Below are positions 1-64,000 of a stretch of 64,000 nt of DNA, in pieces. Source of the stretch: a virus; IMG/VR virus record IMGVR_UViG_3300027747_001027, positions 1 through 64,000 of that record; one strand, written 5' to 3'. Position 1 is the stretch's first letter, and each line of letters opens with the position of its first letter. Below the pieces are notes generated by a model. That model had not been told where the DNA came from and ran no database searches. It was given only the letters and a program-made list of their open reading frames with translations. The position numbers were made by a program, and so were the translations under genes.

Positions 1-31
1 CACAATACCACGTTATTGCTCTCAAAATTAG

Positions 32-211
32 TTAAAGCTCGTATCCTCCGTCCTCACGCAGCAGTGCGTAGGCTTCCATTAACTTCTTAGTAGCTTGATC
101 TACCCAGTCCATGCAAGCCGTGCGATTCGGTTTCTTGTAGTCGGTAATTGCTAAAATAATGTCGGTCTTGGCTGACTGAAGTGCAAGCCATACTTTTTGT
201 TCGTTGCTCAT
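32..211 (-). CDS. Small hypothetical protein, 59 aa
   Basis: I do not recognise the family. The protein starts MSNEQKVWLALQ and ends REDGGYEL; it looks like a small soluble helical protein. The start at 211 is chosen because its ATG overlaps the TGA of the upstream methyltransferase (ATGA), implying translational coupling, and because a GGAG lies about nine bases upstream, one of the few Shine-Dalgarno-like sites here. It is the last gene of the leftward HNH-methylase operon before the window edge. Confidence 0.6.
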   Translation of the reverse strand: MSNEQKVWLALQSAKTDIILAITDYKKPNRTACMDWVDQATKKLMEAYALLREDGGYEL

Positions 212-1599
212 TTTAGTTTCTCCAATAGGGTTAGAAAAGCTCTGGTTGCTGTTGCGGGGACAACTCCATTGCCGAGCAATCGCAGTTCGTCGGTTCTGTT
301 GTCGCAGCGCACCATCCACTCACGAATTTCGGCCAGTTCAAAATCACTGAGGCCGGACAACTGGGAGATGTCCACCCCAACGGAAGGTTCATAAGCATTT
401 CGACCCAGCGAGCATTCAATTTCGCCGAACTCGGAGGCATTGGACCTTTCACTTTCTCGTTTTCGTGTAGCACTTGGCTCTGAATCGGCTTGTGTAGGTT
501 TACCCCCTTCTCCGTCTGTTGGTATTCTGCTCTTTTCGTCCATTGCTCCGTGTTCTCCGGTGGCTGGAAACAAAAGCTGTTTGGTGTTGCCCATGTCTCC
601 ACCAACAACCCTTGGCGGCTCCCATCCGTGCTGGGGTTGGCTGGGGCGTGAAGGCCATATTTCAATACTCCCTTTACCGCAGTTGGAAGATTGATGTATT
701 CGTTCTTGCTCTTGAATCCGGCATCCACATATGCGTGCTGACGATAATCCGGTTGCTCGTTGTTTGACGCTGCTGGAGTTGGCCACAACTCTGGGCGGCT
801 CCCATCCATGCTGGGGTTGGCTGGGGCGTGAAGGCCATACTTGGTCATGGCATGGTGCAGGCTGACTCCGTGGAATCCTCCCCGCTCCAGATTGTTGTCC
901 TTGCGTAGCACTTCCCCATCCCTGTGGTTCGATGCGTCCGGCGTCGGCCAATTCGTCGCATCCTGCGTCACCACCGCGCAGAGGTAGCCCTTGCCCAGCA
1001 TGTGGTCGTGACTCTTTGAGCCAATCGGCCCAGTGTCCTTGTATTCGCTGGCTCTGATCGTAGGCCAAGATGAAGACCCGCTTGCGCTGGTGCGGAGCGC
1101 CGACTTCAGACGCGCTGAATATTCCTGCCTCAACTTTGTAATGTAGACGCTCCAATCTCTCGACGCAGTGTCCGAATACGCTTGATCCGTCTGGCATTTT
1201 TGCCGAGAGGAGTCCTTCGACATTTTCTGCGAAGAGCATTCCTGGTCGCATAATGGAAATTCCATCTGCGATGATGTCAAACAACCATCGTTCGTCTTCT
1301 GTAGCTTTTCGCTTTCCTGCCATTGAGACTGGTTGGCAAGGCCATCCGAAAGACAGAATCCCTCCAGCCATGTATGGAGTGAATTGCTCCCACGGGAAAG
1401 CTGTGACATCTGTGAAAACAGGGGCTTCATCCAGAAGTCCTTTTTCCATTTTCGCAACCAAGTTTGCGATGGCGAATGCTTCCCTCTCGCAGTAAGCGAT
1501 GCAGCGAAGATTTGGGATACAGCGGTGGAGTCCAAGTCCGATTCCTTCATAGCCGGAACAAAGACTGATGTAAGGGACGATGGTATTATTATTGTGCAT
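208..1599 (-). CDS. DNA (cytosine-5) methyltransferase
   Basis: Transfers a methyl group from S-adenosylmethionine to C5 of cytosine in a specific DNA site, probably to protect phage DNA from host restriction. Conserved motifs are in order: motif I SGYEGIG (about residue 15), the catalytic FGWPCQPVS loop with Cys at about 88, ENV at 125-127, and GAPHQRKRVFILA at 167-179. The C-terminal motif RLLGNGVVPATA lies near 440. The variable target-recognition region between 180 and 420 contains a duplicated 15-residue block (WPSRPSQPQHGWEPP). No partner restriction enzyme is visible apart from the upstream HNH protein. Almost the whole gene overlaps another long frame starting 8 bases upstream. Length, 463 aa, is usual for phage enzymes. 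Confidence 0.93.
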   Translation of the reverse strand: MHNNNTIVPYISLCSGYEGIGLGLHRCIPNLRCIAYCEREAFAIANLVAKMEKGLLDEAPVFTDVTAFPWEQFTPYMAGGILSFGWPCQPVSMAGKRKATEDERWLFDIIADGISIMRPGMLFAENVEGLLSAKMPDGSSVFGHCVERLERLHYKVEAGIFSASEVGAPHQRKRVFILAYDQSQRIQGHWADWLKESRPHAGQGLPLRGGDAGCDELADAGRIEPQGWGSATQGQQSGAGRIPRSQPAPCHDQVWPSRPSQPQHGWEPPRVVANSSSVKQRATGLSSARICGCRIQEQERIHQSSNCGKGSIEIWPSRPSQPQHGWEPPRVVGGDMGNTKQLLFPATGEHGAMDEKSRIPTDGEGGKPTQADSEPSATRKRESERSNASEFGEIECSLGRNAYEPSVGVDISQLSGLSDFELAEIREWMVRCDNRTDELRLLGNGVVPATATRAFLTLLEKLK

Positions 1600-1607
1600 G
1601 GTTTCAT
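231..1607 (-). CDS. Overlapping-frame protein of the methylase locus, 458 aa
   Basis: A second open frame of 458 codons runs through the methyltransferase gene. Three things argue that it is coding. Its ATG overlaps the stop of the upstream HNH gene as ATGA. It carries repeated tryptophan-proline motifs (NWPTPDASNHRDG, LWPTPAASNN, SWPTIRASEYKDTGPIGS, TWATPN). It ends with LNARWVEMLMNLPLGWT. From memory, similar WPTP and LNPxWVEWLMGFPxGWT strings occur in phage DNA-methylase-associated proteins. The function may be target recognition or a methylase partner; that is inference. The methyltransferase start lies 8 bases downstream, so both could be read from one leader. The alternative is a shadow frame with fortuitous motifs. 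Confidence 0.6.
   Translation of the reverse strand: MKPCTIIIPSSLTSVFVPAMKESDLDSTAVSQIFAASLTARGKHSPSQTWLRKWKKDFWMKPLFSQMSQLSRGSNSLHTWLEGFCLSDGLANQSQWQESEKLQKTNDGCLTSSQMEFPLCDQECSSQKMSKDSSRQKCQTDQAYSDTASRDWSVYITKLRQEYSARLKSALRTSASGSSSWPTIRASEYKDTGPIGSKSHDHMLGKGYLCAVVTQDATNWPTPDASNHRDGEVLRKDNNLERGGFHGVSLHHAMTKYGLHAPANPSMDGSRPELWPTPAASNNEQPDYRQHAYVDAGFKSKNEYINLPTAVKGVLKYGLHAPANPSTDGSRQGLLVETWATPNSFCFQPPENTEQWTKRAEYQQTEKGVNLHKPIQSQVLHENEKVKGPMPPSSAKLNARWVEMLMNLPLGWTSPSCPASVILNWPKFVSGWCAATTEPTNCDCSAMELSPQQQPELF
614..839. repeat. 46-bp direct repeat inside the methylase genes
   Basis: Positions 614-659 and 794-839 are identical except for one base. Their 180-bp offset is a multiple of three, so the same peptide is duplicated in each of the two overlapping frames: WPSRPSQPQHGWEPP in the methyltransferase and YGLHAPANPS-DGSR in the other frame. 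It lies in the target-recognition part of the enzyme. Confidence 0.9.
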
Positions 1608-2026
1608 TTGTTTCTATTTTTTGTGTGTTGGTTTCCCCTAAATCCGTGCAATTTTGTATGCTCTGATTTAGGTAAAATTTGTAGATTCTCTAAACGATTG
1701 TCTGTTTTGTTTCCATTGATGTGATGGATGTCATAATTTTCTTTTATTTCGCCATTGTGAAAACACCAAACATCGCGATGCATTGATGAACGAACTCCAT
1801 CCGTGCAGGCCATATAGCCATTATTTCGTGATGTATATTTTTTGCCGTTAAAAATTATAAAAGGAAGTTTCTTTTTTGATCGAAGTATTTTTTCAGCTCG
1901 CTTAAACCTGTCAAAAACAGATTGCCGTGATACTCCAAATGCTCTTGCAACTTGCGCTATGCTGTATCCATCTTCGTAAAGAGAGAACATTTCGTTTGTT
2001 GTTTTTGTGTCTGGTATGCAACTCAT
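1604..2026 (-). CDS. HNH homing-type endonuclease with N-terminal HTH
   Basis: A 140-residue protein. The N-terminal third (MFSLYEDGYSIAQVARAFG and on) is a resolvase/MarR-like helix-turn-helix. The C-terminal half is an HNH nuclease of the phage homing type: HRDVW, DIHHINGNKTDNRLENLQ and LPKSEHTKLHG supply the metal-binding and catalytic histidine and asparagine residues. Such proteins cut DNA to spread their own gene, or act in packaging. The stop overlaps the ATG of the alternate-frame methylase protein, so it heads the methylase operon. It may be a free-standing mobile gene inserted upstream of the methylase. Confidence 0.85.
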   Translation of the reverse strand: MSCIPDTKTTNEMFSLYEDGYSIAQVARAFGVSRQSVFDRFKRAEKILRSKKKLPFIIFNGKKYTSRNNGYMACTDGVRSSMHRDVWCFHNGEIKENYDIHHINGNKTDNRLENLQILPKSEHTKLHGFRGNQHTKNRNK

Positions 2027-2073
2027 GCAATAAGCCTATAAAACAATTGTCATTTGTCAATCGTTTTTCTGGT

Positions 2074-2247
2074 TTATTGTTTAACAATAGACAGGGTGAT
2101 GTAATCCTTAACGAATTCTTCAGCAGAATCGTGATCCGGCAATCGATGCAGTATGATCCTCTCCATGCTTCCATCTTGTCTGTATATGGAGACTCTGTTA
2201 TCTGCGATCTTAACCTCGCAGCCAAGGTATATGAATGTGTGTTTCAT
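2074..2247 (-). CDS. Small hypothetical protein, 57 aa
   Basis: I do not recognise it. It starts MKHTFIYLGCEVKIADNRVS and ends TLSIVKQ; the predicted fold is beta-rich, then helical. The start at 2247 was preferred over an upstream in-frame start because it leaves room for the divergent promoter at 2260. The last codons and stop are built from the dispersed palindrome at 2075-2089. Confidence 0.55.
   Translation of the reverse strand: MKHTFIYLGCEVKIADNRVSIYRQDGSMERIILHRLPDHDSAEEFVKDYITLSIVKQ
2075..2089. repeat. Dispersed palindrome site (TATTGTT-T-AACAATA)
   Basis: A perfect 15-base odd palindrome overlapping the 3' end of the 57-aa gene. It is one of 13 exact TTGTT(N)AACAA sites in the window. 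The others start at 6477, 15087, 25404, 29067, 32919, 44517, 45336, 47138, 49760, 51316, 60185 and 62686. Confidence 0.85.
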
Positions 2248-2259
2248 GGAAATCAGATA

Positions 2260-2288
2260 TTGACATACCACTAGATTTAGTGCAAGAT
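2260..2288 (+). promoter_or_regulatory. Candidate sigma-70 promoter for the 2.3-4.2 kb operon
   Basis: A perfect -35 (TTGACA, 2260-2265) is followed after 17 bases by CAAGAT, a weak -10. It lies in the divergent gap before the first plus-strand gene. A short inverted repeat TGCAA/TTGCA follows it. Confidence 0.4.
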
Positions 2289-2297
2289 TTTTTTTGC

Positions 2298-2696
2298 ATG
2301 AACGCACAAACACGCATAGCACAAGCAGAGTCAGATATACTCTACCGCAAACAAGGGAAGCGATATGTCCCAGTCAATGATCCAAACGCATACCACGGCC
2401 TTGATGAAGGCTACTGGCTCGTTAAGATAGCGCCGGGCTGCACCAGCATCCGGCAGTGTGTCTATCCAGACCGCGCTGAAATCCAAGCTGCCATGCACAA
2501 GAAGGCTGACAGCATAATGGACATCATCCGTAAGGCTGGAGAGGCAAGACCATACCAAACAAAGCTCACTAAAGCTGAACACAGAGATTGGAAAGCATTT
2601 ATTGAAAAGCATGGAAAATCATTCAATATGCTCGCATACCCATCACTGCATGATGTAGCTGAACAGATCGTAGAGGAACTCTTAAAGAAAGATTAA
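2298..2696 (+). CDS. Conserved phage protein, 132 aa
   Basis: First gene of the rightward 2.3-4.2 kb cluster. The core YVPVNDPNAYHGLDEGYWLVK and the later LAYPSLHDVAEQIVEELL look like a family I have seen repeatedly in uncultured tailed phages; its function is unknown. The start at 2298 (MNAQTRIAQAE) fits just downstream of the promoter-like site; an upstream in-frame start would overlap that site. The next gene starts one base after the stop, so the two are probably co-translated. Confidence 0.75.
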   Translation: MNAQTRIAQAESDILYRKQGKRYVPVNDPNAYHGLDEGYWLVKIAPGCTSIRQCVYPDRAEIQAAMHKKADSIMDIIRKAGEARPYQTKLTKAEHRDWKAFIEKHGKSFNMLAYPSLHDVAEQIVEELLKKD

Positions 2697-2697
2697 T

Positions 2698-3123
2698 ATG
2701 GAAGACACAATGCCAGAATATGTGGGAGATATATCAATCCGCTACCCTAAGCGCGATGATGACACGTTAGAAGTAAATCACGGCCTATTGGCGCAATGTG
2801 AGATTGATTCACTGCGAGCAGAGGTTCAATCGCTACGGGCTATTGTTCAGCAACGATTGGTAGCCGGAGCTACGATACATCAAAACGCTAACGATTTAAT
2901 ACGCGCAAACCAGAGACTTGAATCAGAGCGTGATGAGCTTGTTGGAGTAATCAAGTCTTTACGCAAGAACGCCAAGGAAGATGCTGATCGCATAGAAGGC
3001 GCAAGGCTATTGGTCAAGCAACTCGTTCTTCAGATTGAACGCCCAGCATACACCGTAGATGAAGCTGTTGATAAGATGTTTCTAATGGAATCTGCAAAGA
3101 AATTCATAAATGAAATGTCATAA
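2698..3123 (+). CDS. Coiled-coil protein, 141 aa
   Basis: A long heptad-like helix covers residues 30-110 (leucine-, glutamate- and arginine-rich, for example LRAEVQSLRAIVQQRL). No catalytic motif is visible. A second in-frame ATG (MPEYVGDI) lies four codons in. Its 3' end overlaps the next gene by 14 bases. Early phage operons often carry such proteins; the role is unknown. Confidence 0.7.
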   Translation: MEDTMPEYVGDISIRYPKRDDDTLEVNHGLLAQCEIDSLRAEVQSLRAIVQQRLVAGATIHQNANDLIRANQRLESERDELVGVIKSLRKNAKEDADRIEGARLLVKQLVLQIERPAYTVDEAVDKMFLMESAKKFINEMS

Positions 3124-3370
3124 GTGCGGTAAAGATACAGATGTCAAAGACACTAGGACGCTGGAAACAAATATTGGCGTTTGCTTTGTCCGTAGGATAA
3201 GGTATTGTCCAAAAAAACATAAGACAATTACACACGAGATACTTGCGGATCATAGCGCGATACCTGACATCTACAGAAACAAACGAGTCCGTAAATTAAA
3301 GGCTAAGAGTAAACCTAAAAAACAAAACAAAGAAGAATGGTTAACAAGAATACTATCGCAACTAGACTAA
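3110..3370 (+). CDS. NrdR-like zinc-ribbon protein, 86 aa
   Basis: The N-terminus MKCHKCGKDTDVKDTR followed by RRIRYCPKKHKTITHE resembles the zinc ribbon of the nucleotide-reductase repressor NrdR (CPxC...VxDSR...RRRRxCxxC). The ATP-cone domain of NrdR is absent and the last ligand appears to be His instead of Cys. The C-terminal half is very basic (KLKAKSKPKKQNK). It is probably a small DNA-binding protein; regulation of nucleotide metabolism is only a guess. Confidence 0.7.
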   Translation: MKCHKCGKDTDVKDTRTLETNIGVCFVRRIRYCPKKHKTITHEILADHSAIPDIYRNKRVRKLKAKSKPKKQNKEEWLTRILSQLD

Positions 3371-3374
3371 TGGA

Positions 3375-3578
3375 ATGGATTTGATTCCGTTCATTGGTCT
3401 TGAGAATGGGGAGATGAAAGTATTCGTCTCTCCGTTTAAACTAAACAAGTTAGGGGACATGCATATGAGAGGTAAAGAATTTCCGAAATGTGTTGATTCG
3501 CTAATCGAGAATAGCGAATGCCTCGAAGTGCTGAAAAGTATGGAGTCATATTATGAGCCTGTTAAAAAGAATAAGTAA
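3375..3578 (+). CDS. Hypothetical protein, 67 aa
   Basis: Not recognised. It is acidic/neutral, starting MDLIPFIGLENGEMKVFVSP. It overlaps the next HNH gene by 26 bases, consistent with a tightly packed operon. Confidence 0.6.
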   Translation: MDLIPFIGLENGEMKVFVSPFKLNKLGDMHMRGKEFPKCVDSLIENSECLEVLKSMESYYEPVKKNK

Positions 3579-3840
3579 ACTAACCTCGAAGAAGCCGATG
3601 AATAAGGTATCGGCAAGACATTCTAAGGAACTAAAGCAATACTCTCAGGCAAGGAAGGAACACTTTGCAAGGAATCCATATTGCAAAATCTGCGGTCTTG
3701 ATGCTAGTGATATTCACCACATGGCAAAGCGTGGAAAGAACCTGTGCAACAAGGATACATTCCTATCAACTTGCCGTTTTTGTCATACCAAAATTCACGA
3801 CAATCCAGCCTGGGCTAAGGAGAATGGATACATATTATGA
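3553..3840 (+). CDS. HNH endonuclease-like protein, 95 aa
   Basis: A compact HNH protein of the phage recombination/packaging type. After a basic N-terminus, NPYCKICG provides the first zinc knuckle, DIHHMAKRGKNLCN the catalytic HH, and STCRFCHTKIHDNPAWAKENG the second knuckle and the HNH asparagine/histidine. This layout is common next to RusA-like resolvase genes in phages, as here. It overlaps the next gene by four bases (ATGA). Confidence 0.85.
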   Translation: MSLLKRISKLTSKKPMNKVSARHSKELKQYSQARKEHFARNPYCKICGLDASDIHHMAKRGKNLCNKDTFLSTCRFCHTKIHDNPAWAKENGYIL

Positions 3841-4241
3841 CTCAGAAAGAACTACTACTGGCATTCCCTAACGCATCAAAATCATTTATACAAGCCAATG
3901 CAACTAAAACTAAAAGTCCTATACAGAACCCCATCGCTAAACAAGACTATGCGCCAGCACTGGGCGGTCCAATACAAGGAAAAGAACATAGCCTGGGACG
4001 CGCTACTGGGCGCATTGAAGTCCGCTTCACTCTGTTCCGAGTCCGGTGTCTTGATCCAGACAACGCCGCAGCTTCAACAAAGAATCTACTCGACGGCTTG
4101 CGACACGCTGGATTGCTACCTGAAGACAACCCGTGGACAATCAAGCTCCAAGTCGAGCAAGAAAAAGTCAAAGGATTCGACAACGAAAAAACAGAAATAG
4201 AAATTAATTATCCCATTGACTATTGGGAAACAATAAAATAG
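3837..4241 (+). CDS. RusA-like Holliday junction resolvase
   Basis: A 134-residue protein. The C-terminal part has the RusA signature: RCLDPDNAAASTKNLLDGL supplies the catalytic acidic cluster and asparagine, followed by RHAGLLPEDNP and QEKVKGFDNEKTEIEI. RusA cuts four-way junctions during phage recombination. The N-terminal MTQKELLLAFPNASKSFIQ resembles that of phage resolvase variants. An overlapping frame at 3898 encodes a segment that looks more like a classical RusA N-terminus, so the gene may be frameshifted or dual-coded. The start overlaps the HNH stop. It is the last gene of the operon, facing a terminator. Confidence 0.72.
   Translation: MTQKELLLAFPNASKSFIQANATKTKSPIQNPIAKQDYAPALGGPIQGKEHSLGRATGRIEVRFTLFRVRCLDPDNAAASTKNLLDGLRHAGLLPEDNPWTIKLQVEQEKVKGFDNEKTEIEINYPIDYWETIK
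3898..4200 (+). other. Overlapping frame with a RusA-like N-terminus
   Basis: Shifted one frame from the resolvase gene, this 100-codon frame begins MQLKLKVLYRTPSLNKTMRQ and continues with HWAVQYKEKNIAWDALLGAL, which resembles the TPSLNKxxRxHW substrate-binding start of RusA proteins. Past about codon 40 it becomes low-complexity (Ser/Lys/Thr), as expected of an off-frame reading. A -1 shift near position 4010 would fuse it to the catalytic half. It could be a mutation, a sequencing error, programmed shifting or coincidence. Confidence 0.4.
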
Positions 4242-4288
4242 ATTTTTGTCGCTGGGCTTTTTGGCCTATGCTTGTGTGTTCATTGTGG

Positions 4289-4316
4289 GGTGGAGAGGGA
4301 TAAAACCTTCTCCACC
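4289..4316. terminator. Intrinsic terminator between convergent genes
   Basis: Stem GGTGGAGA-GG / CC-TTCTCCACC with a seven-base loop and one bulge, followed on the plus strand by a T-rich stretch. It separates the rightward RusA gene from the leftward gene ending at 4319. It resembles the terminator at 15572. Confidence 0.65.
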
Positions 4317-4318
4317 TT

Positions 4319-4582
4319 TCAATTTTTCAGTTTAAAGAATCCTGTCTTTCTAACACAACCATCAATAGTTACATCGAAATTCTTGTGTTGAAGTCCAGCT
4401 CTATCCATTGCATTTTTTGCAGCGCAACGAGACTTGTTTAGTTTAGATGAGATTTCAATGACAGAAATCCATCCATCTTTCCTTAGTGACTCAATCGTGT
4501 GAGCTTTGTTTTGAGCGAATAAGTCCTCCCAAGCAGAACTTATAGCGGCAACATCCAAGGGTTTGAGCGTTTTCTTTCGCAT
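4319..4582 (-). CDS. Putative winged-helix/HTH protein, 87 aa
   Basis: The segment GWISVIEISSKLNKSRCAAK followed by NAMDRAGL reads as a helix-turn-helix with a recognition helix. The start MRKKTLKPLD (4582) is chosen; it overlaps the end of the upstream phosphoesterase by 43 bases. It could be a small regulator at the end of this leftward operon. Confidence 0.6.
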   Translation of the reverse strand: MRKKTLKPLDVAAISSAWEDLFAQNKAHTIESLRKDGWISVIEISSKLNKSRCAAKNAMDRAGLQHKNFDVTIDGCVRKTGFFKLKN

Positions 4583-5280
4583 ATATTTATTGTGATTTGT
4601 GTGTCTGTGTAATATCCGTAACCGAATCCTTGTGTCCAAGCTAACGTCTGACGTTTCGTCTTGGCATAGTCAGCACCGAATCTCATAAGCATACCAACCG
4701 AGTATCCAGTAGCGCCATCAAGCGTCCTAGCCTGCTCAATACCAGTACGATGTATATGCCCCATCACGCACGTCCCAAACGTCTCCGCATGATCCCTGAT
4801 GGCAGCCACGTTGTACATGAATCCGTGGATAAAGCGTGCGCCACCAATTATTGGATGGTGCTGCATATCATATGGATATGTCCTAGCCTTGAGTGACTTA
4901 GCAGTCTTTTCAATTTCTTGTATAACTAGAGTTGCAGCATGAGCGGCTAGAGCGTTAGGTGAATTAGCCAGCCGGAACAATCTGTCCTCATGGTTGCCAT
5001 ATAAGATATGATTTGGACGAAGCTCCTGCAAAAAATCAACACCCGCTGAAAGGTCTTCAGCTACCGATGCCGCCCTGTCCGAAGCATTAGGGTCATTTAT
5101 TGCTCCAGAACGGGCCGCTGCTGCGTCAATGAAGTCTCCTAGATGGATGGTAGTATTTGGCTTGAAACGCTCCTTAAACCTAAGCACAGCGTCCCTAGCT
5201 TCTGGGTCAATATGATCTCCGTGTGAGCAGCTAACTGCCATCCACCTCTTCCATTGTTTATTTATTGCTGTCATGTTCAT
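4540..5280 (-). CDS. Calcineurin-like metallophosphoesterase
   Basis: A 246-residue enzyme with the dimetal phosphoesterase motifs in order: SCSHGDHID (about 17-25), HLGDFID (46-52), LYGNHED (about 93-99), a histidine in FIHGF, and VMGHIHRTG near 173. The first motif has Ser where most family members have Asp (DxH), which may alter metal binding. Phage members act on DNA ends, cyclic nucleotides or 2',3'-cyclic phosphates; the substrate cannot be told here. It overlaps both neighbours, indicating an operon. Confidence 0.85.
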   Translation of the reverse strand: MNMTAINKQWKRWMAVSCSHGDHIDPEARDAVLRFKERFKPNTTIHLGDFIDAAAARSGAINDPNASDRAASVAEDLSAGVDFLQELRPNHILYGNHEDRLFRLANSPNALAAHAATLVIQEIEKTAKSLKARTYPYDMQHHPIIGGARFIHGFMYNVAAIRDHAETFGTCVMGHIHRTGIEQARTLDGATGYSVGMLMRFGADYAKTKRQTLAWTQGFGYGYYTDTQITINICERKRSNPWMLPL

Positions 5281-5500
5281 TTATGAGTTGAATTTTGGGA
5301 CACGGAAAATCATCCATGCTAAACATTGGCTCTCCGGTTTCTTTTAAATGAGGGAAGTGACGGAGGCAACTATATGCTCTTGCCTTTAGTTCAGAAACTT
5401 TCTTAGGCCGACTTTCTGTGAATAGAAGGTCACGAAGAAACTTCTGTGTTTTAACTAAAGAATTATATTGTTCGTATTTTAAGCTGATAGAGTTACCCAT
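5258..5500 (-). CDS. Hypothetical protein, 80 aa
   Basis: Not recognised. A helical first half (SLVKTQKFLRDLLFTESRPK) is followed by a segment with Cys and aromatic residues (AYSCLRHFPHLKETGEPMFS). It is read together with the downstream phosphoesterase, which it overlaps by 23 bases. Confidence 0.55.
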   Translation of the reverse strand: MGNSISLKYEQYNSLVKTQKFLRDLLFTESRPKKVSELKARAYSCLRHFPHLKETGEPMFSMDDFPCPKIQLINEHDSNK

Positions 5501-5506
5501 CCTTTC

Positions 5507-5794
5507 TTAAGACTCATATAGAAGTTCGTTTGGGAACTTATTTAGCAACTGCATCAGCGCCTCTTCTCCGGCGATAATTGCATCCTCGTTAAGCTGTGGG
5601 AATACAGCATGAAGAACTTCGTGAATTGAAGTTCCGAGTACATGGTCTGGATCTGGCGTTACGAATATCTTTTTCTCTTCAGAAACGCAAAGGCCAATGT
5701 CGTCTTCCTCAATTCCAATGTAATCGTTGGGAGACGGTTTCTTGAAAAGAACTTTCCACTTTGCTCCGTCAATTTTTATGAAGATTCGCTTCAT
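5507..5794 (-). CDS. HExxH zinc-metallopeptidase-like protein, 95 aa
   Basis: Contains GTSIHEVLHAVFPQLNEDAI: HExxH with further acidic residues, the zincin signature, preceded by a beta-rich segment ending in a typical metallopeptidase edge strand (KKIFVTPDPDH). Small phage proteins of this type resemble SprT/ImmA-like minimal zincins. No anti-repressor partner is obvious. It could cleave a host repressor or be a structural zinc protein; unproven. Confidence 0.7.
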   Translation of the reverse strand: MKRIFIKIDGAKWKVLFKKPSPNDYIGIEEDDIGLCVSEEKKIFVTPDPDHVLGTSIHEVLHAVFPQLNEDAIIAGEEALMQLLNKFPNELLYES

Positions 5795-5862
5795 GTTGAT
5801 AGGATGCTAACAATAAATGTGAACAAGTCAAAAAGAATTTTAATGAGATTGCGTAAGTAACT

Positions 5863-6147
5863 CTACCACTTAACTTTATTTGCCCAATACGCAGCAGATG
5901 TTTTACCTTTAGCTATATTCTTTGCATGACGAGCTTTGAATGATGCCCTCCGCTTACGATCTGCCTCAGACTCTCCTTCGCGCTTTGGAGATCCAGATAC
6001 ACCCTGTTGCCCAAACCTAATCGTTCTTGGTTTTCCGTTATCACTCACAAGAACTACATGTGACTTTGCTGCTCCAGGCGTTCGTTTAGGCTTATTGACA
6101 CCTGACACACCAAGCCTTTTCATTGCCGCCTTAATTGCATCACTCAT
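5863..6147 (-). CDS. Conserved basic phage protein (DUF6321-like), 94 aa
   Basis: A very basic protein with the recognisable string RTIRFGQQGVSGS and the C-terminus RRASFKARHAKNIAKGKTSA, ending AYWANKVKW. I recall similar strings in phage proteins annotated DUF6321; that family assignment is from memory. Probably nucleic-acid binding. Its ATG overlaps the TGA of the gene at 6144. Confidence 0.75.
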   Translation of the reverse strand: MSDAIKAAMKRLGVSGVNKPKRTPGAAKSHVVLVSDNGKPRTIRFGQQGVSGSPKREGESEADRKRRASFKARHAKNIAKGKTSAAYWANKVKW

Positions 6148-6320
6148 AGCCTTGACAGGTTATCTAAGTAGCTTGAGCGTGTTTTGACTTGAGCAACTTC
6201 CTTCTTAACCTCAACAACCTCGATCTTAGGTTGATCTTGGACAGCCTGCTGTTCAGAAACGTTAGGCTTGCTATCTTTCTTGATCAGAAATACACGTCTT
6301 TGAGTTGATTCTTTATTCAT
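6144..6320 (-). CDS. Small hypothetical protein, 58 aa
   Basis: An intact frame starting MNKESTQRRVFLIKKDSKPN and ending SYLDNLSRL, Lys/Val/Glu-rich in the middle. It was accepted because its stop overlaps the next start (ATGA) and its own ATG follows the previous stop by one base (TAATATG). Function unknown. Confidence 0.55.
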   Translation of the reverse strand: MNKESTQRRVFLIKKDSKPNVSEQQAVQDQPKIEVVEVKKEVAQVKTRSSYLDNLSRL

Positions 6321-6321
6321 A

Positions 6322-6474
6322 TTAAATTTCCTTTGTAAGTGCTTCTCGGATGATTTGTTTCACATGGGCAATTTGCCTAGCCTTGAGGCACTGCCTTAGA
6401 ATATCTTTTAGCTTTAAGTTTTCTTTTTGTAAATAGAGAACGTCTCCATCTTGATTGTTATTTTTATCTGTCAT
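6322..6474 (-). CDS. Small helical protein, 50 aa
   Basis: Starts MTDKNNNQDGDVLYLQKENL; a predicted single amphipathic helix, possibly a small coiled coil. The palindrome at 6476-6488 is its immediate leader, two bases before the ATG, so the gene could be controlled by whatever binds that site. Confidence 0.5.
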   Translation of the reverse strand: MTDKNNNQDGDVLYLQKENLKLKDILRQCLKARQIAHVKQIIREALTKEI

Positions 6475-6475
6475 A

Positions 6476-6488
6476 ATTGTTAAACAAT
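6476..6488. repeat. Dispersed palindrome site at a gene junction
   Basis: ATTGTT-A-AACAAT, a perfect odd palindrome. It forms the last codons and stop of the endolysin gene and the leader of the next small gene. Confidence 0.85.
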
Positions 6489-7034
6489 AAACTCCTTGCT
6501 AAACTTCAGCGCATTGTCCCATCTGTTCTGAAGACCAGTCCAGAACTGCTTTCTAGCTCCAACTGGAGGGGCAATACGGATCTCGTATGTCTCTCTGGCT
6601 TTACGAAGTTTCTCTAATAGTTCTGCTGGAGTCCCCCTGCCCATAGCCGCCTGAGTAATTGGCCCCCACTTGCCATCGTCAGGAACACCAAGCGCAATCT
6701 GCAATACTCTGAGCGCACCTTTAGCTCCGCGATTAAACACAGTGTCACGAAGGAATGCCTCAACAGCAGGGTTACGTGTCCAGTTAGCAACAACGTCCGT
6801 GTAGTCCATTAGATAGGCTTTAGCGTACTCTTCGGCTTCCCAGTACTTACCATCAGAGATAAGGTTTTTAAGCTTCCTAGCAGCCTCTGGGTGATAGCGA
6901 TCATTGATTCCGGCAACCTCGTACGACCCCCCGCCATCAGCGGCAGGTAGATCATAGACCTTTAGGTTACCTTGCTTGTCCCTTCTGGCTTCTGAGTCCA
7001 AGATGAACTTAGCCATGTCGATTTTTTGTGGCAT
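6480..7034 (-). CDS. Endolysin, GH108-type muramidase with peptidoglycan-binding domain
   Basis: Degrades host peptidoglycan for lysis. The N-terminal catalytic part resembles GH108 secretion-activator-like muramidases: FILDSEARRDKQGN holds the likely catalytic Glu, followed by DGGGSYEVAGINDRYHPEAA. The middle has the family's FLRDTVFNRGAKGALRVLQ helix pair and a PG_binding_3-like segment with PDDGKWGPITQAAM. At 184 aa it is the usual length. There is no signal peptide, so export would rely on the neighbouring holin-like proteins. The upstream genes are membrane proteins, giving a coherent lysis cassette. Confidence 0.85.
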   Translation of the reverse strand: MPQKIDMAKFILDSEARRDKQGNLKVYDLPAADGGGSYEVAGINDRYHPEAARKLKNLISDGKYWEAEEYAKAYLMDYTDVVANWTRNPAVEAFLRDTVFNRGAKGALRVLQIALGVPDDGKWGPITQAAMGRGTPAELLEKLRKARETYEIRIAPPVGARKQFWTGLQNRWDNALKFSKEFIV

Positions 7035-7036
7035 AA

Positions 7037-7498
7037 TTAGAATTCAGCGTATCCCCTAATTTCTCCCTTGATTGGAATTAATACAAAACTGCACTTTAAA
7101 CTATCAATCAACCTAACAATAAATGGTCGATAATCTATTTGATCAGTAAAGCGAATTGGATTCTCATACCAAACATTAGATGGATAGACTTGCCCATACG
7201 AGCAGGCAACCATCATCAAAAGCAAACCAAATATCTTATTCCTCACAGGAGACGCTTTACGCACTTGGGCGTTTGGATTGAACGAACCACCAGGTATTGT
7301 CCTGCGAAGCGTTTTACGAGCCTTTACGCGCCCGTAAACAGCAAGTCCTGCGCCGATGGCTTCCATAGAAATAGTAACGATGTCCGTTAACTCTTCATTC
7401 ACTATGTCAACGTGCATACGTTTTAACACTTGAGCCAGCAACATAACGACGATTCCAATAATCGTCCGACTTTTCCACCATATCTTCTCTTCGTTCAT
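7037..7498 (-). CDS. Holin-like membrane protein with C-terminal lipobox-like segment
   Basis: A 153-residue protein. The N-terminal half resembles phage holins: KIWWKSRTIIGIVVMLLAQV is a membrane segment, and GAGLAVYGRVKARKTL ends a second helix before a basic tail. The C-terminal half contains another hydrophobic stretch, KIFGLLLMMVACSYGQ, whose end looks like a lipoprotein signal (VAC). That half could be an outer spanin fused to, or started inside, the holin frame; the split is inference. It lies directly upstream of the endolysin and overlaps the gene at 7495. Confidence 0.65.
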   Translation of the reverse strand: MNEEKIWWKSRTIIGIVVMLLAQVLKRMHVDIVNEELTDIVTISMEAIGAGLAVYGRVKARKTLRRTIPGGSFNPNAQVRKASPVRNKIFGLLLMMVACSYGQVYPSNVWYENPIRFTDQIDYRPFIVRLIDSLKCSFVLIPIKGEIRGYAEF

Positions 7499-7785
7499 TC
7501 CTCAATACGAGAAAGCGCTAACTCAATAGCAAGATTTACTGCACTTGAAGATGCTTCAATGCCATTGCTGAATGCGGTTTTTTTAATTTGATTGATAGCC
7601 AGCCTGCGTTTTTGATCACCAGTCTTAGATGAATCACGTAATGACAAAACAACCTCTAGAGCAATTGGTAGAATGTCTTTAATAGCATTAGCTGTGCTAT
7701 TTTTTAAAATGGGAATAATGAACTCCAGTACAGACTTGGATGTTCCAGTTAAAAGCGATAATGTTTTAACAATAATTGATTTCAT
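7495..7785 (-). CDS. Putative holin-family (LLH-like) protein, 96 aa
   Basis: A moderately hydrophobic N-terminus (MKSIIVKTLSLLTGTSKSVL) is followed by a helical C-terminus (DQKRRLAINQIKK and AVNLAIELAL) that resembles the LLH holin family. Its TGA overlaps the ATG of the next lysis gene. Assignment to a holin rests on position and faint similarity. Confidence 0.5.
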   Translation of the reverse strand: MKSIIVKTLSLLTGTSKSVLEFIIPILKNSTANAIKDILPIALEVVLSLRDSSKTGDQKRRLAINQIKKTAFSNGIEASSSAVNLAIELALSRIEE

Positions 7786-7815
7786 ATAAATAATATATCA
7801 ACGTCTTATTGAATA

Positions 7816-7998
7816 TCAATTTTTATTCTTGCGCCAATTTTTAACAATAACAGCTAGAGATGCAACGCCGACAACAATACCGATACAGAGTGAACCCACT
7901 CTAAGCCAAGCCTCAATCTCAGGGAGCAGAGAGATTCCCACCGATGCGGCGGTTGCCATGATTCCAGTTATTCCAGCGTTAAAAGAGTTAGTATCCAT
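7816..7998 (-). CDS. Small membrane protein, holin candidate, 60 aa
   Basis: Two hydrophobic segments (GITGIMATAASVGISLL and VGSLCIGIVVGVASLAVIV) and a charged C-terminus NWRKNKN give the topology of a class II holin. It is at the start of the lysis cassette, between the lipoprotein and the LLH-like gene. Confidence 0.6.
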   Translation of the reverse strand: MDTNSFNAGITGIMATAASVGISLLPEIEAWLRVGSLCIGIVVGVASLAVIVKNWRKNKN

Positions 7999-8014
7999 AT
8001 TATTACATATATTA

Positions 8015-8383
8015 TTAATTGTTTAAAAATTGTGAACTTACGAGTTTAGTATCAGTTGTACACCACTTCAACCATTCTTTTGCTACAGAGTCAGAATTAT
8101 CCCACCACGCTCTGAGGTTCATGCTTTTCCAATATGAGTCCCAAACCCAAAGTTTATTTTTACCAACTGGATATAGATAGCACGTCAATGCGTGACTGAA
8201 TTTAGGTGTGTTGACGATAAGAACTTTGGCTTGAATCCCGCTTTGCTTCAGCGCTTGCGTCATGGCGATTGCCTCTGGTAAACAAGCGTTCTTATACTTT
8301 CCAACAAACTCAGGTTGATCTATTGGAGGACTTGAAGTGCATCCAGCAATAGCAATTAGAATTATTGGAATTAAGTGTTTCAT
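8015..8383 (-). CDS. Lipoprotein with a cysteine-peptidase/transglutaminase-like core
   Basis: Starts MKHLIPIILIAIAGC, a clear lipoprotein signal with the lipobox AIAGC. The mature part has NACLPEAIAMTQAL, then FSHALTCYLYP, then LWVWDSYW, a Cys-His-Asp order typical of transglutaminase-like or papain-like folds. The start at 8383 overlaps the upstream TGA. Possible roles are a cell-wall peptidase in lysis, a spanin substitute or a superinfection-exclusion lipoprotein; the sequence does not decide. Its last codons resemble a degenerate copy of the dispersed palindrome. Confidence 0.65.
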   Translation of the reverse strand: MKHLIPIILIAIAGCTSSPPIDQPEFVGKYKNACLPEAIAMTQALKQSGIQAKVLIVNTPKFSHALTCYLYPVGKNKLWVWDSYWKSMNLRAWWDNSDSVAKEWLKWCTTDTKLVSSQFLNN

Positions 8384-8625
8384 TCCTCTACCCAAGTATA
8401 AACCCCATTGACAACCTTGAGAACAAACGTCCCTTGATCGCTGGGAGGAGTTGGCATGCGCTCGGCAACGAGAACTGGGTCTTCGTCAACGCGAACGTAA
8501 ATTTTGCCGTCTGTAACATTGATCGCTATCTCTCTTTCAATCCACTGCGCTGTGCTTGGTTTAGCACCAGGGATTAAGCTCTGCAATGGGAGGATTCGTG
8601 ATGGGATTTCAGTTACAGACGGCAT
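8380..8625 (-). CDS. Small tail-fibre-associated protein, 81 aa
   Basis: Contains IAINVTDGKIYVRVDEDP, a strand motif common at the base of phage tail fibres, and ends GTFVLKVVNGVYTWVEE. The ending closely parallels that of the 78-aa protein at 42163. It sits at the distal end of the fibre block. Confidence 0.6.
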   Translation of the reverse strand: MPSVTEIPSRILPLQSLIPGAKPSTAQWIEREIAINVTDGKIYVRVDEDPVLVAERMPTPPSDQGTFVLKVVNGVYTWVEE

Positions 8626-8630
8626 TTTAT

Positions 8631-9320
8631 TTAGACTCCAAATTTAACGTTTCCGAAAAACTTAACAGGAGCTTGCAATTTGACAAGCGTTGGAGGAGGA
8701 GGAGTTGGAACCCATGCTCCATTTACGATTTCTCCACCATAACCATTATTGTTCAACTCGATTGCTTCCGTTCCACTTAACGCACGATTCCAAATACCAA
8801 AAGAATCAATTTGCATATTGGATGGTTGCATTTCTCCAGAAGTTCCAATTTTAATCCCATTTATAACAAGAGTAAAGTCGTTGAAATTCAAATCTGGACA
8901 TGGAAAAATTGCTCCATTTTTGTAAATTGTCGCGTTTGAATTACTAGCAGAAATAACAAAGTGATTCCACTCGTTTACTACCGCATTCGTTTGGTGGGAG
9001 AATCCAAACGGCCTCAAATCCAACCCTTCAACATAACCAATTGGCATATTGTTTGGGCCAAAAATGTCCATCTGATAGATAATATTCGGGTACATTTCAG
9101 CAGTAACCTTTGCCCAGAAACTGAGTGAAAATTCATTCCAACTTGATCCGTCAAATTCTGCTGTTAAATATCCACCTGGGCCTGCTGCTTGAAAACAATT
9201 GCCTGTTTTTCCAGTAACAAATGAAACATCACCATTGGGAGTTAGATGTCTATTGTTGCCAGACGAGTCGGTGAGGTCTGAAAGTCCGTAAAAAGCGATA
9301 AGATTGTCTGTAAGTGCCAT
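8631..9320 (-). CDS. LamG/concanavalin-like lectin tail protein
   Basis: A single laminin-G-like beta-sandwich covers most of the 229 residues: LIAFYGLSDLTDSSGNNRHL at the start, then SLSFWAKV, WNHFVISASN, IYKNGA and IDSFGIWNRALSGTEAIEL. Such domains bind glycans, so it is probably a receptor-binding or decoration component. A proline-rich linker (PTPPPP) leads to a short C-terminus. It lies downstream of the coiled-coil fibre and a terminator, so it may have its own or read-through expression. Confidence 0.8.
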   Translation of the reverse strand: MALTDNLIAFYGLSDLTDSSGNNRHLTPNGDVSFVTGKTGNCFQAAGPGGYLTAEFDGSSWNEFSLSFWAKVTAEMYPNIIYQMDIFGPNNMPIGYVEGLDLRPFGFSHQTNAVVNEWNHFVISASNSNATIYKNGAIFPCPDLNFNDFTLVINGIKIGTSGEMQPSNMQIDSFGIWNRALSGTEAIELNNNGYGGEIVNGAWVPTPPPPTLVKLQAPVKFFGNVKFGV

Positions 9321-9352
9321 AATATATTTTTTAAAAAAGGTTGTTAAAATAA

Positions 9353-9385
9353 CCCCCTGCCACTGCGTTGTGCAATGACAGGGGG
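9353..9385 (-). terminator. Strong intrinsic terminator after the coiled-coil fibre gene
   Basis: A 14-base-pair stem (with G-T pairs) from CCCCCTGTCATTGC and GCAGTGGCAGGGGG around a five-base loop, followed leftward by TTATTTT. It separates the 597-aa fibre gene from the lectin gene. Confidence 0.85.
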
Positions 9386-9406
9386 ATTGATTTTTAGTAG
9401 TTCAAA

Positions 9407-11200
9407 TTAGAACGTTCCACCACCGAGGATGAACCCAGTAAGTGTGCTAGTTCCAGAACCGACGATGTTTTGCGAAACAGTCACCGAGCCAACAACGTCG
9501 AGCGCAGTTGCAGGAGACTCAGTTCCGATACCAACAGAACCAGCAGAACCGACGTAGAGGGCAGTAGAACCTGCACCGCTGATCTCCATGCTGGAAGCTT
9601 GGAGGCTAACACCGCTGATGCTACCACCAGTGATGTTTACGTTGTTCGAGTTTTGAACCGACATGGTTCCAAGGCCAGCAATCGTGCTTTCAGCAGAATT
9701 AAGACGACCTTCATGGTTGTCGGTAACGTCACGAACGCTCTGAACGTCTGCCGTGCGGTTTGAAACCTCATCAGCAAGATCACTTGTCAACTGAGCTTCG
9801 GCTGCTTCAGCGCGGCTAACTTCATTGTCAAGCTCGGTTTGGAGCGCAGAGATCGCAGCGGAACGTGCGGAAACTTCGTCTGCAATATCACTAGCGATTT
9901 CAGATGCGAGATCGGAGATAGCTGTTTGACGTGCAGAAACTTCGTTGTCGATTGCAGTCTGGAGAGCGGACTCAGCGGCTTCAGCGCGTGTTTTCTCAGC
10001 AAGAACAGCAGCAGCAGAGCTAGCAGTCAAGTTTGTGATCGTGTCCGTGATGGAACCATCAGCCGATTGAAAGGCATTGACAACCTCCGTCAAGGAATCG
10101 AGGGCAGCTGGATCAATGTTGCTCAGTACTGAATCAACTCGGCTGTTGACAGCAGAGATAGCTGACTCACGCGCAGTCGTCTCAGCAGAGATGGCGGCGG
10201 CGCGTGCAGTTTGTTCCGCAGAAATAGCGGCTTGACGTGCAGTAACTTCCGCAGAAACAGCAGCTTCACGGGCCGAAGTTTCGCTAGCGATGTCGTCAGC
10301 AAGAGCGGACTCAGCAGACTCAGCGCGGGATTGCTCAGAGCTAATATCGGACTGAAGCGAGGACACTGCATCAGTGAGATCGCTGGCTAGGTCGGCTTCA
10401 GCGGCTTGAGCGCGGCTAACCTCGTCAGCAAGGTCGCTTGCGAGTTCAGCCTCTGCATTTTCAGCGCGGCTAACTTCACTAGCAAGGTCGCTCTCAAGTG
10501 TGCTAACACGACCAGTCAAGGTAGTAGCAGCGTTCTCAATCGCAACGATGTCGCTTTCAGCTACACTAACACGTCCCTCAAGGGCGCTTGCGGCAGTCTC
10601 AATAGCAGTGCTGCGAGTGTCGTTAGTGTTGGCGCGGCTTGTGAGGGTAGCAATGTCGCTGGCGAGTAGGTCGTCAGCAGCAATACGAGCGGCTTCTTCG
10701 TCGGAAATATCCGAAGCAAGAGCGGCTTCAGCGGCTTCGGCGCGTGTGCGCTCTGCACCAATGGCAGAAGTTGCCGATGTGCCAAGAGCAGAAATCATTC
10801 CGCTTAGGTCACCGTCAGCAGCTTGAAAAGCGGTAACAATTTCCGAAAGAGAGTCGAGGGCCGCTGCATCCGTGTTGGATACAATCGCGTCCACTCGTCC
10901 TGTAAGGCTATTTATAGCTGCTTCACGCGCAGTAACTTCTGCGTCAAGTGAAGACTGAACTCCACCAGTCAAAGACTCGGCGTAAGTACGTGTCGAGAAA
11001 TGACCTTCACCAGCAATTGGGATGATGGCGGTAGCATTACCAGCTCCGTCATTACCAGTTCCGATATAGAGGATTGAGTCATTTTCGTTGTGTGCCAACT
11101 CAGCAGTAAGTGCTGTTGTTGGTGCTCCAGATCCTGCTGGATCACCGAGGAGACGATGGCGGTTAGAGAAACGTGTGCGATTGATGTCGTTATTAGGCAT
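9407..11200 (-). CDS. Long coiled-coil tail fibre, 597 aa
   Basis: The N-terminus (NRTRFSNRHRLLGDPAGSGA) is followed by about 450 residues of alanine-, serine- and glutamate-rich heptads such as ARTAAISAETTARESAISAV, a trimeric fibre shaft. The module SNTDAAALDSLSEIVTAFQA occurs twice (a near copy begins SNIDPAALDSLTEVV). The C-terminus (GSVGIGTESPATALDVVGSV) resembles the shaft-to-tip region of fibres that carry an intramolecular chaperone, but no peptidase is visible. It probably contacts the receptor together with the lectin protein. Confidence 0.85.
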   Translation of the reverse strand: MPNNDINRTRFSNRHRLLGDPAGSGAPTTALTAELAHNENDSILYIGTGNDGAGNATAIIPIAGEGHFSTRTYAESLTGGVQSSLDAEVTAREAAINSLTGRVDAIVSNTDAAALDSLSEIVTAFQAADGDLSGMISALGTSATSAIGAERTRAEAAEAALASDISDEEAARIAADDLLASDIATLTSRANTNDTRSTAIETAASALEGRVSVAESDIVAIENAATTLTGRVSTLESDLASEVSRAENAEAELASDLADEVSRAQAAEADLASDLTDAVSSLQSDISSEQSRAESAESALADDIASETSAREAAVSAEVTARQAAISAEQTARAAAISAETTARESAISAVNSRVDSVLSNIDPAALDSLTEVVNAFQSADGSITDTITNLTASSAAAVLAEKTRAEAAESALQTAIDNEVSARQTAISDLASEIASDIADEVSARSAAISALQTELDNEVSRAEAAEAQLTSDLADEVSNRTADVQSVRDVTDNHEGRLNSAESTIAGLGTMSVQNSNNVNITGGSISGVSLQASSMEISGAGSTALYVGSAGSVGIGTESPATALDVVGSVTVSQNIVGSGTSTLTGFILGGGTF

Positions 11201-11283
11201 AATTATTTTATTCTATTTTGTTTAGTTTTGTTTTGTATTGCGTGTTTTCTTGTACCACTATTGATTTTCATCAACAATGAAAG

Positions 11284-11496
11284 TTAATACGATCCGGCGA
11301 CTTCAATGTCAAGGAAGTTTTCAACTGGATCATTTAAAATATTGGGATGTTCCGGAAGCAAAGAAAGATTTACTTCTCTTTCTAATTTAACAAAATTACC
11401 AGATGGTGGTTGCCATGTATTAATATTTCCATCCCAAAGAATTGTATTTTCTAGCCATCCACCTTCTGAGTTTAAAACCGCATATCGTTGTATCAT
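11284..11496 (-). CDS. Small fibre-associated protein, 70 aa
   Basis: MIQRYAVLNSEGGWLENTIL and WDGNINTWQPPSG recall short phage fibre-assembly or fibre-tip proteins (VLNxxxxVENxIxWDG). It lies between two large fibre genes and begins two bases after the larger fibre's stop. Confidence 0.6.
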   Translation of the reverse strand: MIQRYAVLNSEGGWLENTILWDGNINTWQPPSGNFVKLEREVNLSLLPEHPNILNDPVENFLDIEVAGSY

Positions 11497-11498
11497 AA

Positions 11499-14999
<3,501 letters not shown>

Positions 15000-15016
15000 A
15001 TAATTTTAAATTCTAA

Positions 15017-15169
15017 TTAAGATTGATTTGTTAATTCGTAAGTTTTCTCAGCAATCTTGTAAAGTAAAACTTGTTTTGAATCATTATTGTTAACAACAAC
15101 TCCAAAATTCTCAGCTATCTTTAATAAAAGATTATGCTCAGAATCTCCATGTTCTGGGGCTTGCGCCAT
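15017..15169 (-). CDS. Stand-alone fibre-attachment module, 50 aa
   Basis: MAQAPEHGDSEHNLLLKIAE matches the start of the 1,166-aa fibre ([20 protein letters not shown]). After a spacer it repeats the theme as LLYKIAEKTYELTNQS. It may be a paralogue that docks at the same tail site, or a remnant of a lost fibre. One exact palindrome site (15087-15096) lies within it. The leader has the usual ATAATTATG context. Confidence 0.6.
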   Translation of the reverse strand: MAQAPEHGDSEHNLLLKIAENFGVVVNNNDSKQVLLYKIAEKTYELTNQS

Positions 15170-15171
15170 AA

Positions 15172-15537
15172 TTATGCCAATCCTGCGCGTGATTTAAGTT
15201 TTTGAGCATATGACTCTTCTTGCTTCATATCATCACTCATTCCCTCATTCATCTCATGCTCGGAACCTTGCGGCATTTCTTCTTCTTCTGGAATTCCAAT
15301 TGGATATCCGTCTATGGAAATTAATTCAAACTCTCCATTGCCGTAATATTTAACTTTAGCGAGAATTTCTTTCTCGTCACCTTTTTTCATCTCTGAAACG
15401 TCCATTCCCTCTGGCGCTTTGAACATTACTTCTTCAGAGCATTTATCCATGCCTTCATCCATTCCATTTCCCATACCTTCACCATTACCACCCATACCAA
15501 TCATAACTGCAAGACCGCCTTTTTTACCTTCGTGCAT
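15172..15537 (-). CDS. Met/Gly/Glu-rich virion-region protein, 121 aa
   Basis: Low-complexity N-terminus (MIGMGGNGEGMGNGMDEGMD), a central beta-like segment (AKVKYYGNGEFELISIDGYP) and an acidic, Met-rich tail. It is not recognised. It sits between the fibre block and the capsid gene terminator; a minor capsid or connector role is possible. Confidence 0.55.
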   Translation of the reverse strand: MHEGKKGGLAVMIGMGGNGEGMGNGMDEGMDKCSEEVMFKAPEGMDVSEMKKGDEKEILAKVKYYGNGEFELISIDGYPIGIPEEEEMPQGSEHEMNEGMSDDMKQEESYAQKLKSRAGLA

Positions 15538-15571
15538 AATTAATCTTTCTTTAAAGTTACAAAAATAGATT

Positions 15572-15602
15572 AGTGTGGAGAGGGTTAGAACCTCCCCACA
15601 CT
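15572..15602 (-). terminator. Intrinsic terminator downstream of the major capsid gene
   Basis: Stem AGTGTGG-GAGG / CCTC-CCACACT with one mismatch and a seven-base loop, followed leftward by a T-rich stretch. It resembles the hairpin at 4289. Confidence 0.75.
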
Positions 15603-15616
15603 TGATCCGTTAGCTC

Positions 15617-16804
15617 TTACGAGCAGGTTTGATACAGCGTAGCTGGGCTGCAACGGAGATGCATGATTGCATAACCCCATTCAGTGCGCTTTGGCTGGGA
15701 ACCCTGCATGAACAGAGCGTAAAAGTAACCATTAACACCAAGGATGTTGTTGGCGTTATCTTTGTTGTTAATCCACATGAACTCACCACGATAGTTGACA
15801 GGATCAAATTTCAGGCCGGAACCTGGGCTTGTGATCACTTGAGCAACACGTGAGGTATAGACGTGTGGGTTGTAGATGAAGCTGACTTCATAAGCGGCAG
15901 AGCGGTATGCTGGGTTCACAACAGCCTTGTTGCCAGTGTTAGCTGGGGCAGTAGTGAAGAATGGCACACGGACAAACTCACCACCAACGAAGTTGTAGCG
16001 AGGAGCCTGACGATCAACCAAGTGGACGTATCCGCTGTAGCTGAATGCAGCGCCGAATGGCTTGATAAGCTCGTCAACCTGTGAGGAGAAGCGGAGATCC
16101 TGACGGATATCGGCATTCTGTTTCTTTAGGTAGTTGCTTGTTTCTGGCGAGCAGATTAAACCATACTGTGGCTCACCGTCAACCATTGCATAATGACCCT
16201 CAGCCGCATCACGGGAGAGATCAAGATAGAACTGATCAAGGATACCTTGGTCAAGAGCGTATGCAGGAGCTGCCGCTGGGAAGGCTTGGTTTGATCCACT
16301 TGTGGACATAGCCAAAGTGTCGTTAACGTCTGTGACAACTTTGTTGCCAGCGAGACGAGAGAACTCATCACGATAACGGTTGCTCCAGAACCATTGGCTG
16401 TTCTCTTTGAGAACTTTGACTTCACCTGCGAGCTGCTCTTCAGCTTTCCATGCAGTACGAAGATCGTTCACGCAGAAACCTGGGGAACGGATAGCCGACT
16501 GTTGGAGGTTGTAGCTCTTAAGGGTACGTGCAAACTCAACAACTTGTGGAGTTGGGTTACAAGTGTTGCCGGTCCCATCGTTAGTTCCAACGTCTTCCCA
16601 CGCAGTCGATGATGCGTTAGGAACGGTTGTGCGCTCTTGGATGAGGGTCTGGATGGATTCGCCCATTCCAGCAGGGAATGTGTCTTGTTTGACGAGACGA
16701 TTCCAAGGGTCAGTTGCGATAAGTTTTGCGGAGATCATTTCACCGATACGTCCGGCTTCTTGTTGGAGCTGATTGTTAACATCAGCGAGATTATATTGTG
16801 ACAT
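15617..16804 (-). CDS. Major capsid protein
   Basis: A 395-residue protein between the scaffold gene and a strong terminator, the usual place for the coat protein. Features fitting an HK97-like coat protein are the long N-terminal helix (ADVNNQLQQEAGRIGEMISA), the LICSPETSNYLKKQNADI segment in the middle and the hydrophobic YEVSFIYNPHVYTSRVAQV strand. No homologue is recalled precisely. Its own long leader, with a terminator on each side, allows high separate expression. Confidence 0.75.
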   Translation of the reverse strand: MSQYNLADVNNQLQQEAGRIGEMISAKLIATDPWNRLVKQDTFPAGMGESIQTLIQERTTVPNASSTAWEDVGTNDGTGNTCNPTPQVVEFARTLKSYNLQQSAIRSPGFCVNDLRTAWKAEEQLAGEVKVLKENSQWFWSNRYRDEFSRLAGNKVVTDVNDTLAMSTSGSNQAFPAAAPAYALDQGILDQFYLDLSRDAAEGHYAMVDGEPQYGLICSPETSNYLKKQNADIRQDLRFSSQVDELIKPFGAAFSYSGYVHLVDRQAPRYNFVGGEFVRVPFFTTAPANTGNKAVVNPAYRSAAYEVSFIYNPHVYTSRVAQVITSPGSGLKFDPVNYRGEFMWINNKDNANNILGVNGYFYALFMQGSQPKRTEWGYAIMHLRCSPATLYQTCS

Positions 16805-17054
16805 AATTTATATTTTTAAATTTGATTTAGTTTATGAACTACAAAAGCGTTTAAGTTGCCAACTATAGTTCGGTTCATTTTTTCTTTGGTGAGCCACATC
16901 AAAGACCTTTCGGATTTATAAGCTCGGTTTGTTTACTAATGTTAAGGAATCAGCGATCCGTGTAAGATTTTTAAACAAGTCCTACAACTTGCACTTCGAC
17001 AAATACGTTACATTATTTAAGTATGCAAGAATTATTTTTAACAATAATAAAAAA
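16805..17054 (-). promoter_or_regulatory. 250-base leader of the capsid gene
   Basis: There is no open frame of interest. The region lies between the scaffold terminator and the capsid ATG and must hold the capsid promoter. The best -10/-35 pairs I can find on the minus strand are weak. A half copy of the dispersed palindrome (TTTTTAACAATAA) lies at its upstream edge. The A/T-rich TATAAATTATG start context has no Shine-Dalgarno sequence. Confidence 0.35.
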
Positions 17055-17085
17055 AATAGGACGGGGTTTTTAATCCCGCCCTATT
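17055..17085 (-). terminator. Strong intrinsic terminator after the scaffold gene
   Basis: An 11-bp stem AATAGGGCGGG / CCCGTCCTATT with an eight-to-nine-base loop, followed leftward by an uninterrupted run of T. It isolates capsid transcription from the scaffold-portal operon. Confidence 0.9.
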
Positions 17086-17107
17086 CACTCTACACACAAA
17101 TGCAACG

Positions 17108-18268
17108 CTATCCGGAAATCCTACTTACAAGACCTTTAACAAAATCATCTGTATCTACTTTAGTATAGTCAACTGACTTTGCTGTCTCAGTTGGAGTTTT
17201 GGGAGAATTTCCACCAGCAGCAGCAGGAGTGCCGCCGCGAAGCTTGACGTTATTCTCTTTTGTTTCACTCAACTCTTTCTGCAATGAAGAGATTTGATCA
17301 ACCAAGTCTGGAAGAACAGTTGCTCCAAGGATGCCATAAACCTTAAGGTTCTCAGGCCACTCATCGTAACCCATGATTTCTTTTTGAAGCTTATTAATGT
17401 CTGGACGCTTGTCTTCCGGCAATAAATTAAATACTTTCTCGCTAATCTTTGGCAAAACTTCGCTCACAGCAGTTTCACGTTGAGCAATATATTGCTGATA
17501 CTGCTCTTGTTGTTCCTTGCTATTGCGCTCCATTGATGCCTCATACGCAGCTTTAGAGTTAGACTCAAGCTCAGACTTGCGCTTCTCGATCTGCAAAAGA
17601 TTATCGGCTAATGCCCATACCTTTGTCTTGTCACGCTCAGACCAATCTGCAATTACCGATTCCAGTTTAGCCGGATCACCGTTGCTGTCAGCTTGAAGCG
17701 CGTCAATTAAATCACCAGTATCAGTCTGATTCCGTTTAGAAAAGAACTCGGCGTCTTGGATGATTTGATTTAACGGTTCAGTAATATACTGCTTCCACTC
17801 GCGTGTTGACTGAACCCTAGACATATACAGCTCGCCATCGAGCTCTTCACGCTCTTGCTGAATTGCTTCAAGCTGCTCTTTAAGTTCAGCTACTTCTTTA
17901 GCCGATTGCTGATACTCATCTCCTTTAGCTTTTAATTCAGCCAGTTCACGCTGTGCGTTTTTTAAATCATACTCAGCTTGCTTAAGTTCCTTCCAGCGAA
18001 TCTTCGCCTTATCTTCAGATGGCTCTACTTCGGACTGAACATCTTTACTAACAACTTCAGCTTTATGCTTCTCTCCTCCTCCTTCAGACTGAGCTTGTGG
18101 TTCTTGCTTGGCTTCCGTTGTTGTAGCAGCTTGAGTAGGCTCAATAGGCTTGCTTTCTTTAGGCGGCTGGACTGATAGGTCATTGTTTGCAATTGATGTT
18201 AGCGCACTCCTAAGATTGGAAATTGCTGAATCTGTTGTTGCTGGTGCTTCTTGTGCTTGTTCGGACAT
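17108..18268 (-). CDS. Probable capsid scaffolding protein, 386 aa
   Basis: Acidic, Gln/Glu-rich, with a disordered N-terminus, a long coiled coil (about 90-170, AELKAKGDEYQQSAKEVAEL) and a helical C-terminal part. It lies immediately upstream of the major capsid gene, the classical scaffold position. The start MSEQAQEAP (18268) is preferred over an upstream in-frame start because a small gene occupies the upstream sequence. Confidence 0.75.
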   Translation of the reverse strand: MSEQAQEAPATTDSAISNLRSALTSIANNDLSVQPPKESKPIEPTQAATTTEAKQEPQAQSEGGGEKHKAEVVSKDVQSEVEPSEDKAKIRWKELKQAEYDLKNAQRELAELKAKGDEYQQSAKEVAELKEQLEAIQQEREELDGELYMSRVQSTREWKQYITEPLNQIIQDAEFFSKRNQTDTGDLIDALQADSNGDPAKLESVIADWSERDKTKVWALADNLLQIEKRKSELESNSKAAYEASMERNSKEQQEQYQQYIAQRETAVSEVLPKISEKVFNLLPEDKRPDINKLQKEIMGYDEWPENLKVYGILGATVLPDLVDQISSLQKELSETKENNVKLRGGTPAAAGGNSPKTPTETAKSVDYTKVDTDDFVKGLVSRISG

Positions 18269-18273
18269 ATGTT

Positions 18274-18405
18274 TTATTTCTTGATACCTACACGATGACG
18301 ATCTCCCCAAGATTTATTCTTGGTTGAAACGCTCGTCTTTTTACCCATAGTTGACGTTGTTTTGGTTGCCATTGGTTTAGCTGACATTTCTTTTTCTTTC
18401 ATCAT
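18274..18405 (-). CDS. Small basic protein, 43 aa
   Basis: MMKEKEMSAKPMATKTTSTM continues to a Lys-rich C-terminus (WGDRHRVGIKK). It is squeezed between portal-cluster genes with a GGAG-containing leader. Possibly a minor virion or DNA-associated peptide; not recognised. Confidence 0.45.
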   Translation of the reverse strand: MMKEKEMSAKPMATKTTSTMGKKTSVSTKNKSWGDRHRVGIKK

Positions 18406-18409
18406 AATA

Positions 18410-18748
18410 TTACTCCGATTGATTGTTTGTTTCCATTGATAGGCGTTCTGCCTCCAATATTTCATCCTCCGTATATAATCCGGTGGACAAAAGTTTTCTG
18501 CGAGCTTGGACTATATACTCTTTGTCCAAATCATTCAATCTCTTTTGATTAACTTTAGTAAGAAGAACAAGTTTATTAAAGAACTCTTCAGCTCCAATTG
18601 TCTTTGCTGCCTCAATATCAGTAGGGGCTTTAGGTGAGCATTCTTGCCTTACGATAGTAATTGCTTCTTTTAATACTGGTGTCTCTAAGATTGATTCTAG
18701 CTTTGATACTTTGTCAGAGTTTAATTGAAATAGTTGTCGTTGTGTCAT
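18410..18748 (-). CDS. Hypothetical portal-cluster protein, 112 aa
   Basis: A helical protein (MTQRQLFQLNSDKVSKLESI; EYIVQARRKLLSTGLYTEDE) whose ATG overlaps the portal stop (ATGA). A head-completion or scaffold-accessory role is plausible from position only. Confidence 0.6.
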   Translation of the reverse strand: MTQRQLFQLNSDKVSKLESILETPVLKEAITIVRQECSPKAPTDIEAAKTIGAEEFFNKLVLLTKVNQKRLNDLDKEYIVQARRKLLSTGLYTEDEILEAERLSMETNNQSE

Positions 18749-21048
18749 GCTCTTATGCCTTGTGTTTGAATTTTGCTCGCTACCTCTGCGTCACGTAATG
18801 CTAGTTTTTGAGAAGCTTCTTGTTGTCTCATAACCATTTTTTGTTGGTGAGTTTGCATATCCATTTCAAGCTTTGCCTGACGGACTGCTCGCTCCGAATC
18901 AATTTTAGCCAAAACAGCCGGATCAATTTGTGGTTGCTGCTCTTGCTGATCTTGCCCTTGCATCATTGCTTGACGTTGCTGTTCTCCCATTAACTTCTGA
19001 ACCTTCAAAGTTCCATTGTGTAGAATCTCATCTGCGTTCTGAAGAACCTGACGGAACATTGCAGACTCACTACGCATCTGTGGGTCTTGAGACAGCAATT
19101 CAACGTGCTGTGCAACGTGTGCGTTAAGCGCATTGATTCCACCAAGCATAGGAGCCAACTGCATTGGATCAAGTTCAAGCAATTCTTGAGCTTGCGATAC
19201 CAGCGGATTAAGTGCTTCCGTATGAATCTTTGCGTGAACAAGGTTGTTCTGACCATCGATGACTTGTATATTGCTGCCTGCAATTAGTTGATTGTTTTCA
19301 ATTTGTGCAATTGATGCATCAACGGTTGGGCGATCAGACTCTCCAGGCTGCGTTGCATAACGTGCGGCATTCTCATAACCAGCAGTCTCAGATGCAATAT
19401 CCCAAATAAGGTTTTGTTTACCAAAGTCTGGAAGACTACCAAAGATACCCATGAGTCGATCAAATGAAACCATACGAGCAGCCTCTGATCCCGCGCCAAC
19501 TGGTTTGGTAATGCGAAGCCTATCAACATCAAGATTGAAGAATGCTTCGAGATACCTATCCTTGGCTCCAAATGATTCTGAACCTCTACGCAATAGACGC
19601 TTGTGAAGTTCTACGACATACTTGCCACCAGGTTCACGTGCATCGTAGTCTTTACGCTTCATCCTACGAACCATCTCACGCATAAGTGATTCCCACGGGT
19701 CAAAGAATAAGTTCAAACTTGACACACTCATTTTAGCAATATTGCTAAGTTCAGCGCGTACTTGTGTTGCTGACTTCTCAATGGATGTATTAACTAGCGA
19801 CTCGGTATTATAGCTTGATGTGCGCTCACGGAACAACTGAGTAAATGCACTGACGATTGGAAGCGTTCCACTTGATACATTGGGAACTATAGTATCCTTA
19901 ATCACGTCAATTCCTGGTGAAAGCAAATTATAGATTCCATTTGGAATGAACTGCATCTCTTGCAAAGCAGTCTCATCTTTCGGCTGGAACGTAGGGGCAG
20001 AACCAAATGATGCAATCTCCAGCAACGAGCAGTATGCGCGATTCAACGCGCCATTGATTGCAAAGACATCGTACCCTTGCCCGCGAACCCCATGATAGTA
20101 TCCATTAGTTCCAACTCCATATGTGAATACGGTATAGGCTTGATAGCTATTCTCAAACCGACCTACTTTCTTGTATAGGAAATCTTGAACCGAATTGTCG
20201 TCATTGATCATGTAATGTGATACACGATTATCAAACTCAGTAACCCAAAGGTGAACAACGCGAATTGATTGTTGATTAGCAGCCTGAGTTGTGAAGAACA
20301 AATCATTGTTCCTCAATTCCATTTCTAGCTTTTCCCAGTCGTATTGCCTAAAGTTATAATAATTGTTGTTATTATTTACAGACTGGATGATAGCCCTACG
20401 ACAAACCTCAATGTTAAATCCATGAATCTTTGCAGTCTCCTCATCTTTAATCAACTGATAAAGCTGTGTGGGGCTATAGAAACGCAAGCAAGCGGCAACG
20501 TCGATGTTGTCTTGACCAATCTCAGTCTTACGAGGAATCTTAAAGTCGGACATATCCGTAGACTTCCAGCGCCAATCCCACTCATCATTGAACATTACAA
20601 CTCCAACACCATGTTTGATAAAGCTATTGCAAAGCCTTAAATATGTTGGAAAGAAGTTTCTCCAAGAGCGGATTGCTGCTGTAACCTCTTGCGCTACAAC
20701 TTGAGAAAGTTCATCTTGCTCAGTCTGTGATCCGTAAAGTGTAGGGCATGAAAAGAATGTTTGCGGCGCATTAATAATATCCGTATATCCCGCCATCGCA
20801 GTATCAAGGACTTGCTTTGCAAATCCCCAAGATACGTTTACTCGATATGATTGTCCGGCATTAATCAATGCCCTCTCGTCGTATGGTCGTTCATTGTCAT
20901 ACGCAGCATCAATCTTGCTGCGATCAAAAGCAGAAACGGCATCCGCTCGTCGTAGTGTCTCCCAAATCTCATAGGCTGACTTAGCATCTTTAATACGCGA
21001 AACAGGAGGCGTTCCGTTATTGGAAAGTGTTTCTAATACATCGCTCAT
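18745..21048 (-). CDS. Portal protein, 767 aa
   Basis: The size, position (upstream of scaffold and capsid) and architecture fit a podovirus-type portal. There is an alpha/beta core with GTNGYYHGVRGQGYDVFAI, and a long C-terminal helical barrel and tail rich in Gln (QQRQAMMQGQDQQEQQPQ, AKLEMDMQTHQQKM). The portal forms the dodecameric DNA channel and docks terminase. Translation is coupled at both ends (ATGA) to the upstream glycosyltransferase and downstream 112-aa protein. Confidence 0.82.
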   Translation of the reverse strand: MSDVLETLSNNGTPPVSRIKDAKSAYEIWETLRRADAVSAFDRSKIDAAYDNERPYDERALINAGQSYRVNVSWGFAKQVLDTAMAGYTDIINAPQTFFSCPTLYGSQTEQDELSQVVAQEVTAAIRSWRNFFPTYLRLCNSFIKHGVGVVMFNDEWDWRWKSTDMSDFKIPRKTEIGQDNIDVAACLRFYSPTQLYQLIKDEETAKIHGFNIEVCRRAIIQSVNNNNNYYNFRQYDWEKLEMELRNNDLFFTTQAANQQSIRVVHLWVTEFDNRVSHYMINDDNSVQDFLYKKVGRFENSYQAYTVFTYGVGTNGYYHGVRGQGYDVFAINGALNRAYCSLLEIASFGSAPTFQPKDETALQEMQFIPNGIYNLLSPGIDVIKDTIVPNVSSGTLPIVSAFTQLFRERTSSYNTESLVNTSIEKSATQVRAELSNIAKMSVSSLNLFFDPWESLMREMVRRMKRKDYDAREPGGKYVVELHKRLLRRGSESFGAKDRYLEAFFNLDVDRLRITKPVGAGSEAARMVSFDRLMGIFGSLPDFGKQNLIWDIASETAGYENAARYATQPGESDRPTVDASIAQIENNQLIAGSNIQVIDGQNNLVHAKIHTEALNPLVSQAQELLELDPMQLAPMLGGINALNAHVAQHVELLSQDPQMRSESAMFRQVLQNADEILHNGTLKVQKLMGEQQRQAMMQGQDQQEQQPQIDPAVLAKIDSERAVRQAKLEMDMQTHQQKMVMRQQEASQKLALRDAEVASKIQTQGIRA

Positions 21049-21986
21049 TCTTCAGTTTCCTTTTGTTTTTTCTTTGAAGACTTATTACGTTGTTTATATG
21101 ATTTAGATTGCGGCTCTGAATCAGAGTATGTCGCATCTTCGATATCTTCCATAATGTCTTCAGCGTCTTCAACTGAAAGGTTTTTTATCATTTTCATATC
21201 ATCATTACTATTGTCCAACAATAACTTAAATAAAGAACTATCTTTGCAACCATGCACAAGAACAGCACTTTTATCCACTGGTTTATTCCAATGAATATCC
21301 CAAGCTAAATTGGCATCTGAATCACATACAATGTTTTCACCTTCATGGCGATAGTTTTTTGTACGCCAATTATTTTGAATTAAATTTGAGTCATTTAATT
21401 GCTTAACAACATACCACTGGATGATATGAGTCCAATGCCTATTGGACATTGACATTGAGTTCAGTACAGGTGAAAGACAGATTTCCTTAGAATACACTCC
21501 AATTGGAGCCATGCGTTGACCAGCAAGAGATTCTGGTAGAAGCTCTCCGTTCTTTCCCTCGTACACGCGCTCTTTAGCACCTAGATAAATACGGGGACTG
21601 CGCTTTTCTTTAACGGCCTTTGTTGTATCTGCATAGTATTCAGCGGATATAATATCAAGCCAATTGTTCTTTAGGATTGTTGTATCAAGTTCAAACCACA
21701 TGAATGCATCAGCATCTTTCTTTCCGGCAATATGACGGCATAGTTGCTGGAAATAGAAGTTGCACGACATAGGCCAGCCAAGCATCGTGTCATCAATAAT
21801 TAGAGTCTCAGATGCGTCAAACAAATGTTTAATCTTCTTATCAAGCTCAAGTACATCTTGCTCAACTTCACGTGATCCAAATATAATTACTTCATGGTCT
21901 GACCCAGGCTTAAATGATTCAAGTGATTTAACAAGGTTAGGGATCAAGTGACGATCATGCCTCGATACTGGTATTGTAATCTTCAT
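21045..21986 (-). CDS. Glycosyltransferase-like protein in the portal operon, 313 aa
   Basis: MKITIPVSRHDRHLIPNLVK is a GT-A-type nucleotide-sugar-binding start. FMWFELDTTILKNNWLD contains an acidic pair in the place of the DxD metal motif, and a late SAVLVHGCKD may close the active site. The C-terminus is a Lys/Ser/Glu-rich tail. Its stop overlaps the portal ATG. A sugar-transfer role on capsid, fibres or host glycans is inference. Confidence 0.65.
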   Translation of the reverse strand: MKITIPVSRHDRHLIPNLVKSLESFKPGSDHEVIIFGSREVEQDVLELDKKIKHLFDASETLIIDDTMLGWPMSCNFYFQQLCRHIAGKKDADAFMWFELDTTILKNNWLDIISAEYYADTTKAVKEKRSPRIYLGAKERVYEGKNGELLPESLAGQRMAPIGVYSKEICLSPVLNSMSMSNRHWTHIIQWYVVKQLNDSNLIQNNWRTKNYRHEGENIVCDSDANLAWDIHWNKPVDKSAVLVHGCKDSSLFKLLLDNSNDDMKMIKNLSVEDAEDIMEDIEDATYSDSEPQSKSYKQRNKSSKKKQKETEE

Positions 21987-21987
21987 A

Positions 21988-22344
21988 TTAAAATAGCATT
22001 GAAAATGTTGCCTTGAACCTTATTGGAGACGCTGGATGCCTGTCATCAACGAATTCTTGGCAGTTCACCTTCCTCCACACCCGCCGAGGCATAAAGAAAC
22101 CATACTCATAAATGCCGCGAGAAATAATGATAACTTTAAAGCCTGCCCTATCAAGCACGAATCCGCTTCCTCCAATCGCCCGTGATACCGCAAGAGCAAG
22201 TGGAGACTTTGTAGGGTTGTGTTTAATTCCGTTAACATAATCTTCTGGTTTAACAATAATTTCAAAATCTACATCTTGACGCTTCTCGTCAATAAAAATT
22301 TCAGACTTTGTTTTCCTAAACCCAAGTTCCTGTAATAGTGTCAT
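21988..22344 (-). CDS. Conserved phage protein, 118 aa
   Basis: Contains a basic, proline-poor core: DYVNGIKHNPTKSPLALAVS, then RAIGGSGFVLDRAG. I recall no named family. It is the first gene of the leftward portal operon, divergent from terminase across an 80-base gap. Confidence 0.6.
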   Translation of the reverse strand: MTLLQELGFRKTKSEIFIDEKRQDVDFEIIVKPEDYVNGIKHNPTKSPLALAVSRAIGGSGFVLDRAGFKVIIISRGIYEYGFFMPRRVWRKVNCQEFVDDRHPASPIRFKATFSMLF

Positions 22345-22389
22345 TGCGAATATAAAATTAACACACTTACATTTTATTGCAATAACTAA

Positions 22390-22417
22390 TTGCGATAATT
22401 TTTATTTATTGTAATAT
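22390..22417 (+). promoter_or_regulatory. Candidate promoter for the terminase gene
   Basis: TTGCGA (22390-22395), 16-base spacer, TAATAT (22412-22417). The predicted transcription start would fall at or next to the ATG at 22425, suggesting a leaderless or nearly leaderless message. Confidence 0.4.
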
Positions 22418-22424
22418 TTTTTCA

Positions 22425-24218
22425 ATGAATTTTGCTCCTATTTTTGGCGACCCAATGGAAGGCTACTTGCACCAATATGGGTTTAACTGGCGTAAGGGAA
22501 CTCACCAAATAGCTATTGAGTTGGCTATGTTCCGAGAAAAGATAACTCAAAGAATTCCCAAAGACACTGGAGATGTTGATACGTTCTTTCACTTCCAAAG
22601 GATAGCGAGGGCATTTTGGCCTGAGCGTGATAACAAGGCTGCTGTTAACTTTATCTGGCATCCTTGGGCTGAACGGATGATCCGCGCTGCCTGCGACCAT
22701 GAATATCTTGCAATAGCTGGCTCAGGCGGTTGTGGTAAGTCGGAAGCATATGCAATCTGGGCGATCATCAACTACCTTGCAGATCCAGAGAACACTACGG
22801 TTCTTGCAACGTCCACTACGATTAAGGCATCTAAGCAGCGCATTTGGGGTAAGATAACAAGATACTGGGGTGTGTGCGAACAGCTTTCACTTCCTGGTCA
22901 TCTCGTTGATTCTGAAAACAAGATTAGCTTTGTTGGTGCTGGAGGTAAAAGATCAGACCTTTCCGGCATTGTCCTTATTCCAGGCGAAAAGAAGAAGGAA
23001 CGTGACGCTACTGGTAAGATGCAGGGTATTCACAATAAGAACGTAATATTTGTAGCTGACGAGCTTTCTGAGCTATCTGAGGCTATTACTGAAGTTGCAT
23101 TCTTCAACTTGTCCAAAGGTTGTGAACGGTTCCAGTTTATCGGAATTTCTAACCCTGCTTCGTATGTAGATGCTTTTGGTAAGTTTGCTAAACCTAAGGA
23201 TGGATGGGATTCAATTGACGTAGATGACGAAGAGTGGAAGACAGATCGCGGAGTGTGCTTGCACTTTGATGGGTTAAAGAATCCTAACATGGTTGCGAGA
23301 AAGAAGATTTACTCATGGATGGAAGGACCGCAAGACTTTGATAAGATTCCAGAAGATGCCAAGAATACTTCTTCGTTCTGGCGAATGTATCGTGGATTCT
23401 GGTGTCCTGCCGGTATCACAGATCAGATATACTCGGAAGTTGAGATACTTAACTCTAATGCTACTGACAAGGCGATATGGCTTGATAACGACAAGGTTAA
23501 GGTAGCGTTCCTTGATCCATCATTCACTAACGGAGGAGATAGAACTGTTTTATACTTTGGCACTGTTGGAAAGCTTGCTGAACCGCATGGCTATCGTGGA
23601 CTGCAATACGACGAGTACCTTGTATTCAGTGAAGATGTTACCGACAAATCCATGACAAGATCACAGCAAGTTGTGCAGTGGTTCCGTAATGAGTGCTTGG
23701 CTAGAGGGGTTCAGCCCAAGAATGCTGGATACGATAAGTCTGGAGCTGGTGGTCCGTTAGGAGACTTTATCTCGGTAGCATGGTCAAAAGAAGTGTATGG
23801 TCTTCAGTTTGGCGGGAGAGCCTCCGATAATCCGGTGTCAGCCTACGACCCAACACCATCACATGAAAGGTACGTTAACTCGGTATCTGAGATTTGGTAT
23901 TCAGCTAAGGAGTATATGCGAACTGGTCAGATCAAAGGGATTGGCGATGACCTGTTACGTGAGATGTGCATGAGAAAGCTCGACCCTAATGGAGAGAAGA
24001 ACCTAGCTCTCCGTATCAAAGTTCTGCCTAAGTCTGAAATGAAATCAAGGTTTGGAATATCACCCGACATTGCTGACGCTGGAATGGGCCTATTAGCTCT
24101 CGCAAGGGAGAGGTTGAACCTAGACAGCACACAAGCAACAAAAGCGTTAAATACGAACAATAAGACGGCAAGCTCTGGATGGAAGCAAGCGTTCAGTAAA
24201 TTTCGTTCTATTTACTAA
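22425..24218 (+). CDS. terL: Terminase large subunit
   Basis: The packaging motor, an ATPase plus nuclease. Walker A AGSGGCGKS is at 98-106 and Walker B VIFVADELSE at 207-216. The RNase-H-like nuclease part starts VAFLDPSFTNGGDRTV near 363, followed by GYDKSGAGGPLGD and the late DIADAGMGLL. At 597 aa it is usual for the family. It is the only plus-strand gene between 4.3 and 47.7 kb, and its stop abuts the stop of the convergent methyltransferase with no gap. The small subunit is at 60.5 kb. Confidence 0.95.
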   Translation: MNFAPIFGDPMEGYLHQYGFNWRKGTHQIAIELAMFREKITQRIPKDTGDVDTFFHFQRIARAFWPERDNKAAVNFIWHPWAERMIRAACDHEYLAIAGSGGCGKSEAYAIWAIINYLADPENTTVLATSTTIKASKQRIWGKITRYWGVCEQLSLPGHLVDSENKISFVGAGGKRSDLSGIVLIPGEKKKERDATGKMQGIHNKNVIFVADELSELSEAITEVAFFNLSKGCERFQFIGISNPASYVDAFGKFAKPKDGWDSIDVDDEEWKTDRGVCLHFDGLKNPNMVARKKIYSWMEGPQDFDKIPEDAKNTSSFWRMYRGFWCPAGITDQIYSEVEILNSNATDKAIWLDNDKVKVAFLDPSFTNGGDRTVLYFGTVGKLAEPHGYRGLQYDEYLVFSEDVTDKSMTRSQQVVQWFRNECLARGVQPKNAGYDKSGAGGPLGDFISVAWSKEVYGLQFGGRASDNPVSAYDPTPSHERYVNSVSEIWYSAKEYMRTGQIKGIGDDLLREMCMRKLDPNGEKNLALRIKVLPKSEMKSRFGISPDIADAGMGLLALARERLNLDSTQATKALNTNNKTASSGWKQAFSKFRSIY

Positions 24219-24797
24219 TTAAATTTTGCATAAAACCATTTCAATAAATGCCTCAACTCTATTTGATTCCTCAAAAGTCTGATCTACATTTGCAGGAACA
24301 CTGTAGTTATAGTTATTGTCTATCAGCATTACCCTCTTAGCGTAGCAGTATGGAGATAGTATTCCCAAGAATTGATAGATATTCACATGATGTCTTGATG
24401 GACTCTGCTCAAATGTAAAACTCCATGTACTTTTATGATCTGGATTATAGCGAGAAGGCCATACTCTTCCCTCATACAGCGTCCAATCTGGTATTGATAT
24501 AATCGCATGCCCACCTGTCTTAACAATTTTTAGCCACTCTACCATTGCAGCACATGGGTCATGCATGTGTTCCAAGCATTGTGATGCGTGTAGGTAATCA
24601 AACTTATCTGAGAAGTATTCGGATATTTTATTTGCGTCACCTTGCTCTTGATCAAATGCCATGCAGTTATTGTCCCACACCTTATCCGGCCCACACCCAA
24701 CATCAATTCCCTTTCCGCTTATAATCTGGTTCCAGTTGAATATCCCAAGCTCATCTTCAATCATCCTACGACGCATTGCCTTACTTGTCTCGTTCAT
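24219..24797 (-). CDS. SAM-dependent methyltransferase (class I), 192 aa
   Basis: GKGIDVGCGPDKVW is the SAM-binding motif I, and FDYLHASQCLEHMHDPCAAM is the family's post-motif acidic/His segment, as in Methyltransf_11 proteins. It lies directly downstream of a GT9-like glycosyltransferase (ATGA overlap), which suggests methylation of a sugar, but the substrate is unknown. Confidence 0.8.
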   Translation of the reverse strand: MNETSKAMRRRMIEDELGIFNWNQIISGKGIDVGCGPDKVWDNNCMAFDQEQGDANKISEYFSDKFDYLHASQCLEHMHDPCAAMVEWLKIVKTGGHAIISIPDWTLYEGRVWPSRYNPDHKSTWSFTFEQSPSRHHVNIYQFLGILSPYCYAKRVMLIDNNYNYSVPANVDQTFEESNRVEAFIEMVLCKI

Positions 24798-25744
24798 ATA
24801 TTTTCAAGCAATTCTTTTACGCGATTAATGTCATTTGCAAACCTATCCATGATTGGGTCAGGATTCTTATTAGCAATTGTTTCAGCAACTATCATGTCCT
24901 CAATTTCCAGTTTCTTGCCTGTAACTCCATTATTCCTTGCATGGTTTACAACAACGTCGAGTGCATAGCTATTAAATAGCTTCCCGTTTATTGTTAGATT
25001 CCAACCACCAGGAGGCGACTCTTGCTTGTTTACTTTACCCATTGGTCGTTCTATATGAATCTTAGCTCCAGCTATCTCTGTATCAATAGTTCCGTTGTAG
25101 CAGAATGTAGCGTTGTATCGTTTATAGATACAGTCTGGTTGCCACAAGCAAACCTCTTGGATGCTGCGGTGCTTTAGTCCTTCTGCTACGCAATTCGCTG
25201 AACTCTGGTTTCCGATAAAACAATCAGAGCTATTGATCGCGGTTGCAAGATGAAGATAGTCTTTAATCACAAGCCTCTTAACCTTGCCGAACCTGCGGCA
25301 AAACAATTCATACTCATGGTCGTGCCCAACAAACAGAATTCTGTCTCCAAGAGTTTTAACAATATATATCCAAGGGAATAGCGGATTCGCATATCGCTCT
25401 GTCTTGTTAACAATAATCGTCCCGTTGTATTTAGATTCTTTAGGAGCGGATAACCATTGTTGTGAGAAATCTGTTTTCTGATTAACCCATGTTGCGTGAT
25501 GATATGCAAGCGGAACTCCCCACGGAAGTCCTTGCTTCCTAAAGTCAACGAATGATTTGTCAATATCCTGCGATTTAAAGCTGTCGCATTTATTAATATA
25601 CGGTTGAAACTCAATAAGCGGAGCCAGCAATTTGACTGCCTTCGGATTGTTTTGAATGTAGTAATTCGCATTGTCAGCAGCAGACTTAACTACCGCCAAG
25701 CTTAAAACAATATCACCAAAATCTCGTTCATGTAAGAAGTTCAT
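24794..25744 (-). CDS. GT9-like (heptosyltransferase-type) glycosyltransferase
   Basis: GT-B fold protein, 316 aa. ERDFGDIVLSLAVVKS is the N-terminal acceptor-side motif; ILFVGHDHEYELFCRRFG and DCFIGNQSSANCVAEGL form the donor-binding C-terminal half. It is a clear paralogue of the protein at 46267 (shared FVGHxxExExFC and FIGNQSSxN). Heptosyltransferase-like phage enzymes are unusual; this one may decorate the virion or modify a host glycan. It is coupled to the methyltransferase downstream and a Cys-rich protein upstream. Confidence 0.72.
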   Translation of the reverse strand: MNFLHERDFGDIVLSLAVVKSAADNANYYIQNNPKAVKLLAPLIEFQPYINKCDSFKSQDIDKSFVDFRKQGLPWGVPLAYHHATWVNQKTDFSQQWLSAPKESKYNGTIIVNKTERYANPLFPWIYIVKTLGDRILFVGHDHEYELFCRRFGKVKRLVIKDYLHLATAINSSDCFIGNQSSANCVAEGLKHRSIQEVCLWQPDCIYKRYNATFCYNGTIDTEIAGAKIHIERPMGKVNKQESPPGGWNLTINGKLFNSYALDVVVNHARNNGVTGKKLEIEDMIVAETIANKNPDPIMDRFANDINRVKELLENI

Positions 25745-26373
25745 TTTTCTATTCGTTTCCAGCAGTATTTAATGTTGTCAAACTCTTGGTTTATTTCGTC
25801 CGTTAATCCTTCGCGCTGTATTTCAATTGGAACGTGAACAGCAGCCTTTAGAGAGCAGCTACACACAAGGCAAGCCCCCAAATCTTTATCTTGCTCTGTC
25901 TTTCTGTTCCCAATAATGGAACTCATTAAAGTAATAACAGCACCCATACAAGCCCCACATGAGAATTGTAACGTAACATTCATTGGGCAGTTAGCGCAAA
26001 TAGAAGCCCTTCTTTCAGCCTCTGCTTGCGTTACAAATGCACTCTTGCCGGATAATGTAGATTGCGCCCATGCTTTCATCATTCCCAAAAAAGACAGAAC
26101 TGAAGTTAACGAAAGTCTTCTCCTGTGTATTTTCTTCATATCAGCCCTCATACATGATCTGCCCCAGTGAGTATTCTGTTTGCACATTTCAGAGATAAAC
26201 TCTTCTTCCCAAGTTGGCGTAAGGAATATCCCATTAGCGGCACAATGATTCTTGTATGCGTTGCAAATGGACTTGTAATCGTAGTGCTTGAATTCAATGC
26301 CTGTCTGTGGAACTTTAATCTTCCATCCACCATTAGGCGATGTTGACTTATCAATGTACTCGTATTCAATCAT
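25741..26373 (-). CDS. Cys-rich putative zinc-binding virion-region protein, 210 aa
   Basis: Cysteines cluster in RASICANCPMN, FSCGACMG and LGACLVCSCSLKAAVHVP, probably two zinc sites. I have seen similar CxxCP ... CxxC ... KxxVHVP proteins near phage structural genes but know no function. Both ends overlap neighbours (ATGA). Confidence 0.6.
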   Translation of the reverse strand: MIEYEYIDKSTSPNGGWKIKVPQTGIEFKHYDYKSICNAYKNHCAANGIFLTPTWEEEFISEMCKQNTHWGRSCMRADMKKIHRRRLSLTSVLSFLGMMKAWAQSTLSGKSAFVTQAEAERRASICANCPMNVTLQFSCGACMGAVITLMSSIIGNRKTEQDKDLGACLVCSCSLKAAVHVPIEIQREGLTDEINQEFDNIKYCWKRIEK

Positions 26374-29300
26374 TGGTTCCTTGTTTTTCTTACAGCGCGA
26401 ACCGCCATGTCAGAAGCTCCCGTAACTTTAATCCCATCGATTGAATATCCATTAACATATTTGTCTAGTTCCTTAGTATAGTTCTTTGAGTCCATACCTT
26501 CAAGTCTCTTTCTGTTCTTGAACATCTTGTCTGATACAACTCGACCATACTCACGTACATATGTTTCAAATTCTTTATCCGTCATAACGTCACCGAATTT
26601 CTTCTGTGCATTTGTCCTTGTTGGGATTGTTGGCCCGTCACCTTTCTTTAGGATCAATGTATTGAGATCGTTTTCTGGTGAGTTTTTAGGGAATGAAAAT
26701 ACAAGTGGAGCGCCGAGCTTAAATAGTTTATCGTTCCAATCATCTCCTCTAATTGGTTGTCCAAGTGCATTGAGTGCTTTTGTTCCAAGCATTGGTCCTA
26801 TTACTGGAGTGTTTGCATAAATAGCACCTTGAATAGAAGATTTATCAACTGGATCATTGATGAAATCAGATATGTTTCTTGCAAGTGAAGTCCCCAAAAC
26901 TGGAACAAATGTTTTGCCTAAATATGCCGCCTTACCAAATAACTCTGGAAGAAGTTTGTCTTGTTTTTTAGCATCAAATAATGGCCTTCCAAATGCAGCC
27001 CAAGGCCCACGTTGAGCATAAGCGTAGAAAGCAGAGCCCAATACTTCCGCTGCCATCTCTAAATCTTTTGGTGAATTCTTGGCTGAATTTTGTTTTGATT
27101 TAATATTCCAATCATCAAATGCGCCCAAAATCATAAGAGGAATAGAAATAGCCTCACCGCCTCGATTTATATTAAAGCTAAACTTTGTTTTACCAAAATA
27201 AATTGAAGCTTCACTTGGCTTATGTTTCTTATTCCATGAATCATAATATTGAGGATCAGTAATATAATTTGGACCATTACCTGTAACCTCTATCTTAAAT
27301 GGCAACTCATCATCTTCATCATCTGTTGAGCTTTTCACTAATGATGCAAGAACGCCTAACAAAACAGTTCCGGCAATTGCCTCATAAACACGTTGCTTGT
27401 ACTGAAGGTCGGTTGCAAGTGACATTGCATAGCGTGATTCAATCCCAGCTTTCTTTAGTAATGAATCAACGCCAAGCCTAACAAATCCAACTGGGCTAAA
27501 CCATAGTGCTGTAGAGAAAACGCGAGCTGGAACTAGCGCAAATCCGTATAGCATTTTAGCAAATACTTGTTGCGCTTGACCTCCCTTGTTTGCGCTTGAT
27601 GCAAGGTTCTCAAGGAAGCCAATTGCAAGCCCAGATGTTATTCCGGCATCACGCAGGTTATTGCGCTCTTTCTTAAATCCTTCTGTTGTAATAACACGAT
27701 TCCTTCCAACGGATTGTAGCGCATCGTTCAATGAAGCATCAAGTACTTCCGTTTTGCTGATGCCATACTCTGAGAGTGCCCCCATCAATTCAGAGCGCAT
27801 TTGAAGATCAGCAAGGACTCCAGCTCTTTCCGGTGACATTCCAGATGCTATCAAATCTTGCCTAATTAGGCTACGTCCATAAAGAGCAATATTTGCAATT
27901 TCCTTGCGTTTTTCTTTAGGAATCATTTTATTAGAAACCATTGCATCAAGTGCATACCTTGGAATGTTTTGGCTCTCCATCATTGCAATTGCTCCTTGAT
28001 CTAGCGCTGATAGAATTCGCCCTGTGATTTGCGTCATGCCAACAAGCATATTCGCCATTCCATTTGCATATTCGCCTTTTTCCCACTGAGCCATTCCTTT
28101 GTCAAACAACTCGCTCAACACGTTTTGACCCTGCATGTATTCAACTTCACCAGACATATAAATCTGATTTTTAAACGCATACACAGTATTGTCATACCAG
28201 TTTTGCATAGAATTCATAAAACCTTTAAATGCAATTGGAATATTTTTAGGATCAGTGGCTGCATATCTCGCAACATCTGTAGTTAAATTTCGAAGTGCAA
28301 ATACTGCTGGTCCAGATATATTTACTGAAAATGTTGGGATTCCTAATAATGCTTGAGCAACATAGAATGCACTTATTGCGTCTTTAAATCTTACTGGCAT
28401 TTTTGCTTTTACAATAATCTTATTCAGTTCAGACATTGCTTCAGCTTTTGTAACTTGATTTTCATTACTATCTGAAAGTATGTCATCCAACTGGACAATG
28501 CGAGTTAGCTGTTCCTTGCTGAATCCAGACCATCCATTCTGCTTTGCAATGATGCTTTCTGTAGTCTGCGTAGGATCAAGTACTCCAGTTCTGATTGCTT
28601 CTTGAATCTTCTTCAATGCGTCCTTACCAAGCTTAACATTTCTGGAAAGAAAGTTATTCCAAGGTGCTGACTTGTTAAGCGCTGCTTCAAATGCTTTCTG
28701 CTTTGCTTCGGCGAATCTTTCAGAAATAACGCTTTCATAAAGCCTCGCTGCCGTCTTAGCCGCATTCTCTGATAACCCTGCCTCAACCAAGTATTCACGG
28801 ATTACGCTTTGCATCCAGTTGGGTTCTTGCTGCATCGCAAGTGGAGTGTCTTTGATGCGTTGGATGATAACTGCAGGAGATCCTTTCTCTGCTGCCGTCT
28901 GGAGCTCTTTAAGCTGACGATCCATTGCTTTAATCTCATGCTGCCTCCATACGAGGTCAGAGATTGTTTGAGCCTGAGTTTCGTTTACTCCGGCCTGTAT
29001 AAGCTTTGCCGTCAGTTGGCTTGTCCAAGGCTGCTTGCGTTTCATATCCGGCCTCTGCCTCAAGTCTTGTTGAACAATAGACTTTACCAAGTTCTCTTGT
29101 TTTTCTGCAAATGCAGGAGTATCTGACATTTGATTGGCAAGACCGTCAATTATAGATTGAGCTTGTTTTTCTACGCTAGATGGGGTTTTAGGTCTTGTCT
29201 TTTGCTTTTCAAGAGCAGCATTTCTTTTCCCCTCTATATTACCACTGATTTGATTTTCAATATTCTTAATAACATTACGTTTAGTTCGCTTCTCAATATC

Positions 29301-32300
29301 TTCAATAGCAGTCGCAATTTCTTCAGCGGAACCATACTCTACATCTTCAGAATCTTCCAATGCCTGTTGAGCAATATTCCGCTGTTCTTCCGTTGGCTTA
29401 CTTGTTCCAAAAAGCGCAGCAGCAAGTCTATCAACATTGCTTTCTTGTTCTATCTTAAATGTATTGTATCCAGAAATATCATATCCTTTTGCAGTGTTAA
29501 GTGATCTTCCTTCCTTACTTAACCCTCCAGCATATTCATCTGATGGGATGCTGTTTATTTTTCTACGAAGTAATTTAAACATTTTAACATTACCTTGAGC
29601 AGCGAGCCTCGAAGCGTAATTCATAAGCTCAACCCTAAGCAATGATGCTCCCATTCTTTTCTCAAAATCAACTTCTTCTCTTGTAAATTTTCCAGAGTCA
29701 ACCATTTCTTGTGTTTGAGCAACAAGTTCGTCATCAACAATGTTGTTTACAAGACCAGCAAATTTGTTTCCGTTATTGTCTTTCTTATCAAGAAGTTGCT
29801 GGATGTATCCAAATGCTAATGCTGTATTCTCATCTGATATTGTAGACCCATTGAAGAATTTAGCTTTGATGACATTTTGCGTCATCTTGGTAATGCCAGG
29901 TGGAGTTGTTATTGCTTTACCGATATTCATTCCACCAACCTTTTCACGCTTTGGCTCTGCCGCCATTTTAAGCACACCAGAATCAATCTCACGGATGATA
30001 CGCTCACCGCTCTTGAATCGCTTATGTGCAGCAGCAAGGACTGCCAATGCGTTTCTGTCAGTTACTTGAAAATTTGTTTTAAGATACTTGTTAATCCAAC
30101 GTTTGATGCTGTCCAGAAGCTGCCTCCATTGTGGTTGAGCATTGCCCTCTTGAACTAACTGCATGAATGCGCGTACTTGCTTCTCTTCCATCTGCACCGC
30201 ACTAGTCTCTGCGTTATAAAATTGGTTTATTAATCTATCAGCTTCAGCTTGTTCTTCTGGTGTCATTAAGTCCCAGAACTTCTTGAATTCAGCTTGGAAC
30301 TCTGGATCTCCAAAGATGTAATGACCAAGTTCGTGTGAGATAATATCAGATAGGCTCTCGCCTTTAGCGATGTACGCTAGGTTGATTACGATCTGCCCAC
30401 GATCTACAAAATATCCGGCTTTCATCTCAAGGTCTGGCTCCGTAGTATTGTTTACGATAACTACACCTTCCGGTATTCCTTCTTTGTCGAAGTAGGAGTC
30501 AACCAGCCTTACAGCTTCTTCGTATGTGTAGCGGTTTGCTTCTGGAATTGGCGTGACAGCTTCTTGGTTGGGGATAACTTCTGCTGCCATTTTCAACGCT
30601 TTATTCCCGCCTACAAGTTTCATGTCCTTTCTCAGAACAGCCTGCACATCATATTCTCCATCTTTGTTCTTTCTCTCGCTCCTTACAGAGTAATACTGAT
30701 CTTTGTTAGCCTTCTCTGATTCGGTCTGAGGAAGCACTTCCTCTACGATATATGTCTGTGGACTCTTGCCTAACTTGATTCGGTTGCCTACTGCGATGCC
30801 TTCTGGTTGAGTTGCTGGAGTAGGCTGCGCTGCTGGCTCTGTTGGGGTTAATTGCTCTGGATTTTTACCTATAGACTCCAATACAATATTAGGATCATCT
30901 TCTTGATAAAGCGCATCAAAGATAGCCTGCTGCCTTGTTTTGCCTTTTGCAACCCCATTAAGGATAGCTGATCTAACCTTGCTCGCATCAGCTGTCACTT
31001 GTGTATTAGGTGAATTCTGAGCAACAACATCAATTAACGGAGATATGTTTTTATCAGCGGCAGCACCAAGGAAATGAATTCTTGGCGGTTGTGATTGTTT
31101 CAAAAATTCAGCAAGTTTGTCCCTGCTTATCGCCTCTGCATTAGATGGAATTCCAACAACAAATTTATTTGGATCAATTTCAATACCTAATGTGTTTGTT
31201 TTTAAAATATCAATAATACTTGAGTATGCATTAGATAGTGATAACTCTCCAAGTGGAATAGGAATAATCGGAACGCTTAAATCCATTGATATAGATGTTG
31301 CTATCCAATTCTTATGCTTATCAATCAAATCCAATGATGCTTTTTGATTTCCAATAACATCCGGCATAACAAGCATTGGACGAGGATAATCAGTTTTCTC
31401 AACAGCATTAGCCTTATCAATTTCGTCAATGATTGCATCATACTTTGCAAGTATCTTATCAAAATCAAGAGCTTCAACCGTCCTACCTTCTTTTATCGCT
31501 TTCTTGAAACTACTAAATGCTCCAGAGTCAATGAATACCTGCGTATCCAAGTTTACTATAAAGTTAGCCAATTCATTGATAGTATTTTTAGAAAGCAAAC
31601 CAACATCAAATCCAATTCCGTAATTCCTATGTCCAGCGCGAGCGTATGATCCTCGCCGCATATCGCTCAATCCACTCATGCCGGATGCAAATCGAATTAG
31701 GTTTTTCTTAATATTTTCTTTTGTGCTATCAATGTCTTTAACAAATCCAAACTCTGTTGGCTGCGCTGTAACTGCGGCTTGTGCTGGCTCTGTTATTGTT
31801 TCCGATACTGCGGGAGTGAGTTGCGATGGAAGGGATGGAACCACTTCTCCGCTCCTAAAGTATCTAGCAATTGGTCGCAGTTTCTCTAATTCAGATTCTT
31901 GAATGTCTTTTTTAGAAATGTCCGCTCCAGATGCAATGATTGCTTGCGTGAATTTCTTGGCTTCAGACAAAGAATTAAACTGCATAATACGCAGTCCAGA
32001 ATGCCAATGATCCACATTGTATAGCGAATTCTTGCCAGATGTTACTTTTCTTATTCCAACATCTCCATATCGTTTTGATTCAAAAGCCTGATCTGAACCG
32101 TCTGGCGCGGTGAATCGCATTGTCTCAGATTTCCCTGTTGGAATCTTAACTTGAGATATTGCATCTTCATATGCCGCTTTTTCTTCATTAAATTGCCTTT
32201 GTTTCTCCTGCTCCTGCTGTTTTTTTTCCGATTCTTTAGCTTCTACAGCAGAAACCCTGCCTTCCTCTTCGTTAATAATATTCTGGAAGTATTGATTTTT

Positions 32301-34802
32301 AATTTCAATATCTTGAAGTCTACTCCGTTCCTTTTCAAAGAAACGCTTCATTACAGAATCTTTGCTAGTATTGTGTCCGTAACCTCCGCTTTCAAATGGT
32401 TGATTTGATCCAATCAGTCTAATTCCGATTGAAAACATATCCGGCCTTTCTGGAAGCAGTCCTTTAACTAAAGCAAATTCAGTATTATTTTTTCTATCAA
32501 CAGCAACAATATCTCCAACCTCTGGCGCGGGAGCTTCTGCTGGCGCAACTTGCTCAGTTACTGGTGTGGGAGTGGTTGCTATCGTAGCAGCTTTTGCCTT
32601 AGGGAACTCATCCAATGCCACCTCATTGCTGTGTAATTGACCTGTAGCTGGTTTTTCTACAAGAAGCTGACCAGACTGCCTTGCGATACTTTCAGCTTGA
32701 TTGCGTGTCACGAATGGATCTGCATCTGTCTTGTATCCAAATTGTGGTGTCTCGCGTGACTCTGGGGTTTGCCTTACGTCAATCTCGGATTGCGTAATCT
32801 TTCCATCATTTTTAGCTTGCTCCATTGCATCCAAGTGAGATGCACCTGTATACTCAGTACCATCTGGAGCAATATACGCCGCTGCTGCAACTCGCATTCC
32901 TTGTGGAGAAACTTGTTCTTGTTCAACAATAGTAGGAGTTTCAGTGCCTACTATCTCAGAAGTTTTCGGTTTTTCCAAGATGATAGGTTCTTCAGCAATT
33001 TGAGTTTCAGCAACTTGTTCTACTGGAGCAGTCTCTGCAACTTGCTCGCCTACTATTGGAGAAACTTGCGGTTTTTCTCCAATGATAAGTTCTGATGGAG
33101 TCGGAGTAACTGGAGCAGCCTCGACTTCAGCTGCTCGTTCTTCCGGCGTGAGGTTTGGCAATGGTGCTTGTGCTTGCGCTAGGATGCCCTCTCCATCCTC
33201 GTTTATGATAGCTTGGCCTCTACGGACATCTACGAGTCCATCCATCGATAGACGGGCAATCTGTTCGTTTGTAGCGGTATTGTTCGCTACAGCTTGCAAC
33301 TCGCTTACGATGTCTCTGGCTATTTGCCTTTCTTCTTCGCTTTTTGTTGCACTGAGTATGCTATCGCCAACGATTGTTTCATTGGTCTGTTGTGTTTCAG
33401 TTCCGTTTTGAGGTTCTTGACGAACGCCTTCTGGCTTGATGATTTCTTTAGTGGCATTTGTTTGTTGTTGTTGTTGTGCAGCAGCCGCTGCTTGTTGTTG
33501 TGCAAAGTCACTCTCAAGTTGATCTGAAAGTTCATTTGCTGCTAAATCTTGTATTATTCTTGCCGTTTCTGGTGAATTATTTCTATTTAAATTTTCTGCA
33601 AGCATAGCACCACCAAGTGCAGTGTTTTCAGCATTATTGTTTTTTTCTTCCTCTCCAGTTTCCGTTTTATTTGAAAATGGTTTTGATGCTAGTTTAGCTC
33701 CTCCGGCAACTGCACCCATTAATCCCATTGTGGCTATTGTTGCAGGAGCTATTTCTTTGAAGGCTTTTCCCAACCCAGCTAACCCCTTATATTCATCAAC
33801 AGCGCCAGCTGTGCTACCGGTTTTAATATATTGTTGTGCCTTTGCATCATCATACCCTTGCTGTGTTTGAGTAATTGTTTCACCACCAAGTTCAACAGCT
33901 AAATCACCAGCTATTGCAGCTCCCTTTTCTATAACTTTCTTACCAATTGTTTTTGTAGCTGATTTAATTGCATTAGATGCAATGCCAGTTGCAACATCTT
34001 TCCCAAATCCAAATACAAACTTACCAACTCCTAATGTTACAGCATTACCAACAGCCTCCGGTCCAGCTTCCCATATTCCAGTATTTTGAGCTATTGGAAG
34101 TAGTTCTTTGTATGCGGCATCCTTCTCTTCTTCTGTTAATGGTCTATTGTTTTTCTTCAGAGAATTGCTTTCAAGCTGATTGAATGCGTCATCTAAGAAC
34201 TGCGCTCCAGCCATTCTATAAGCAACTGGTGCAGAAGAAGCGGCAGCTCCAATTCCGGCTGCAATTGTTCCAATAGGAATTGTTGCAACTTCAGCTGCTG
34301 GAAATGCAGCCCCAGCAATAGCTCCAGCAGCAGCTCCACCAGCCATCGCGGGAAGTATATTGGCGGCAGTAAATCCAAGACTCTTACCAGCCTCCCTAAT
34401 TGCTGAACCAACAGATGTTTCTTCTCCAGCGGAAATTCTTTTATGACGCTCAATTTCAAGTTGTTCGTTCCTTTTTCTTTCAGCCTCAAATGCAATTACA
34501 TCTTCTGGACTATATTGATCTGGGCGAATAAGACCAACCTTTGCTCTTCTCATAGCCGCAGGAACTCCAGTTATAAGATCAGATGCAGCCTCTCCAATTG
34601 CAGACGCAGTATCTAAAACTCCAAAAAATGATTTATCTTTTTCTGATTTATCAGTAGCTATTTGCCTCGGAGCAAAACGATCACGCAGTGATTGAACTTG
34701 CGCTTGATTATCCTCCTCTTCATCAAGAAATGTTATCTTGTTTTTAGTAGGAGTTACAGGAAGAACCATGTCTTCCTCTTCGTCTAAAAATGTAATTGGC
34801 AT
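26370..34802 (-). CDS. Giant polyvalent-type virion protein, 2,810 aa
   Basis: One uninterrupted 8.4-kb gene. The N-terminus has a duplicated ITFLDEEED (3-11, 23-31), then an Ala/Gly-rich hydrophobic region (about 130-200). Residues about 1020-1280 resemble the TIM barrel of tRNA-guanine transglycosylase/DpdA enzymes: VFIDSGAFSSF, MLVMPDVIGNQKAS, FVVGIPSNAEAI, RIHFLGAAAD. SDIISHELGHYIFGD (about 1490) is a zincin HExxH site. The C-terminal 900 residues are helical, with regions like those of large polyvalent proteins (LPD-type). Such proteins are usually packaged and ejected with the DNA to protect it or disarm the host. It lies among virion genes. Confidence 0.75.
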   Translation of the reverse strand: MPITFLDEEEDMVLPVTPTKNKITFLDEEEDNQAQVQSLRDRFAPRQIATDKSEKDKSFFGVLDTASAIGEAASDLITGVPAAMRRAKVGLIRPDQYSPEDVIAFEAERKRNEQLEIERHKRISAGEETSVGSAIREAGKSLGFTAANILPAMAGGAAAGAIAGAAFPAAEVATIPIGTIAAGIGAAASSAPVAYRMAGAQFLDDAFNQLESNSLKKNNRPLTEEEKDAAYKELLPIAQNTGIWEAGPEAVGNAVTLGVGKFVFGFGKDVATGIASNAIKSATKTIGKKVIEKGAAIAGDLAVELGGETITQTQQGYDDAKAQQYIKTGSTAGAVDEYKGLAGLGKAFKEIAPATIATMGLMGAVAGGAKLASKPFSNKTETGEEEKNNNAENTALGGAMLAENLNRNNSPETARIIQDLAANELSDQLESDFAQQQAAAAAQQQQQTNATKEIIKPEGVRQEPQNGTETQQTNETIVGDSILSATKSEEERQIARDIVSELQAVANNTATNEQIARLSMDGLVDVRRGQAIINEDGEGILAQAQAPLPNLTPEERAAEVEAAPVTPTPSELIIGEKPQVSPIVGEQVAETAPVEQVAETQIAEEPIILEKPKTSEIVGTETPTIVEQEQVSPQGMRVAAAAYIAPDGTEYTGASHLDAMEQAKNDGKITQSEIDVRQTPESRETPQFGYKTDADPFVTRNQAESIARQSGQLLVEKPATGQLHSNEVALDEFPKAKAATIATTPTPVTEQVAPAEAPAPEVGDIVAVDRKNNTEFALVKGLLPERPDMFSIGIRLIGSNQPFESGGYGHNTSKDSVMKRFFEKERSRLQDIEIKNQYFQNIINEEEGRVSAVEAKESEKKQQEQEKQRQFNEEKAAYEDAISQVKIPTGKSETMRFTAPDGSDQAFESKRYGDVGIRKVTSGKNSLYNVDHWHSGLRIMQFNSLSEAKKFTQAIIASGADISKKDIQESELEKLRPIARYFRSGEVVPSLPSQLTPAVSETITEPAQAAVTAQPTEFGFVKDIDSTKENIKKNLIRFASGMSGLSDMRRGSYARAGHRNYGIGFDVGLLSKNTINELANFIVNLDTQVFIDSGAFSSFKKAIKEGRTVEALDFDKILAKYDAIIDEIDKANAVEKTDYPRPMLVMPDVIGNQKASLDLIDKHKNWIATSISMDLSVPIIPIPLGELSLSNAYSSIIDILKTNTLGIEIDPNKFVVGIPSNAEAISRDKLAEFLKQSQPPRIHFLGAAADKNISPLIDVVAQNSPNTQVTADASKVRSAILNGVAKGKTRQQAIFDALYQEDDPNIVLESIGKNPEQLTPTEPAAQPTPATQPEGIAVGNRIKLGKSPQTYIVEEVLPQTESEKANKDQYYSVRSERKNKDGEYDVQAVLRKDMKLVGGNKALKMAAEVIPNQEAVTPIPEANRYTYEEAVRLVDSYFDKEGIPEGVVIVNNTTEPDLEMKAGYFVDRGQIVINLAYIAKGESLSDIISHELGHYIFGDPEFQAEFKKFWDLMTPEEQAEADRLINQFYNAETSAVQMEEKQVRAFMQLVQEGNAQPQWRQLLDSIKRWINKYLKTNFQVTDRNALAVLAAAHKRFKSGERIIREIDSGVLKMAAEPKREKVGGMNIGKAITTPPGITKMTQNVIKAKFFNGSTISDENTALAFGYIQQLLDKKDNNGNKFAGLVNNIVDDELVAQTQEMVDSGKFTREEVDFEKRMGASLLRVELMNYASRLAAQGNVKMFKLLRRKINSIPSDEYAGGLSKEGRSLNTAKGYDISGYNTFKIEQESNVDRLAAALFGTSKPTEEQRNIAQQALEDSEDVEYGSAEEIATAIEDIEKRTKRNVIKNIENQISGNIEGKRNAALEKQKTRPKTPSSVEKQAQSIIDGLANQMSDTPAFAEKQENLVKSIVQQDLRQRPDMKRKQPWTSQLTAKLIQAGVNETQAQTISDLVWRQHEIKAMDRQLKELQTAAEKGSPAVIIQRIKDTPLAMQQEPNWMQSVIREYLVEAGLSENAAKTAARLYESVISERFAEAKQKAFEAALNKSAPWNNFLSRNVKLGKDALKKIQEAIRTGVLDPTQTTESIIAKQNGWSGFSKEQLTRIVQLDDILSDSNENQVTKAEAMSELNKIIVKAKMPVRFKDAISAFYVAQALLGIPTFSVNISGPAVFALRNLTTDVARYAATDPKNIPIAFKGFMNSMQNWYDNTVYAFKNQIYMSGEVEYMQGQNVLSELFDKGMAQWEKGEYANGMANMLVGMTQITGRILSALDQGAIAMMESQNIPRYALDAMVSNKMIPKEKRKEIANIALYGRSLIRQDLIASGMSPERAGVLADLQMRSELMGALSEYGISKTEVLDASLNDALQSVGRNRVITTEGFKKERNNLRDAGITSGLAIGFLENLASSANKGGQAQQVFAKMLYGFALVPARVFSTALWFSPVGFVRLGVDSLLKKAGIESRYAMSLATDLQYKQRVYEAIAGTVLLGVLASLVKSSTDDEDDELPFKIEVTGNGPNYITDPQYYDSWNKKHKPSEASIYFGKTKFSFNINRGGEAISIPLMILGAFDDWNIKSKQNSAKNSPKDLEMAAEVLGSAFYAYAQRGPWAAFGRPLFDAKKQDKLLPELFGKAAYLGKTFVPVLGTSLARNISDFINDPVDKSSIQGAIYANTPVIGPMLGTKALNALGQPIRGDDWNDKLFKLGAPLVFSFPKNSPENDLNTLILKKGDGPTIPTRTNAQKKFGDVMTDKEFETYVREYGRVVSDKMFKNRKRLEGMDSKNYTKELDKYVNGYSIDGIKVTGASDMAVRAVRKTRNQ

Positions 34803-35545
34803 TAGTCGATTCTTGCTTTACGACCATTAATATACACAATCGTTCCCTTTGGCAAGCCCGCAGAATCAGCTTCTTCTACGGAGGAAAATGACAATGATTG
34901 TGCTGTAGCCGGAACATTGCTAGGCGCTCCTTGACTTGAATAGAAGCTGTCAACTTGAGACATAAGCTGATCAACGTATTTCTGTTCCGTTGGGGAATAT
35001 TCTGTTCCTCTCGCATTTTTGATTTCCTCAAATTTTGCAATTTCTTTCAATGCTTCACCAACGTCTTTTGTTGTAAGATTTTTGATGGCAAGATTCTTTT
35101 TGAAGTAGTTTTCGTATAACCTATCGTTTCTTCCAACGATACTCTTCATAAATGCAGAGTCGCCTTCAGCGTATGGTAAATCCATGAATATCTTGTCACG
35201 TTTATTGGGATACTCTGGATCTTGCGGGTTTAATTGGGAAAATGCTTCTCTTGCTAACTGAACTTGCTCTGCCGTTGCAATATCTTCATTCAGTTTAGAC
35301 TCATAAATACTTGCCTGAGCTTCTCTGATTCTTTGATTTGCTAGTTTTTCTTTTCTAGCTATTCTTTCATCTTCCATTTCTTGCTGAATATATTCAGGAA
35401 GTATTGGCCTTACTTGTCTTGTTGGATACTTTTTATCAAGTTCAGCATAGTCAAATGCTCCTGGCGTTTGAGCAATCACAGATTGCATTATTTCATCGCC
35501 AAAGTTAGGGCTGCTTTGAAATGAATTATATCGGTTTTGTGGCAT
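34802..35545 (-). CDS. Virion-associated hypothetical protein, 247 aa
   Basis: Mostly charged helices (KLANQRIREAQASIYESKL), then a compact C-terminal unit AGLPKGTIVYINGRKARID that looks like a small beta module seen in phage head-to-tail or ejection proteins. The stop overlaps the ATG of the giant gene (TAATG), so the two are expressed together. Confidence 0.6.
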   Translation of the reverse strand: MPQNRYNSFQSSPNFGDEIMQSVIAQTPGAFDYAELDKKYPTRQVRPILPEYIQQEMEDERIARKEKLANQRIREAQASIYESKLNEDIATAEQVQLAREAFSQLNPQDPEYPNKRDKIFMDLPYAEGDSAFMKSIVGRNDRLYENYFKKNLAIKNLTTKDVGEALKEIAKFEEIKNARGTEYSPTEQKYVDQLMSQVDSFYSSQGAPSNVPATAQSLSFSSVEEADSAGLPKGTIVYINGRKARID

Positions 35546-35549
35546 CTTA

Positions 35550-36758
35550 TTAATATGTTAAACGAATTGGTGCCGTATTATTTATATTAAATCGTGGAAT
35601 GTAATCTCTGGCATCTGAATTTACTGATGCTAAACGATCAACCGCCTCTCGTTCTTGTTCTATCCGTTTCATTTCACCAAGCATTGCATCTCTATTGCGA
35701 ACAGCATTTTCTTCAAAGTATTTTTTACGTGCGCCCATTTCTTTAGGAATTGAACCCTGACGTTTACGTATTTCTCTGGAAAGTTCAATTGCTTCTAGCG
35801 GTTTTCCTGATTGTTTTGCATCTCTATAAGCCGACTTGAGCATTCCCATTTCGTTGTTAAACTGGTTAAGTGCATCTTCAGACCTTCTCCTTATATCAAC
35901 ACCAGAACGCCAATCTGCAAACTTAGCTCCCTCTGCTTTATCTTTAACTCGCTTCTCTTCATTTGCCTTAGCAATTCCCTCTTCCATTTTTCCCTTGTTT
36001 TCTGCAACAGCAAGAATTTCTTCTTCTGTTTGAGGATTGCGAAGTGCATTTATTCTTTGAAGTATATCTGATTCTTTTTTAGGAATTTCCTTTGTTTTAG
36101 AAAGTTGAGCTATATACTCTTTCTTTCTCTTCTCAACATCTTCTACTGGAAGCATTTCTTCTCCGCGAGATTTCTGAGACATATTGACTCCAGCAACAGC
36201 GCCTTTCCCTCCAGAATTTCTTAGTGCGGCATCAGCTTCTTCTTTTGTTTCATATACTTCAGATGCATCAGCTCCTTTCCCAGCATACATTACACGATAT
36301 AGTTTTTCGATTTTTCTTTTAGGCTTACTAACTGTTATAGTTGGAGTATCTTCTTCAACTGTATTTATTTCTTTTTCTAATTCAGATTCTTGCAATGGCG
36401 CAATTCCACTACTTCTCCCTAATCCTCTTGGCAAAAGCGATTGGGCAACTCTTGTTTGTAGTGGAATTTGTTTTTTAATGTCTTTTATTTTCTGCAAACG
36501 CTCTTTATCAGCGTCTGTAAGAGATCTAAATGCCGGTTTATTTCTTATTTCTTCTTCAAGTTTTCTTATTTCTTGAAATCCAGTATTATAGTTTTTATCC
36601 ATTTCATCCCCAACGGCTGCATATTCATCTCTTTTTGCCTTATCAGGGCTAAATGCGTATCCATTTTTATACAAGTCATCTCTTTTTTTACGCGCATTAT
36701 AAGCAGCTGTTAGGTTGCCTTGAACTGATCCAAGTTTATTTGTTTTGGTTTCAGCCAT
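35550..36758 (-). CDS. Charged helical virion-region protein, 402 aa
   Basis: Highly charged (Lys/Glu/Arg), mostly helical, no catalytic motif. It begins MAETKTNKLGSVQGNLTAAY and ends DYIPRFNINNTAPIRLTY. Together with its neighbours at 34802 and 36761 it could form the internal (ejection) protein set with the giant protein; this rests on context. Confidence 0.55.
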   Translation of the reverse strand: MAETKTNKLGSVQGNLTAAYNARKKRDDLYKNGYAFSPDKAKRDEYAAVGDEMDKNYNTGFQEIRKLEEEIRNKPAFRSLTDADKERLQKIKDIKKQIPLQTRVAQSLLPRGLGRSSGIAPLQESELEKEINTVEEDTPTITVSKPKRKIEKLYRVMYAGKGADASEVYETKEEADAALRNSGGKGAVAGVNMSQKSRGEEMLPVEDVEKRKKEYIAQLSKTKEIPKKESDILQRINALRNPQTEEEILAVAENKGKMEEGIAKANEEKRVKDKAEGAKFADWRSGVDIRRRSEDALNQFNNEMGMLKSAYRDAKQSGKPLEAIELSREIRKRQGSIPKEMGARKKYFEENAVRNRDAMLGEMKRIEQEREAVDRLASVNSDARDYIPRFNINNTAPIRLTY

Positions 36759-36760
36759 AC

Positions 36761-37309
36761 TTACTTCCTCCCAAATACAGAGTTCTTACGAAGCATTTTC
36801 TTGCGAGACTCAAGCTGCTCTGGACTATAGCTTGAACGATTCCCACCAACGCGGATTGTAGATGGTTTACCAGCCTTCTCAAATCCAGCAATATACTTAG
36901 GCTTCTCCTCTTTAGGCTCCTTAGCTTTCTTAGTAATAGTAATCGTGGAAGTATCGTCTTTCTCTCCGAGTGATTCACTCATCCTGCGCTGCATACGCTC
37001 AACGCCATCACTTGGTTTTTTAACCGCAGGTTTAGGCTTTGACTTTACATCTGGCTCTGGAAGCTGATCCTCTTCTTCGGTATATTCTTGCTTGTATTTA
37101 TTTTTGTCCTCAAGCTCTTTATCAAGCAATTCTTTGTCACGATACTTGTCAACACGCTCACGGATTGTTTCATCAACTGCGCGTTTAGGATAACTTGATC
37201 CGGCTTCAGGTGGGCGTTTCTCACGATTGCGTTCACGTTCCATCATGTAACGCTTGTATTCGCTTTGCAGTGGTTGGAACTTGCCGAATTTTTCTAATGC
37301 TGTAGCCAT
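36761..37309 (-). CDS. Basic helical protein, 182 aa
   Basis: Rich in Lys/Glu/Arg with extended linkers (PEPDVKSKPKPAVKKPSDGV) and a C-terminus GGNRSSYSPEQLESRKKMLR. It is unrecognised. The leader contains a one-mismatch copy of the dispersed palindrome (37317). Confidence 0.55.
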   Translation of the reverse strand: MATALEKFGKFQPLQSEYKRYMMERERNREKRPPEAGSSYPKRAVDETIRERVDKYRDKELLDKELEDKNKYKQEYTEEEDQLPEPDVKSKPKPAVKKPSDGVERMQRRMSESLGEKDDTSTITITKKAKEPKEEKPKYIAGFEKAGKPSTIRVGGNRSSYSPEQLESRKKMLRKNSVFGRK

Positions 37310-37374
37310 AACTTTATTGTTTAACGATTATTGATTGATATATAGCACTATTTAGATGGATTGCTATCTAAAAT

Positions 37375-40389
<3,015 letters not shown>

Positions 40390-40392
40390 AAT

Positions 40393-41367
40393 TTATCTTC
40401 CTGGCCAAAGATTTTCAAATTGGAAAGATGCTCTGTCAATGTTTAATTTCCATTGCGATCCACCGCGAATTTCTCGGCTTTCTCCGTTTAATAGTTGTAG
40501 CGCTTTCATAAAGAACATTTCAGACCTATCCAAGTCTGCCTCGTCCTCAAATCGAAGTGATGTAAGCATATTTTTCAATGCTCCAAGATTTGAAACAATT
40601 ACTTCATCTGTATCATATACGCACGGAACAAACCTAATCTTGCACAAGACATCAAGATAGTTGATTGTGGGCTCGTTTGGCACAGCGTAGCGATGGTAGC
40701 TTGCTGTTGTCTCAGTAGACTCGTATGCTCCTATCTTCTCCTCATCTACATTATTTACAGCATATAGATTTATCCCGCCGTTTGTAATTGGTTTTTGGAA
40801 AAATGTGATACTTGAGAATACTTGGTTAACAATAATGTCTGGATCAACAAGAGTAACATTCATTGTTACATCATTATTATCTTGGTCTTTACCTTTAATA
40901 ACAACTTGATTCATTGCATCGCTTGCATTTTCAATTTCAAGTTTAATCGTAAATGTAGAAAATGTTGGATTGGCAAAAGTAACAAAACCATCACCAAGGT
41001 CATCAAAGAACGTCTCGTTATATCCATACCTTGGCCAATATGAAGCAGTCCACAAATCAGAGATTGGAGTTAAATATGTAAACCATCCATTTCGTATTTT
41101 GATTGGTCCAGTAGCAGTTCCGTTTCCGGTATCCTTGCTCCACTTAGCAGCAAGGGCTGAAGTAAACCGTCTAGGCAAAGTAATGATTCCGCTTGGAGAA
41201 TAAAACCTAACAGGGAGGATTGTGCCATTCCACTTCCCGCTATTAATCAGTCTTTCTTGTGCAAGGTTAAGGTATGAGTTAAAGCGATCTATATTCGCTT
41301 GGTTATCAAGCGAAGGAACAATTGAGGCGTAAAGTTGTTGCCTCGCTTCTCCTAGTGTTATTCTCAT
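40393..41367 (-). CDS. Head-tail connector/tail structural candidate, 324 aa
   Basis: Starts MRITLGEARQQLYASIVPSL; the start at 41367 is chosen because its ATG overlaps the upstream stop (TAATG). The protein is beta-rich with VRFYSPSGIITLPRRFTSAL, DDLGDGFVTF and a helical end. It resembles tail tubular protein A-like adaptors in size and context, but I cannot confirm it. Confidence 0.5.
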   Translation of the reverse strand: MRITLGEARQQLYASIVPSLDNQANIDRFNSYLNLAQERLINSGKWNGTILPVRFYSPSGIITLPRRFTSALAAKWSKDTGNGTATGPIKIRNGWFTYLTPISDLWTASYWPRYGYNETFFDDLGDGFVTFANPTFSTFTIKLEIENASDAMNQVVIKGKDQDNNDVTMNVTLVDPDIIVNQVFSSITFFQKPITNGGINLYAVNNVDEEKIGAYESTETTASYHRYAVPNEPTINYLDVLCKIRFVPCVYDTDEVIVSNLGALKNMLTSLRFEDEADLDRSEMFFMKALQLLNGESREIRGGSQWKLNIDRASFQFENLWPGR

Positions 41368-42113
41368 TATATTGTAAATGAACCCCAAGTACTACTAAAT
41401 GTTCCCTTTTGACCAGATGCTAATGCTTTTTTATATGCATCTTCTTTTTCTCTTTGATTTTTCAAGTCTTGTTGCATTTGTTGCGGTGAAGAATATCCTG
41501 AGGATTGAGCTGTCTGCATACCTCTTAGTCCATATTCTTGACCAATCAATCCGCCTTTTAAACCATATTCTTGATTAAGCAATCCGCCTTTTAGACCATA
41601 TTCTTTAGCTGTTGAAATATCTCTTAGCCCATATTCATTGGCTGTTTCTCCACGCTTAAGACCTGATCCATATCCAGCTTCTGCCATTGATCGTTGTGAC
41701 GCTGCATTTGCCAATCTCATAGACGCGCCTTCAAGTCCAGACATAGAACCATAAAATCCATTTTTCCCAGGTTGTTCTGTAAATTGGTTAGTACTTGGCA
41801 ACATCCCTGTATATTTAGAAATATCGGGTTCATATTGACCAATCATTTTATTATATGAATCGCCTATAGACGACTGATTTAGTTGATTTGCTGCGGCTTG
41901 CTTATCTTTTTCAACAAATTCTTTTAACCTAATCTTCATGTTTCCCTGGTCTAAATTTCCATATTGATCCGTTGCATAATCAATTAATTTATTACCAGTG
42001 CTTTCCTCATATTGTGCTGGTGTCATTGCTGTTGGTTTTGATTGTTGTGACCCACCAGTCATAATATTTCCCGCTGTTGATCCACCTCGTGATTTTGCAA
42101 ATGTTCTAGCCAT
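41367..42113 (-). CDS. Virion-region protein with tandem YGL repeats, 248 aa
   Basis: Central short tandem repeats ANEYGLRDISTAKEYGLKGG and LLNQEYGLKGGLIGQEYGLR (a 10-residue unit with EYGL) are flanked by Gln/Ser-rich segments. The N-terminus MARTFAKSRGG parallels that of the 50435 protein. Structural role inferred from position. Confidence 0.55.
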   Translation of the reverse strand: MARTFAKSRGGSTAGNIMTGGSQQSKPTAMTPAQYEESTGNKLIDYATDQYGNLDQGNMKIRLKEFVEKDKQAAANQLNQSSIGDSYNKMIGQYEPDISKYTGMLPSTNQFTEQPGKNGFYGSMSGLEGASMRLANAASQRSMAEAGYGSGLKRGETANEYGLRDISTAKEYGLKGGLLNQEYGLKGGLIGQEYGLRGMQTAQSSGYSSPQQMQQDLKNQREKEDAYKKALASGQKGTFSSTWGSFTI

Positions 42114-42162
42114 AATATTTTTTATAATTCTTTTATATAATATATTTATTTAATCAAGTAAA

Positions 42163-42399
42163 TTAATCACAACCTTCAGTTGGTATCCATTGTATTGATC
42201 CGTTGATTGATCCTAATACGTATGTTCCATATGATGGGGCTTTTGAAAAGTCTGGTATTGCCGGAATACTTCTTCCATTTACATCTGTTTGTTTTCCTAT
42301 TGGAATATATTGTCCACCAGACTCAAATAATGATGGCATTTTTATCTGCATGTTTTCAACACTGGATACTTGTTGATTTTGAGTAACTGAATTATCCAT
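42163..42399 (-). CDS. Small tail protein, 78 aa
   Basis: The C-terminus GTYVLGSINGSIQWIPTEGC matches the pattern of the 81-aa protein at 8380 (GTxVLxxxNGxxxW). The start overlaps the stop of the 973-aa gene (TAATG). Possibly a fibre-attachment or assembly piece. Confidence 0.6.
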   Translation of the reverse strand: MDNSVTQNQQVSSVENMQIKMPSLFESGGQYIPIGKQTDVNGRSIPAIPDFSKAPSYGTYVLGSINGSIQWIPTEGCD

Positions 42400-45320
42400 T
42401 ATATTTCTCTTGATGATATTGTTGCTGTGACTGCTGTAACTTTAACAAATCCCCATTTATAAAGTTCTACATCAGCAGACATTAAGAATTGACCAGTTGG
42501 AAATATTGATGGTTTCGTGGCTTTTAATAAAGGAGGATTAACTGATAATGCTGGTTTTAAAATCCCCTTACTATCTGATACAGTATTAATTTCTTTAATA
42601 TTTATTGAAATATCTGAATGCATTGTTTGCGGAACAAGTATTGAGTTTGCATTTACATTAACATCAAAAGATTTTCCTTCTCCAGTAGAAGAAGCAAAGC
42701 CATTAATACCAACTGATTCAGATTTTGATTTAGAATTTGATAATGACCTACCGCCTGTAATCAAAACAATATTTTCTGTTTTTGTTTTAATATATGGCCA
42801 TTTTAAGTATGTTTCAGTACGAACAACCTCTTCGCCTTCTACTGGAGAAGTAATTGGTCCTGTTCCAAATTGAGCAAATATATTTAAACGGTTTAATATT
42901 GATTCAGATTTAATTTGACCATTTACCATTTGAATGAAAAAAATGTGTTTAAATCCTTCTACTTCTCCATCAAATCCATTTTCTATTTCAAAGTAAATAT
43001 CTCCACCAATTGACCATGACGATTTAGATGAACCGGAATTGCTCATGTTATATGATCCAGTATTAGCTCCTTCAGATATATTAAAATCAGTTCCAGCGCC
43101 ATAACTATTTGCAACGTAGCAAGTTGTTGATAAAAGTTTATCTGGTAGTTTTACTCTTACCTGTATTGGAACTTTATAATATTGATTTAATAGCGCTTCC
43201 TTTACTTTGTCTATATTAATTTTTTTCTTAACGCTTTTCCATTGGTCTATTGCTTTATACTCTGTATTTTGTAACTTAATCCATGATGGTGTATCTTTAT
43301 ATTCAGTAGGTGATACAATCGTTTCTTCATAATAAATTCCTATTCCTAATTGATCATCGTAATCAACGCTAACATTTTCAGGCCACTCGTTTACCCTAAC
43401 CAACTCTCTTTCCGATTTAGTTTGATCTAGTCTGTTTATTGAATCTTTAACTATATTTAAACCTAAATTTACATCGCTTGTTGGCCCTGTATCTGAATCA
43501 ACTATTGACTTTTCAACGCTTGCCTCAACCAGTCCAAGTTGTGATTCAATAAGAGTATTAGAAGATAATTTAATTGGACCATATGATTGTACTGTTGTTT
43601 TTTTTGCTTTTGTTGCAGAAATTGGCTCAACAGATGATTCAATAATTCCGATATTTCCATCCCATGTTAAACTATCTGGACTTGCTGGATATGCTACAAT
43701 TGAGTCCGTAACTAAAGTCCTTCCAAGCAACCCAGACGATGCTTTTCCTCCAGAAAGAATAGCCCTCGCAGGAACTGTAATTGTTGTTTTTTTAGACTTT
43801 GCTATATCAATTGGTTCTACTTCACTTGATATTGTATTTACAGAATCTGCATCTGGAGAAGAATTAGCGGGAACAATACTTTCATTAACTGTTTCAATTT
43901 CCCCCCTTTGATTTATTCTTCTTCCAGAAAGAGTTGTTGGCCCACTTGAGGAAATTGTTGTTTTTTTACTTTTGGCTGAATCAATTGGAGTTATTAAAGA
44001 AGAAACAATTGTGTGAGAAAGATTGTCTGGATTAGTCCCAACTGGAACGATTTCTTCAATAACATTAGTCTGTCCAAGTAATCCATCTTTATTCTGACCT
44101 CCTAATAATGATGATGGTCCGGTTGATGTTACCGTAACCTTCCTGCTCCTTACCGAGTCTATTGGATCAACTTGAGATGAGATAACTGATAATGACAATG
44201 CATCGGCAGAAGCGCCAGCGGCAACAATTCTTTCTGTTGTTGACTTAATTCCAAGTAAACCTTGTTCATTTTGATTTCCAGATAAAGTCGGAGTGCTATT
44301 TAAAACAACATTAGTTTTAACAGCCTTACCAGAATCAACTTGATTAACTTCACTTGAAAGAATTGTTGAACTTGGTGAATCTGGATTGGTATTTGGAGCA
44401 ACGATACTTTGCGTTGAAATAACATCACCGAGCAGCTTCCCATCTTTTGACTTTTTAGAAAGACTAGAGGGTCCAGTAGATGTAGTTGTTCTTTTTATAG
44501 CCTTTGTTGCTGATGTTTGTTGAACAATTGAAGCAACAACGGATTCGGATAATGCATCAGGTTCAGTTGATGGGACTACAATATCATCAGTTGTAATTGT
44601 TTCTCCAAGTAGCCCTTCTTTTTTTTCTTTTGTAGAAAGAGTTGAATGCTTTTCAACAGATGATGTTGTTTTTACACCCTTACTTACATCTTCTTGAATT
44701 ACCTGTGATCCTGTAATAAAAAGTCCGTCAGGAGTTGGCTCGGTTCTTGGATAAACAGTTTGAGTGTTTATACTCTCCAAATCTCCACGTTGATTATATC
44801 TTTGCGAAGGAACAATTGGTCCAGGCAATGTTTCAAAAACCCTTGTTACGGTGATATACTTTGAATCTAATGCGCCTTCATTGCGAGTTGTAGCTTCATC
44901 TGTAAGAAATGCATTGGGAAACATTGTATCTGGAGTAAGGTAAACAAATGGGGAGTATGTTTCTCTGGGTACAATATATGTCCTTGTGTAGATTGGATGC
45001 TTCTGAGATCCGGAGCTATACTTGATAGCATAGTTGTAGCTGTCTTGGTTTACTCTATCATTCGCCCAGATACGTTTCACCCACTGCCCATCCTCGCTCG
45101 AAACTTGTTGGAATACTAGCTTATGCTCTGGGAAGCTACCTTGCTGTGATCCGTGCGGTACACTATCCCACATTGTTCCATAATCTAGCTTCTTGTAATC
45201 TCCCTTCCACGCATTCACCACTTCAGTAATGATGACATCATCTATTACCGGAGTTGGTAGTGATTGAATCCCCTTTGCTGGGGCTGGATTCATTGCGTTA
45301 GTTGTTTTAATTGGCTGCAT
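42399..45320 (-). CDS. Repeat-built tail/stalk protein, 973 aa
   Basis: A conserved N-terminal domain (about 1-170) is followed by seven to eight tandem repeats of about 59 residues with the pattern LLG...IV...PD.LS..V.SS.V.PIDSAKSKKTT...GP..LSG. A separate C-terminal domain of about 380 residues follows. The repeats look like a beta-solenoid or stacked stalk. In this position it may be the central tail stalk or a large tail-tube-like component; no homologue recalled. Confidence 0.65.
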   Translation of the reverse strand: MQPIKTTNAMNPAPAKGIQSLPTPVIDDVIITEVVNAWKGDYKKLDYGTMWDSVPHGSQQGSFPEHKLVFQQVSSEDGQWVKRIWANDRVNQDSYNYAIKYSSGSQKHPIYTRTYIVPRETYSPFVYLTPDTMFPNAFLTDEATTRNEGALDSKYITVTRVFETLPGPIVPSQRYNQRGDLESINTQTVYPRTEPTPDGLFITGSQVIQEDVSKGVKTTSSVEKHSTLSTKEKKEGLLGETITTDDIVVPSTEPDALSESVVASIVQQTSATKAIKRTTTSTGPSSLSKKSKDGKLLGDVISTQSIVAPNTNPDSPSSTILSSEVNQVDSGKAVKTNVVLNSTPTLSGNQNEQGLLGIKSTTERIVAAGASADALSLSVISSQVDPIDSVRSRKVTVTSTGPSSLLGGQNKDGLLGQTNVIEEIVPVGTNPDNLSHTIVSSLITPIDSAKSKKTTISSSGPTTLSGRRINQRGEIETVNESIVPANSSPDADSVNTISSEVEPIDIAKSKKTTITVPARAILSGGKASSGLLGRTLVTDSIVAYPASPDSLTWDGNIGIIESSVEPISATKAKKTTVQSYGPIKLSSNTLIESQLGLVEASVEKSIVDSDTGPTSDVNLGLNIVKDSINRLDQTKSERELVRVNEWPENVSVDYDDQLGIGIYYEETIVSPTEYKDTPSWIKLQNTEYKAIDQWKSVKKKINIDKVKEALLNQYYKVPIQVRVKLPDKLLSTTCYVANSYGAGTDFNISEGANTGSYNMSNSGSSKSSWSIGGDIYFEIENGFDGEVEGFKHIFFIQMVNGQIKSESILNRLNIFAQFGTGPITSPVEGEEVVRTETYLKWPYIKTKTENIVLITGGRSLSNSKSKSESVGINGFASSTGEGKSFDVNVNANSILVPQTMHSDISINIKEINTVSDSKGILKPALSVNPPLLKATKPSIFPTGQFLMSADVELYKWGFVKVTAVTATISSREI

Positions 45321-45334
45321 AAAGTATGAAATAT

Positions 45335-45346
45335 ATTGTTAACAAT
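45335..45346. repeat. Dispersed palindrome site upstream of the 973-aa gene
   Basis: ATTGTT-AACAAT, a perfect even palindrome, 14 bases before the ATG at 45320 and in the only gap between the two genes. Confidence 0.85.
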
Positions 45347-45354
45347 TACTTTAT

Positions 45355-45570
45355 TCAAGTGTAATTTTTAGCTGAGTCACAACACCCACTCACATTACTT
45401 GCTGTTTCTGGATGCGATTTTTCAAACTTTGTTTTAAGTTGTAATGCAAACTCTCGCGTGTTTTCTTTATGGGAAACACAAAGTTCGCACATTTTAAATG
45501 ATGGCATTCCACCATACATACCCAAAGTACACACGGGATGTATTTTTTCGTTTCTAAAATTACATTTCAT
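45355..45570 (-). CDS. Small Cys-rich protein, 71 aa
   Basis: Starts MKCNFRNEKIHPVCTLGMYG and contains GGMPSFKMCELCVSH: a C..C..C-x2-C-type zinc knuckle resembling small phage zinc proteins (HPxCxxGxxGGxPSxxxCxxC). The start overlaps the end of the 235-aa gene. Confidence 0.6.
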   Translation of the reverse strand: MKCNFRNEKIHPVCTLGMYGGMPSFKMCELCVSHKENTREFALQLKTKFEKSHPETASNVSGCCDSAKNYT

Positions 45571-46267
45571 TTTTTGGTATAAATGTTGCTGATATTTTTG
45601 AAAAATATTCTCCCCTATAGTTTTCTTTTGTCCAGTAAAGAGACTCTCCACGATGTCCAAATGCTATTAATTTATTCCCGTCCATTGAAAAATCAACATT
45701 TTGAACTAATATATTATATGGTTTATATTCCGGTACACGAGGTTTTTTAAATTCAGAACTAGCATTAAATGGTCCATTTATTACATATTTTGCATAAAAT
45801 TTATTATTTTCATAATGTAATAATAAAAAAATCTGAGAAGTATAAAAATCATTTGTTTCAGTAAAAACTCTTTTTGGGTCGAATCTTACATTTCCAAAAT
45901 CCGCACACTCTCCAGTATAATATGTTGTATATGAAATACTCGGTCTAAAATCGTGTTCACAACCACTTAAGAAGTCAGATTCAAAAGATTCACTTGCGCT
46001 TGATTTCCTAGAACAATAAATTTTATCTAAGACATGCTGGTCTTCATAAGAATTCCATTCTATTTCTACTCTCCAGACCCCACCCGCTTTATATTTATCA
46101 TGTTCTTGTTTTGTTATTTGAAATACATTTTGACCATTTATATCAAAACCCAATCTTTGAAAGCAAAAACAACATTCGCAACTTATTTTGTTTTTTTTCA
46201 ATATTATTTTATAATTGCTTGGATCTGCTAATCCACCATTAAACCCATTAACTTTAATTGCTTTCAT
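45560..46267 (-). CDS. Virion-region protein, 235 aa
   Basis: A beta-rich protein starting MKAIKVNGFNGGLADPSNYK, with CECCFCFQRLGF near residue 30 and a second Cys pair later. Aromatic-rich C-terminus (YWTKENYRGEYFSKISATF). Not recognised. The start overlaps the stop of the upstream glycosyltransferase (TAATG). Confidence 0.55.
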   Translation of the reverse strand: MKAIKVNGFNGGLADPSNYKIILKKNKISCECCFCFQRLGFDINGQNVFQITKQEHDKYKAGGVWRVEIEWNSYEDQHVLDKIYCSRKSSASESFESDFLSGCEHDFRPSISYTTYYTGECADFGNVRFDPKRVFTETNDFYTSQIFLLLHYENNKFYAKYVINGPFNASSEFKKPRVPEYKPYNILVQNVDFSMDGNKLIAFGHRGESLYWTKENYRGEYFSKISATFIPKNEM

Positions 46268-47130
46268 TAATATCTTTCTACAAGTTGAGTAAGTTGATCT
46301 ACGCTATACTTTAGTTTTCGTAAATAGCAGTCCGCTCTAGCCAATGCAATGCAAATATGCTCATCTTTAGCATGAAGAGTTTTCCCTTCTATTTTGATCA
46401 TGTATCCAGACAATGGCTTTTTGTCAGAAACTTGTATGCTTTTTTCTGAGAAAGAAAACTTCAACCTACCATCATGGCAGTATGTTGCATTGTCTCGTTC
46501 GTATATGCAATCAAATGCATATAGACATGTTTCAACTATGCTGGGAACTCGTAATGCGTTTGCAATGGCATTAGGTGAGCTTTGATTGCCAATGAATATG
46601 GATGATGCTGCTATAGCTTCCGCGACATCGTATAGGTCTATTGTGTGCAAATGCTCAACTCTTCCGAACTTTTTACAAAAGTCTTCGTGCTCTTCTTTAT
46701 GCCCAACGAACATTATGTCATCCGCGAATGCATTCACGATCTCCAGCCAAGGAAAAAATTCTCCATGCCACCTTGCACCTCGGCTTACGACTATCTTTCC
46801 AGAAGCATAGTTGTTTTTTCCAGACTTGATCCACGGTTTGCTCAGATCAATCTTAGCACCAACCCACCTTGCTACTCGGTTAGCAATATTGTCACCATAG
46901 ACCATCCCTCCATTCCGGTATGTGGAAAGATCGACATCTATCTTCTGTCCTTCGTGTTTACTCACAGAAATTCCTTGCGCCTCTATCAGCCTCGCAAAAG
47001 ATCCAATGCGATTCACGATTGGTTTAGTCCATGACCTATCACCGACATAAAGTGTGGTAACACCTAGTGCCTGCATAGTTGGAATTGAATAGATAATATC
47101 TCCGATGCAGCCGGAATGAAATGCGTTCAT
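46267..47130 (-). CDS. GT9-like glycosyltransferase, paralogue of 24794
   Basis: First gene of the long leftward structural operon. MNAFHSGCIGDIIYSIPTMQ is the GT9 N-terminal motif (GDIxxSxP); DDIMFVGHKEEHEDFCKKFG and SSIFIGNQSSPNAIANAL are the donor-side motifs. A start at TTG further upstream would include the palindrome; the ATG at 47130 is preferred. Being first in the structural operon suggests virion decoration, perhaps of the fibres. Confidence 0.72.
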   Translation of the reverse strand: MNAFHSGCIGDIIYSIPTMQALGVTTLYVGDRSWTKPIVNRIGSFARLIEAQGISVSKHEGQKIDVDLSTYRNGGMVYGDNIANRVARWVGAKIDLSKPWIKSGKNNYASGKIVVSRGARWHGEFFPWLEIVNAFADDIMFVGHKEEHEDFCKKFGRVEHLHTIDLYDVAEAIAASSIFIGNQSSPNAIANALRVPSIVETCLYAFDCIYERDNATYCHDGRLKFSFSEKSIQVSDKKPLSGYMIKIEGKTLHAKDEHICIALARADCYLRKLKYSVDQLTQLVERY

Positions 47131-47136
47131 GCTTTT

Positions 47137-47149
47137 ATTGTTAAACAAT
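47137..47149. repeat. Dispersed palindrome site in the leftward operon leader
   Basis: ATTGTT-A-AACAAT seven bases upstream of the ATG at 47130, in the divergent control region. Confidence 0.85.
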
Positions 47150-47190
47150 ACTGGAAGAAATTCAAGGTGATTTTTCTTTCAAGAAATAAT

Positions 47191-47225
47191 TTGACTTGTT
47201 GAAAATAGTGTATAATATTTTCAAC
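47191..47225 (+). promoter_or_regulatory. Promoter-like site overlapped by a perfect inverted repeat
   Basis: TTGACT (47191-47196) and a perfect TATAAT (47211-47216), though the 14-base spacer is short. A perfect 10-bp inverted repeat, GTTGAAAATA (47198-47207) and TATTTTCAAC (47216-47225), brackets the -10, as an operator would. As RNA it would also fold if transcription began upstream. Confidence 0.55.
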
Positions 47226-47320
47226 ATCTTATTTGAGTTGTCAGAAAACTCATAATGGTAATTTTCCTCATGGTCAAAACCCGTCTTGATATTCTGACTA
47301 TCAAGGCGGGTTTTTCTTTT
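47226..47320 (+). ncRNA. Candidate attenuator or small RNA with complementary hairpin loops
   Basis: Hairpin 1: TGAGTT / AACTCA with loop GTCAGAA (47240-47246). The terminator hairpin (47278-47312) has loop TTCTGAC (47292-47298). The two seven-base loops are perfectly complementary, so a kissing interaction is possible. It could be a short RNA, or a leader regulating read-through into the structured region and the glycosyltransferase operon. Confidence 0.5.
47278..47320 (+). terminator. Strong intrinsic terminator, 14-bp stem
   Basis: AACCCGTCTTGATA pairs with TATCAAGGCGGGTT over 14 positions (one G-T), loop TTCTGAC, followed by TTTTTCTTTT. Confidence 0.9.
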
Positions 47321-47700
47321 AGTATGAAGCCTAACGGCAGTTCCCTCAAAAGAGCCTGTAAGATGAGCGTAGCACGGCGGGGTTCTATCCCCTGACTATG
47401 GAGAATACCTGTAAAGGACTCCCGTGTGAAGGAGAGGGGTTGGGAGGGTTAAAAGACTACCAACTTAAAACGCTGTTTCCGCAGGGAGGCAGACTGCGAA
47501 TCAAGCTGGCTCTCACTGAAAGGTGTAAACTAAAGTAAGCCTCGGTTAAGGACGACCTCTGGGCGAGTGATTCTAAAAATGCATACGATGGCTCCATACG
47601 AGGAAGTAATGTGTTTAGCAGTTTCTTTCCATAGGAACTGCTATGCTCCGATCTCACCACCAAAGAAGCATTGTATTATATACCCTATCAAACCCAATAA
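47321..47700 (+). ncRNA. Candidate large structured non-coding RNA region
   Basis: About 380 bases with no convincing protein frame and with clearly higher G+C than its surroundings. Many local stems can be drawn: GGGG/CCCC at 47380-47393, GGAG...CCT/AGG...CTCC at 47400-47422, GTTGG/CCAAC near 47440-47463, CTCG/CGAG at 47541-47567 and AGCAGTTTC/GGAACTGCT at 47617-47642. It lies between the terminator and the rightward glycosyltransferase gene. Large phage RNAs (ROOL or GOLLD types) and group I introns are candidates I could not confirm. Confidence 0.4.
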
Positions 47701-47763
47701 CCACTATATCCTACTAAGATATACCTTGTCGGATATAAGAAACATGATACAATTTAACGAACA

Positions 47764-48885
47764 ATGAAACACCGATTCCACGTATTGTCACTTCCTCACA
47801 CCGTAACTAGCAAGGAGTTTAACGCTTGCGCGTACACGCAAAAAGTATTAAAATTCTCAAAAATGATGACCGAGCGAGGTCACGAAGTTATACACTACGG
47901 ACATGAAGACTCTGATCTACAATGTAGCGAACACGTCACCGTACTTACCAATAACGACTTTCGAGAGAGCTATGGGTCACATGACTGGCGCAAGACCTTT
48001 TTTAAGTTCAATACCAACGACCATGCGTATCGTAAGTTTTACGACAATGCTATCCGTGAAATATCCGTACGGAAACGGAGTCACGACTTTATCCTGCCCT
48101 TCTGGGGTTCTGGCGTACGTCACATCTGTGATGCCCATCAAGACTTGATTTGCGTTGAACCAGGCATTGGATATGCTGGTGGACACTGGGCTAGGTGGAA
48201 AGTTTGGGAGAGCTATGCAATCTACCATGCTTATTGTGGGCTTAAGAATGTTGGTCAGTGCAATCAAGATTGGTATGACGTTGTTATTCCAAACTATTTC
48301 GATGTCGAAGATTTTGACTTCAATTCTGCCAAAGAAGATTACTTTCTCTATCTTGGCCGAGTATATAACGGAAAAGGAGTTGATATTGCCATCCAAGCTA
48401 CTGAACGAGCAGGCGTGAAGCTGGTCATTGCCGGACAGAAAGAAGAAGGATACAAGCTTCCTAACCACGTTGAATATGTAGGCTACGCAGACGTTCCAAC
48501 GAGAAAGAAACTGATGTCTAATGCCAAGGCATCGTTCCTACCAAGTATGTATGTAGAGCCATTCGGTGGAGTCCAGATCGAGAACCTACTATCCGGCACT
48601 CCTACGATTACTACAGACTGGGGTAGCTTCGCGGAAAACAATCTACATGGAATCACTGGCTATCGCTGTAGAACGATGGGCGACTTCGTGGATGCTATCA
48701 AAAACATTTACCGGATAAACCCATACGATTGCCGTAAGTTTGGCGAGAACTTCACATTGGAAAAAGTAGCTCCAATGTATGAAAAGTATTTCAATGATGT
48801 CATGGACGTGTATACTGGTAAGGGCTGGTATGCAGATGGACATAACATTGACGCAATGACACGATTCTACCCCAGCATTCACTAA
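47764..48885 (+). CDS. GT4-like glycosyltransferase, 373 aa
   Basis: GT-B fold. FLYLGRVYNGKGVDIAIQ starts the donor-binding domain (about 198). The family's ExxxFGxxxxE signature is present as VEPFGGVQIENLLSGTP near 270, followed by the nucleotide-sugar-binding ITTDWGSF. The N-terminus MKHRFHVLSLPHTVTSKEFN is the acceptor side. It is the first protein gene of the rightward operon behind the structured leader, co-directional with MazG and deaminase. Possible targets are host glycans or modified DNA bases. Confidence 0.82.
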   Translation: MKHRFHVLSLPHTVTSKEFNACAYTQKVLKFSKMMTERGHEVIHYGHEDSDLQCSEHVTVLTNNDFRESYGSHDWRKTFFKFNTNDHAYRKFYDNAIREISVRKRSHDFILPFWGSGVRHICDAHQDLICVEPGIGYAGGHWARWKVWESYAIYHAYCGLKNVGQCNQDWYDVVIPNYFDVEDFDFNSAKEDYFLYLGRVYNGKGVDIAIQATERAGVKLVIAGQKEEGYKLPNHVEYVGYADVPTRKKLMSNAKASFLPSMYVEPFGGVQIENLLSGTPTITTDWGSFAENNLHGITGYRCRTMGDFVDAIKNIYRINPYDCRKFGENFTLEKVAPMYEKYFNDVMDVYTGKGWYADGHNIDAMTRFYPSIH

Positions 48886-48891
48886 CACAAT

Positions 48892-49356
48892 ATGAGCAAC
48901 ACAACACAATATCAACAATTCGTAAATTCACTCGTTAAGCCTGGCGCAGAGATCGTCAGGCAATTAACCCCACACCAAGCACACCTACTCCACATGGCAG
49001 TTGGCGTGTCCGGCGAGTCTGGAGAGCTTCTGGACGCAATTAAAAAGCATTGCGTGTATCAGAAGCAAATCAACATGGACAACGTGATTGAGGAAGCTGG
49101 GGACATCTTGTTCTACCTAACCGGACTTCTCAATGATCTGAACATATCTCTTGAAGACTGCATTAAGGCAAACATAAACAAACTATCAAAACGCTATCCT
49201 AACGGATATAGCAACGCAGCAGCTATTGCGCGAGCAGATAAGTATGCTATCCAAGATGAAGTGAAGACATTGCCAAACATTGAAGATGATTTCGGCGATG
49301 TGAAGATTGAGACTGTCGCCTGTCTTATTGGAGATGAGTGCGAATCATGTCAATGA
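48892..49356 (+). CDS. mazG: MazG-like nucleotide pyrophosphohydrolase
   Basis: All-alpha NTP pyrophosphatase fold, 154 aa. The metal-binding pattern is SGESGELLDAIKKH (about 41) and EEAGDILFYLTGLL (about 67). It hydrolyses dNTPs or (p)ppGpp; phage copies are thought to tune nucleotide pools or the stringent response. The C-terminal extension with VACLIGDECESCQ is unusual. The stop overlaps the deaminase start. Confidence 0.88.
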   Translation: MSNTTQYQQFVNSLVKPGAEIVRQLTPHQAHLLHMAVGVSGESGELLDAIKKHCVYQKQINMDNVIEEAGDILFYLTGLLNDLNISLEDCIKANINKLSKRYPNGYSNAAAIARADKYAIQDEVKTLPNIEDDFGDVKIETVACLIGDECESCQ

Positions 49357-49829
49357 ACTGGGATGAATATGCAATTGGAATTGCAGAAGCAGTTTCATAC
49401 AAGAGCAAAGATCCGTGGAATAAAGTTGGTGCAGTAATTCTACGGGAAGATCACTCAATCGCATCTGTTGGATACAATGGATTCCCGCAGGGCGTTGAGG
49501 AAGACTGGTCAAATCGAGATGAGCGCAGGAAGTATGTAATCCACGCAGAGCAGAACGCACTGAGATATATTAAACCAGAAGAAGGCGAGGTTATATACTC
49601 AACTCTTATGCCGTGCAGCGACTGCATAAAAGCCATAGCTGCATACAAAATAAAGAAAGTTGTCTACAAAACCATGTACGCTAACGACTATTCCGCAATT
49701 CAATTTGCTGAAAAGATGGGAATTAATCTTATTCAGTTTAAGAAGCCATTTATGTTTATTGTTAAACAAGAGCAATCCCAAGTACATTTAGGAACATATC
49801 CAAACGGAAAGAAGATAATAGAAATATGA
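49353..49829 (+). CDS. dCMP/cytidine deaminase family protein
   Basis: Zinc-dependent deaminase, 158 aa: YVIHAEQNAL (about residue 64) supplies the zinc His and catalytic Glu, and STLMPCSDCIKAI the two zinc cysteines. SKDPWNKVGAVI and YNGFPQGVE are the substrate-side motifs of dCMP deaminases. It converts dCMP to dUMP for dTTP synthesis. The ATG at 49353 overlaps the MazG stop (ATGA), so this start is preferred over two upstream ones. An exact palindrome site lies near the 3' end (49760). Confidence 0.9.
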   Translation: MNWDEYAIGIAEAVSYKSKDPWNKVGAVILREDHSIASVGYNGFPQGVEEDWSNRDERRKYVIHAEQNALRYIKPEEGEVIYSTLMPCSDCIKAIAAYKIKKVVYKTMYANDYSAIQFAEKMGINLIQFKKPFMFIVKQEQSQVHLGTYPNGKKIIEI

Positions 49830-49909
49830 ACGAACAAGTAGTAGCCATAATACTTGTATTGGTGCTTATGATGCTTTGCGCATTCGTTGAAATGCGAACA
49901 AGGAGATAA
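49826..49909 (+). CDS. Tiny membrane peptide, 27 aa
   Basis: MNEQVVAIILVLVLMMLCAF followed by VEMRTRR: one hydrophobic helix and a basic end. Its ATG overlaps the deaminase stop (ATGA), the main reason for accepting so short a frame. Confidence 0.45.
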   Translation: MNEQVVAIILVLVLMMLCAFVEMRTRR

Positions 49910-50266
49910 TTACACTATCCTTAAATATGAATTAGCGATAGATGGCGCTGATACAGCTCCGCGCATATTGCTCATATTTTGCGGTAGCATTTTGTTTTCT
50001 CGAAATTTTTTACCAAATGAAGACTGCATTAAGCGTATTTTTTCTTCTAAAGGAATATCATTTTCAATGTCATATTGACTTCTCGGAATGCCAGCGGAAT
50101 TATTTTGAGTTTTAGGCTGTGAGTATGAATTATATTGATTCATGTACTCCTCATCACCCATTTTATTATCAAGTAATGGTTGCTGACCCCTAGATTCACG
50201 GCGCGAATTTACTTTCGCCATCTGCTGTGGGCTAAATCCGTAGTTTCCAACGTAAGGTTTTTTCAT
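49910..50266 (-). CDS. Hypothetical protein, 118 aa, in a leftward island
   Basis: Gln/Asn/Ser/Arg-rich, probably flexible: MKKPYVGNYGFSPQQMAKVN to the C-terminus SIANSYLRIV. It is third of three leftward genes embedded in the rightward cluster; its stop abuts the tiny membrane gene. Composition resembles the virion-region proteins, so a late structural role is possible. Confidence 0.5.
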   Translation of the reverse strand: MKKPYVGNYGFSPQQMAKVNSRRESRGQQPLLDNKMGDEEYMNQYNSYSQPKTQNNSAGIPRSQYDIENDIPLEEKIRLMQSSFGKKFRENKMLPQNMSNMRGAVSAPSIANSYLRIV

Positions 50267-50267
50267 A

Positions 50268-50420
50268 TCAATAATTTAGTTTACCCATTGCGCTTGGCTT
50301 AACCTTGCCAGTTTCGCGATTTTTAGTGAAACCTTTCTTCCCCTGCTGCTGACCCTTGGTAATTTGCTTTCCGTCTTTAGGTTGGTTATAGAACGCTTGA
50401 AGTGAGTTGTATTTTTTCAT
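50268..50420 (-). CDS. Small basic protein, 50 aa
   Basis: MKKYNSLQAFYNQPKDGKQI and then ITKGQQQGKKGFTKNRETG; net positive. Its TGA is one base before the next ATG (TGATATG). Not recognised. Confidence 0.5.
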   Translation of the reverse strand: MKKYNSLQAFYNQPKDGKQITKGQQQGKKGFTKNRETGKVKPSAMGKLNY

Positions 50421-50434
50421 AAATTATTTTTTAA

Positions 50435-50803
50435 TCAATATGATGTATAATCTGAATATGGCTGCCCGAATGCTCTAGCGATTTGCTCATCCTGCATTTT
50501 TCCACCTTTTTTTTGATGAAGGTTATAGGCTGCATCTGCTGCCAAATAATCAGTGAATCCCATTGCTGTTGGCGCAAATTTTTTGCTATACGCCCCCCTT
50601 CCCTGGACTTCTCCTCTACGAGCCCTTTGCATGAAATCATCAAAGTTTTTTTTAGCAACATCTTCTAATTCTTGTTGCGGGTCGTAACCTCTATCACCCA
50701 TAATTTTAGAATATGCAGATGTGATAGACTCGGAATTTGGCATGTATGATTCCGATAATCCTTGCGGTGTAAAACCACCAACTGCTTGCCTTTGTCTTGC
50801 CAT
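50435..50803 (-). CDS. Hypothetical protein, 122 aa
   Basis: First gene of the leftward island. N-terminus MARQRQAVGGFTPQGLSESY, helical centre with charged residues (DVAKKNFDDFMQRARRGEVQ), Tyr-rich end. The ATATTATG start context matches the structural genes. Confidence 0.5.
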   Translation of the reverse strand: MARQRQAVGGFTPQGLSESYMPNSESITSAYSKIMGDRGYDPQQELEDVAKKNFDDFMQRARRGEVQGRGAYSKKFAPTAMGFTDYLAADAAYNLHQKKGGKMQDEQIARAFGQPYSDYTSY

Positions 50804-50851
50804 AATATTTGTAGTTGTTTATTTTTAAGATACAATTACAATATTATATAC

Positions 50852-51097
50852 ATGAGTAAAGAGAAATTATTTGAATATTACCTAATTAAAAATCCATCTC
50901 TTGTTAATCAGCTTGTAGATGGAAAGGTTGTAATGTCTGCAAATGGATTCAAGAAGTTCTTTGATACGACATATGATGTGGCGTATAAGGAAGGAATACA
51001 CGATGAGTCGTATACAAACGAACTCCCGCCTAATAGGACAACGACTCAAGACTCACAGGGTTTAAAGGATCTTTTAAATCTTTTTGGAATGCATTGA
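50852..51097 (+). CDS. Hypothetical protein, 81 aa
   Basis: MSKEKLFEYYLIKNPSLVNQ, then helical to the C-terminus LKDLLNLFGMH. The start at 50852 was chosen over an in-frame upstream start that would overlap the leftward gene. It directly precedes the helicase gene. Confidence 0.55.
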   Translation: MSKEKLFEYYLIKNPSLVNQLVDGKVVMSANGFKKFFDTTYDVAYKEGIHDESYTNELPPNRTTTQDSQGLKDLLNLFGMH

Positions 51098-51132
51098 CAT
51101 CATTTCAAGTTCCTCTATAATCGAACTCGACT

Positions 51133-52404
51133 ATGGAAAAACAACTACCATCCGATATGGGTGCGGAGCAAGGCTTGCTTTGTTCCTGCATACAAGACAC
51201 GCGAATCATTGGCAAGATAGCCGATATTATTACCCTGGAGCACTTTAATACTCCAGCACACCAAGACATCTGGGCAACTATGCTCAATATGTACTTTGAG
51301 AAAAAACCTATAGACTTGTTAACAATAACCTCGGAATTGTGCGCATCCAAACTCCTTGATGGAATTGGTGGCGAGCATTACATCACGCATGTCTGTACTG
51401 TTGTCTATTCATCTGCAAACTGGGATGAGTACTTGAAGACGATCTGTGATTGTTATCTCCGTAGAAAGATACATTTTGCTGCAAAGCGTATGGCTATTGA
51501 CGCTCTTGATAGGTCAATTGATCCAGAAGAGTTAAAGGAAGAGGCTAGCCGCGAGATAACCGGAATGATGACAACCAAGACCGAATCCGTCCATATAGCT
51601 GAAGTATTCAATAAGCGCATTACTGCATGGGAAGAAGCAGCGAGAAGCGGTGGCGCTATCAATCGCGGACATGACTCATGTTTCCACAAGTGGAATATGT
51701 CAACGCGAGGATTCCGACCACAGACAGTTCATATCATCGCTGGACGTGCCAAGCAGGGGAAGACAACAGCCGCACTCCAGATGGTAACGACTCCGGCTAT
51801 CGACAAGAATGTTCCAATTGGCATTATCTCGCTTGAGATGGGCGCTGGTGAGTTGGTAGATAAGATCACATCCTGCCATGCTCAGATTGGAATGAACGAC
51901 CTTAGAGACGGTAAGCTAAATCGCGCTGACTTTGCCAAGGTATCTAACTTCATGGCGCAAGGAATGAAGGCTCCGATCCACATTGTTGATGAAGCATCGA
52001 TGACTGTGAACCAATTCAGAGCCAGGGCCAGAAGGCTGGTAGTAGAGAATAAGTGCGAGATCATTATGCTCGACTACGCCCAGCTTGTAACTCCAAGCAA
52101 TATGAAGGAAAGCAGGGAGCGTCAGGTAGCTGAGATCAGCCGCATGACGAAGATTATATCTAAAGAGTTGAATGTGTGCGTAGTTCTTCTCGCTCAACTC
52201 AACGAAGACAACATGATCCGTGAGAGCCGGACGTTTGAGATGGACTGCGATAGCCTAACAAAAATTATGCCAGTCGAGGAATCTGATGATCCATACGCAT
52301 ACGTGCTACACGTTACACACAATAGGAATGGCACTACTCCAATTATTCCGCTTAAATTCCACAAGCATATGGCACGTCTGGAAGAATCGATTGTAGAGCA
52401 ATAG
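51133..52404 (+). CDS. dnaB: Replicative DNA helicase, DnaB-like
   Basis: Unwinds the phage replication fork. The N-terminal all-alpha domain (AEQGLLCSCIQDTRIIGKIA, then HFNTPAHQDIW) is followed by a RecA-type motor with Walker A IIAGRAKQGKTTAA near 200, Walker B EIIMLDYAQLV near 310, and motif H3-like VVLLAQLNE. At 423 aa it is slightly shorter than bacterial DnaB, as usual for phages. No primase gene is recognised nearby. An exact palindrome site lies in the gene at 51316. Confidence 0.93.
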   Translation: MEKQLPSDMGAEQGLLCSCIQDTRIIGKIADIITLEHFNTPAHQDIWATMLNMYFEKKPIDLLTITSELCASKLLDGIGGEHYITHVCTVVYSSANWDEYLKTICDCYLRRKIHFAAKRMAIDALDRSIDPEELKEEASREITGMMTTKTESVHIAEVFNKRITAWEEAARSGGAINRGHDSCFHKWNMSTRGFRPQTVHIIAGRAKQGKTTAALQMVTTPAIDKNVPIGIISLEMGAGELVDKITSCHAQIGMNDLRDGKLNRADFAKVSNFMAQGMKAPIHIVDEASMTVNQFRARARRLVVENKCEIIMLDYAQLVTPSNMKESRERQVAEISRMTKIISKELNVCVVLLAQLNEDNMIRESRTFEMDCDSLTKIMPVEESDDPYAYVLHVTHNRNGTTPIIPLKFHKHMARLEESIVEQ

Positions 52405-52421
52405 TCTTTACTTTCACTAGA

Positions 52422-52427
52422 TATAAT
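52422..52427 (+). promoter_or_regulatory. -10-like box upstream of the tRNA region
   Basis: Perfect TATAAT (52422-52427), without a convincing -35. It lies 18 bases after the helicase stop. The 138 bases to the tRNA contain no open frame and may be the tRNA precursor leader. Confidence 0.35.
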
Positions 52428-52565
52428 CTACACTTGGACATGACTTGAGAATCCAATTTAGTATGTGAGAATCACATTCCATAAGTCGGTGAACGACCAC
52501 CTAGTAGCCAACGGCTGAGTCGAGACAGGCTGGAGAGACAGCTACAATTTTGATCTTTGAAACTA

Positions 52566-52638
<73 letters not shown>

Positions 52639-52639
52639 T

Positions 52640-52890
52640 ATTAAACTACTTCCGGTTACCGCTCTGTCAGTCCCATTCCTGACATCGCCCGAATCTGAAT
52701 CAACAGATGAGACTATAGGACGCTATAGTTGAGGAGACTAATTTAGCAGGCAGGTGGACTATACGATTAGTTGGGCCTCTTGGAAACAATGCATACTTCA
52801 ACTGGTAGGATGGGCGGCCTATGTTGGCCCTAGACTCCTGAAAGCCCACATCTGAAAAGGAGATGCATATCCGTTCCTGCGAAACTTTAA
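52640..52890 (+). ncRNA. Hairpin-rich non-coding stretch after the tRNA
   Basis: No open frame. A series of stems: GTCAG/CTGAC (52666-52683), ATCTG/CAGAT (52693-52708), ACTATAG-GACG-CTATAGT (52712-52729), ACTAAT/ATTAGT bracketing 52736-52770, GGCC/GGCC (52816-52829) and CATCT/AGATG. It might be part of a long tRNA precursor or an independent structured RNA; no known class recognised. Confidence 0.4.
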
Positions 52891-52900
52891 ACAAACCACA

Positions 52901-53047
52901 ATGAAATTAAAAAACAATGATGATAGGAAAGCGCGGATCAACGAGCTGAAATCAAGGCCAGTTGGTGCTGGTAAAGGTGATAGGCCAAGGCCGATTACAA
53001 GCAAGTATTGGGACAACTACGGAGAAATTGACTGGAAGAAAAAATAA
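52901..53047 (+). CDS. Small basic protein, 48 aa
   Basis: MKLKNNDDRKARINELKSRP then GAGKGDRPRPITSKYW; a compact basic protein ending NYGEIDWKKK. The frame is bounded by a clean ATG after an ACAAACCACA leader. I do not know the family. Confidence 0.55.
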   Translation: MKLKNNDDRKARINELKSRPVGAGKGDRPRPITSKYWDNYGEIDWKKK

Positions 53048-53116
53048 TATGAATTGCATTGTTTTCAATACTAGGTTAAATTTCTAACGCAATTATCACA
53101 AGCAACACAAAATAAT

Positions 53117-53272
53117 ATGAACAAAAAACCACAAGGGCTTTATGCCGCAATTCACGCAAAGCAAAATCGTATCGCTGCTGGTAGTGGCGAAAAGATGAGG
53201 AAGCCAGGCAGCAAGGGCGCTCCTACAGCACAAGCATTCAAGCAGTCAGCTAAAACTGCGAAGAAGAAGTAA
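53117..53272 (+). CDS. Conserved small basic phage protein, 51 aa
   Basis: The string HAKQNRIAAGSGEKMRKPGS followed by KGAPTAQAFKQSAKTAKKK is very close to a small protein I have seen in many marine and freshwater phages. It has no known function; its charge suggests nucleic-acid or virion binding. The leader AAGCAACACAAAATAATATG has no Shine-Dalgarno sequence. Confidence 0.75.
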   Translation: MNKKPQGLYAAIHAKQNRIAAGSGEKMRKPGSKGAPTAQAFKQSAKTAKKK

Positions 53273-53319
53273 GTTGAACTTGCATACAAAATAATCAATA
53301 GGTCAAGCCACGCTTGATA

Positions 53320-53514
53320 ATGAAAGGTAAAATTACGATTAACATCTTCGGATGGTTTTCGCAGATGCTCACAATTGTATTCATCACGTTAAAGCTAACG
53401 GGAGTTATTAACTGGGGGTGGATGCTTGTATTGTCACCAATGCTGGTTAATTTTGCTATACTATTGTTCTTAATTGTGTGCGTTATTATCATAAGTATAA
53501 TTACTGCTAAATGA
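53320..53514 (+). CDS. Small two-helix membrane protein, 64 aa
   Basis: Two membrane segments: IFGWFSQMLTIVFITLKLTG and LVLSPMLVNFAILLFLIVCV. The LKLTGVINWGW motif occurs in small phage membrane proteins often named transmembrane Fragile-X-F-like. Function unknown. The stop overlaps the next start (ATGA). Confidence 0.65.
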   Translation: MKGKITINIFGWFSQMLTIVFITLKLTGVINWGWMLVLSPMLVNFAILLFLIVCVIIISIITAK

Positions 53515-53948
53515 ACAACACACCAGATACTAATGAGATGAAGTGTTTATCACTTATTGAAGTTATGGAATTACCAAGGGAAAGAAGGAGAATTGCTTTA
53601 GGCGTATTGCAAGCGATTAAAGAGCGCGACGAGGCAATAGCAGAGCTTTCACTAAAGCAGCAAACTGTGACAATCGCGGAAGGAACAATTTCCGACCTAC
53701 TCAAAAAAAGCGAGCGACTTGAACGTGAGCGCGACAAAGCGATGAAAGATGCAGCACAACTTTCGGATAGGTTATCTGGTCTTGAACTCCGCACAACTGA
53801 GGAATTGGCAAGACTTGAGCGCGAGCGCGACGAGGCGCACAAAATTGCGCGGTGGGCAATTGATGACCTAGGATGGTTTAACGAGACGAATGCACAGAGA
53901 CTCCGCGCTGAACTCGATCGACTTAACCAGGAGGCTAGAAATGAATGA
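53511..53948 (+). CDS. Coiled-coil protein, 145 aa
   Basis: N-terminal MNNTPDTNEMKCLSLIEVME, then a long coiled coil with the recurring LERERDxA pattern (three copies). A paralogue follows immediately. Such MNDTPxT + coiled-coil proteins are frequent in environmental phages. Confidence 0.7.
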   Translation: MNNTPDTNEMKCLSLIEVMELPRERRRIALGVLQAIKERDEAIAELSLKQQTVTIAEGTISDLLKKSERLERERDKAMKDAAQLSDRLSGLELRTTEELARLERERDEAHKIARWAIDDLGWFNETNAQRLRAELDRLNQEARNE

Positions 53949-54426
53949 CACGCCAGATACGGATGCGGCCATCAAAGATCAATCAAAGTGGATGCGGCCA
54001 TTTGTCTCCACTACTTTCGATGGAATCACATACGACTCCCCAGTGGCTTCGTTGTGCCGCAAACTGGAGCGCGAACGCGACGAGGCGAGGGAGCTGGCAC
54101 AGCAGATGTCAGAGAGCAACCAAGTTCTACAGGCTGAAGTTAGAGATTACCGCAAGACAGCCGATAACACGTCTCTTTCCAACAACGAAATGCACATCAA
54201 TCTTGTTCTGCAAGAAGTCGCAGAATTAGCAAAAACTTTGAAGCGAGAGCGCGACGAGGCGCAATACAATTTGGAAAATGCAAGGCAATCGCTGGAAGTA
54301 GCTATAGAGGAAATTAATGGCATGAAGAAAGCAATATTGGAAACACTAGAACAAAACCGGAATTTAGCAGATGGTGATGACTGCACTCTATACAAGCTAA
54401 AGTCAGTAATAGAATTCTGGGAGTAG
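53941..54426 (+). CDS. Coiled-coil protein, paralogue of 53511, 161 aa
   Basis: MNDTPDTDAAIKDQSKWMRP is nearly the same start as the neighbour. Two LERERDEA/LKRERDEA units follow in a long coiled coil. The start at 53941 overlaps the previous stop by 8 bases. Confidence 0.7.
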   Translation: MNDTPDTDAAIKDQSKWMRPFVSTTFDGITYDSPVASLCRKLERERDEARELAQQMSESNQVLQAEVRDYRKTADNTSLSNNEMHINLVLQEVAELAKTLKRERDEAQYNLENARQSLEVAIEEINGMKKAILETLEQNRNLADGDDCTLYKLKSVIEFWE

Positions 54427-54432
54427 AGAACC

Positions 54433-54723
54433 ATGACACCAAATCCGGTAATGGTAGAGATAGACAATGCAATCAATGCACTCGCGTCAGGTAAGTCCAG
54501 TCCAGAGCAAATTGCAGAAGCATTAACCAGCGGGATACATTTCATGTCAAATGTCATCGATAGTCTGAAAGAACAGAATGCCGAACTCACTGAGGACGTA
54601 GAAAACCTCCTAAGCAAAATAGACGAACTTGAAACAGACCAAGCGATCATTTTAAACTTCCTCCAAGGTCAGGGAATCGACATCACATACACGATCAAGA
54701 AAGAGGAAATAGAGGGCAAGTGA
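54433..54723 (+). CDS. Helical protein, 96 aa
   Basis: MTPNPVMVEIDNAINALASG, then a C-terminal coiled coil (LKEQNAELTEDVENLLSKID). Last gene before the gene-poor origin-like region. Confidence 0.6.
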   Translation: MTPNPVMVEIDNAINALASGKSSPEQIAEALTSGIHFMSNVIDSLKEQNAELTEDVENLLSKIDELETDQAIILNFLQGQGIDITYTIKKEEIEGK

Positions 54724-55160
54724 GGGGATACCTCTGATGGTGTCGTTTTTGATTTATACCCACATTCAAAAATATATGTTGTAATCTTTATGACATATAT
54801 CTCATGCGTAATAAGATAACGTACATTGCTTGATGTATAAGTCATCTGTCGCAATTTAACGCGCAACATATACGACATTACGTTAGTTAATGCGTAGTGA
54901 ATATTACATAAGCGTAAATTATGAGTTGCAAGAACTGCACACACATTATAGGGAAATTGCGCTAGAATCGTTTATACGTTCGTTTAGTATGGCTTCCGCT
55001 ATGTATCCATTGGCGAGATATAAAAACGCGATACAGGGCAACGTGGCGCAATTAAGCGATATTGTTGGGTTGAGCGAGATTGAGGATAGAGGGAGGAGAG
55101 ATATTTTTATTTTTATATTTTTATATTTTTATCTGGGGCAATGTTTTACGTAGGAGACTC

Positions 55161-55236
55161 GGCCCGCGCCCCCCACCCACCCCGACCCCTGCCGCCCCTC
55201 CGGCTCTACGCCGCTCCCCACGCTCCCCACGCCCCA
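55161..55236 (-). other. G-quadruplex-prone tract
   Basis: On the minus strand at least six runs of three or more G occur close together, including GGGG-CGGCA-GGGG-TC-GGGG-TGGGT-GGGGGG, a textbook four-run pattern. The extreme strand asymmetry directly abuts the A/T tract. Confidence 0.7.
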
Positions 55237-55267
55237 CGTACCACGTACTAGGCGGCTCTACGCTCTA

Positions 55268-55303
55268 CGCTGTCTGGCTGTCTGGCTGTCCGGCTGTCTG
55301 GCT
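55268..55303 (+). repeat. Tandem 8-bp repeats (GGCTGTCT)
   Basis: About four tandem copies of an 8-base unit CTGTCTGG with one substituted copy (CTGTCCGG). They follow the G-quadruplex-prone tract. Confidence 0.85.
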
Positions 55304-55816
55304 CTGTTACATTGCCTGGCTGCCGTCATGTCACGTTATACGTCATGTCTCGTCACGTTGTATTACGTTGCATTGCAATACGTTATGTCCATAACCTCTG
55401 ATAACAATTGTAGTAGATAGTGGATGTCATCCAGTTTATTGCAATCGGATTGCATTAAGATTGCGCGACGTTGGCTCTAGATTCGTTTTGTTTGCACGTG
55501 CGCTATGTTACCATTACCGGAAAAATGCGAGCTCGCCACGGACGTTATATGTCGCCGGATGCGATGACTTATTGCCACGGATGCTTTGCCAGCCTAGCCC
55601 AGACGATGCCAAGCATATATCGATGTATAGCGATATAACGAAATAGCGATGCAATCTTTTTTGGCTGTCTGTTATTTTAGGCTTGACGTGTCTTGAAAAA
55701 CCGTGCTTAAAATTATCTCCGACGAGCATCTCACGTCCGCTCGTTTGTTTGTCCATAGTCGGTCGCTCCCATTCGCTGTCTCGCCTCCGCACGTCCATAG
55801 CCTCTCTCTCAAATAG

Positions 55817-55867
55817 TTGGCATACTTCATGCTCATGCGACATTGAAAACTTGGCATACTTTATGCT
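55817..55867 (+). promoter_or_regulatory. Two tandem sigma-54-like elements
   Basis: TTGGCATACTTCATGCT (55817-55833) and TTGGCATACTTTATGCT (55851-55867). Both have GG-N10-GC spacing as at -24/-12, differing from the RpoN consensus at few positions. They could instead be paired operator sites, since the whole 17-mer is repeated with one change. Confidence 0.4.
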
Positions 55868-55993
55868 TTCGCCGCCTCAGGCATTTTTTTCCTACCATAG
55901 GCAAATTTTACATTACTAGGCAAAAAGTGCCATGTTCTAGAAAAATAGTCTCATTTTTTATATGTTTTTCGATGTTTTTCGTTGTTTCTGCAG

Positions 55994-56010
55994 TTGGCAC
56001 AGCCTTTGCT
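55994..56010 (+). promoter_or_regulatory. Sigma-54-like promoter for the 56.0-kb gene
   Basis: TTGGCACAGCCTTTGCT is close to the RpoN consensus TGGCACG-N4-TTGCW with GG-N10-GC spacing. It lies 34 bases upstream of the ATG at 56044, leaving a 20-odd-base leader. Confidence 0.5.
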
Positions 56011-56043
56011 ATGTCATGAGATGCCGATAATGGCACTCAAAAA

Positions 56044-56775
56044 ATGAAATACCATCTCACCCATATCTCCTCAAATATAAAAACCGGACCTATCCCCGTT
56101 ACAACCTCAGACGCTGCGACGTGTCCCGACGTTTGTCCTTTCAAAAAATCGGGCTGTTATGCCGATAGCGGACCGCTTGCGATACATTGGAGCAAAGTCT
56201 CCTCAGGAGATCGCGGCGACTCTCTCGAAATACTCGCACGTCAAATCCGCTCTTTTCCTAGCGGCCAGGTATGGCGGCACAACCAAGCCGGTGATCTTCC
56301 AGGCATTGGCAATGCTATCGATTCCGATAGCCTAAAAACTCTTGTCGACGCAAACCGAGGCCGCCGTGGTTTCAGCTATACTCACAAACCGCTCGAAGGT
56401 GACGACAATCTTGAAACCGGAAACCGTGCATCTGTGCGTTATGCAAACCGCGAGGGGCTGACAATCAACCTAAGCGCCAATAATACGGCGCACGCTGACC
56501 GCCTAGTCAAGCTACAAGCGGGCCCAGTGGTTTGCGTTGTGCCGGAATCAACCGAGAATACGTTTTTCACGCCCGAGGGCCGCAAAGGCATTGTTTGCCC
56601 AGCCCAGCAAAGGGAAGACATAACGTGCGCAAATTGCCAGCTATGCACCAAACGGGATCGCTCGGTGATTATTGGATTCCGCGCTCACGGAACATCAAAG
56701 CGAAAAGCCGAGGCTATCGCATCATGCCCCGAACCAGCGAAAAACTGCGAACCTGCCGATTATATCAAAGCGTAA
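56044..56775 (+). CDS. Cys-rich conserved phage protein (DUF7227-like), 243 aa
   Basis: The conserved start NIKTGPIPVTTSDAATCPDV with CPFKKSGCYADSGP is followed by WRHNQAGDLPG, ANRGRRGFSYTHK, INLSANN and CPAQQREDITCANCQLC. This pattern of six or more cysteines and invariant HN and THK motifs is that of a widespread phage/plasmid family of unknown function (DUF7227 from memory). The sequence is more G+C-rich than the structural genes. It is the first gene after the origin-like region and sigma-54-like sites. Confidence 0.82.
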   Translation: MKYHLTHISSNIKTGPIPVTTSDAATCPDVCPFKKSGCYADSGPLAIHWSKVSSGDRGDSLEILARQIRSFPSGQVWRHNQAGDLPGIGNAIDSDSLKTLVDANRGRRGFSYTHKPLEGDDNLETGNRASVRYANREGLTINLSANNTAHADRLVKLQAGPVVCVVPESTENTFFTPEGRKGIVCPAQQREDITCANCQLCTKRDRSVIIGFRAHGTSKRKAEAIASCPEPAKNCEPADYIKA

Positions 56776-56781
56776 GGCGAA

Positions 56782-56820
56782 ACGGGAGCTTCTCCCGTCC
56801 TGTGGACTGGCATTCCACAG
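56782..56820 (+). repeat. Two adjacent perfect hairpins
   Basis: ACGGGAG-CTT-CTCCCGT (56782-56798) and CTGTGGA-CTGGCAT-TCCACAG (56800-56820), between two genes, without a following T run. They may protect message ends or modulate translation of the next gene. Confidence 0.75.
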
Positions 56821-56855
56821 CTGATGAGCTTGCCGCAATTAAACACATTAAACAT

Positions 56856-57113
56856 ATGACAGACACTAACCCACCCAAACCACGTACCATATCAGCCATC
56901 GCTCGTGATATCCGCGACGATTGGCAAAAAGTAAACTACGCCGCAGCACCATACCTCCAGGCGATGCTCACCCTCCATTCATTGGACACCGATTTCGGCC
57001 ATGATTCCGGCGAGAATATCGTGAGGTATTTCCTATGTAACGCATCAAGCTATCGAGGCGAAAAGGCAAAGGCATTAAAAGCCGAACTAAAAACACTCTG
57101 CGGAATGAAATAA
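56856..57113 (+). CDS. Conserved phage protein, 85 aa
   Basis: PRTISAIARDIRDDWQKVNY and VPYL-like AAPYLQAMLTLHSLDTDFGH are followed by VRYFLCNASSYRGEKAKALK. It matches a recurring small phage family of unknown role. The start MTDTNPPKP follows an AAACATATG context. Confidence 0.75.
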   Translation: MTDTNPPKPRTISAIARDIRDDWQKVNYAAAPYLQAMLTLHSLDTDFGHDSGENIVRYFLCNASSYRGEKAKALKAELKTLCGMK

Positions 57114-57114
57114 C

Positions 57115-57225
57115 ATGAATAAACTACACTCTCACAAGCAAAAAACTCAGGCGCAAGACAGATTTTTTTTCCTATTTCTCACTCTCTTACTCATTATATC
57201 AACACTAGTTTTCATCCTATGTTAA
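57115..57225 (+). CDS. Small membrane protein, 36 aa
   Basis: A basic N-terminus (MNKLHSHKQKTQAQDR) and one hydrophobic helix (FFFLFLTLLLIISTLVFIL). It overlaps the next gene by 7 bases and follows the previous stop by one base. Confidence 0.5.
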   Translation: MNKLHSHKQKTQAQDRFFFLFLTLLLIISTLVFILC

Positions 57226-57476
57226 TCCGCACAAAAATAATACCAGCCACAAACACGACCGGAACCAAAGTCCGCGCATCCTTCGGCGGTCGAATAAAAA
57301 CAATACCCTACCCGCACGACCTATCCGGCGAGGATGTTTACAAAAAAGCAGCATGGAAATGGGTTGCGAAACACATGAGCAGGCATGGATGGGATGAAAT
57401 CTTGCGGTTCAAGCTCACAACACACTATTCGGACAAGCGCGGCTATTCTTTCGAGGTTAACAGCAAACAAAATTAA
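57219..57476 (+). CDS. Conserved small phage protein, 85 aa
   Basis: TKIIPATNTTGTKVRASFGG and IPYPHDLSGEDVYKKAAWKW resemble a beta-sheet-rich phage family (RTKFIPPTNxxGxRIKA...VPYxxxLSxEDxHxxAA) of unknown role. Confidence 0.72.
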   Translation: MLIRTKIIPATNTTGTKVRASFGGRIKTIPYPHDLSGEDVYKKAAWKWVAKHMSRHGWDEILRFKLTTHYSDKRGYSFEVNSKQN

Positions 57477-57480
57477 ACAC

Positions 57481-57801
57481 ATGACAAAACACGATGAAAT
57501 ACAGGCGCTCATGGAATTGGCGCATAAACTAGGTGGAAAATCATACTGCGGGCCATGGCTTGAAAGTCAAATCCCCTACATTGAACATGACATGAGGTGC
57601 GATATCATGCCCACCGCTTCATGGAGTGAAACGCGCAAACTCCATGACGGCATGCTCGACACTGCAAAGCAGCAAGCGGAATATCTGCTTAAGGCCGCCA
57701 CGGAAAAGTCCGACAAAATCATGCGCGATGCGGAGAAGCAGGCGGAGAACACACGCAAAACACTAGCAAGGGATATCCAAAAGGCGCTCGACTCGATTTG
57801 A
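57481..57801 (+). CDS. Conserved phage protein with C-terminal coiled coil, 106 aa
   Basis: AHKLGGKSYCGPWLESQIPY, then MRCDIMPTASWSETR is a recurrent phage motif (YLGPWL...SDI). The C-terminal helix is Lys/Glu/Ala-rich. Confidence 0.65.
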   Translation: MTKHDEIQALMELAHKLGGKSYCGPWLESQIPYIEHDMRCDIMPTASWSETRKLHDGMLDTAKQQAEYLLKAATEKSDKIMRDAEKQAENTRKTLARDIQKALDSI

Positions 57802-57812
57802 TAATTCCAACC

Positions 57813-57875
57813 CCGCGCATTCCGGTGCGCGGCATGGAGTGATCAAATCACGCCACAACACAACAACACAACACA
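57813..57875 (+). promoter_or_regulatory. Hairpin plus ACACAAC-repeat leader
   Basis: Perfect hairpin CCGCGCA-TTCCGG-TGCGCGG (57813-57832), second hairpin GTGAT-CAA-ATCAC, then CAAATCACGCC and repeated ACAACACAAC up to the ATG. The same order occurs before the gene at 58644. Confidence 0.6.
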
Positions 57876-58136
57876 ATGAACAAATACACAACGCACGGAT
57901 GCCGTGCAGTCACAGCAGAAAACATGAGCGAGGCCGCCGGATATTTTGCAGACCGACTCGCCCGAAAATCATACGGAAAATCAGGATACGCCCGCACTTG
58001 CAACCTGGAATCTTGGAGCCAGGACAACACGCTAGGAGAATACAACGCATTCGTAGGCTATACTCCAGCTGGAAAGCACAACATCGGAACAACAGTTGGA
58101 AGCAACATTCGATTTTCCGTTTACAGAGTAGGATAA
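57876..58136 (+). CDS. Conserved small phage protein, 86 aa
   Basis: MNKYTTHGCRAVTAENMSEA then FADRLARKSYGKSGYA and WSQDNTLGEYNAFVGYTP; a small alpha/beta protein seen in accessory clusters of other phages, role unknown. It follows a hairpin leader. Confidence 0.7.
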   Translation: MNKYTTHGCRAVTAENMSEAAGYFADRLARKSYGKSGYARTCNLESWSQDNTLGEYNAFVGYTPAGKHNIGTTVGSNIRFSVYRVG

Positions 58137-58140
58137 CACT

Positions 58141-58362
58141 ATGCAAAAAGTAATATTCGACGGTGGAGTATTCGCTCCAAAATCATTCGCGCTGCACATG
58201 ATAACATCCCCGCTATGGAGCGGAAGGTGCTCTGCATGGTATCTCGCAGATGGAACACTCACGGACGCTGAACACATTCGCGTAGATTACCAAACAAGAA
58301 ATGTCCGGCACGGAAAGGCTATGTGGAATGAACTGGAACGTATAGGAAGGGCATGGAAATGA
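58141..58362 (+). CDS. Hypothetical protein, 73 aa
   Basis: MQKVIFDGGVFAPKSFALHM, LWSGRCSAWYLADG. Beta-rich; not recognised. It overlaps the next gene by 10 bases. Confidence 0.55.
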   Translation: MQKVIFDGGVFAPKSFALHMITSPLWSGRCSAWYLADGTLTDAEHIRVDYQTRNVRHGKAMWNELERIGRAWK

Positions 58363-58565
58363 ACGAAAAAATAACAACCGCAGTCCACTTTGGACTTCAT
58401 AAAAACCTCCTCAGATGCGCCGCACTGCGACTTGCATTGGGCGAGATGCAACTGTTGCCCAACGCTAGGGATATGGTGAAAATACGCCGTATTCTTGAGC
58501 GATTCAAATTACACGATGCATTCGCATTTTATGCAACTAAGCCGGAAATGTTCGGTATAATGTAG
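58353..58565 (+). CDS. Hypothetical helical protein, 70 aa
   Basis: NLLRCAALRLALGEMQLLPN, then MVKIRRILERFKLH: helical, basic, possibly DNA-binding. Alternative start at 58359. Confidence 0.5.
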   Translation: MEMNEKITTAVHFGLHKNLLRCAALRLALGEMQLLPNARDMVKIRRILERFKLHDAFAFYATKPEMFGIM

Positions 58566-58566
58566 T

Positions 58567-58643
58567 CAGACACCCCGCATCTTCCACGGAGGGTGTGGCA
58601 GTCTGGCAATCACGCCGGAAACACAACACAACACAACACAAAA
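58567..58643 (+). promoter_or_regulatory. Hairpin plus ACACAAC-repeat leader, second copy
   Basis: CAGAC...GTCTG and CACCC...GGGTG (58567-58605), then CAATCACGCC and four ACACA units before the ATG. The block order matches 57813-57875. Confidence 0.6.
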
Positions 58644-58874
58644 ATGAAAATCAAACACAACAAAATCGAACTCAATGTCTCAGGCGATGCCTTTGCAACT
58701 GGAGGGGGTTTCCAGGTCGACGGCAAAACATACAGTGGGAATTGGTATGAGTCTAAAGCTACCGACAACGATGGTAAAGAACACAGAGTGATTTGGACGG
58801 ATGTAAATTGGGACGTGGAAGATGGTTCCGATGCCTGCGATTGGGAAAACCCCGACTACATTTTACAAGCATGA
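58644..58874 (+). CDS. Small conserved phage protein, 76 aa
   Basis: FATGGGFQVDGKTYSGNWYE, EHRVIWTDVNWDVEDGSD. Beta-rich, acidic; unknown role. The start is fixed by the leader. Confidence 0.6.
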   Translation: MKIKHNKIELNVSGDAFATGGGFQVDGKTYSGNWYESKATDNDGKEHRVIWTDVNWDVEDGSDACDWENPDYILQA

Positions 58875-58905
58875 GATTCGCCGACCAAACCAAAAAACAA
58901 AACAT

Positions 58906-59136
58906 ATGAAAATGAACAACACTATATTATTCAATGGTGAACGTACATCAATGTCATCCTCCGGCAATACGGAATGGTTCGAGTTTATCGTAACCACAAC
59001 AAAACGAATCACTCAGTCCGGCGCTCGGTCAGTTGGCCAGATTCACGGCATGGGAGGGCAAGATTTCTCATGCGAAGAATCAACACAAGACGGCCTGCAC
59101 ATCTATAAATGCAAAGCAACCTGCTATTCAGACTAG
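58906..59136 (+). CDS. Small protein, 76 aa
   Basis: MNNTILFNGERTSMSSSGNT, then VTTTKRITQSGARSVGQIHG and Cys pairs (FSCEE, YKCKATC). Not recognised. Confidence 0.55.
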   Translation: MKMNNTILFNGERTSMSSSGNTEWFEFIVTTTKRITQSGARSVGQIHGMGGQDFSCEESTQDGLHIYKCKATCYSD

Positions 59137-59138
59137 AT

Positions 59139-59282
59139 ATGAAAATACCATACGAAATACAATACACTCTTGAGGTTTCCATGCGTATCGCAATAAAAAA
59201 ACATTGGGAATGGCGCAAAGAAGCATACTGGAGGAGTCTTCTAAAACGCGAAATTGCAGCACTCAAATACATAATAAAATGA
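59139..59282 (+). CDS. Small basic protein, 47 aa
   Basis: MKIPYEIQYTLEVSMRIAIK, then HWEWRKEAYWRSLLKREI; helical and basic. Its TGA overlaps the next ATG. Confidence 0.5.
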   Translation: MKIPYEIQYTLEVSMRIAIKKHWEWRKEAYWRSLLKREIAALKYIIK

Positions 59283-59440
59283 AACAAATACCAAGCAAAA
59301 CAACTAACGGAAGCCATTGTCTCCCTCCAGAGGCTTATATGCGCCTTTGGCAAACATCCTCAAAGTCACAAGAGATGCCAAAGTTCAAGTCAACCATCTA
59401 CCCTGATAAAAAGATAACTTCTATCCCATTCAAGAAATGA
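59279..59440 (+). CDS. Small protein, 53 aa
   Basis: MKQIPSKTTNGSHCLPPEAY. It is accepted mainly because both ends overlap neighbours as ATGA. Confidence 0.5.
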   Translation: MKQIPSKTTNGSHCLPPEAYMRLWQTSSKSQEMPKFKSTIYPDKKITSIPFKK

Positions 59441-59802
59441 AAATCAACGGCATTCAATACGAAACGACACCAAGGGAAACCAAACTTTTGGAAACCGCAT
59501 TAAATGATTGCATCAACATCAAGATAATTCCAAATGAAGGATTCGAGGGATTGATTGCAAGCCATGAATGGCAGGGCTACGATTACATTTTTGCATCAAT
59601 TTATTTTAATCCCAAAAATGGAATGTGGGATTTGTATAAAGTCGTAAACAATTTTGATGATGAGAAAAAAATATCTTCATCAATAGATCATTTCCAAGCT
59701 ATAAATAGTTTAAGAAAGCTACAAGATGAAATATGGGCAGATGCTTACAGAAATCCTGTAATTGATTCTTCTGAAGGTGTAATGCTAAGGCAAACAAACT
59801 GA
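59437..59802 (+). CDS. Hypothetical protein, 121 aa
   Basis: MKINGIQYETTPRETKLLET, YDYIFASIYFNPKNGMWDLY; alpha/beta, no known motif. Confidence 0.55.
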   Translation: MKINGIQYETTPRETKLLETALNDCINIKIIPNEGFEGLIASHEWQGYDYIFASIYFNPKNGMWDLYKVVNNFDDEKKISSSIDHFQAINSLRKLQDEIWADAYRNPVIDSSEGVMLRQTN

Positions 59803-59844
59803 TTTAGTTCCCCCCAGAACTAAACAACAACCAATAATAAATAA

Positions 59845-59988
59845 ATGAGCATCATACAACAATTAGCTGAAATTGAGTCAAAAGCACTCAAGTATAAACA
59901 ACAGGATACCGTGTATATTTACACTCAGCGTCCACGCGCATGCAAGGCAGCACTTGCGAAGGCCAAGAGGAGCAACGGATCATGGTAA
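59845..59988 (+). CDS. Small protein, 47 aa
   Basis: MSIIQQLAEIESKALKYKQQ, ending CKAALAKAKRSNGSW. Helical and basic. The next gene starts inside its end (ATGGTAA). Confidence 0.45.
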   Translation: MSIIQQLAEIESKALKYKQQDTVYIYTQRPRACKAALAKAKRSNGSW

Positions 59989-60191
59989 TTCTCTCCACCA
60001 CTCACCGAAACATCGCATTCGATAGCCTAAGAATGGCCGAACTACACGGGATTGAACACATTACGGACAACGTGTGTGTTCTTTCTGAATGCGGAAAGGT
60101 GCTGTCATTCAAGCGTAAGGGCCAAGATGACTTCACGCGCATTGCAAAGTCAACAATCTGCGAAACGCCACTAAGCCAACCAACTTGTTAA
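59982..60191 (+). CDS. Small protein, 69 aa
   Basis: MVILSTTHRNIAFDSLRMAE, VLSECGKVLSFKRKGQDDFT. Its end runs into the palindrome at 60185. Unknown function. Confidence 0.5.
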   Translation: MVILSTTHRNIAFDSLRMAELHGIEHITDNVCVLSECGKVLSFKRKGQDDFTRIAKSTICETPLSQPTC

Positions 60192-60194
60192 CAA
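60185..60194. repeat. Dispersed palindrome site before the 60.2-kb gene
   Basis: TTGTT-AACAA (followed by TAATATG), 4 bases upstream of the ATG at 60199, where a ribosome-binding site or operator would sit. Confidence 0.85.
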
Positions 60195-60198
60195 TAAT

Positions 60199-60486
60199 AT
60201 GACTGGCGAACAACTAAGAGACTATGGCATCTCAAAAGTGGATTCAAACACTCCAGAAGCCTGGAGGAATGACTGCGACTATATTATTGGCTGGCTCGCT
60301 CGAAATGGAGCTGAGTTCACCGCTGAAGATGTCCGGCAGTGGATACCAGAGCCACCACATCCCAACGCAATGGGAGGCAGATTCATCGCAGCACTGAAGG
60401 CAAAGAAGATAATCCGGCTGGAATATCGGAAGGCAACTCGCCCATCAGCTCACGCTAGGGTGCTTGCGGTTTACAGGGGAATATAA
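60199..60486 (+). CDS. Conserved small phage protein, wHTH-like, 95 aa
   Basis: FTAEDVRQWIPEPPHPNAMG, GRFIAALKAKKIIRLEYR and KATRPSAHARVLAVYRG match a recurring family in phage accessory/replication clusters (EPPHPNAMGxxF...TRPEAHARxLxVW). A winged-helix DNA-binding role is a guess. Confidence 0.75.
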   Translation: MTGEQLRDYGISKVDSNTPEAWRNDCDYIIGWLARNGAEFTAEDVRQWIPEPPHPNAMGGRFIAALKAKKIIRLEYRKATRPSAHARVLAVYRGI

Positions 60487-60505
60487 GAAACACTCAGCAA
60501 AATAG

Positions 60506-60533
60506 GCCGCTCTTTAACCGGAGCGGCTTTTTT
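60506..60533. terminator. Terminator between convergent genes
   Basis: Stem GCCGCTC / GAGCGGC with an eight-base loop, then TTTTTTG on the plus strand and an A-rich stretch on the other side. It ends the rightward accessory operon and, leftward, terminase small subunit. Confidence 0.85.
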
Positions 60534-60535
60534 GT

Positions 60536-61027
60536 TTACTCTTCTAATTCTTTCGCAGATGGAATCTCCAGGCGATCATTCACCAACTGAATCGCAATTT
60601 GCGTTCTGGAATCATTCTCCTGCGATAGCTCTCCAGATATGCGAGCATCAAGCTCAATGGCCTTGAGCTTATCAGATACCTTCGGACCCTGAATCGATCT
60701 ATTGCCGTCACCATCAATGCTAATGGACGCAACGGAGGATTCTTCGTTAATATCCTGCGGCTTGGCCCTAGCGATCTCAGCCATAAGAGAACGCTTCTCA
60801 GCGATACTCATTACATTAGACAACCAGTTAGCGTCTCGCAACTCAGCAATATACTTGGCACAATTTGGCCTTGCACTGATCGCTGATCCCTTTTGTGAAG
60901 CGTACTTGTTATTCGTAGCCTTGTATCCAGCTTGGAAAAACGCCTTGTACACAGGCATCCCTGTTGAAACGAACCTGCAAAACTCACGCTCTTTTGGCGT
61001 TAAATCTACTCCCTTTGCTCTTGCCAT
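60536..61027 (-). CDS. terS: Terminase small subunit
   Basis: The packaging-site recognition subunit. LTPKEREFCRFVSTGMPVYK, AFFQAGYKATNNKYASQKGS and SLMAEIARAKPQDI match the helix-turn-helix-type N-terminal region of TerS proteins. The start at 61027 (MARAKGVD) follows the upstream stop by one base (TGATATG). The 163 aa is a usual length. It lies 36 kb from the large subunit and on the opposite strand, an uncommon arrangement. Confidence 0.82.
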   Translation of the reverse strand: MARAKGVDLTPKEREFCRFVSTGMPVYKAFFQAGYKATNNKYASQKGSAISARPNCAKYIAELRDANWLSNVMSIAEKRSLMAEIARAKPQDINEESSVASISIDGDGNRSIQGPKVSDKLKAIELDARISGELSQENDSRTQIAIQLVNDRLEIPSAKELEE

Positions 61028-61028
61028 A

Positions 61029-61640
61029 TCATTCAGTAAATTCGGTATCGTGCGGATTGTCAAGATGTTGTTGCTCGCAGTGCCAAGTAACATCTGCCAT
61101 TACCTTGTATTGCGGGATCTCGCCTTGTACAAAAGATGGATCATGCCATTTGATTCTGTTATTTGGCATTGCTGCAATCTGTCCTGACCCATCATTACAT
61201 TTCAGTAAGTGAAAGCATTTGTGCTGTGTTGGAGATAGACTAAACCCATTGTCGGTATGATCAAGCGTAAACCAGTATTGAGCCGGAACATCCTTTCCAT
61301 CCCTGTTTCTAAAAACGCAGGACATTTCTCGGAAATAAGTGTATTGTACTACACTAAACTCTAGACCCATACAATCCCACATCTGGAGGTCGTAAACCTC
61401 ATAGGGGGGCTCTTGGTTGCAACACGGCAGTTTGTGGAAGAGGCAATGAATCGGAATCCTAGCCCATTGTGCGCCGCTCTCACAGAGAATAGAGAAGTGA
61501 ATCGCTCGCCCTGGTATTGATGTGACTCCCGTGATTACACATGGCTCGTATCCTTTAACATCATCAAGGCCGAATAGGATGCGCTTCTCAACGTATCCGT
61601 AGATGTGTTGCGGGACTGGAGCGTTTAGTGCGTAGTGCAT
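61029..61640 (-). CDS. Conserved phage protein, 203 aa
   Basis: IYGYVEKRILFGLDDVKGYE and TSIPGRAIHFSILCESGAQW with ARIPIHCLFHK is a family I have met in uncultured phages, function unknown. The start at 61640 is fixed by the TAATG overlap with the upstream gene. Confidence 0.7.
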   Translation of the reverse strand: MHYALNAPVPQHIYGYVEKRILFGLDDVKGYEPCVITGVTSIPGRAIHFSILCESGAQWARIPIHCLFHKLPCCNQEPPYEVYDLQMWDCMGLEFSVVQYTYFREMSCVFRNRDGKDVPAQYWFTLDHTDNGFSLSPTQHKCFHLLKCNDGSGQIAAMPNNRIKWHDPSFVQGEIPQYKVMADVTWHCEQQHLDNPHDTEFTE

Positions 61641-61879
61641 TAGTCCATCAATAGTTGAGTTCCAGTGAGCTTGCCGGACATCATTCGTTCTAGTACTGCC
61701 TCGACATCCCACGGATATGGTCCATCAACATACTGCGTCTGGATTCCATATAGTTCATGGTATTGTTCCAGATCAAGCCCGTCGTTAAGCAAACACTCAT
61801 GCAAATTAGCTCGCTTGATATGCGCTACTGGTTCTTGAATGATAGTCACGCCTATCTGTTCGCATCGTGGATAGTTCAT
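61640..61879 (-). CDS. Small conserved phage protein, 79 aa
   Basis: MNYPRCEQIGVTIIQEPVAH, LDLEQYHELYGIQTQYVDGP. Overlaps both neighbours (ATGA and TAATG). Confidence 0.6.
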   Translation of the reverse strand: MNYPRCEQIGVTIIQEPVAHIKRANLHECLLNDGLDLEQYHELYGIQTQYVDGPYPWDVEAVLERMMSGKLTGTQLLMD

Positions 61880-62946
61880 TCGAATGTATTCATTGAAATC
61901 TTTAGCAAATCTTGAATCGTATCTTCGTCAAACAATCCAGGCTTCCCGCCATCTTCAAGTGATGCGTGTTCTTTAATGCGATCATTTACGATCAAGCGAA
62001 TTGCTCCCTGTGCATTTTCAGACAGACGATGGAAAATTTTAGCCAACTTCCCGATAAAATGGAACTGATCAAGTTCTCCAGCGCCGCCACCAATTGACCA
62101 TCGGCAAGCTATAACAAGAAGGTCTTCGTTTCCACCAAACTCTTGAACCCACGATAGCTTGACTGGCTTCTCCACTGATCCACCTTTCTCGGCCCTCACA
62201 TGAGATCGAGCTTCTTGGCAAGACCACTTCTCTTTCCTCGCTTGATCAACGAGTTGCAACACTTTACGATTGTTCTCTTGCTCATCGTTGGAGAACTTAG
62301 CAGTAGCAATTTCCACTGCTACGGTTGGACTGATCTCATTCCGAAGGTGTGCCGGAATCCTAGCGGCTGCTCGATGCCAGTTGCTTACATGGCTATACGA
62401 CATCTTTAAGCTCGCTGCAATTTGTGTCAGAACATTCTCGTGTCCAGTAGCATAAAGGTAACGGATGCCATCACCTGCAAGCCACATTCCTTTGGATGAC
62501 ATATCAACACCCATTCCAATGGCAGCAGCGTAATCCTCCGGCGTTGGAATGATACCTTCCTTTGGCTTGAACTGAGTCATAAACTCACCAAAGTCATAGC
62601 GTTCCGATAGCTTGCTGTATCCATTGTCAAGGCGTGTATTCAGTGCTGCCTCAAGGATTGATTCCTCAGTTCCAATTTCGATTTCTTGTTTAACAATAGT
62701 CATCTTAAGTTCTTTTGCGTCAATCTCTCCGCGATCAAACGCAATGATAGCACAGGCTTCTTCAAGCAGTGCAAAGTGGTTATTCGGAGAGTCTTCGTCC
62801 AGTTCATCCTCTCGTTCACAGATTGAGATCAGCTTTAATGCTGTCTTGATGTCTGTCTTATATTTCCCAGCAAGCATTTCAGCAAGTTGCTGGCGTGTGA
62901 TTGTTCCCTTTGGGGTAGAGAACTGACCCTTGAGTTGTGTGTTCAT
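61876..62946 (-). CDS. ParB-like/HTH DNA-binding protein, 356 aa
   Basis: The centre has a helix-turn-helix (LTQIAASLKMSYSHVSNWHR) followed by RIPAHLRNEISPTVAVEIAT, the order seen in ParB/KorB DNA-binding regions; no nucleotide-binding N-terminal ParB box is evident. It could be a partition, regulator or replication-initiation factor. The start MNTQLKGQF (62946) is preferred. An exact palindrome site (62686) encodes TIVKQE here. It is coupled to the next gene (ATGA). Confidence 0.55.
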   Translation of the reverse strand: MNTQLKGQFSTPKGTITRQQLAEMLAGKYKTDIKTALKLISICEREDELDEDSPNNHFALLEEACAIIAFDRGEIDAKELKMTIVKQEIEIGTEESILEAALNTRLDNGYSKLSERYDFGEFMTQFKPKEGIIPTPEDYAAAIGMGVDMSSKGMWLAGDGIRYLYATGHENVLTQIAASLKMSYSHVSNWHRAAARIPAHLRNEISPTVAVEIATAKFSNDEQENNRKVLQLVDQARKEKWSCQEARSHVRAEKGGSVEKPVKLSWVQEFGGNEDLLVIACRWSIGGGAGELDQFHFIGKLAKIFHRLSENAQGAIRLIVNDRIKEHASLEDGGKPGLFDEDTIQDLLKISMNTFE

Positions 62947-62953
62947 GCAACAA

Positions 62954-63100
62954 CTATTCAGCAATTTCTATGCCAAGTTCTTTCGCAATAATACGAGCAG
63001 CCTCTGTGGACATCGAACGTCCATTTTTTGTGGAGCGTTTCTTTAATTCCTTTTTTACTTTGTCAGGAAGGATAACCCCAAGAACTGGATATTTTTTCAT
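62954..63100 (-). CDS. Ribbon-helix-helix (Arc/CopG-like) regulator, 48 aa
   Basis: MKKYPVLGVILPDKVKKELK: a beta-strand, then the helix-turn-helix RSTKNGRSMSTEAARIIAKE typical of Arc-type repressors. It lies 8 bases upstream of the ParB-like gene and could regulate that operon. Confidence 0.7.
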   Translation of the reverse strand: MKKYPVLGVILPDKVKKELKKRSTKNGRSMSTEAARIIAKELGIEIAE

Positions 63101-63108
63101 AAAAGTTA

Positions 63109-63140
63109 GAGGCGGCAAGGAACCATAACCTCACCGCCTC
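63109..63140 (-). terminator. Hairpin after the DUF736-like gene
   Basis: GAGGCGG / CCGCCTC, seven perfect pairs around an 18-base loop, followed leftward by TAACTTTT. A weak terminator or attenuator between the DUF736-like and RHH genes. Confidence 0.5.
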
Positions 63141-63148
63141 AACCCCCA

Positions 63149-63370
63149 TTAGAATTCGTCTTGCTCTGGCTTGAATGTTTCCTTAACGAAAGGAACGGAT
63201 ACCTTCAGCGAGAGGAACTGCTTGCCCGCCTTGCTAGTGCGGTTCCATGCCGCAATATCCCATTCTTTACCATCGACATTGATTGATCCTTTAAAGTCTG
63301 GATGTTTTTCGCCTTTCTTTACGTTAGTAAATAATGCGCCGGAGTTTGTGTTGTCAAATTGCTGTGACAT
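63149..63370 (-). CDS. DUF736-like protein, 73 aa
   Basis: NTNSGALFTNVKKGEKHPDF and the C-terminal AGKQFLSLKVSVPF match the small DUF736 family (NTGxLFKNxKK...HPDYxG...FLSL), of unknown function but typical next to phage recombination genes. Confidence 0.75.
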   Translation of the reverse strand: MSQQFDNTNSGALFTNVKKGEKHPDFKGSINVDGKEWDIAAWNRTSKAGKQFLSLKVSVPFVKETFKPEQDEF

Positions 63371-63379
63371 ATTGTTTTA

Positions 63380-64000
63380 TTAGGGTTTGTAGAGTGCGAT
63401 CCATTCACGAACCACACCGATTGTTGTTGTTAGTTCGCCCAAGAATTTTTGGGCAGTTGCTTCCTTCATTAAGAAGAAATCTGTTGCTTGTGCAGGGATT
63501 GTTCCAGCATGACGAAGTGCCGCCATGAAGTCATCTTGCGTGACACCAGCTTCCATTAGCTTCTGGAAGAGTTGTTGGTGTCCCTCGCCATTGAACTTGG
63601 ACTTCTCCTCGGTTTCCTTGGATGGCTCTGTAGCCTTCACTGCCTTTGCTTTGGGTGTCTCTGCCTTTGCTACCAGCTTCGACGCTTCTACTGGCTTCTG
63701 CGGCGCAGTACGACCCATTGCAGCTTCTCCGTCATCGTCGTCTGGACAGGCCATTACCATTGCCTGCAAAGCATATCGACGAGCGTATGAAATTAAACTG
63801 CCAATTCCCTGCGGGTCTTCCTTGGCAGGTTTCATGTAAGTTGTGCTGCGAATCCATTGTCCGCTGCTGTGTAGCAACTGGGTTTGGACGAAGTATCCAC
63901 GCTCGTCAGAACCTGGCATCTGCACGACGCTAAGTCCGTTCTTTGTGAGAGCTGGCTTTACCGCTTCCCATACTGTTGAGAGTCCAGCGAATTTTGAGCG
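63380..64000 (-). CDS. ERF-family ssDNA-annealing recombinase, partial
   Basis: Single-strand annealing protein for phage recombination. SQG-type core: QGIGSLISYARRYALQAMVM followed by ACPDDDDGEAA is the ERF signature. The frame continues off the right edge (it reads FAGLSTVWEAVKPALTKNGL at the edge), so the start is not in the window. The C-terminal linker is Lys/Ala-rich, then a helical tail. It works with RusA-type resolvase and DUF736 in recombination modules. Confidence 0.85.
   Translation of the reverse strand, partial: RSKFAGLSTVWEAVKPALTKNGLSVVQMPGSDERGYFVQTQLLHSSGQWIRSTTYMKPAKEDPQGIGSLISYARRYALQAMVMACPDDDDGEAAMGRTAPQKPVEASKLVAKAETPKAKAVKATEPSKETEEKSKFNGEGHQQLFQKLMEAGVTQDDFMAALRHAGTIPAQATDFFLMKEATAQKFLGELTTTIGVVREWIALYKP

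Follow-up and report, generated by a model that had tools for sequence, protein, structure and literature searches.

The RNAI/RNAII system of ColE1 uses fully paired loops of ∼7 nt, whose variants stay matched. Among phage RNAs, the pRNA of phi29 has a length of 120–174 nt. In this RNA two complementary loops covary between relatives and pair between molecules (PMC12670572). GOLLD and ROOL carry covarying kissing loops between chains, and these contacts were shown to be intermolecular (PMC12286853). Here we describe a viral locus with two complementary hairpin loops. The window that was analysed is a stretch of 64,000 nt, part of the 67,805-base viral record IMGVR_UViG_3300027747_001027. A sequence-only reading of it had proposed a kissing-loop terminator or attenuator, located at a divergent control point of the genome.

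RESULTS

Two hairpins with complementary loops

The seven-base complementarity on which that reading was built is exact: GTCAGAA (47240–47246) and TTCTGAC (47292–47298) are perfect 7-nt complements, and each forms the loop of a program-predicted hairpin (the parts of the RNA, its promoter and the promoter-like site of the downstream gene all lie on the plus strand of the window). The first hairpin, P1 (47233–47253), shows both-sided changes in 6/7 of its pairs. The second, P2 (47276–47314), is terminator-like with a 16-bp stem and is followed by a U-tract up to position 47320. Folding of the 47220–47330 RNA yielded exactly these two hairpins (z = −3.9; 0/200 shuffles equal). The divergent position is also as described, with minus-strand genes on its left and, on its right and downstream of the RNA, a glycosyltransferase gene on the plus strand (47764–48885). 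Two 7-nt loops match at random with a frequency of about 4^−7, and a lone 7-nt match in one genome is weak evidence by itself.

Loop pairing in related elements

Protein-guided and pattern scans identified at least ∼48 viral contigs that carry the element. The matches listed in a scan for the P3 motif (described below) were mostly chance occurrences in coding DNA; with a stricter scan L255 was the only true element among the new contigs, and the others again look like chance matches in coding DNA. Of the 74 upstream regions chosen initially, an exact 7-mer search found not one (0/74) that contains both GTCAGAA and TTCTGAC. This looked like a refutation, but when the loops were compared in register every element proved to have a complementary pair of its own. 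In total 26 distinct loop pairs occur among the element carriers (25 plus that of L143), with loop–loop helices of 6–10 bp. They include GTCGGA/TCCGAC, GTCACAA/TTGTGAC, GGAAAAG/CTTTTCC and ATCACGG/CCGTGAT, and further ATTACAG/CTGTAAT, GTAGCCA/TGGCTAC and GACACGG/CCGTGTC. Distant members with quite different stems carry loop pairs of 8–10 bp: ACGCAAGA/TCTTGCGT in L099, CTGACGGACT/AGTCCGTCAG in L154, CTTGCGGACT/AGTCCGCAAG in L142 and GGTTGCCCCC/GGGGGCAACC (10 bp) in L143. L142 and L154, whose stems differ, both have 10-bp pairs with compensated differences between the two.

Covariation was quantified in a 30-row alignment (A3), built by joining the helix segments element by element, with N used wherever the loop length differs from 7. 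All 200 of 200 loop-helix cells are paired, 199 as Watson–Crick pairs and one as G-U. Both sides have changed in 76 cells, which do not represent independent events as the rows are related, and every pair of the helix shows both-sided change. The covariation score of the loop helix is 0.995 compared to 0.251 ± 0.032 for shuffled alignments (0/500), and slid partners reach at most 0.234. Among 33 distinct rows parsed by hand, outgroups included, 221/221 loop cells are paired; when loop 2 was dealt out among the sequences, at most 143 paired cells were obtained in 1000 shuffles. In a fully automatic loop parse, which mis-set a few hairpins (L098, L136), complementary runs still averaged 6.05 versus 3.79 for the best of 2000 permutations.

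Relatives that keep the hairpins and lose the loop complementarity were what the sequence-only reading had named as evidence against pairing. Wherever the RNA of an element is intact, we found the loop complementarity kept, an outcome that favours pairing, and the compensatory changes that the same reading had suggested to look for support loop–loop pairing very strongly. With a match in every such element and 26 distinct loop pairs, chance complementarity of the two loops is already refuted, and its probability is practically nil. Judged by covariation, the two loops pair at the RNA level.

The 5′ domain and the RNA bodies

P1 and P2 are part of a larger domain. Its closing helix P0 is formed by CAUCUU (47225–47230), which also marks the presumed RNA 5′ end, and AAGAUG (47360–47365), two strands that lie ∼130 bases apart and enclose P1, P2 and P3. 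P0 is supported by covariation: it is 96.1% paired, with compensatory changes such as CAUUCU/AGAAUG and CAUCCUAA/UUAGGAUG. The hairpin P3 (47316–47352; in order CUUUUAG, UAUGAAGC-UAAC-GGCAGUUCC and CUCAAAAG) has a conserved core and a closing pair that varies between AU, CG, UA and GC among relatives. The 12-bp core of P2 is 99.7% paired and almost invariant, 8/12 of its pairs never varying in the alignment, which suggests a constraint beyond pairing.

The common 5′ domain precedes two exchangeable, unrelated bodies, A and B, both of which covary. The type B body of the window (47367–47646) is closed by GCGUAGC (47367–47373) and GCUAUGC (47640–47646), as seen in an alignment of 18 sequences. 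Both-sided changes occur in 28/96 whole-RNA consensus pairs of these 18 type B RNAs and in 28/54 consensus pairs of the type A RNAs. The minimum free energy fold of 47320–47720 alone gave no signal (z = 0.2); the signal was obtained by alignment folding. The structured RNA spans at least 422 nt (47225–47646), its 3′ end being set by the last conserved helix only, and is apparently non-coding. Taken together, the alignments demonstrate that the P0/P1/P2/P3 domain and the structured bodies exist.

A third, different body was found beside tRNA genes in L143, preceded by a similar 5′ domain that shares the P3 core. The region in question, L143:7060–8000 of a 71.9-kb viral contig, is a large, structured-looking, unmatched RNA region right beside two tRNA genes; in front of it lie a promoter-like sequence, the 10-bp kissing pair, a terminator-like stem and the common P3 core. 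The two ends of record IMGVR_UViG_3300042938_001476 (L008, L088) carry RNAs of different type, A at one and B at the other, whose loops are identical; this arrangement suggests strain-level body swapping or an assembly bubble. The type B body (L100, GCAGGTTCAATCCCTGAC) also contains a hairpin resembling a tRNA T-loop, GGTTCAATCC and variants. T-loop-like hairpins often serve as tertiary docking motifs.

Loop complementarity might also be mimicked at the DNA level, if P1 and P2 were inverted recombinase-like sites with identical cores of 6–8 bp. P2 does resemble a 12-7-12 inverted repeat with a variable core. Moreover, G-U accounts for just 1 of the 200 loop-helix cells; given this near-absence of G-U, a constraint on DNA-level identity is conceivable from the loop helix taken alone. 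However, the arms of P1 and P2 are unlike each other and completely different in L142, L143 and L099, the P1 arms vary with RNA-style compensation including G-U, P0, P3 and the bodies around the two hairpins are RNA-level structures, and the cores are just ∼45 bp apart. We regard a DNA-level signal as very improbable.

Promoter, terminator form and gene context

A promoter scan predicted a sigma70-type promoter at 47191–47218 (−35 TTGACT, 16-nt spacer, −10 TAATAT). In relatives, TTGAC again stands ahead of the element, separated by 16 nt from a −10-like hexamer. The −10 is covered by a 10-bp inverted repeat (GTTGAAAATA..TATTTTCAAC, 47198–47225) that is perfect in the window and imperfect in relatives and is a possible operator. 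For the glycosyltransferase gene the promoter scan gave a separate promoter-like site (47726–47753), and a similar sequence is found upstream of the gene in L003–L005. A conserved stretch that looks non-coding (CCCGCTGTTCCTCTAGCACAGCAATGAACAT..GGCGGGTTAGCTC...) precedes the glycosyltransferase gene in two relatives (L015:5240–5850 and L044:5440–5900); it gave no Rfam match.

In the window P2 is a GC-rich hairpin directly followed by a U-tract and has the form of an intrinsic terminator, and a terminator-grade U-tract after P2 is retained in most members. To this extent the proposed terminator is supported in its form. As an attenuator, the proposal fares less well: P2 lies inside a larger domain, and in ∼20 loci the next downstream gene occupies the opposite strand, leaving no downstream mRNA to be attenuated there. 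Elsewhere the next gene encodes a glycosyltransferase, an HNH-like endonuclease or a deaminase, the glycosyltransferase of the window being co-directional. The opposite-strand neighbours together with the promoter-like site of the glycosyltransferase gene imply that downstream attenuation cannot be the general function, and an mRNA attenuator of the downstream gene was rejected, since a co-directional regulated gene is missing in the ∼20 loci. In L089, L092, L008 and L024, genes resembling HNH-type homing endonucleases were observed either immediately after the RNA or in front of the glycosyltransferase gene.

Given the U-tract that most members preserve, P2 could instead gate read-through into the RNA body. 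According to this explanation P2 and the U-tract would form a working terminator inside the RNA gene and kissing would decide in what proportion two transcripts are made: if the P1 loop paired early with the P2 loop as the latter emerges, this would either delay P2 closure, giving the long RNA, or stabilise P2, giving an RNA of ∼95 nt. Such a gate would be compatible with a structural role of the contact. It is in line with the 16-bp P2 stem plus TTTTTCTTTT and with U-tracts that are found even in the distant members L142, L154 and L143. It also agrees with a lineage (L091, L093, L094, L095) that has lost P3 and the RNA body and also P1 or the loop match, but retains the promoter, P2 and the T-tract without kissing. 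This body-less lineage, which probably goes back to a single event or two in evolution, can be reconciled equally with a gate on read-through and with a structural function. (The P2 and P1 loops of L095 read in one and the same sense, as though the former had undergone inversion.) On the other hand, kissing persists in one clade (L099, L100, L136, L218) though the T-run after P2 is interrupted, ∼20 loci have no downstream gene to regulate, and a gate acting in cis would not predict the rapid concerted loop change described below. A termination gate within the RNA gene appears possible but doubtful.

Concerted change of the loops

Close relatives were compared with respect to differences inside and outside the loops. 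Between L118 and L131, 10/17 loop positions differ compared to 1/126 in the rest of the domain and 0/339 in the 3′ part, at a divergence of the flanking genome of 3.7% (Fisher 8e-11 for the loop excess). L101 and L103 differ at 6/16 loop positions versus 1/122, and L101/L102 and L110/L128 follow the same trend as L118/L131; for L097/L098 the fast loop change fell short of significance. It is significant in 4/5 close pairs tested, two of the four sharing L101. The loops outpace the genome background, and neutral compensation alone should hence not suffice. We read the fast change as selection for new, self-matched loops that avoid cross-reaction with relatives. A special mutational process behind the concerted change is a conceivable alternative.

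The same pattern raises the question of recognition in trans, in which loops pairing between molecules would tell self from related co-infecting phages, like antisense-type immunity or incompatibility RNAs. Loops that diversify on a nearly fixed background and remain self-matched are what selection for orthogonality is expected to produce, and the loops of phi29 pRNA covary similarly (PMC12670572). However, where the 7-mers recur in the window, inspection revealed no matching hairpin context, and a second target was not found there. We consider this type of trans recognition unlikely.

Searches of known families

At Rfam 15 gathering thresholds the window and 20 relatives gave no pRNA, GOLLD or ROOL match and yielded tRNAs only. 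Relaxed E-values added sub-threshold noise, the best match being the trpB motif with 27 bits versus a cutoff of 59. HEARO/omega RNA and group I/II introns, considered on account of the nearby HNH-like genes, were dismissed as no model matched. GenBank phage records contained no DNA match to the window or to the type B, type A or L143 RNAs, and the type B core pattern was not found in the species genome collection. Most of the long minus-strand genes at 15617–46267 of the window, including one for a 2810-aa protein, had no convincing PHROGs/Pfam match; they are presumed to be structural. The phage group is very poorly known.

DISCUSSION

The sequence evidence for the loop–loop contact is about as strong as such evidence can be; the contact evolves fast and stays matched. 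We think it probable that the element encodes a stand-alone structured phage RNA, in whose 5′ domain the loops pair for folding or assembly, with self-recognition as the favoured purpose. This RNA would be transcribed rightwards from its own sigma70-type promoter. Its two loops would form a helix of 6–10 bp inside the P0-closed domain, ahead of the exchangeable body, and the contact would most likely serve folding or assembly of the RNA. Counted against this structural explanation is the strong terminator look that P2 and its U-tract have in most members, which is odd inside a longer RNA. Self-recognition is favoured because the loops diversify together far faster than their surroundings and are always matched within one genome. 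The contact would probably include pairing between RNA copies; pairing within and between molecules leaves an identical sequence signature.

A more far-reaching idea, which we put forward tentatively and hold to be less likely than the general explanation, is that of a new large phage RNA family in which hypervariable, self-matching loops act as a genome-specific barcode. RNA copies would assemble via these loops, selection for orthogonality against co-infecting relatives would drive the rapid concerted change, and one 5′ module would serve at least three bodies.

With intrinsic-terminator attenuators the locus shares a promoter, a leader hairpin and a terminator-like hairpin with a U-tract. 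It differs in that many relatives have no downstream gene to regulate and in that the hairpins are enclosed in a larger RNA domain; an antiterminator alternative, as in attenuators, was not seen here. In ColE1 the contact involves two opposite-strand RNAs, whereas both loops lie on one RNA here. By analogy, the contact is most likely a tertiary or self-assembly contact comparable to those of phi29 pRNA or GOLLD/ROOL. Like phi29 pRNA, the element is a structured phage RNA with two mutually complementary, covarying loops. However, it is at least 422 nt long, its loop helix has 6–10 bp compared to 3–4 bp in pRNA, it matches no family model and no link to a packaging motor emerged. The likeness to GOLLD and ROOL lies in a phage RNA that is large and structured and whose tertiary loop contacts covary, in exchangeable or divergent domains and in the frequent proximity to tRNAs, here seen in L143. 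In contrast to these RNAs, the sequence differs, with no Rfam-model match even at relaxed E-values, and the loop contact is confined to a 5′ module common to several bodies. The RNA would thus resemble pRNA, GOLLD and ROOL at most in its way of working and by the tests made is a member of none of these families; as an undescribed large phage RNA family it would join a very short list, that of GOLLD and ROOL.
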